Source: Actinomycetota bacterium
GTDB lineage: Bacteria > Actinomycetota > Thermoleophilia > Solirubrobacterales > Solirubrobacteraceae
Direction: 5' to 3'
Length of the DNA: 26,309 nt
Assembly: GCA_005888335.1 (NCBI GenBank)
Contig: VAWY01000174.1
Span: forward strand, 1-26,309
Positions 1 to 26,309 of the stretch are shown piece after piece. The position numbers and the translations under genes were made by a program. The notes beneath the pieces were generated by a model. That model was not told the DNA's origin. It was given only the letters and a program-made list of their open reading frames with translations, and did not search any database. The number at the start of each line of letters is the position of its first letter. Within the stretch, counting starts at the first letter, position 1.

Positions 1-502
1 GGACGTTCGCGATGTACGTCTGCGTCGCGTGCGTGGGCGCTCGGCCGAGCCGGTCGACGACGGTGGGGCCTGCGTTGTACGCGGCCAGCGCGAGATCCGT
101 GCGCTCGAAGCGCTTCAGCATCAACTTCAGGTAGCGCGCGCCGGCGAGCACGTTCGACGAGGGATCGTCGGCGTTCAACCGGAGCTCGGCAGCGGTCGCC
201 GGCAGCACCTGCAGCAGTCCGCGCGCATCGGCATACGAGTGCGCGTTCGGCTTGAACTCGGACTCGACCTGCGCGACGGCGACGAGCATCGAGAGCTGGA
301 GCCCGGCGTCGTGTGCGGCGCGCTCGAACGCCGGCCGGAACCTCGCCGGGATCGGGCAGCGCCCGGCGGCCGACTCCTGTTTCGCCGGGAGCGCCGGAAT
401 GCGCGCGACAGCCGCCGTGCGGGTCCCGTGCGCCGCCGATGCGACCGCGCTGAAGCACGCAACGCCGGCGACGGCGAAGAGAACACCGAGCCGCAGAGCC
501 AT
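1..502 (-). CDS. Lytic transglycosylase, SLT domain (3' end outside window)
   Basis: This is a secreted peptidoglycan lytic transglycosylase of the Slt/MltE fold, which cleaves the MurNAc-GlcNAc bond. The first 167 residues are visible and the gene runs off the left edge. Residues 1-23 look like a signal peptide (short basic start, hydrophobic core, ASA-like cleavage site before AHG). The catalytic Glu is E80 in VAQVESEF. It is followed by the family signatures GLLQVLPAT, NVLAGARYL and LALAAYNAGP, in the usual order. The start is ATG at 502, and a -10-like TAGAAT lies 10 bases upstream, so it may have its own promoter although it lies 23 bp after the FAD-subunit gene. The missing 3' part should be short, because the visible portion already covers most of the SLT domain. 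Confidence 0.85.
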   Translation of the reverse strand, partial: MALRLGVLFAVAGVACFSAVASAAHGTRTAAVARIPALPAKQESAAGRCPIPARFRPAFERAAHDAGLQLSMLVAVAQVESEFKPNAHSYADARGLLQVLPATAAELRLNADDPSSNVLAGARYLKLMLKRFERTDLALAAYNAGPTVVDRLGRAPTHATQTYIANV

Positions 503-512
503 CCCGAGCGTG

Positions 513-518
513 ATTCTA
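513..518 (-). promoter_or_regulatory. Candidate -10 element (TAGAAT) for the transglycosylase
   Basis: TAGAAT reads toward the ATG at 502 with a 10-base gap and fits the actinobacterial TANNNT -10 pattern. No convincing -35 is visible. This is inference from spacing only. Confidence 0.4.
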
Positions 519-525
519 CGGGCGA

Positions 526-1353
526 TCAGATGCGATCGAGGGCGCGCCGCACGAGCGCCCGCGCGACGTCGACCTTCCAGGCCGTACGAGGAAGAGGCGT
601 TGCGGCGTCGAGTGCGGCGGGGCCGTTCAGGAGCCAAGGAATCGGTGCTACCCCGGCGAGGGCAAGCCGAACCTCCCCGCCGACCCGAGCCGCCGCGACG
701 CCGACCTGGGGGAAGGCCCACCGCTTCCGGTCCATCGCCTTGAGGTAGGTGCTCGCCTCCACCGCGGGCAATTCGAGCTCGAGGATCACTTCGCCCGGTT
801 CGAGGGTCACGAGCTCGCGGTCCACCTCGTCGGGCAGGCGGTAGAGCTCGGCGAGCGGGAGCTCCCGCCGAGACGTGTGCAGCGTCGCGCCGAGGGCGAG
901 GAGCGCTGCGGCGACGTCGGAGGGATGCGCCGACGCACAGAAGTCGTTCGCGAAGATGGCGTGCTCGCGGTGCTCTCCCTCCCGCGCATGGCAGCGATCG
1001 CCTCCGTGCAGCCGGCACGGGTACTGCAGCCGCCAGTACCAGCAACGCGTCGACTGGAGCAGGTTGCCGCCGAGCGTGCCCATGTTCCGGAGCTGCGGCG
1101 AGGCCGCAAGCCGGCACGCCTCCCGCAGCGCCTCGGGGACCTGTGGTGCTGCCTCGAGCTCTGCGAGCGTCGTCCCCGCGCCGATCCGGTTGCCGTCGAT
1201 GCCCCGCGGCACGATCCCGCGCACGTCGACGAGCACGTCGGCCCGGAGGATCCCGTCGCGCAGGAGCGGCACGACCTCGGTCCCGCCCGCAAGTAACAAC
1301 TTGTCACTTGCGGAGTCGAGCTCCGCCAGGCTAGACGGCCGCAGGAGCTCCAC
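526..1353 (-). CDS. Molybdenum hydroxylase FAD-binding subunit (XDH/CoxM/PaoB type)
   Basis: This is the medium subunit (275 aa) of a xanthine dehydrogenase/aldehyde oxidoreductase-family enzyme. It carries the FAD that passes electrons from the iron-sulfur subunit to the acceptor. The FAD-binding signatures LLAGGTEVVP (residues 20-29) and RNMGTLGGNLLQ (89-100) are present. After the second signature come four Cys (C104, C113, C121, C139) in an insertion like that of PaoB/YagS and 4-hydroxybenzoyl-CoA reductase beta, where such Cys hold an extra [4Fe-4S] cluster. The start is GTG at 1353, inside the last codons of the molybdopterin subunit (23-base overlap), with an AAGGAG ribosome-binding site 4 bases upstream. 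It is the last gene of the amidohydrolase/[2Fe-2S]/Mo-subunit operon. The substrate cannot be read from the sequence. Confidence 0.9.
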   Translation of the reverse strand: MELLRPSSLAELDSASDKLLLAGGTEVVPLLRDGILRADVLVDVRGIVPRGIDGNRIGAGTTLAELEAAPQVPEALREACRLAASPQLRNMGTLGGNLLQSTRCWYWRLQYPCRLHGGDRCHAREGEHREHAIFANDFCASAHPSDVAAALLALGATLHTSRRELPLAELYRLPDEVDRELVTLEPGEVILELELPAVEASTYLKAMDRKRWAFPQVGVAAARVGGEVRLALAGVAPIPWLLNGPAALDAATPLPRTAWKVDVARALVRRALDRI

Positions 1354-3586
1354 GCTGCTCCTTGCGCCGCGCCGCCTCGAGTGCGCGCAGCAGCTCCTCC
1401 CGCGAGATCGGCAGCTCGTGGACGTCCGCGCCGGTCGCGTCGCGGATCGCGTTCGCGATCGCGGCGGCGATCGGCACGATCGGCGGCTCCCCGAGACCCT
1501 TCGAGCCGAGGCTCGTCAGGTGCTCGTCCGGCTTGTCGACGAACTCGCACACGATCTCGGGAACGTCGGCGATCGTCGGCATGCGGTAGGCGTCGAGTGT
1601 CGTCGTGAGGATCCGACCCGTCTCCGGGTCGTGCAGGCGCTGCTCCGTGAGCGTGTGCCCGATCCCCTGGATGATCCCGCCCTCGACCTGGCTCCGCGCA
1701 CCGAGGGGATTGATGATCCGGCCGACGTCGTGCGCCGCCGCGACGCGCTCGACGCGCACCTCGCCGGTCTCGACGTCGACGGCGACCTCGACGACCTGGA
1801 TGCCGAAGGTGAGCACGGACATCCCCGTCGGGTTCGGGCCCCGCCCGCCCGTGCCGAGGATCTGCGCGTCCTGGAGGATCTCGAGCAACGTCTCGAGGGG
1901 CGTCGATACCTTGCCGTCGGCGGAGAACACGAGGCCGTCCTTGATGTCGAGCACCCGCTCCTCGACCTCGTAGCGCTGGGCGGCGATCTCGATGATCTGC
2001 CGCTTCGCGTCCGCGGCGGCCGCCCGCACGGCGGGTCCGACGGAGGGCGTCGTCGACGAGCCGGCGGACAGTGTCGCGTACGGCCCGCGCGCGCTGTCTC
2101 CCACCTCGACGCTGACGCGGTCGAGCGGGACGCCTAGCTCCTCCGCCGCGATCTGCGCCATCGCCGTCCGCGTGCCGGTGCCGATGTCCTGCATCGCCGT
2201 GACGACCGCGATCCGTCCGTCGGAGGTGACGCGCGTCCACGCATACGACGGCGGGCCGCCCCCGCCGAACCAGATCTGGGACGCCATGCCCACACCGTGC
2301 TTCCACGTGTCGGTCGAGCGTGAACGCACGTCGTGCCTGCGCTGCCAGTGCTTCTCCGCGAGGTCGTAGCACTCCCTCAGGTTCTTCGAGGAGTACGGCT
2401 TGGCGTCGTGCGAGGCCGCGTAGTTCTTGCGCCGGAGCTCGAGCGGGTCGAGCTCGAGCCTGGCCGCGAGCTCGTCGATCAGGCATTCGAGGCCGAAGGT
2501 TCCTTCGACGAAGCCGGGCGCGCGGAACGCCTTCATCGGCGGGGTGTTGATCTTTGCGCCGTGGCGGACAGTGCGGACGTTCTCGCACGCGTAGAGCATC
2601 TGCATCGGGCCCTCGGTCATCGCCGACCACCCCGACCAGCCGACGCCGTTGATGAACTCGCCGCCGAGGGCGACGAGCGTCCCGTCGCTGCGCGCGCCGA
2701 CCGTCAGCTTCTGGATCGTCAGGTTGCGGTTGCCCGCTGCGGTGTTCTCCTCGCGTCGCGTCAGGGCGCAGCGCACGGGCCGACCCGTCCGCTTCGCGAG
2801 CTCCGCCGCGACGAACGTGTACTCGTCGGCGCCGTTCTTCGAGCCGAAGCCGCCGCCCATGTACTCGCAGACCACGCGCACGTTGTCGCCCGGGATTCCG
2901 AGCTCGTTCGCGACCTCGTTGCGCACGCCCCAGATGTACTGGGTCGAGATGTACACGTTGAGCGTGTCGCCGACCCACTCGCAGACGGCCTGGTGCGTCT
3001 CCATCGAGTTGTGCAGCACGACCGAGGTGCGATACGTGCCTTCGATGACCACATCCGCGCTTGCGAGCGCCCGCTCGAAGTCGCCGCGCTCGAAGCGCGC
3101 CGAGGGCATCGTGAAGAGCTCGCGCGCAACCGCCTCCTCGGGGTCGAGCACGACCTCGAGCAGCTCCCACTCGACGTCGACCGCCTCGACGGCGCGCCGC
3201 GCCTGCTCGAACGTGTCCGCCGCCACCGCGGCGACGGCCTGGCCGCAGAAGCCCGGCTCCTCGACGAGCCCCTTGGCCTCGCCCGGACCGAGGGCGGCGT
3301 GCACGCCCGGCAGGGCGAGGGCCGGCGCGAGGTCGATCCGCTGCACGCGCGCGTGCGCGTGGGGCGAGCGCAGCACGGCGGTGTGCAGCAGGCCGGGCAG
3401 CTGGATGTCCGCCGTAAAGCGCGCCTCGCCGCGCACCCGCTGGGGCGCGTCCTTTCGCACCGCGTTCCGGCCGACGACCGAGAGCGGCCCCTCGGGCCAC
3501 TGGGTGAGCGGATCCTCGTCGACGACGAGCCAGATCTCCTCGAAGCGGCCCTCGACCTCCTTCTCGGTGCGGATCAGTCGCGCCAC
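1331..3586 (-). CDS. Molybdenum hydroxylase large (molybdopterin-binding) subunit
   Basis: This is the large subunit (751 aa) of the xanthine dehydrogenase/aldehyde oxidase family; it binds the molybdopterin cofactor and oxidises the substrate. Signatures in order are the N-terminal VVGRNAVRKD region, GGGFGSKNG, the FRAPGF segment, the IINPLGARSQVEGGIIQGIG stretch, and the C-terminal KGLGEPP, whose Glu (about E700) is the family's catalytic base. Length is normal for the family. The start is GTG at 3586, which overlaps the end of the [2Fe-2S] gene by 13 bases; an upstream GAGGAGG-like sequence could serve as its ribosome-binding site. There is no ATG until far into the conserved domain. No XdhC/PaoD-type maturation chaperone is visible nearby. 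Residues that would distinguish purine, aldehyde or CO substrates were not conclusive, so the substrate stays unassigned. Confidence 0.92.
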   Translation of the reverse strand: MARLIRTEKEVEGRFEEIWLVVDEDPLTQWPEGPLSVVGRNAVRKDAPQRVRGEARFTADIQLPGLLHTAVLRSPHAHARVQRIDLAPALALPGVHAALGPGEAKGLVEEPGFCGQAVAAVAADTFEQARRAVEAVDVEWELLEVVLDPEEAVARELFTMPSARFERGDFERALASADVVIEGTYRTSVVLHNSMETHQAVCEWVGDTLNVYISTQYIWGVRNEVANELGIPGDNVRVVCEYMGGGFGSKNGADEYTFVAAELAKRTGRPVRCALTRREENTAAGNRNLTIQKLTVGARSDGTLVALGGEFINGVGWSGWSAMTEGPMQMLYACENVRTVRHGAKINTPPMKAFRAPGFVEGTFGLECLIDELAARLELDPLELRRKNYAASHDAKPYSSKNLRECYDLAEKHWQRRHDVRSRSTDTWKHGVGMASQIWFGGGGPPSYAWTRVTSDGRIAVVTAMQDIGTGTRTAMAQIAAEELGVPLDRVSVEVGDSARGPYATLSAGSSTTPSVGPAVRAAAADAKRQIIEIAAQRYEVEERVLDIKDGLVFSADGKVSTPLETLLEILQDAQILGTGGRGPNPTGMSVLTFGIQVVEVAVDVETGEVRVERVAAAHDVGRIINPLGARSQVEGGIIQGIGHTLTEQRLHDPETGRILTTTLDAYRMPTIADVPEIVCEFVDKPDEHLTSLGSKGLGEPPIVPIAAAIANAIRDATGADVHELPISREELLRALEAARRKEQRGAPAAV

Positions 3587-4005
3587 GTCAGGATCGCCTC
3601 CTCGATTCGCGGGTACGTGCCGCAGCGGCAGATGTTGCCCGCCATCCGGTGACGGATCTCGTCCACGGTGGGACTCGGGTTGGCGGCGACGAGTGCGGCA
3701 GCCGAGACCACCTGCCCCGGCGTGCAGAAGCCGCACTGCACCGCGTCGCTGCGCACGAACGCGTCGATCAGCGGATGGTCGCGCAGGCCTTCGATGGTCG
3801 TGATCTCGCCCAGGACGTTGTGCGCGAGCGTGATGCACGCAAGCGTCGGCACGCCGTCGACCTGCACCGTGCAGGCCCCGCAGTGCCCTTCGTTGCAGGC
3901 GATCTTCGTTCCGGTGAGGCCGAGCAGCTCGCGCAGCACGTGCGCCAGGCTCGTCCCGACCGGAGCGGTCGCCTCGTAGAGGTGACCGTTGACCGTGAGC
4001 CTCAC
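3574..4005 (-). CDS. Molybdenum hydroxylase [2Fe-2S] subunit
   Basis: This is the small iron-sulfur subunit (143 aa), which relays electrons from the molybdenum centre to FAD. The plant-ferredoxin-type cluster is bound by C37, C42, C45 and C57 (CNEGHCGAC then C), and the second cluster by C91, C94, C126 and C128 (QCGFCTPGQ and NICRCG). Length matches CoxS/PaoA-type subunits. The start is GTG at 4005, forming a GTGA overlap with the native stop of the amidohydrolase, which implies translational coupling. In the sequence as given, the 205-bp duplication upstream puts the amidohydrolase reading frame into this one, so an open frame of 592 codons runs from 5352 to 3574. I regard the GTG at 4005 as the true start because the family's N-terminus begins here. 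Confidence 0.93.
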   Translation of the reverse strand: MRLTVNGHLYEATAPVGTSLAHVLRELLGLTGTKIACNEGHCGACTVQVDGVPTLACITLAHNVLGEITTIEGLRDHPLIDAFVRSDAVQCGFCTPGQVVSAAALVAANPSPTVDEIRHRMAGNICRCGTYPRIEEAILTWRD

Positions 4006-5352
4006 GTGGTCACCGCGATGATGTCCGCAAGGTGAATCAGGCGCGCCGTCGTGCGCGCGACGATCCGCGACTCGGTGTCGTCCTCTGCCTCCGGCAGCGT
4101 CCGCCAGAGCTCGCGCGCCGCCTCGAGGAGCTCGCGGATCTGCCCGAGCTCCTCGACATGCCCGTTGCGCTCGTTCGTCGCGTTGAGCGCGAGGCCGAGC
4201 GCGCCGAAGCCGTCCTGCTGGCGCGAGTAGATGAGGGGCATCGCCATCGACAGGTACTGGTGGATGCGCGCCATGGCCATCGGCTGCCGCAGGACGTCGG
4301 CCCCCTGCGGCTGGGACGGCTCGAGCGGCGCCGCACCGTCCGCGATCCGGTTCGCATTCCCGGCGAGCAACTCGACGATCTGCGCCTCCGTCAATCCGGC
4401 GGAGCGCGCCGACCGGATCCTGCTGGCGCGAGTAGATGAGGGGCATCGCCATCGACAGGTACTGGTGGATGCGCGCCATGGCCATCGGCTGCCGCAGGAC
4501 GTCGGCCCCCTGCGGCTGGGACGGCTCGAGCGGCGCCGCACCGTCCGCGATCCGGTTCGCATTCCCGGCGAGCAACTCGACGATCTGCGCCTCCGTCAAT
4601 CCGGCGGAGCGCGCCGACCGGAGCATCAGCAGCAGCGAGCCGGGCTGACCTCCGTAGGGATAGTCCGATGCGTAGACGATCTGCTCCGGCGGCACGAGCC
4701 GGAAGAAGCTCAGGAGGTCGACGGCACTCCACACGGAGGTGTCGAAGAAGACGCCCGGCGTGCCTGCGAAGTGCCCGGCAAGGCCGGAGAGGTCGGCGAT
4801 GCCGGCGTGCGCGATGATCAGCTGCACGTTCTCGTAGCGCTCCACGAGGTCGTGGAGATGGTCCGCGATCGGCGGCAACCCGCGGCCGCCGTGGATGAGG
4901 ATCGGAACCTTGCGCTCCGATGCGATCGCGAAGACCGGCGCGAGCCGCTCGTCGTCGAGCACGAACTTCTGCGCGCGCGGGTGGAGCTTGATGCCTCGCG
5001 CTCCGAGATCGAGGCAGCGCTCGGCTTCCTCGATCGGGCTCTCGCTCAGGTCGAGACGCACGTACGGGATGAACCGGCCGTTGGACTTCTCGGCGAAGGC
5101 GAGCGTGCGGTCGTTGCCGGCCCGGAAAGAGGGGTGCCGGTCGGGCTCGTCGAGGCAGAAGACGTTGCAGCGCGAGAAGCCGTAGAGGTCCAGCATCGCC
5201 GTGAGCTCTTCCGGTCGCCCGACCATGCCGTCGATGTCGGTTCCGAGGTGGGTGTGCGCGTCGAAGTTGCCCGAAGCCTGCGGAAGCTCCGACTTCAGCT
5301 CCGCCTCGAAGCCGGCAAAGAGCTCGTGCGCCCGTTCGAGCAGTTCGCTCAT
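4002..5352 (-). CDS. Amidohydrolase family (COG2159-like), frame broken by a 205-bp tandem duplication
   Basis: This is a metal-dependent TIM-barrel hydrolase of the amidohydrolase-2 group. Metal and active-site residues are H33 and H35 (DAHTHLG), K122/H124 (GIKLHP), H154 (ILIHGG), H182 (IIAHAG) and D230 (YASDYP). The barrel ends near the typical GNANRI motif, and a helical C-terminal extension follows. A perfect duplication (4213-4417 and 4418-4622) shifts the frame at about residue 311. Removing one copy restores one frame of 381 codons that ends in the GTGA overlap with the [2Fe-2S] gene, which is strong evidence that the undivided gene is the ancestral form. As written, the barrel is intact but the last ~70 residues are lost. 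The start is ATG at 5352 with TAGATT 6 bases upstream. Its position first in the Mo-hydroxylase operon suggests it acts on a substrate or product of that enzyme; this is inference. Confidence 0.85.
4213..4622. repeat. Perfect 205-bp tandem duplication
   Basis: Copy A covers 4213-4417 and copy B covers 4418-4622. Base-by-base reading shows no difference between them. Each begins TCCTGCTGGCGCGAGTAG and ends GCGCGCCGACCGGA. The unit is not a multiple of three, so it changes the reading frame of the amidohydrolase in which it lies. No transposon ends or flanking target duplications are visible. A recent slippage or recombination event and an assembly error are both possible. Confidence 0.93.
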
Positions 5353-5358
5353 CCTCTG

Positions 5359-5364
5359 AATCTA
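5359..5364 (-). promoter_or_regulatory. Candidate -10 element (TAGATT) for the amidohydrolase operon
   Basis: TAGATT ends 6 bases before the ATG at 5352, so transcription would begin at or near the start codon (leaderless). It lies in the 22-bp gap after the disulfide oxidoreductase gene, so the Mo-hydroxylase operon may have its own promoter besides read-through. Confidence 0.45.
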
Positions 5365-5374
5365 CCCGCGTGGG

Positions 5375-6022
5375 CTATTCGAACGCGGGTGCCAGCACGC
5401 GGTCGAGGAAGACCCGCTCGGGCACGGCACCGTCCCACTGCGGCACGCCGTTCACGACGATCCTGGGTACCGCCCACACGTCCATCGAGTCGGCGAGCTG
5501 CGGGAACTCGGTCGCCTCGATCCCAGCTGCCCGAACCCGGGGCGAGGCGAGCGCGGTCTTGTACGCCAGCAGCACGGCCGGCGGACAATGCGGTCAGGTC
5601 GGCGTGACGAAGACGTCGATCGCGAGGTCCTGCTCGAGCGCGCCGAGGCGTTCGAGCGACTCCGGCGAGAGGGACGACTCGCGCTTCCCGGCCTCGAGCA
5701 CCGCTCCGATCAGCGAGCCGAGCTCGTAGCCGTGAGGGAGCCCGTAATAGCGGAGCCCGACGTCCTCCCCTTCGGGGAGGATCAGGACCGCGGGAAACAA
5801 CGCGACACCGGGCGGACGGTCTTCGACCCGGTACGACACGTGCTCGGAGAGAGAGGCCAGGCCCTCGACGAGGCGTTGCGTTTCCGCACCGAAGTCGATG
5901 TCGCGCGCGCCGTGCAGCGGCGTCTCCTCAGGGCCGAGCGCAACAAGCAGCTCAACGGGGCGCTCGAGTGCGTCGAGCAGCTCTCGCACCCGTGCCTCGT
6001 CCTCTGGCCGGAAGATCGGCAT
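5375..6022 (-). CDS. Putative selenoprotein: protein disulfide oxidoreductase with UxxC active site (UGA at 5594-5596 read as Sec)
   Basis: This is a two-unit glutaredoxin/thioredoxin-fold protein of the protein disulfide oxidoreductase (PDO) family, 215 aa if UGA codon 143 is read as selenocysteine. The N-terminal unit includes GLRYYGLPHGYE (compare GVRYFGLPAGHE in Pyrococcus PDO, from memory). The C-terminal unit reads DVFVTPT-U-PHCPPAV, where family members have TPTCPYCP, then WAVPRIVVNG with the cis-Pro at P186, then a VFLDRVL helix. UGA occupies exactly the first active-site Cys; C146 is the resolving Cys. No other stop or frame change occurs, and codon use is the same on both sides. A SECIS-like hairpin follows (5559-5588). 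The N-terminal unit lacks its own CxxC. The start is ATG at 6022 with TATAGT 8 bases upstream (leaderless). It probably acts as a cytoplasmic thiol reductase or isomerase. The alternative is a pseudogene with a nonsense mutation at this one codon. Confidence 0.85.
5559..5588 (-). promoter_or_regulatory. Candidate bacterial SECIS stem-loop
   Basis: It is read on the minus strand, downstream of the UGA. UUGU (5588-5585) pairs with ACAA (5562-5559), there is one C/U mismatch (5584, 5563), then CGCCGG (5583-5578) pairs with CUGGCG (5569-5564), and C5577 can close on G5570. The apical loop is CGUGCU with G5575 as its second base. Seventeen bases separate the UGA from this loop. The spacing, loop size and early loop G match the well-known E. 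coli fdhF element as I remember it. SelB would bind this hairpin. Folding was done by eye. Confidence 0.7.
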
Positions 6023-6030
6023 CGCAGCGG

Positions 6031-6036
6031 ACTATA
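6031..6036 (-). promoter_or_regulatory. Candidate -10 element (TATAGT) for the selenoprotein gene
   Basis: TATAGT lies 8 bases before the ATG at 6022 and is close to the consensus TATAAT. It overlaps by two bases the TAGGAT element facing the other way. No clear -35 is seen. Confidence 0.55.
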
Positions 6037-6040
6037 GGAT
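6035..6040 (+). promoter_or_regulatory. Candidate -10 element (TAGGAT) for the M24 peptidase
   Basis: TAGGAT ends 7 bases before the GTG at 6048, which fits a leaderless transcript. It overlaps the divergent TATAGT element in a 25-bp intergenic region. Confidence 0.5.
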
Positions 6041-6047
6041 CGGCGCC

Positions 6048-7171
6048 GTGGGCGACGTCCTGATCTACGCGGACTCCATGCGGTCCCCGGAGTTGCGGCA
6101 CGAGGTTCCCGTCGCGGTGCCGGACCCGTTTCTCTACGTCGAGCGCGACGGCCGCAGGATCGCCGTCGTCTCAGCCCTCGAGATCGAGCGGATCTCCGCC
6201 GCCGGGATCGAAACGATCCCGCCCGAGCATTTCGGCGTCGACGAGCTGCTCGCGAGCGGCCTGCCCGAGCACGAGGCGGAGCTCGAGATCTCCCTGCGGG
6301 CGGTCCGCGAGCTCGGGCTGACACGCGCTGCCGTGCCGGCGTCGTTCCCGCTGGAGCTCGCCGACCACCTGCGTGCGAACGGCGTCGAGCTGCGCGTCGA
6401 TCGCGAGCTCTTCGAGGACCGGCGCCGCCGGAAGAACGAGGTGGAGCTCGCCGGCCTGCGCCGCGCGCAGCGGGCCGTCGAGGCCGCGCTCGACGTCTCG
6501 CGGGGGATGCTGCGCAGCGCGGATGTGAACGGAACGCTCGTCCTCGACGGTGAGCCGCTCACCTGCGAGCGCATCAAGCTCGAGATCGAGCGCGTCTTCA
6601 GCGAGCACGGCGTCGCGGCCGATCACTACACGGTTTCGCACGGTGCCCAGACGGCGATCGGGCACGAGGGCGGCTCGGGCACGATCCTGCCGGACGAGCC
6701 GATCGTCTTCGACCTCTTTCCGCGCGACCGCGAGACGGGCGTCTACACCGACATGACGCGCACGTACGTCGTCGGCACGCCGTCCGACGAGGTGCGCGAG
6801 TACCACCGGCTCGCGAAGGAGGCGCTCGATCTTGTCGTTGCGGCGGCCAAGCCCGGCACGAACGGGCGCGCCTTGATGCAGATGACGTGCGACCTCTTCG
6901 CCGCGCACGGCTACCCGACTCCGCTGACGAAGAGGCCGGAACAGGTTCTCGACAGCGGGTTCTTCCACGGGCTCGGCCACGGCGTCGGCCTGGAGGTGCA
7001 CGAGCGGCCGTGGATGTCGCGCGCCGGCGACGATCTCGTCGCAGGCGACGTGATCGCCATCGAGCCGGGGCTGTACCGCGCCGGCTACGGCGGCGTTCGG
7101 CTGGAGGACATCGCAATCGTGACGGACGACGGCCTCGAGCTCGTCACCAATTACCCGTACGATCTCGCGCC

Positions 7172-7175
<4 letters not shown>
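6048..7175 (+). CDS. M24-family metallopeptidase (Xaa-Pro aminopeptidase-like)
   Basis: This is a pita-bread-fold peptidase of the M24 family (375 aa), probably removing N-terminal residues from peptides in the cytoplasm. The dinuclear metal site is formed by the Asp of IVFDLFPRD, the Asp of VYTDMTRTYV, the His of HGLGHGVGLEVHE, the Glu of AIEPGLY and the Glu of GVRLEDIAIV, all present and in order. The N-terminal ~140 residues form the creatinase-like domain. I chose GTG at 6048 because the protein-like sequence begins there and TAGGAT lies 7 bases upstream; the same frame is open further upstream only as antisense of the selenoprotein gene. The stop overlaps the ATG of the acetyl-CoA synthetase (ATGA), so the two genes are probably translationally coupled. 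Confidence 0.9.
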
Positions 7176-9055
<1,880 letters not shown>

Positions 9056-9075
9056 GCGACGGAAGGGAGTTCGCG

Positions 9076-9546
9076 ATGGGAACGCAGGCCGAGCTGCTCG
9101 ACCCGGAGACTGAGCGCCGGCTCGGGGTCGACCTGTTCAACAAGGTCTGGGCGCTGCTGGAGAAGACCGACCGCACCCGCGCCGACGACGACGAGATGCT
9201 CCATTGCGCGCACGCTTCGGCATATCACTGGGTCCAGGTCGGGACGCCGGCCAACCGGGCACGCAGCGAGTGGCAGTGCTCTCGCGTGTACGCGATCCTC
9301 GAACGCGTCGAGCCGGCGCTGCACCACGCGCGTCGCTGCCTCGAGCTCGTCGAGGCGAACCCGGAGGCGATGGCGGCCTTCGATCTACCCGCAGCGTACG
9401 AGGCCATGGCTCGAGCGCACATGGTCGCCGGCGACATCGAGGAGACACGACGCTACGCAGAGCTCGGCCGGGCCGAGACGGCGAAGATCGCCGACGAGCA
9501 CGATCGAGCGATCATGGAGGCGGACTTCGCGACGATCGTCACGTGA
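9076..9546 (+). CDS. Hypothetical helical (TPR-like) protein
   Basis: This is a 156-aa protein that I cannot assign to a named family. It is rich in Ala, Glu and Arg and looks all-helical. Segments such as ERVEPALHHARRCLELVEAN and DLPAAYEAMARAHMVAGD resemble tetratricopeptide-type helix pairs, which usually bind other proteins. It has no signal peptide or membrane segment. The start is ATG at 9076 with a clear AAGGGAG ribosome-binding site. It begins 20 bp after the acetyl-CoA synthetase and probably shares its transcript, but no functional link can be read from the sequence. Confidence 0.8.
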   Translation: MGTQAELLDPETERRLGVDLFNKVWALLEKTDRTRADDDEMLHCAHASAYHWVQVGTPANRARSEWQCSRVYAILERVEPALHHARRCLELVEANPEAMAAFDLPAAYEAMARAHMVAGDIEETRRYAELGRAETAKIADEHDRAIMEADFATIVT

Positions 9547-9703
9547 AGGGCTTCGCGGCGTCCGCGGCGAATGGTTAGATGGACGCGACAGAGCGAGCTC
9601 CGTCGGGTTGAAAGCACTCTGACGGACGGTTCCCGGGCTCAGGTGCTAACCGGACCGTCGACCCGGCACGACAAAGCGGATTTCGCTCCCTGAGAGAATG
9701 AGC
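9547..9703 (+). other. Intergenic region with nested inverted repeats
   Basis: This is the non-coding stretch between the TPR-like gene and the M16 peptidase gene. TCCGTC (9599-9604) can pair with GACGGA (9621-9626), and GACGGT (9625-9630) with ACCGTC (9654-9659). The two hairpins share two bases, so they compete. The stretch ends just before a strong terminator-like hairpin. I recognise no known riboswitch or RNA family. It could be an orphan structured RNA on the plus strand or simply 3' untranslated sequence. Confidence 0.3.
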
Positions 9704-9729
9704 GGCGGGGCGGCGCAGGCCGCCCCGCC
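9704..9729. terminator. Hairpin terminator between convergent genes
   Basis: An 11-bp perfect stem, GGCGGGGCGGC / GCCGCCCCGCC, closes a 4-base loop. It lies just past the stop of the M16 peptidase gene (minus) and downstream of the plus-strand TPR-like gene, so it can serve both. There is no long T-tract, as is common in high-GC actinobacteria. Confidence 0.7.
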
Positions 9730-9735
9730 ATGTTC

Positions 9736-10995
9736 CTACAGGAGCTTCTCGAACCGCTCGGCGTCGTCGAACGGCCCGATCACGGCGAGCCGGAGCCGTT
9801 CGTCCGCGACGAGATCCTGCGCCACGCGCTGCACGTCCTCGCCGGTGACGGCGTTCAACCCTTCGAGCACCTCGTCGAGGTCGGGGGCCCGCCCTTCGAG
9901 CACCTCGCGGCGCAAGCCGAAGAGGATCAGCCCCTGCGGGCTCTCGAGCTGAAGCACGAAGCGCCCCTTCGCGAAGTTCCGCGCCTTCTCGAGCTCGTCG
10001 GCCGGCACCGGCTCTGCGGCAATCGTTCGCAGCTCCGCGAGAATCGTCGTTACCGCTTCGTCGATCCGGTTGATGTCGACCCCGGCCTGCGCATAGAGGG
10101 AGCCCGCATCCGTGTAGCTGTGGTTGAGCCCGAAGACGTAGTACGCGAGCCCACGTCGCTCGCGCACCTCGGTGAAGAGCCGCGACGACATACCGCCTCC
10201 GAGCACGGTTGAGAGCACCTGGAGTGCGTAGCGGTCCGGGTGCACGATCGGGTAGCTCGGGATGCCGAGGATCAGGTGCGCCTGGTCGGACTGCTTCGTG
10301 AAGACGCGTACGCGGCCGTTCACGTACGGCTGGACAGGATCAGGCTCGCCCGTCTCGCGCGGCGGCAGGTCGCCGAGCAGCTCCTGCGCGCGCTCGAGCA
10401 GTCCATCGCCGAGGCGGCCCCCGACGCCGAGCACGATCCGCGGCGGGTGGTACCAGCGGTCGAGGTACGACGTGAACGTTTCGCGCGTCGCTCCGCGTAC
10501 GGTCTCTTTCCGGCCGATGATCTCCCAGCCGAGCGGCTGGTCGCCGTAGACGAGCTCCTCGTACACGCCGCCGATGAAGTCGCGCGGCGTGTCGAAGTAC
10601 ATGTTCATCTCCTCGATGATCACGCCCTTCTCACGGTCGATCTCCTCAGGGTCGAAGCGTGAGTTGCGGAGCATGTCGATGAGCACGTCGAGCGCGATGT
10701 CGCGGTGCTCTGCGGCGCACTTGACGTAGTACGCCGTGTACTCCTTGCCCGTGAAGGCGTTGAACTCGCCGCCGATGGAGTCGATCTCGCCCGCGATCTG
10801 GCGCGCGCTCGGTCGCAGCTCGGTTCCCTTGAAGAACATGTGCTCCGAGAAGTGGGCGATGCCGTTCGTCTCGGGCGTCTCGTAGCGGGAGCCCGCGGCG
10901 AGCATCACCATGCACGTCACGGACTGCGCTTCGGGCATGGGCGCGGTCAGGACGCGGAGGCCGTTGTCGAGGACGTGACGCTCGTACGTGCTCAT
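9736..10995 (-). CDS. M16-family zinc metallopeptidase (processing peptidase-like)
   Basis: This is a 419-aa zinc peptidase of the pitrilysin/mitochondrial-processing-peptidase family. The inverted zinc motif HFSEH (residues 48-52) holds the two zinc His and the catalytic Glu, and the third ligand is E128 in VIIEEM, 76 residues later, as in the family. The C-terminal M16C domain contains GGGMSSRLFTEVRERRGLAY, the Arg/Tyr substrate-binding signature. The protein probably degrades peptides as a clamshell dimer. There is no signal peptide, so it should be cytoplasmic. The start is ATG at 10995 (MSTYERHVL), with TAGCAT 8 bases upstream; the open frame extends 15 codons further upstream but lacks support. 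Relatives often sit next to polynucleotide phosphorylase, but that gene is not in this window. Confidence 0.93.
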   Translation of the reverse strand: MSTYERHVLDNGLRVLTAPMPEAQSVTCMVMLAAGSRYETPETNGIAHFSEHMFFKGTELRPSARQIAGEIDSIGGEFNAFTGKEYTAYYVKCAAEHRDIALDVLIDMLRNSRFDPEEIDREKGVIIEEMNMYFDTPRDFIGGVYEELVYGDQPLGWEIIGRKETVRGATRETFTSYLDRWYHPPRIVLGVGGRLGDGLLERAQELLGDLPPRETGEPDPVQPYVNGRVRVFTKQSDQAHLILGIPSYPIVHPDRYALQVLSTVLGGGMSSRLFTEVRERRGLAYYVFGLNHSYTDAGSLYAQAGVDINRIDEAVTTILAELRTIAAEPVPADELEKARNFAKGRFVLQLESPQGLILFGLRREVLEGRAPDLDEVLEGLNAVTGEDVQRVAQDLVADERLRLAVIGPFDDAERFEKLL

Positions 10996-11003
10996 CGGCC
11001 GCC

Positions 11004-11009
11004 ATGCTA
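11004..11009 (-). promoter_or_regulatory. Candidate -10 element (TAGCAT) for the M16 peptidase
   Basis: TAGCAT ends 8 bases before the ATG at 10995 and fits the same leaderless spacing seen at other genes in this window. Confidence 0.45.
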
Positions 11010-11022
11010 ACCACGCCCGGCC

Positions 11023-11038
11023 GACTGACGGCTCAGTC
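11023..11038. promoter_or_regulatory. Inverted repeat in the divergent M16/subtilase promoter region
   Basis: GACTGA-CGGC-TCAGTC is a perfect 6-bp inverted repeat upstream of the M16 -10 element and of the subtilase gene. It could be an operator for a dimeric regulator. No regulator is identified and the length is short enough to arise by chance. Confidence 0.3.
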
Positions 11039-11131
11039 AATTCGGCGCGCGTTTAGGGGTCCCGTTCGCTTGGAGATAACACGTTCCGCGAAATCCGGTT
11101 TCGCATCCCCAGCGACCTCCAGGAGGAGTAC

Positions 11132-14059
11132 GTGTCCCACCGTGTGTGGAAGGGCGGCGGCGCGCTCGCCGTCATCGGCGTGCTGGTCCTGCTCGCCGTC
11201 GGCTCCCAGGCCGGCGCCGCCTCGCTCAGCGGCTACATCGTTCAGCTCTCGGACCCCCCGCTCGCGAGCTATCGCGGCGGCGTCGTCGGGCTGCAGGCGA
11301 CGAACCCGGGGGCTATCGGCGCGGTGAAGCTCAACTCGACGAGCTCCGCGAGCAAGGCCTACCTGAACTACCTCGCACAGAAGCAGACCGCGTTCCAGAC
11401 GGCGCTCGCTCAGACGCTCGGCCGCGCCGTCAGCGCGACGATCTCGTACCGGTACGCGTTCAACGGCCTGTACGTGCAGCTCTCCGACGACGAGGCCGCC
11501 GCCGTTACGAGGATGGCGGGCGTCAGGAACGTCGAGCACGAGCAGATGCTCCAGCTCCAGACCGACGTCGGGCCGCAATGGATCGGCGCCGGCTCGCTCT
11601 GGGACGGCAGTGCCGCCGGCGGCGCGCACGGAACCATGGGCGAGGGCGTCGTCGTCGGTGACATCGACACCGGCATCAACCATGACCATCCGTCGTTCGC
11701 GGCCACGGGCGGCGACGGCTACACGGTCCGCAACCCTCGAGGGACGTATTACGGCCTGTGTGCACCGGTGACGGGCACGCCGTTCTGCAACAGCAAGCTG
11801 ATCGGCGTGTACGACTTTACGGGCACGACGCCGGAGGACGACAACGAACACGGCAGCCACACCGCGAGCACCGCGGTCGGCAACGTGATCCCCGCCGCGG
11901 TGTTGCACGCTCCGACGATCGACATCACGCGGAGGATCTCGGGCGTGGCGCCGCACGCGAACCTCATCACCTACAAGGCCTGCACCGCCGCCGGTTGTCT
12001 CAACGCGGAGACGACGCAGGCGATCGACCAGGCAACCGCCGACGGCGTCGACGTGATCAACTTCTCGATCGGCGGCGGCTCGCGCGATGCGTGGAGCGAC
12101 TCCAATGCGCAAGCATTCCTCGGCGCACGCGACGCCGGCGTCTTCGCGTCTGTCGCGGCGGGCAACTCCGGTCCGGCTACGCGCACGATGGGCTCGCCGG
12201 CCAACGCGCCGTGGGTGACGGCAGTCGCCGCTACGACCCACAACCGTAAGTTCGTCAACCACCTGACCGGCATGAGCGGTGGTCCGGCGGACCTGACCGG
12301 CGCCGGCGTCACGTCCGGCTACGGCCCGGCGAAGATCGTGTACGCGGGCGACTACGGGTATCCGCTGTGCGGCGACGGTCCTGCGATCGCGGCGACCGGC
12401 GACTCGGTGATCAACCCGTTCCCGCCGGGCACGTTCCACGGCGAGATCGTCGTGTGCGACCGCGGGACGTACGGTCGCGTGGCGAAGGGGAAGAACGTCG
12501 CGGCCGGCGGCGCGGGCGGCTACGTGCTCGCGAACGACCAGGCGAGCGGCAACTCGCTGATCGGCGACGCGTTCACGCTTCCCGGTGTCGCGATCACGTA
12601 CAGCGACGGGCTCGCGCTCGAGGCGTGGCTCGCCACGGCCGGCGAGCACACCGCGTCGATCGCCGGCGCAACGCTCGACCTGTCGCCGACGAACGGCGAT
12701 CGGATGGCGTCGTTCAGCTCCCGCGGTCCGGACAAGACGCATCCGGACGTGCTGAAGCCGGACATCGCTGCGCCGGGCGTCGACATCCTCGCGGCGATCA
12801 ACGGACCCGCGACGGTCGGCGATGCCGAGTACGGAATCCTCAGCGGCACCTCGATGGCGACCCCGCACCTCACGGGTGCCGCGGCGTTGATCGTTGCGCT
12901 CCACAGCACGTGGACTCCTGCCGAGATCCAGTCGGCGCTGATGACGACCGCGAAGACGTCGGTCACCGAGGACGGGAAGGCGTCCGGTCCGTTCGACCGC
13001 GGCGCAGGCCGGGTCGACCTGACGAAGGCGGCGCTCGCCGGCTTCGTCCTGGACGAGACGGCGCCGAACTACGCCGCGGCAAATCCGGCGACCGGCGGCG
13101 ATCCGACGACGCTGAACGAGCCGAGCATCGCCAACTCCGCCTGCGAGGCGACGTGCACGTGGACACGCACGCTCACGGGTGCGACCACGGCGACCTGGAA
13201 CGTGTCGACCGTCAAGCCGAAGGCGATGGGGCTGACGGTGACGCCGTCGCGCTTCACCCTGGGTCCGGGCCAGACCCAGACGCTGACGATCACCGCCGAC
13301 GTCTCGAAGCTCGGCGTCGGTCAGTGGCTCGCCGGTGAGATCGACCTGTCCGCAGGCTCGGCGACGCCGGCTGCGCACCTGCCGGTCGAGGTCTTCGTCG
13401 GCAAGGCGCAGTCGGCAACGCTCGTCACGAACGGGACGCAGGGCTCGCAGACCATCCAGGTCTCGTCGCCGGTGAAGATCACCGGCTTCCAGTCGCGGGT
13501 CTGGGGTCTCACGAAGGGCACGGTGACGCACCTGCAGATGACGCAGGACTCTGCGCCGCTGCTCCCATACAACAGCGTCAACACGTCGGTCACGCTCGTC
13601 GACGTGCCTGCGGGCGCAAAGGTGCTCGCGGCGGCCATCACGAAAGCCACCTCGACCGACATCGACCTCTACGTCGGTCGGGACGCGAACGGTGACGGCA
13701 AGGCCTCCGCCGACGAGGAGGTGTGCTCGAGCGCGACGGGCGCGGTGCTCGAGTCCTGCCAGGTCCCGAACCCGGCCGGCGGCAGGTACTGGGTGCTGGT
13801 CCAGAACTGGCTCACGGGCCAGGGGCTCGACGACATCGAGCTGACGATCGCGGCCGTCCCGGGCGTCGACAACGGCGACCTGACGGCGACCGGACCCACC
13901 GGCACCGTGCCGGCGAACGTCCCGTTCGACGTGACCCTCGCGTGGAACGAGCCGAAGCTCGCCGCCGGCGAGTCGTGGTTCGCCCTCGTGGAGTACGGCT
14001 CCGACAAACAGCATCCGACCAATGCCGGGTCGGTGCTGGTCCAGCTCAATCGACCGTAG
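11132..14059 (+). CDS. Secreted subtilisin-family serine protease with I9, PA and C-terminal domains
   Basis: This is a 975-aa extracellular S8 protease. Residues 1-30 are a signal peptide (basic start, then ALAVIGVLVLLAVG, cleavage near GAA-SLSG). An inhibitor I9-type propeptide begins at YIVQLSDPPLASY and ends before TDVGPQWIG. The catalytic triad is D179 (DIDTGI), H240 (EHGSHT) and S574 (SGTSMATPH), with oxyanion N345 (AAGNSGP). A protease-associated (PA) insertion lies between Asn and Ser (GEIVVCDRGTYGRVAKGKN). After the catalytic domain come a fibronectin-III-like domain (TPSRFTLGPGQTQTLTITAD) and a pre-peptidase-like C-terminal domain with the acidic loop GRDANGDGKASADEE, which resembles a Ca2+-binding loop. 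The start is GTG at 11132 with AGGAGG 7 bases upstream. The likely role is digestion of external protein. Confidence 0.93.
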   Translation: MSHRVWKGGGALAVIGVLVLLAVGSQAGAASLSGYIVQLSDPPLASYRGGVVGLQATNPGAIGAVKLNSTSSASKAYLNYLAQKQTAFQTALAQTLGRAVSATISYRYAFNGLYVQLSDDEAAAVTRMAGVRNVEHEQMLQLQTDVGPQWIGAGSLWDGSAAGGAHGTMGEGVVVGDIDTGINHDHPSFAATGGDGYTVRNPRGTYYGLCAPVTGTPFCNSKLIGVYDFTGTTPEDDNEHGSHTASTAVGNVIPAAVLHAPTIDITRRISGVAPHANLITYKACTAAGCLNAETTQAIDQATADGVDVINFSIGGGSRDAWSDSNAQAFLGARDAGVFASVAAGNSGPATRTMGSPANAPWVTAVAATTHNRKFVNHLTGMSGGPADLTGAGVTSGYGPAKIVYAGDYGYPLCGDGPAIAATGDSVINPFPPGTFHGEIVVCDRGTYGRVAKGKNVAAGGAGGYVLANDQASGNSLIGDAFTLPGVAITYSDGLALEAWLATAGEHTASIAGATLDLSPTNGDRMASFSSRGPDKTHPDVLKPDIAAPGVDILAAINGPATVGDAEYGILSGTSMATPHLTGAAALIVALHSTWTPAEIQSALMTTAKTSVTEDGKASGPFDRGAGRVDLTKAALAGFVLDETAPNYAAANPATGGDPTTLNEPSIANSACEATCTWTRTLTGATTATWNVSTVKPKAMGLTVTPSRFTLGPGQTQTLTITADVSKLGVGQWLAGEIDLSAGSATPAAHLPVEVFVGKAQSATLVTNGTQGSQTIQVSSPVKITGFQSRVWGLTKGTVTHLQMTQDSAPLLPYNSVNTSVTLVDVPAGAKVLAAAITKATSTDIDLYVGRDANGDGKASADEEVCSSATGAVLESCQVPNPAGGRYWVLVQNWLTGQGLDDIELTIAAVPGVDNGDLTATGPTGTVPANVPFDVTLAWNEPKLAAGESWFALVEYGSDKQHPTNAGSVLVQLNRP

Positions 14060-14062
14060 CTG

Positions 14063-14689
14063 CTACGTGCGGGGCGGTCCAACTCGACCGCCCCGCACAC
14101 GCTTCCACTCGTAGTCGCTGGGCTCCGCGGCGAGGTGCACGGGGACGACCCCCGCCCACACGGGCAGCTCGAGGTCCTCCGGCTCGTCCTCGGGTCCGCC
14201 GACACGCACCTTCGCGGACGCCTCGTCGAGCGGCAGCGAGAGAATCCACGTCGCCCTCAGCTCCTGCTCGGACGGTTGCCGCGCTTCGTCCCAGCGCCCA
14301 GGCGCGAGTTGCTCCGTCAGCGCGCGCAGCGCGTCGCGCTTCTCGTCGCCCTCGACGAGCGTCGCCGTGCCGAACACGACGGCCGAGCGGTAGTTCACGG
14401 AGTGGTTGAACACCGATCGCGCGAGCACGAGCCCGTCGAACAGCGTGACCGTCACGCAAACAGGCGCGCCCGATGCAGCGTGCTTCAGCATCCGGCTCGC
14501 CGCGGAACCGTGCACGTAGAGCTTGTCGCCGACGCGCGCGTGCAGCGTGGGGATGACGTACGGCTGACCCTCGATCTCGAAGCCGATGTGACAGAGGACG
14601 CCCTCGTCGAGGATCGCCTCGATCGTTTCCCGGTCGTAGAGCGCGCGCTGCGGCTCGCGCCTGACCCGGATCCGGTCAGGCGGCCGCAA
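14063..14689 (-). CDS. Pyridoxamine 5'-phosphate oxidase-like flavin-binding protein (NimA type)
   Basis: This is a 208-aa split-barrel flavoprotein of the PNPOx-like family. The signature ALYDRETIEAILDEGVLCHI, with IPTLHARVGDKLYVHGSAAS just after it, is typical of the group annotated as nitroimidazole-resistance or flavin-nucleotide-binding proteins. VNYRSAVVFGTATLVEGDEK is the usual second conserved block. The start is TTG at 14689, overlapping the epimerase gene by 14 bases, with GGGAG 4 bases before it; no ATG or GTG is better placed. It is the last gene of the minus-strand operon. Its final codons form one arm of the terminator shared with the subtilase. The substrate is unknown. Confidence 0.85.
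   Translation of the reverse strand: MRPPDRIRVRREPQRALYDRETIEAILDEGVLCHIGFEIEGQPYVIPTLHARVGDKLYVHGSAASRMLKHAASGAPVCVTVTLFDGLVLARSVFNHSVNYRSAVVFGTATLVEGDEKRDALRALTEQLAPGRWDEARQPSEQELRATWILSLPLDEASAKVRVGGPEDEPEDLELPVWAGVVPVHLAAEPSDYEWKRVRGGRVGPPRT
14067..14098. terminator. Bidirectional hairpin terminator overlapping a coding end
   Basis: A 13-bp perfect stem (GTGCGGGGCGGTC / GACCGCCCCGCAC) closes the 6-base loop CAACTC. It starts 8 bases after the subtilase stop and lies wholly inside the last codons of the convergent PNPOx-like gene, whose stop is at 14063. Confidence 0.75.
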
Positions 14690-15641
14690 GGATCTCCCGC
14701 TCTCTCTCGTCCGAGAGGGTCTGACGCTCGCCGCTGACGGTGCGATCCCAGGCGAGCGTGTCGACGACCGTCTCCTCGAGCGGCCGGAAGCTCAGCCCTG
14801 CCGTGACAGCGGGCTGCACGTCGGCGCGCATCATCCCGGCGTACTCGCCGCTCGGGAGCCAGAGCGGCAGCTCCGTCCACGGCTGCACGCCGGCGTCGAG
14901 GATTCGCTGGGAGTCCGTCCAGAGGAGGTTCGCGTCGGAGCCGACCGCGGCACGCGCACGCTCGAGGAGCTCCGCGAGCGTCAGCGGCTCTGTGGGCCCC
15001 GTCGCGTTGAACGTTCCGCCCGGCCCCTCGAGCGCGAGCTTCACGAGCCACGCGCCGAGGTCGCGCGCGTCGACGAGCTGCACGGGCGCACCGGCGTCGC
15101 CCGGCGCGAGCACGTCGCCGCCCCGGGCGAGACGCCGCGGCCAGTACGTGAAGCGGTCGGTCGGGTCGTTGGGCCCGACGATCAGGCCCGCGCGCACGCG
15201 CGCGCTCCGCTCGGCATACACCTCCTCCACGACCTGCTCGCATGCAGCCTTGAGCGCGCCGTAGTGCTCTTCGACCGCCTCCGTCGACGGGTCGTCCAGC
15301 TGCGCGACGGTTGACTGATCGGTGATCGGCTCAGTGAAGTCGGCGTACACCGAGATGCTGGAGACGAAAACGTACCGCTGCACCTTGTCGCGCAGGAGCT
15401 CGGCGGACTGGCGGACGACGCGCGGCACGTAGCCGGTCGTGTCCACGACCCCGTCCCAGCTCCCGCCGTGCAGTACATCGAGGTCGCCGTCGCGGTTGCC
15501 GTGCAGATGCTCGGCGTCGGGGAAGAGCTCGGAGTTGGTCTGCCCCCGCGTGAAGATCGTGACGTTGTGCCCCGCGTCGAGTGCAGCATCGACGGCGTGG
15601 CGTCCGAGGAACTTCGTTCCGCCGAGGACGAGCAGCTTCAC
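14676..15641 (-). CDS. NAD-dependent epimerase/dehydratase family protein
   Basis: This is a 321-aa extended-SDR protein. GGTKFLG (residues 7-13) is the Rossmann NAD(P)-binding loop and the catalytic pair is Y127/K131 (HYGALK), preceded by the FVSSISVY strand with the catalytic Ser. This atypical form with GGTKFLGRH is common in actinobacteria and acts on unidentified nucleotide sugars or other substrates; some relatives are annotated as RNA-binding-like or mRNA-stability proteins. The start is GTG at 15641, which overlaps the M20 peptidase stop (GTGA), so translation is probably coupled. It is the third gene of a four-gene operon. Confidence 0.88.
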   Translation of the reverse strand: MKLLVLGGTKFLGRHAVDAALDAGHNVTIFTRGQTNSELFPDAEHLHGNRDGDLDVLHGGSWDGVVDTTGYVPRVVRQSAELLRDKVQRYVFVSSISVYADFTEPITDQSTVAQLDDPSTEAVEEHYGALKAACEQVVEEVYAERSARVRAGLIVGPNDPTDRFTYWPRRLARGGDVLAPGDAGAPVQLVDARDLGAWLVKLALEGPGGTFNATGPTEPLTLAELLERARAAVGSDANLLWTDSQRILDAGVQPWTELPLWLPSGEYAGMMRADVQPAVTAGLSFRPLEETVVDTLAWDRTVSGERQTLSDEREREILAAA

Positions 15642-16939
15642 GCCGCGTAGCGCTCGACCGCGCGCCGGATCGCCTCGGCGCCGAACCGCACCGCGTCGGC
15701 GGGCACGCGCTCGTCGGCGGCGTGGATCAGCTTGAGGAACTCGAAGCCGTCAGGCAGGTTCAGCGGCAGGAAGCCGTAGGTCTGGATGCCGAGGCGCGCG
15801 AAGAAGCGCCCGTCGGTGACGCCGATCTGCAGCATCGGCACCGGCACGGCGGCCGGGTCGAGCTCGCGCAGGATCTCGGAGAGCGTCGGCAGGAAGCTGA
15901 GATCCGGTTCCGCGGGGCAGGGGTCGTGGCGGACGAGCTCGAGCTCGAGGTCGGGGCCGACGAGGTCGTGGATCTCGCGAATGATCTCGTCGGGCCCGTA
16001 ACCGGGGAGCGAGCGCCCGTCCAGCTCGAGCTCCACCTGGGCAGGGACGACGTTGATCTTGACGCCGCCGTGGATGATCGTGGCGCTGACGGTGTTGCGA
16101 AGCGCGCGGTCGAGGATCCGCAGCTGCTCGGTCGGGGCGCGGAGCGTCACCTCCGCGAGGCGCGGGTCGAGCAGGGAGCGGAGGACGAGCGACTGCGGCC
16201 GCGGCATCGCGTCCGCCATCGCCTCGATCCACGCACGCGTGACCGGCGTCACGTGCACGGGCAGCCGCTTGCGGTCGAGCTTGTCGAGGATGCGGCCGAC
16301 CTTGCCCATCGCGCTCGAGCGGACGCCGATCGCGGCGTGGCCGCCGGGCCCGCGGACGGTTCCCCGCAGCCAGCAGAGCTGCTTCTCCGCGACCTGGATC
16401 GGGTAGAAGCTGCGGCCGCCGAGCGGCACGCGGGCGGCGCCGAACTCGCCGAGGGCGTGCTTCACGCCCTCGAAGAGATCGGCGTGCTCCTCGACGAGGA
16501 ACCTCGCTCCGAGGTCGCCGCCGTTCTCCTCGTCGCTCACGACCGCGAGGATCAGGTCGCCGCGCGGTTTCACCTCGCCGCGCGCTGCGCGCACGAACGA
16601 GTCGACGAGCATCGCGACGCCGCCTTTCATGTCGACTGCGCCGCGACCCCAGATGACGCCGTCGTCGAGCTCGCCGGAGAACGGCGGCCGGGCCCAATGC
16701 TGCCCGACGGTGGTGACCACGTCCACGTGCCCGTAGAGGAGGAGCGGCGGAGCGTCGCCTGCGCCGCGCACGCGCGCGATCAGGTTCGGGCGCGACTCCT
16801 CCTTCGCGACGATCCGCGTCTCGACGCCGGCAGCCTCGACGAGGCGTTGGACGTGCGCGATGCAGGCACCCTCGTCACCCGGCGGGTTCGTCGTGTCGAA
16901 GCGGATCAGATCCTGGAGCAGCTCGGCAACGTCGGTCAC
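15638..16939 (-). CDS. M20-family metallopeptidase (ArgE/DapE/carboxypeptidase-like)
   Basis: This is a 433-aa dizinc hydrolase that cleaves N-acyl or dipeptide bonds. The active site can be read: H71 and D73 (YGHVDVV), D102 (GRGAVDMKGG), E136/E137 (SDEENGG) and the C-terminal His of HAADERVP. A dimerisation domain lies between (WLRGTVRGPGGHAAIGVRS). The start is GTG at 16939, overlapping the aminotransferase stop by 4 bases (GTGA). The open frame extends upstream as antiparallel noise in the aminotransferase gene. With the class V aminotransferase before it, the pair may process an amino acid or its acylated form; the exact substrate cannot be told. Confidence 0.93.
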   Translation of the reverse strand: MTDVAELLQDLIRFDTTNPPGDEGACIAHVQRLVEAAGVETRIVAKEESRPNLIARVRGAGDAPPLLLYGHVDVVTTVGQHWARPPFSGELDDGVIWGRGAVDMKGGVAMLVDSFVRAARGEVKPRGDLILAVVSDEENGGDLGARFLVEEHADLFEGVKHALGEFGAARVPLGGRSFYPIQVAEKQLCWLRGTVRGPGGHAAIGVRSSAMGKVGRILDKLDRKRLPVHVTPVTRAWIEAMADAMPRPQSLVLRSLLDPRLAEVTLRAPTEQLRILDRALRNTVSATIIHGGVKINVVPAQVELELDGRSLPGYGPDEIIREIHDLVGPDLELELVRHDPCPAEPDLSFLPTLSEILRELDPAAVPVPMLQIGVTDGRFFARLGIQTYGFLPLNLPDGFEFLKLIHAADERVPADAVRFGAEAIRRAVERYAA

Positions 16940-18075
16940 AGCTCGTCGAGTGCCTCCAGCAGCCGGTCGACCTCGCCCGGCGTGTTGTAGTGGACGAAGC
17001 CTGCACGCACCGCGCCCTCCTTGCCGAGGCCGAGGCGCTGCATCACCTCGACGGCGTAGTAGTCGCCGTCCCACAGTGCGAGCCCGCGCTCGTCGAGGCG
17101 CTCGGCAACGGCGCGCGGGGAGAGGCCGTCGACGGTGAACGCGAACGTCGGCACACGGCCGTCCATCGCCGGCAGCCCGTACAGCGTGCAGCGCTCCGGC
17201 AGGCCGTCGAGGAACTGCTGCCCGAGTGCTCGCTCGTGCGCCTGGATCGAAGCCCAGCCGAGCGACTCGATGTACTCGACGGCCGCGACGAAGCCGGCAA
17301 GCAGCTCGTGCGCCGGCGTGCCGGTTTCGTACGGGCTGTCCGCCGGGCGAACCTTGTAGGTCCGCCAGTCCTGTGGCCTGACGTACGCGAGGCCGAGATG
17401 CGGCCCGAAGAACTTGTACGGCGAACAGAGGAGGACGTCGACCCCGAGCTCCCCGACGTCGATCGGTCCGTGGGGCGCGTAATGCACTCCGTCGGCCCAG
17501 GCGAGCGCGCCCGCGTCGTGAGCGAGCTGCGAGATGCGCTTCGCATCCGTCAGGGTCCCGGCGGCGTTCGACGCGAGCGTGAACGCGACGATGCGCGTGC
17601 GGTCGGTCAGCTGCCGCTCGAGGTCGTCGTAGTCGAGCGTCGTGTCGTCGCCGATGTCGACGAAGCCGACCTTCGCGCCGATGTCGTGGGCGAGCTCGAG
17701 CCACGGCGAGATGTTCGCGTCGTGTTCGAGCCGCGTGACGAGGATCTCGTCTCCTGCCCGGAGCGTGCGGCCGACCGTGCGCGACAGCATGAAGTTGAGC
17801 GTCGTCATGTTCGCGCCGAAGAACGCCTCGCCCGGCTCGCAGCGAAGGAACGCCGCCGCCGTCAGTCGCGCCTGCGCGAGCAGGGCGTCGGTACTGCGGC
17901 TCGTGCGGAAGGCACCGCCGAGGTTCGCATTCGACTCGCGGAGGTACGCGGAGATCGCGTCGATCACCGAATCCGGCACCTGTGTGCCGCCGGGCGCGTC
18001 GAAGTAGGCGGTCGGAGCCTTCAGGGCGGAGAAGCGCGCGCGGACGGCGTCCACGTCGAGTGTGACGGTGCTCAT
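16936..18075 (-). CDS. Class V aminotransferase (cysteine desulfurase-like)
   Basis: This is a 379-aa PLP enzyme of fold type I, close to the cysteine-desulfurase-like proteins of actinobacteria (TIGR01976-like, from memory). The PLP Lys is K221 in SPYKFFGPHLG, the Asp of WADGVHY binds the pyridine nitrogen, and NMTTLNFMLSR is the phosphate-binding region. It lacks an obvious catalytic-Cys loop of the IscS or SufS type, so true desulfurase activity is doubtful. The start is ATG at 18075 (MSTVTLDVD). The frame is open 15 codons further, into the clpS gene, but those codons have no support. It is the first gene of the four-gene minus-strand operon. Confidence 0.9.
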   Translation of the reverse strand: MSTVTLDVDAVRARFSALKAPTAYFDAPGGTQVPDSVIDAISAYLRESNANLGGAFRTSRSTDALLAQARLTAAAFLRCEPGEAFFGANMTTLNFMLSRTVGRTLRAGDEILVTRLEHDANISPWLELAHDIGAKVGFVDIGDDTTLDYDDLERQLTDRTRIVAFTLASNAAGTLTDAKRISQLAHDAGALAWADGVHYAPHGPIDVGELGVDVLLCSPYKFFGPHLGLAYVRPQDWRTYKVRPADSPYETGTPAHELLAGFVAAVEYIESLGWASIQAHERALGQQFLDGLPERCTLYGLPAMDGRVPTFAFTVDGLSPRAVAERLDERGLALWDGDYYAVEVMQRLGLGKEGAVRAGFVHYNTPGEVDRLLEALDEL

Positions 18076-18085
18076 CGGTGTCCGG

Positions 18086-18091
18086 ACACTA
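18086..18091 (-). promoter_or_regulatory. Candidate -10 element (TAGTGT) for the aminotransferase operon
   Basis: TAGTGT ends 10 bases before the ATG at 18075. It overlaps by two bases a plus-strand TAACCT facing clpS, as in the arrangement at 6031-6040. Confidence 0.4.
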
Positions 18092-18095
18092 ACCT
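18090..18095 (+). promoter_or_regulatory. Candidate -10 element (TAACCT) for clpS
   Basis: TAACCT ends 6 bases before the GTG at 18102, which would make the clpS message leaderless. No Shine-Dalgarno sequence is present before this start. Confidence 0.45.
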
Positions 18096-18101
18096 TTGCG
18101 C

Positions 18102-18395
18102 GTGAGCACGCTGTCGCCACCGCAGGAGCGCCTCGACACCGGCGAAGGCACGGGTCTCGGCCGGCCGTGGAACGTGATCGTCCTGAACGACGACCACAAC
18201 ACGTTCCAGGGCGTCGCGTTTGCGCTCTCGGCGGTGATTCCCGGTGTCTCCTACGACAACGGAATGACGCTCGCGGACCGCATCCACACCACCGGACAGG
18301 CGATCGTCTGGTCCGGGCACAAGGAGCAAGCCGAGCTCTACTGGGAGCAGCTCAGGGATCACGGCCTGACGATGGCTCCGCTGGAGAGCGGTTAG
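18102..18395 (+). CDS. clpS: ATP-dependent Clp protease adaptor ClpS
   Basis: This is a 97-aa adaptor that binds N-degron substrates and hands them to the ClpA/ClpC ATPase. The core PWNVIVLNDDHNTFQGV is diagnostic, with the NDDHNT residues that line the N-degron pocket, followed by the amphipathic helices ending in GKEQAELYWEQLRDHGL-like sequence. Length fits the family. The start is GTG at 18102, following TAACCT by 6 bases; a TTG two codons upstream is an alternative. No clp protease subunit lies nearby. A hairpin at 18414-18431 ends the unit. Confidence 0.95.
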   Translation: MSTLSPPQERLDTGEGTGLGRPWNVIVLNDDHNTFQGVAFALSAVIPGVSYDNGMTLADRIHTTGQAIVWSGHKEQAELYWEQLRDHGLTMAPLESG

Positions 18396-18413
18396 AGCCG
18401 GCGATCGCTCGCC

Positions 18414-18431
18414 CGGGGGATCGCTCCCCCG
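18414..18431 (+). terminator. Hairpin terminator after clpS
   Basis: CGGGGGA-TCGC-TCCCCCG is a 7-bp GC-rich perfect stem with a tetraloop, 18 bp past the clpS stop and upstream of the next gene's ribosome-binding site. There is no T-tract. Confidence 0.55.
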
Positions 18432-18504
18432 CCGATCCCGGCCGATGATGCGTCCGTCTTGACAGCCGGCGGGCGCGGCCACGCCACCACGGAAGGGGTC
18501 AACC

Positions 18505-20718
18505 GTGAATGCCCGCCTGCTCGTCCTCCTTGCCGTGATCGTCGCGCTGCTGCCGGCCGGAAGCGCAAACGCGTCGTTCCCCGGAGCGGTCGGGCGGATT
18601 GCCTTCACGAGCGATCGGGCCGGATCCGGAACCTCCGACATCTATTCGGCCGCTCCCGACGGGACGGACGTGAAGCGGCTTACGTGGACCGACACGTTCG
18701 AGCAGGAGCCGACCTGGTCACCCGACGGCTCGCGCCTCGCGTACGAGACCTGGGTCGAGGGGCACAACCGCGTGTTCGTCATGAGTCAGGACGGCACCGA
18801 TCAACACGTCGTCCTACCGCTCGGCGGGTCCGACGACATGCAGCCTTCGTGGTCGCCGGACGGGACGCAGATCGCCTTCGCAAGCACCCGCGGGGGTGGC
18901 TGGAAGATCTGGGCGATGAATGCGGACGGCTCGAACCTCCGCCAGCTCTCTTCGACCTTCCTCAGCCATCCGGTCTGGTCACCGGACGGCTCACGTCTTG
19001 CGGCAACCACGGGTAACGGGCCGATCGTCGTCTTCGACACCGACGGGACACACGAGCGCCAGCTGACGGCGCCGGAGTCGGGCCGCTACGACGAGTTTCC
19101 CGAATGGTCACCGGACGGCTCGAAGATCGCCTTCGCGGAGCGCACCTTCGGCGGAACCGAGAGCGCGCTGTACACCATCAATGCCGACGGAACCGGCAAG
19201 CAGGCGCTGACGGGTGGCGCCGTCGCCGACTACTCCCCGTCCTGGTCTCCGGACGGTACGAGGATCGTCTTCAGGCGGCGGCCCTCCACCGGCGGCAGCT
19301 TCCAGCTCTTCACCGTCGCCGCCGCGGGCGGCGACGCGATCCCGTTCCTCGGACCGGGGGCGAACGACATGGGCCCGAGCTGGGGGAGCTCGACCGTCAG
19401 TCCTGCGAGCTCGCCGCCGCAGGCGCCGCAGGTGCACATCCTGAGCCCGTCCAACGGCGGCCTCTACTGGTTCGGCTTGCAGGTGCCCGCCTTCTACACG
19501 TGCAGCTCGTACGTCTCCGTCGTCGTCTCCTGCACCGGCCCCCTTCCGTCCGGTGCGATGCTCGATTTCTCGCTCACCGGAACCCGAAGCTTCTCCGTCA
19601 CCGCGGTGGACGCCGAGGGGCGTCACGCGACCTCGACTGTCACCTACACGGTGTTCGACATCACGCCGCCGACGATCGAACTTCGGACGCCTGCTGATGG
19701 CGCGACATACGAGCTCGGCTCGCACGTCGAGGTCAGCTACGACTGCAGCGACGGCGCCGGAGGCTCCGGCATTCGGTACTGCGGCGGTTCGCTGCCGAGC
19801 GGCGCGCCGCTCGATACGCGCCGCGCCGGATCGTTCACGTTCCTGGTGTACGCGCTCGACGGCACCGGCAACTTCTCCACTGCGACGGCGCACTATGACG
19901 TTGTGGATCGCACGGCGCCGACGATCACGCTTCGGGCACCGGCGGACGGGGCGACGTACGGTCTCGGCGACGACGTCACAGTCGCTTTCACCTGTAGTGA
20001 CGGTGGGTCGGTGCAATCCTGCACAGGCACCTCGCCGAACGGAACGAAGCTCGACACGAGCCGGCTCGGCAGCTTCGCCTTCCAGGTGACAGCCGCAGAC
20101 GCCGCCGGCAACGCCTCCGCAGGGACCGCGAGCTACCGGATCGCCGATCGCACAGCTCCGTCGATCACGATCCGAACCCCGGCCGATGGATCCGCCTACA
20201 TCCTGGACCAGGCGGTCGCGGCCGACTACGCGTGCAACGACCAGCCGGGAGGTACGGGCGTCGCTTTGTGCCTGGGCAGCGTCCCGGCGGGTGCCGCCGT
20301 CGACACTGCGAGTGTGGGCGGACGCACGTTCAGGATCACCGCAACCGACGGTGCCGGGAACACGGCTAGGGCGACGAGCAGCTACGTCGTGATCTACGAC
20401 TTCTCGGGGTTCTTCAACCCGGTCGCTCCCTTCCCGACCGCAAACCCGGCGAAGCCGGGTGAAGCCATTCCGCTCAAGTTTTCGCTCCGCGGCAACCGCG
20501 GCAGCGATCTCTTCGCCGTCGGCTCACCGACCTGGACTGCATGCGATGCAGCCGCGGACACGAACCCGGCTACGGGGACGCTCTCGTACAACGCCTCCCT
20601 CGACCGCTACACATTCCTCGTCGCGACGGACAAGTCCTGGGCAGGAACGTGTCGGGACCTGACCTTGACGTTGCGAGACGGCACCGTGCATCGCGCTCGG
20701 TTCACGTTCGGCAAGTGA
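18505..20718 (+). CDS. Secreted TolB-like beta-propeller protein with Ig-like repeats and a PxKF C-terminal domain
   Basis: This is a 737-aa exported protein. Residues 1-24 are a signal peptide (MNARLLVLLAVIVALLPAG, cleavage near ANA). Next comes a PD40/TolB propeller with five WSPDG repeats (PTWSPDGSRLAY, PSWSPDGTQIAF, PVWSPDGSRLAA, PEWSPDGSKIAF, PSWSPDGTRIVF) plus one divergent blade at each end. Four Ig-like repeats of about 80 residues follow; the last three begin TAPTITLRAPADGATY or similar and most hold two Cys, probably a disulfide. The C-terminal ~90 residues (PAKPGEAIPLKFSLRGN to the end) form the PxKF domain known from secreted actinobacterial proteins. There is no membrane anchor or sorting signal. 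The start is GTG at 18505 with GGAAGGGG upstream. The role is probably extracellular binding or adhesion; no enzyme motif is seen. Confidence 0.85.
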   Translation: MNARLLVLLAVIVALLPAGSANASFPGAVGRIAFTSDRAGSGTSDIYSAAPDGTDVKRLTWTDTFEQEPTWSPDGSRLAYETWVEGHNRVFVMSQDGTDQHVVLPLGGSDDMQPSWSPDGTQIAFASTRGGGWKIWAMNADGSNLRQLSSTFLSHPVWSPDGSRLAATTGNGPIVVFDTDGTHERQLTAPESGRYDEFPEWSPDGSKIAFAERTFGGTESALYTINADGTGKQALTGGAVADYSPSWSPDGTRIVFRRRPSTGGSFQLFTVAAAGGDAIPFLGPGANDMGPSWGSSTVSPASSPPQAPQVHILSPSNGGLYWFGLQVPAFYTCSSYVSVVVSCTGPLPSGAMLDFSLTGTRSFSVTAVDAEGRHATSTVTYTVFDITPPTIELRTPADGATYELGSHVEVSYDCSDGAGGSGIRYCGGSLPSGAPLDTRRAGSFTFLVYALDGTGNFSTATAHYDVVDRTAPTITLRAPADGATYGLGDDVTVAFTCSDGGSVQSCTGTSPNGTKLDTSRLGSFAFQVTAADAAGNASAGTASYRIADRTAPSITIRTPADGSAYILDQAVAADYACNDQPGGTGVALCLGSVPAGAAVDTASVGGRTFRITATDGAGNTARATSSYVVIYDFSGFFNPVAPFPTANPAKPGEAIPLKFSLRGNRGSDLFAVGSPTWTACDAAADTNPATGTLSYNASLDRYTFLVATDKSWAGTCRDLTLTLRDGTVHRARFTFGK

Positions 20719-20733
20719 AATGGAACGCGTGTA

Positions 20734-21138
20734 CTAGAGCCAGCGGTACGTCGGTGTCACCGTCAACGAGGAGCCGATGAAACAGTCCCGCTCGGCCTTC
20801 TCGAGCAGCTCGGCGAGCTCCACCTCGCCCGGCGTCGGCGAGAGCCGCACGGCGAGCTCCACGTCGCACTCGGCGAGCGCGTAGCGGCCGTCGCTCTCGC
20901 GCTTCGCGAAGAGGGCCCGTGCCGAGGCGGTCGCGTTCGCGACCTCGATTCTCGCCAGCCGCGCGTGATGGGCGAGGCTCTTCAGCGTGCAGCGGACGAG
21001 CGCCGCGAGCAGCAGGTGCTCGGGTGACCAGGCGGGGTCCGCCTCGAGCCGCGTCCCGTCCTCGGTGCGCACCACACCGCCCTCGCCGAGGTCGACCGCA
21101 TACCGGAATTCCCTGGCCCTGGTGCCCATCGCGGGCAT
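20734..21138 (-). CDS. OsmC-family peroxiredoxin-like protein
   Basis: This is a 134-aa protein of the OsmC/Ohr fold, which reduces organic hydroperoxides with two Cys. The first redox Cys is in SPEHLLLAALVRCTLKSL and the second in AERDCFIGSSL, both present as Cys codons. The helix motif around the first Cys is typical of the family. The start is ATG at 21138 (MPAMGTRARE); the ATG three codons later is equally possible. It converges on the propeller-protein gene with only 15 bp between stops and diverges from the 64-residue ORF with 34 bp between starts. Confidence 0.9.
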   Translation of the reverse strand: MPAMGTRAREFRYAVDLGEGGVVRTEDGTRLEADPAWSPEHLLLAALVRCTLKSLAHHARLARIEVANATASARALFAKRESDGRYALAECDVELAVRLSPTPGEVELAELLEKAERDCFIGSSLTVTPTYRWL

Positions 21139-21160
21139 TCTTGCCGTCCGGGCAGGGTCA

Positions 21161-21166
21161 TACGCT
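21161..21166 (+). promoter_or_regulatory. Candidate -10 element (TACGCT) for the small ORF/glycosylase unit
   Basis: TACGCT ends 6 bases before the GTG at 21173, the same leaderless spacing as at clpS and the amidohydrolase. Confidence 0.45.
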
Positions 21167-21172
21167 TCAACC

Positions 21173-21367
21173 GTGATTCGGCTCAGGACGCTGACGGAAG
21201 CCGAGTGCTGGGCCCGCTGCTACGGCAGCTGGGAGCCCACCGTGAGGGTCGTCCGGGTCGAGCCCCGGCGGCCCCGCTTTCCGACCACCGTTTCCGGCGA
21301 GGATCTGCGCAGGCGCCTGGAGGAGCGGCTCGACGAGCGGCTGGCCGGCGAGCCCGAAGCGGCATAG
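21173..21367 (+). CDS. Conserved-looking small hypothetical protein (64 aa)
   Basis: This small protein has no assigned function. It starts VIRLRTLTEAECWARCYGSW, continues with a basic strand (VRVVRVEPRRPRF) and ends in a charged helix (GEDLRRRLEERLDERLAGEP). Nearly every codon ends in G or C, as in true genes of this window, while the overlapping frame reads as low-complexity Arg/Ala/Gly. TACGCT lies 6 bases before the GTG. I recall similar short proteins beside glycosylase genes in related actinobacteria, but could not verify this. Its TAG stop overlaps the point where the glycosylase/NUDIX protein begins, so the two are probably co-translated. Confidence 0.7.
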   Translation: MIRLRTLTEAECWARCYGSWEPTVRVVRVEPRRPRFPTTVSGEDLRRRLEERLDERLAGEPEAA

Positions 21368-22341
21368 GCACGGCGACTCCGAGCGCCGTACCGGACGTTC
21401 TCGCGCCGGGGCTCCGAGTCGTCTTCTGCGGCATCAACCCCGGTCGCGTCTCAGCTGCGGCTCAGGCGCACTTCGCGAATCCGCGCAATGACTTCTGGCG
21501 CCTGCTGTACGCGGTCCAGTTCACGTCGCGGCTGTACGAGCCGCACGAGCAGTTCGAGCTCCTGAAGGACGGGCTCGGCGTGACGAACGCCGCCCACCGG
21601 ACGACTCCCGGGTCGGGCGATCTGCGCCGGGCCGACTTCGCAGGGTCGGCGGAGCGGCTCGAGCGGATCGCCCGCGACCTGAAGCCGAAGTGGCTCGCGT
21701 TCGTCGGCAAGGAGGCCTACCGCGGCGTGTTCGGCGAGCGACCCGAGCTCGGCTTACAGGCGCGAACGCTCGCCGAGACGCAGCTCTATGTGCTCCCGTC
21801 GACGTCGCCTGCGAACGCGGCGGTGCCGTGGTGGGAGCGGCTGCAGTGGTTTCAGGAGCTCGCCGGCCGCTCGTCGGGGCTGCCGCTGCGGGAAGCCGTG
21901 CGTGCGCTCGTGCTCGACCCGGCAGGCCGCGTCCTGATGGTTCGCTTCGAGGACAACTTCGGCACCTGGTGGTCGACGCCGGGCGGCGGGGTCGAGCCCG
22001 GGGAAAGCGACGGTCATGCGCTCGCGCGCGAGCTCGCCGAAGAGGTGGGGTTGCGCGAATACGAGCTCGGGCCGGTGATCTGGACCCGCGAGCACAGGCT
22101 CGTCGACATCGCGGCGTTCGGAGGGCAGCGCGAGCGGCACTACCTGATCCGCACCGAGCCGTTCGATCCCGTGCCTGGCTTCAGCGTGGAAGCGCTCGCT
22201 GCCGAAGGCGTTCACGACGCGCGCTGGTTCACGGTCGACGAGCTCGAGACCGTCATCACCGGTCCGCGCAAGCTCGCGGCGCTCGTGCGGGACCTGCTGG
22301 AGCACGGCCCGCCGGAGGAGCCGATCGACGCGGGCGTTTAG
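21364..22341 (+). CDS. Mismatch-specific uracil-DNA glycosylase fused to a NUDIX hydrolase (start uncertain)
   Basis: This is a two-domain repair-type protein of about 325 aa. The N-terminal domain is of the Mug/TDG family (removes U or T mispaired with G): PGLRVVFCGINPG with GINPG at residues 23-27, HFANPRNDFWRLL, and the second motif LPSTSPANA. The C-terminal domain (from about residue 178) has a perfect Nudix box, G-x5-E-x7-RE-U-x-EE-x-G-U, at residues 208-230 (GGVEPGESDGHALARELAEE onward). Nudix enzymes hydrolyse nucleoside-diphosphate derivatives such as oxidised dNTPs. The start is unclear: no ATG, GTG or TTG lies near the domain. The ATA at 21364, overlapping the TAG of the small ORF, is where the family's N-terminus would begin. 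The nearest standard start is GTG 21205, which would add a low-complexity extension out of frame over the small ORF. Confidence 0.8.
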   Translation: MGTATPSAVPDVLAPGLRVVFCGINPGRVSAAAQAHFANPRNDFWRLLYAVQFTSRLYEPHEQFELLKDGLGVTNAAHRTTPGSGDLRRADFAGSAERLERIARDLKPKWLAFVGKEAYRGVFGERPELGLQARTLAETQLYVLPSTSPANAAVPWWERLQWFQELAGRSSGLPLREAVRALVLDPAGRVLMVRFEDNFGTWWSTPGGGVEPGESDGHALARELAEEVGLREYELGPVIWTREHRLVDIAAFGGQRERHYLIRTEPFDPVPGFSVEALAAEGVHDARWFTVDELETVITGPRKLAALVRDLLEHGPPEEPIDAGV

Positions 22342-22344
22342 TAA

Positions 22345-22373
22345 CCGCGGAAAGTGCTGCGCACTTTCCGCGG
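22345..22373. terminator. Hairpin terminator after the glycosylase/NUDIX gene
   Basis: CCGCGGAAAGTGC / GCACTTTCCGCGG is a 13-bp perfect inverted repeat with a 3-base loop, starting 4 bases after the stop. Confidence 0.7.
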
Positions 22374-22522
22374 GATCAGGCGCGCGTGGCGAACCGCCTG
22401 TGCGCTCCGGCGAGAGCGCGGTCTCGCCTGCGCGCGCAGACCGCGATCTTCCAAGAGCGGACTTAACAGCGCCGTTGATGCGTGAATCTCCGATTGACGT
22501 TGGCGTCTGAGCGACCCGAGCG
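22374..22522. other. Structured intergenic region between convergent genes
   Basis: This region lies between the two terminator hairpins and holds no convincing gene. CAGGCG (22377-22382) pairs with CGCCTG (22395-22400). GGCGAGA (22409-22415) pairs with TCTCGCC (22422-22428). The alternative GCGGTCT (22418-22424) pairs with AGACCGC (22438-22444) and excludes the second hairpin. The part from 22450 onward is less GC-rich than its surroundings. I recognise no RNA family. Confidence 0.35.
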
Positions 22523-22554
22523 TGCAACCCGGTTGCCTCGGCAACCGGGTTGCA
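22523..22554. terminator. Hairpin terminator after NAD+ synthetase
   Basis: TGCAACCCGGTTGCC / GGCAACCGGGTTGCA is a 15-bp perfect inverted repeat with a 2-base centre (so effectively a 14-bp stem with a tetraloop), 8 bases beyond the nadE stop on the minus strand. Confidence 0.7.
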
Positions 22555-22562
22555 GGACGTGG

Positions 22563-24287
22563 TCAGCTTCGCCAGTGGTTGGTGATCGGCGTCCGCCGGT
22601 CCCTGCCGAACGCCTTCGGCCGTAGCCGCACGCCTGGCGGAGCCTGGCGCCGCTTGTACTCCGCGCGATCGACGAGCGCCACCGCGCGCTGCACGACGTC
22701 CTTGTCGAAGCCGTCGGACGAGAGCTCCTCGAGCGTGCGGTCCTCCTCGACGTACGCCTCGAGCACCTGGTCGAGCTGCGGGTAGGGCGGGAGCGAGTCC
22801 TCGTCGAGCTGGTCGGCGCGGAGCTCCGCGCTCGGCGCGCGGTCGATGATCGTCTGCGGGATCAGCTCGCGCCCGGCGTGTTCGTTCAGGTGCAGGGAAA
22901 GTCGGAAGACGTCCGTCTTGTAGACGTCCTTCAGCAGCGCGAAGCCGCCGGCCATGTCGCCGTAGAGCGTCGCGTAGCCGACCGACATCTCCGACTTGTT
23001 GCCGGTTGCGATCAGCAGCCACCCGAACTTGTTCGAGAGCGCCATCAGGATCACGCCGCGGGCGCGCGCCTGCAGGTTCTCCTCCGTCAGATCCGGCTCG
23101 CGCCCAGCGAAGTGCGGTGCGAGCGCGGCGAGGAGCGACTCGACGATCGGCTCGATCGCGATCTCCCGGAAGTCGCAGCCGAGGTTCTCGGCCAGCCGCT
23201 GCGCGTCGCCGCGCGTTCCCTCGGAGGAGTAGCGCGACGGCATCGAGACGCAGTGCACCCGCTCCGGCCCGAGCGCCTCTGCGGCGATCGCCGCGACGAG
23301 GGCCGAGTCGATCCCGCCGGAGACGCCGACGACGATCTCCTTGAAGCTGTTCTTCCGCACGTAGTCGTTCAGACCGAGCTCGAGTGCCAGGCGCATCTGC
23401 TCGAGGTCGTCCTCGAACGGCGTCAACGGCGGCTGCACGGTGTCGTGTTGGTCGTGCGGCGTGCCGACGTGGATGGTCTCCGCCGCGTCGACGACGCCCT
23501 TGTCCTGGGCGAGGGCGCGCCGGCGCGTGTCGGTCAGTCGGCGGGTGACGACGGCCGTCGGCTCGATGTCGATGTAGAGCATCGCCTCCTCGAAGCCCGG
23601 CGCACGCCCGAGCACCGTCCCCTCGTCGTCGATCACGAGTGAGTGCCCGTCGAAGATCAGCTCGTCCTGCCCGCCGACGGTGTTGCAGAACGCGATGTAC
23701 GCCGAGTTGTCGCGGGCACGCGTTCGGAACATCTCTTCGCGCTCACGATCGCGAAGCAGGTGGAACGGCGAGGCGGAGATGTTGACGAGCAGTTCCGCCC
23801 CGGCCAGGGCCAGGTCTGTCGCCGGCGGTCCCGGCTGCCACATGTCCTCGCAGATCGTGACGCCGACCAGCGTGTCGCCGTGCTCGAAGAGGAAGAGCCC
23901 GGCACCGGGCGCGAAGTACCGGAACTCGTCGAAGACGCCGTAATTCGGCAGGAAACGCTTCTTCACGATCGCTTTGACCTCTCCGCCGGCGCACACGGCA
24001 GCCGTGTTGAAGAGATCGCGATCGAAGTACGGCGTCCCGACGATCGCGACGATGCCGCGCGCGGCGCGGGCAACCTCCTCCGTCGATTGCTCGGCGGCGC
24101 GGACGAAGCCCGGGCGCAGCAGCAGATCCTCGGGTGGGTAGCCCGTGATCGCCAGCTCGGGGAAGACGACGAAGTCGGCGTTGCGGTCTTTCGCCTCCCC
24201 GATCCGCTCGAGGATCACGGCGCGGTTCCCCGCGAGATCGCCGACGACAGGATTGATCTGGGCGAGCGCGATCCTCATCGCACTCAT
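22563..24287 (-). CDS. nadE: Glutamine-dependent NAD+ synthetase
   Basis: This 574-aa enzyme carries out the last step of NAD+ synthesis, amidating nicotinic acid adenine dinucleotide with ammonia from glutamine. The N-terminal nitrilase-type glutaminase has the triad E44 (FPELAITGYPPEDLL), K109/K110 (KKRFLPNYGVFDE) and C146 (VTICEDMW). The C-terminal synthetase has the ATP-pyrophosphatase loop VSGGIDSAL near residues 322-330 and the conserved ATGNKSEMSVGYATLYGD block. Length fits the two-domain form. The start is ATG at 24287 with AAGG 4 bases upstream; MRIALAQ three codons later is an alternative. It begins 13 bp after the SDR gene and is the last gene of its operon. Confidence 0.96.
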   Translation of the reverse strand: MSAMRIALAQINPVVGDLAGNRAVILERIGEAKDRNADFVVFPELAITGYPPEDLLLRPGFVRAAEQSTEEVARAARGIVAIVGTPYFDRDLFNTAAVCAGGEVKAIVKKRFLPNYGVFDEFRYFAPGAGLFLFEHGDTLVGVTICEDMWQPGPPATDLALAGAELLVNISASPFHLLRDREREEMFRTRARDNSAYIAFCNTVGGQDELIFDGHSLVIDDEGTVLGRAPGFEEAMLYIDIEPTAVVTRRLTDTRRRALAQDKGVVDAAETIHVGTPHDQHDTVQPPLTPFEDDLEQMRLALELGLNDYVRKNSFKEIVVGVSGGIDSALVAAIAAEALGPERVHCVSMPSRYSSEGTRGDAQRLAENLGCDFREIAIEPIVESLLAALAPHFAGREPDLTEENLQARARGVILMALSNKFGWLLIATGNKSEMSVGYATLYGDMAGGFALLKDVYKTDVFRLSLHLNEHAGRELIPQTIIDRAPSAELRADQLDEDSLPPYPQLDQVLEAYVEEDRTLEELSSDGFDKDVVQRAVALVDRAEYKRRQAPPGVRLRPKAFGRDRRTPITNHWRS

Positions 24288-24300
24288 TGTGCCTTGAGGG

Positions 24301-25050
24301 CTAACGGCGCAGCCGGATGGCGTTCAGGTCGTTCGCGAGGATCTCCTCGATCCGGCCACCGAGCGCGTCAGGCGGGTCGTGCTCGGCATGCAGATAGCGA
24401 CCCGCGAGCGCGTCGAACTCGCCGGACGCGAGCGCCCGCACGAGCCGAGGGGCGCACTCGGGCGGCGTCCACGGCAGGTCGTCCCCGAAGCTCCTGGTCA
24501 TCTCCGTCCTGACGAGCCCGGGGCTGATCGGGAAGACGAAGACGTTCTTCGGCGCGAGCGTCGCGGCGAGCGCCTCCGACAGGCGGTGGACGGCTGCCTT
24601 GCTCGCGGCGTACGCGGTCGGCCGGCCCTCGCCCATCGGCAGGTACGCGGCGCCGCTCGCAACGTTCACGATCCGTCCGCCCCCTCGCTCGACCATTCGT
24701 GGAGCGAACGCGTGATTGCAGAGGTAGACACCGAGCACGTTCACCTCGAACGTGTGCCACCACTCGTCAGGGTCGGCGAGCGGATCCGCGGGCCCGGAGA
24801 TGCCCGCGTTGCACACGAGCAGGTCGACGTCGCCGACCTCCGCTGCCCAGCGCTCGACGTCCTCTCGCTTCGACACGTCGCCGACGAGCGCGCGGCCGTG
24901 GATCTCCCCGGCGACGCGCTCGACCTGTTCCGCGGTGCGCCCGGTGACCGACACTTGCATGCCCGCGTCGGCGAGCTCGCGCGCGATGTTCTCGCCGATC
25001 CCACGTCCACCGCCCGTGACGAGGGCGACTCCAGATAGGTCAGATGACAC
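24301..25050 (-). CDS. SDR-family oxidoreductase
   Basis: This is a 249-aa short-chain dehydrogenase/reductase. TGGGRGIG (residues 12-19) is the NAD(P) loop, DVSKRED and CNAGIS follow, and the catalytic residues are S132, Y147 and K151 (NVASG, then AYAASK). PISPGLVRTEM is the usual region after the active site. The start is GTG at 25050, overlapping the ligase gene by 11 bases; the frame is open upstream only as a shadow. Co-transcription with an acyl-CoA ligase suggests reduction or oxidation of a hydroxyacyl or alcohol substrate, but the substrate is not known. Confidence 0.92.
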   Translation of the reverse strand: MSSDLSGVALVTGGGRGIGENIARELADAGMQVSVTGRTAEQVERVAGEIHGRALVGDVSKREDVERWAAEVGDVDLLVCNAGISGPADPLADPDEWWHTFEVNVLGVYLCNHAFAPRMVERGGGRIVNVASGAAYLPMGEGRPTAYAASKAAVHRLSEALAATLAPKNVFVFPISPGLVRTEMTRSFGDDLPWTPPECAPRLVRALASGEFDALAGRYLHAEHDPPDALGGRIEEILANDLNAIRLRR

Positions 25051-26309
25051 GGCCGATCTCCTCCAGCGACTCGGGGTTTTCGAGAGACGAAAGATCGCCG
25101 GGGTCCTTCCCGAGCGCACGCGCACGTACCGCGCGGCGCACGATCTTCGCCGAGCGCGTCTTCGGCAGCGCGGCGACCCAGAGGATCCGATCCGGCTTGA
25201 ACGCCTTGCCGAGCACGTCGGTGACCGCCGCCTCGACCTGTGAGTCCTTCTGCTGCTCGCCGGGCTTCGGCACGCAGAAGATCCACGCGACCTCGCCCTT
25301 CACGGCGTGCGGCACGCCGATCGCCGCCGCCTCGGAGACGATGCCGCTGCCGATCGCGGCGGACTCGAGCTCGGCCGGCCCGATTCGCTTGCCGGCGATG
25401 TTGAGCGTGTCGTCCGACCGGCCGTGCAGGAACCAGTAGCCGTCCTCGTCGATCGACGCCCAGTCGCCGTGCGTCCACACACCGGGGAAGCGCCGCCAGT
25501 ACGTCTCGAGGTAGCGCTCGTCATCGCCCCAGACGCCGCGCGTCATCCCCGGCCACGGCCGCCGGCAGATCAGCTCGCCGACCTGCTGCCTGGGCACGGT
25601 CCGGCCAAGCTGGTCGACGACGTCCATGTCCTGCCCGAGCGCGGCGAAGCCGAGCGCGACGGGCTTGATCGGCTCGACGATCACCGTCGCCAGGAAGCAG
25701 GCGCCGACCTCGGTGCCGCCGCTGATGTTCACGATCGGCACGCGGGAGCGGCCGACGCGCTCGTGGAGCCAGCGGTACGGGTCGGGATTCCACGGCTCGC
25801 CCGTGGTGCACAGCGCCTTCAGCGACGTCAGGTCGGCCTTCGGCTCGCCGTGCGGGATCAGCGCCCGCACGAGCGTGGGTGAGAGGCCGAGCATTGTCAC
25901 CCGTTCCGACTCGACCAACCGCCAGAGGCGGTCTTCCGGCCAGTCGGGGGCACCCTCCGCGAAGACGATCGTCGCGCCGAGGGCGCCGCCGCCGACGACG
26001 GTCCACGGCCCCATGATCCAGCCCATGTCGGTCGCGAAGTGGATGCGGTCGCCGGTCTTGATGTCGGTCTGGTACGCGGCCTCCCGCACGATCGAGACGA
26101 GGAAGCCGCCCTGCACGAGCAACGCTCCCTTCGGCTTGCCGGTCGTCCCCGACGTGTACGCGAGGAGGTAGGGCGCCTCGGAGTCGACCTCGACCGGAGG
26201 GAGCACGCCGGGCTGACGCGTCACGCTCTCGGGCCAGGACCGCGTCTCCCGGTTCCACTCCACAACGTGCGCGAGCGCATGCGGGCCGGCTTCGTCGAGT
26301 GTCGCGCGC
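25040..26309 (-). CDS. AMP-dependent acyl-CoA ligase, acetyl-CoA synthetase-like (5' end outside window)
   Basis: These are the C-terminal ~423 residues of an AMP-forming ligase; the start lies beyond the right edge, since the frame is open to the last base. The ATP loop YTSGTTGKPKG, the NISGGTEVG adenine-binding motif, THGDWASIDEDGYW with the ribose-binding Asp, the hinge HGRSDDTLNIAGKR and the catalytic Lys in KTRSAKIVRR are all intact. It is a distant paralogue of the ligase at 7172-9055 and serves as an internal reference for the deletion there. It is first of the visible ligase/SDR/nadE operon. The acid it activates cannot be told from this part. Confidence 0.9.
   Translation of the reverse strand, partial: RATLDEAGPHALAHVVEWNRETRSWPESVTRQPGVLPPVEVDSEAPYLLAYTSGTTGKPKGALLVQGGFLVSIVREAAYQTDIKTGDRIHFATDMGWIMGPWTVVGGGALGATIVFAEGAPDWPEDRLWRLVESERVTMLGLSPTLVRALIPHGEPKADLTSLKALCTTGEPWNPDPYRWLHERVGRSRVPIVNISGGTEVGACFLATVIVEPIKPVALGFAALGQDMDVVDQLGRTVPRQQVGELICRRPWPGMTRGVWGDDERYLETYWRRFPGVWTHGDWASIDEDGYWFLHGRSDDTLNIAGKRIGPAELESAAIGSGIVSEAAAIGVPHAVKGEVAWIFCVPKPGEQQKDSQVEAAVTDVLGKAFKPDRILWVAALPKTRSAKIVRRAVRARALGKDPGDLSSLENPESLEEIGRVI

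Follow-up and report, generated by a model that had tools for sequence, protein, structure and literature searches.

A predicted selenoprotein gene of the two-unit disulfide oxidoreductase type, with a near-invariant SECIS-type hairpin, in an actinobacterial lineage

Protein disulfide oxidoreductases (PDOs) are recognized by a CxxC motif in each of two units, whereas the N-terminal domain of AhpF has a single active centre, in its second unit, and is re-reduced within AhpF. A selenoprotein family with UGA at the first position of a UxxC motif is already known, as described in the accessible parts of PMC13188914, PMC9312934 and PMC1794560. According to the available text of the 2006 report (PMC1794560), the family had two members, named in Carboxydothermus hydrogenoformans and Symbiobacterium thermophilum and scored as two Cys-to-Sec conversions; in 2024 four Asgard sequences were added and an origin from Cys forms was suggested (PMC11227280, available part). 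The gene described here belongs to this known predicted family and is a well-supported addition to it, not a new family. A first-pass annotation of the same DNA had proposed that the Sec form may be new; that suggestion fails, and the NCBIfam model for the family is itself called PDO_seleno_TRX. It adds a strongly supported actinobacterial lineage to the family, and its value lies in how widely the Sec form occurs and in a putative SECIS that hardly varies within one actinobacterial order.

The window, meaning the whole 26,309-nt stretch of DNA that was analysed, carries on its minus strand an ATG at 6022, 142 codons, a UGA at 5594–5596, 72 further codons and a TAG stop at 5375–5377 (Table 1), which confirms the first-pass reading of two frames of 142 and 72 codons split by one in-frame UGA. 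The mechanical ORF list of the window breaks the locus into pieces of 142 and 66 amino acids, just as had been expected of standard annotation. Read-through gives a 215-amino-acid product with TPT-U-PHC-P at residues 140–147, and the UGA does stand at the first Cys of the C-terminal CxxC, the place it had been assigned: this codon encodes Cys in 46 of the best 80 of 291 related loci. Since residues 1–142 contain no cysteine, a redox centre can be sought only in U143 and C146, and the 142-residue piece was rightly described as lacking one. We consider it very probable that the two frames are one gene, with the UGA as a predicted selenocysteine codon and a 215-residue, two-unit oxidoreductase with a single U143-x-x-C146 centre as its product.

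Table 1. Features of the predicted selenoprotein gene (window coordinates)
Feature	Position	Strand	Basis
Codons 1–142: cysteine-free N-terminal thioredoxin-like unit, and first strand of the second unit	5597..6022	-	ORFs, translation, fold model
UGA codon of residue 143: predicted selenocysteine, the U of U-x-x-C	5594..5596	-	Sequence; TGA in 34 and a Cys codon in 46 of the best 80 of 291 loci
Codon of C146, candidate resolving cysteine of UxxC	5585..5587	-	Sequence
SECIS-type hairpin (putative): 7-bp upper stem at 5564-5583, loop CGUGCU, 4-bp lower stem	5559..5588	-	Folding, codon conservation, model criteria in the accessible part of PMC13188914
Last 72 codons and TAG: remainder of the second thioredoxin unit	5375..5593	-	Translation, Pfam match, codon-position differences

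The Pfam Thioredoxin_3 match runs across the UGA (residues 134–210, 1.1e-12). The best NCBIfam model, TIGR02187 (PDO_seleno_TRX), spans residues 7–210 at 6.5e-50 with the UGA scored as Cys, but the score of 169.4 bits is below the curated cut-off of 185. The earlier description of the joined protein as matching the PDO family end to end therefore holds for the span of the model but not for its threshold, nor for the two-CxxC hallmark, which is absent because the first 142 residues have no cysteine. By the TIGR02187 model the product is a close relative, and the UGA within UxxC and the putative SECIS also agree with membership. A scan of the window for further genes with an in-frame TGA gave output swamped by shadow frames.

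The AlphaFold2 model of the read-through protein, computed with Cys at 143, has two thioredoxin units and a mean pLDDT of 93.7. Strand E133-139 is the first strand of the second unit, and residues 143–146 sit at the N-terminal end of the second-unit helix, which begins at residue 146. This geometry bears on whether the UGA could be a regulated terminator, with a functional 142-residue product and read-through acting as a selenium-dependent switch between short and long forms. Some termination is generally known to occur at Sec UGA codons; the 142-residue piece, however, has no cysteine and ends after E133-139, so one would expect it to lack redox activity and to fold incompletely, and we regard such a switch as highly improbable. 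Read-through into the UxxC protein is the reading followed below.

The protein search returned 1572 relatives, and the figures that follow rest on the 120 matches listed. Sixty of these are shorter than 165 amino acids. In 58 of them the chain finishes with FVTPT, immediately ahead of the UGA position; the remaining two (P0097 and P0100) continue past the site with Cys. Judging from the proteins, the short relatives among the matches listed probably stop at a UGA. Among the 60 longer matches listed, 58 have Cys at the site and one (P0048) is out of frame there. The last, P0039 (about 62–63% identity), reads TPT-W-PHC; either Cys was truly replaced by Trp in this relative, or the source rendered a UGA as Trp.

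A genome DNA search found 291 related loci, of which the best 80 were retained. Codon 143 in these 80 is TGA in 34, TGC in 30, TGT in 16 and TAA or TAG in none, with proportions that lean towards Cys because one of the two search patterns had Cys at this codon. Such an alignment of homologues had been proposed as a check by the first-pass annotation, and it supports the prediction; chance is not a reasonable account, because TGA occurs in 34 of the best 80 loci and TGC or TGT in the other 46. All of the 11 closest loci among the best 80 (63–85% identity) have TGA, and their records are titled Actinomycetota, Actinobacteria, Actinomycetes or Thermoleophilia except for L004, which is titled Acidobacteriota although its genome (G004) is placed in the order of the nearest genome relative (L001, genome G001); the title may be wrong. 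In a whole-genome search of that order, 19 of 129 genomes matched, with TGA in 18 of 18 full-length genes; the nineteenth match (G299) is partial and stops short of codon 143. No Cys form was seen among these 129 genomes. Sampling 399 genomes of the class gave 27 matches, namely the 19 of the order, one further TGA gene (G117) and seven more distant genes with a Cys codon. Cys forms at 69–79% identity do occur among the listed metagenomic proteins (P0001–P0028), seen as proteins only. One genome (G007; L117/L126) has a second, partial C-terminal copy covering residues 148–211 at 62.5% identity, about 1.4 kb from the full gene.

Just past the UGA, the 30 nt at 5559–5588 fold into a two-part stem whose loop starts 17 nt after the UGA. 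The accessible part of PMC13188914 describes bacterial SECIS elements by a loop of 3–9 nt, a stem of 4–16 bp, a G in the first two loop positions, a spacing of 16–37 nt and an energy of at most -7.5 kcal/mol; the window hairpin lies within these bounds, with a spacing of 17, a 6-nt loop with G second and -14.9 kcal/mol. We regard this conserved hairpin as a putative SECIS that agrees with the published bacterial model. Applied automatically, the SECIS criterion accepts 22 of the 35 sequences with UGA along with 9 of the 46 with Cys; it misses L008 and L010 despite identical hairpin letters, presumably because of competing folds. Folding energy was rejected as stand-alone evidence, since the shuffle z-scores for three cuts (-0.08, -0.79 and -1.76) are unremarkable and too weak in GC-rich DNA.

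Synonymous conservation was scored in the window gene and 18 loci (19 sequences, down to 43% protein identity). Codons 147, 148, 149, 150 and 152 do not vary among the 19 sequences, one sequence departs from the other 18 at codon 153, and codon 151 has two spellings, CTG (16 sequences) and TTG (three). Codons 147–153 are the most synonymously frozen seven-codon stretch of the 64 windows scored, and their score was never reached in 20,000 draws that followed the codon usage of these genes and ignored shared ancestry. Many distant UGA loci have another hairpin, CCGGGC-CGUGC-GCCUGG or a variant, at equal spacing from the UGA. Across the 23 distant UGA loci, 87% of 138 cells are paired, compared with at most 54% when the pattern is slid, and both-side changes are present in only two cells, a value reached by 5 to 7 of 500 shuffles. 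With the better of two stem registers, at least five of six pairs form in 33 of the 35 sequences with UGA and in 15 of the 46 with Cys; GC content explains part, but not all, of this difference, as 9 of 17 Cys sequences with GC of at least 0.62 also make at least five of six pairs. The codons GCC GTG at 149–150 are found in 32 of 35 UGA sequences, 9 of 46 Cys sequences and 7 of 17 high-GC Cys sequences. It is this comparison across relatives, not energy, that makes the case for a putative SECIS convincing.

The selenocysteine machinery was sought in the genomes of the best 80 of 291 loci, with SelB identified by TIGR00475 at its curated cut-off. For tRNA-Sec, the Rfam gathering score did not discriminate, as 60 of 80 genomes exceed it, and a threshold of 55 bits was set after a gap was seen between 52.7 and 57.4, with a hit at 52.7 bits left uncounted. 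Among these 80 genomes, SelB was found in 29 of 34 UGA genomes versus 20 of 46 Cys genomes (p 1.2e-4), tRNA-Sec of at least 55 bits in 27 of 34 versus 19 of 46 (p 6e-4), and one or the other in 32 of 34 versus 22 of 46 (p 6e-6), where the p-values are descriptive because the genomes are interrelated, most are titled as MAGs and incompleteness is likely. SelB over the cut-off and tRNA-Sec of at least 55 bits were both not found in two UGA genomes, G052 and G063; their loci are titled Elusimicrobia (L052) and Rokuibacteriota (L063), and these may be incomplete bins or something else. In the genomes of the 11 closest loci among the best 80, SelA was found in 10, SelB in 10, SelD in 11 and tRNA-Sec of at least 55 bits in nine; in G008, SelA and SelB were not found and tRNA-Sec is present at 58.6 bits. 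Within the order of G001, where SelB exceeds the cut-off in 73 of 129 genomes, the 18 carriers of the gene include 14 with SelB and the other 111 genomes 59 (p 0.04). This link is weak, and because Sec use is common in the order, the control chiefly indicates that the machinery is on hand.

The company of hairpin and SelB also argues against a code change or near-cognate read-through by which the UGA would specify tryptophan or cysteine instead of selenocysteine. Such a reading could draw on P0039 if its Trp is a translated UGA; but UGA terminates 11 of the 18 ORFs checked from the mechanical list of the window, and relatives without UGA carry Cys, not Trp, at 46 of 46 loci among the best 80 of 291. 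We judge it extremely unlikely and retain selenocysteine.

Differences between the window gene and L001, L002 and L003 were counted by codon position on either side of the UGA. Compared with L001, positions 1, 2 and 3 differ in 18, 18 and 60 of 142 codons before the UGA; for L002 the counts are 22/16/55 before and 10/4/24 after, and for L003 24/24/65 before and 12/6/20 after. The part downstream of the UGA thus evolves as coding DNA, under protein-level selection, because its differences from L001 number 5, 2 and 24 at positions 1, 2 and 3 in 72 codons. A decaying gene, with a UGA that arose by nonsense mutation or sequencing error and a tail left as a remnant, is close to refuted by this selection, by the frozen hairpin codons and by the UGA/Cys alternation: TGA occupies the codon in 34 of the best 80 of 291 loci and in all 18 full-length copies of the order of G001, and no other stop type occurs there. 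We give decay a negligible probability. The alternation, the conserved SECIS-type hairpin and the Sec machinery in relatives lend strong support to the Sec-x-x-Cys site first predicted from the window, and the locus is with high probability a selenoprotein gene.

If the UGA is decoded in this way, SelB would bind the hairpin just past it and bring Sec-tRNA-Sec, so that the ribosome does not stop. U143, placed just before the helix that starts at 146, would attack a disulfide or a peroxiredoxin intermediate, and C146 would resolve the mixed selenyl sulfide. A flavoprotein of the thioredoxin reductase type may re-reduce the U/C pair, as in the AhpF N-terminal domain, and the cysteine-free N-terminal unit could serve as a docking or structural unit. 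Having a single redox centre, the protein is expected to resemble the N-terminal domain of AhpF more closely in its action, with electrons probably passing from a flavoprotein reductase through the U/C pair to a peroxiredoxin or disulfide client. No adjoining gene for a partner reductase or client was found in the neighbourhoods of L001–L011, which are largely common to these close loci. They include a gene that we take to be acetyl-CoA-synthetase-like (11 of 11), a presumed Xaa-Pro-peptidase-like gene (10 of 11; not found in L002), a stretch that we assume to be amidohydrolase/2Fe-2S-like (10 of 11; missing from the short contig piece of L008) and, presumably, a molybdenum-hydroxylase-like gene (8 of 11); none is an obvious redox partner. 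Inside the amidohydrolase-like gene of the window lies a 205-bp tandem repeat (4193–4622; 2.1 copies, 97% matches). L001 has two distinct ORFs here, one amidohydrolase-like (383 aa) and one 2Fe-2S-like (146 aa), whereas a single 592-aa ORF runs through both in the window, which is either a true mutation or an assembly artefact.

A tree of 127 rows, built on the N-terminal part (142 columns) and with many open forks, holds 70 stop forms and 56 Cys forms, and parsimony places eight changes between them, at least three forced by well-supported branches. One SECIS-type hairpin is kept almost letter for letter to 43% protein identity, and hairpins with a 17-nt spacing from UGA to loop are also found in Rokubacteria, Acidobacteria and Bacillota copies. 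The Sec form of this lineage may be ancient and vertically inherited, and no recent gain from Cys of the kind scored for the family in 2006 (PMC1794560) and suggested for Asgard archaea in 2024 (PMC11227280), with the close metagenomic Cys copies as secondary Sec-to-Cys replacements; we offer this tentatively, as somewhat less than an even prospect. Were it true, the gene would be a natural series for watching selenocysteine loss. The near-invariant SECIS-type hairpin, together with Sec and Cys sister genes, offers a good natural system for the RNA needs of SelB, and the sister genes also suit the question of why selenocysteine is gained or lost. Annotation cuts the gene at the UGA, and many short copies are annotated "alkyl hydroperoxide reductase subunit AhpF" though they lack the active site; the correct reading restores a redox enzyme in Thermoleophilia-type bacteria. 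No account of the gene in Thermoleophilia was found in the open-access literature on selenoproteins in that group, which is a weak negative.

Compared with known systems, the closest in sequence and fold are the PDOs of Pyrococcus, Aquifex and Aeropyrum (1j08, 1a8l, 2ayt and 2hls). They give the best PDB sequence match (2e-39), and the Pyrococcus entries 1j08 and 1a8l lead the fold matches (TM 0.87), followed by the Aquifex PDO; the 1j08 alignment, however, has CQYC in the N-terminal unit, where the window protein has no cysteine. The AhpF N-terminal domain (1zyn, 1hyu, 4o5q, 6il7 and 5h29) also has two thioredoxin units (TM 0.80–0.85) and likewise a single active centre, in the second unit. 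Its sequence match is weaker (1zyn, 1e-22), predicted Sec replaces Cys in the window protein, and that protein stands alone, ending at residue 215 (TAG) without the C-terminal thioredoxin-reductase-like flavoprotein half. With the known selenoprotein family, as far as the accessible descriptions go, the gene has in common a TIGR02187-type sequence, albeit one scoring under the curated cut-off, UGA as the first position of UxxC and a downstream SECIS-type hairpin. The 2006 members are isolated cases that the available part of PMC1794560 scores as recent Cys-to-Sec gains, whereas the window gene belongs to a Thermoleophilia-type lineage with a near-invariant hairpin.
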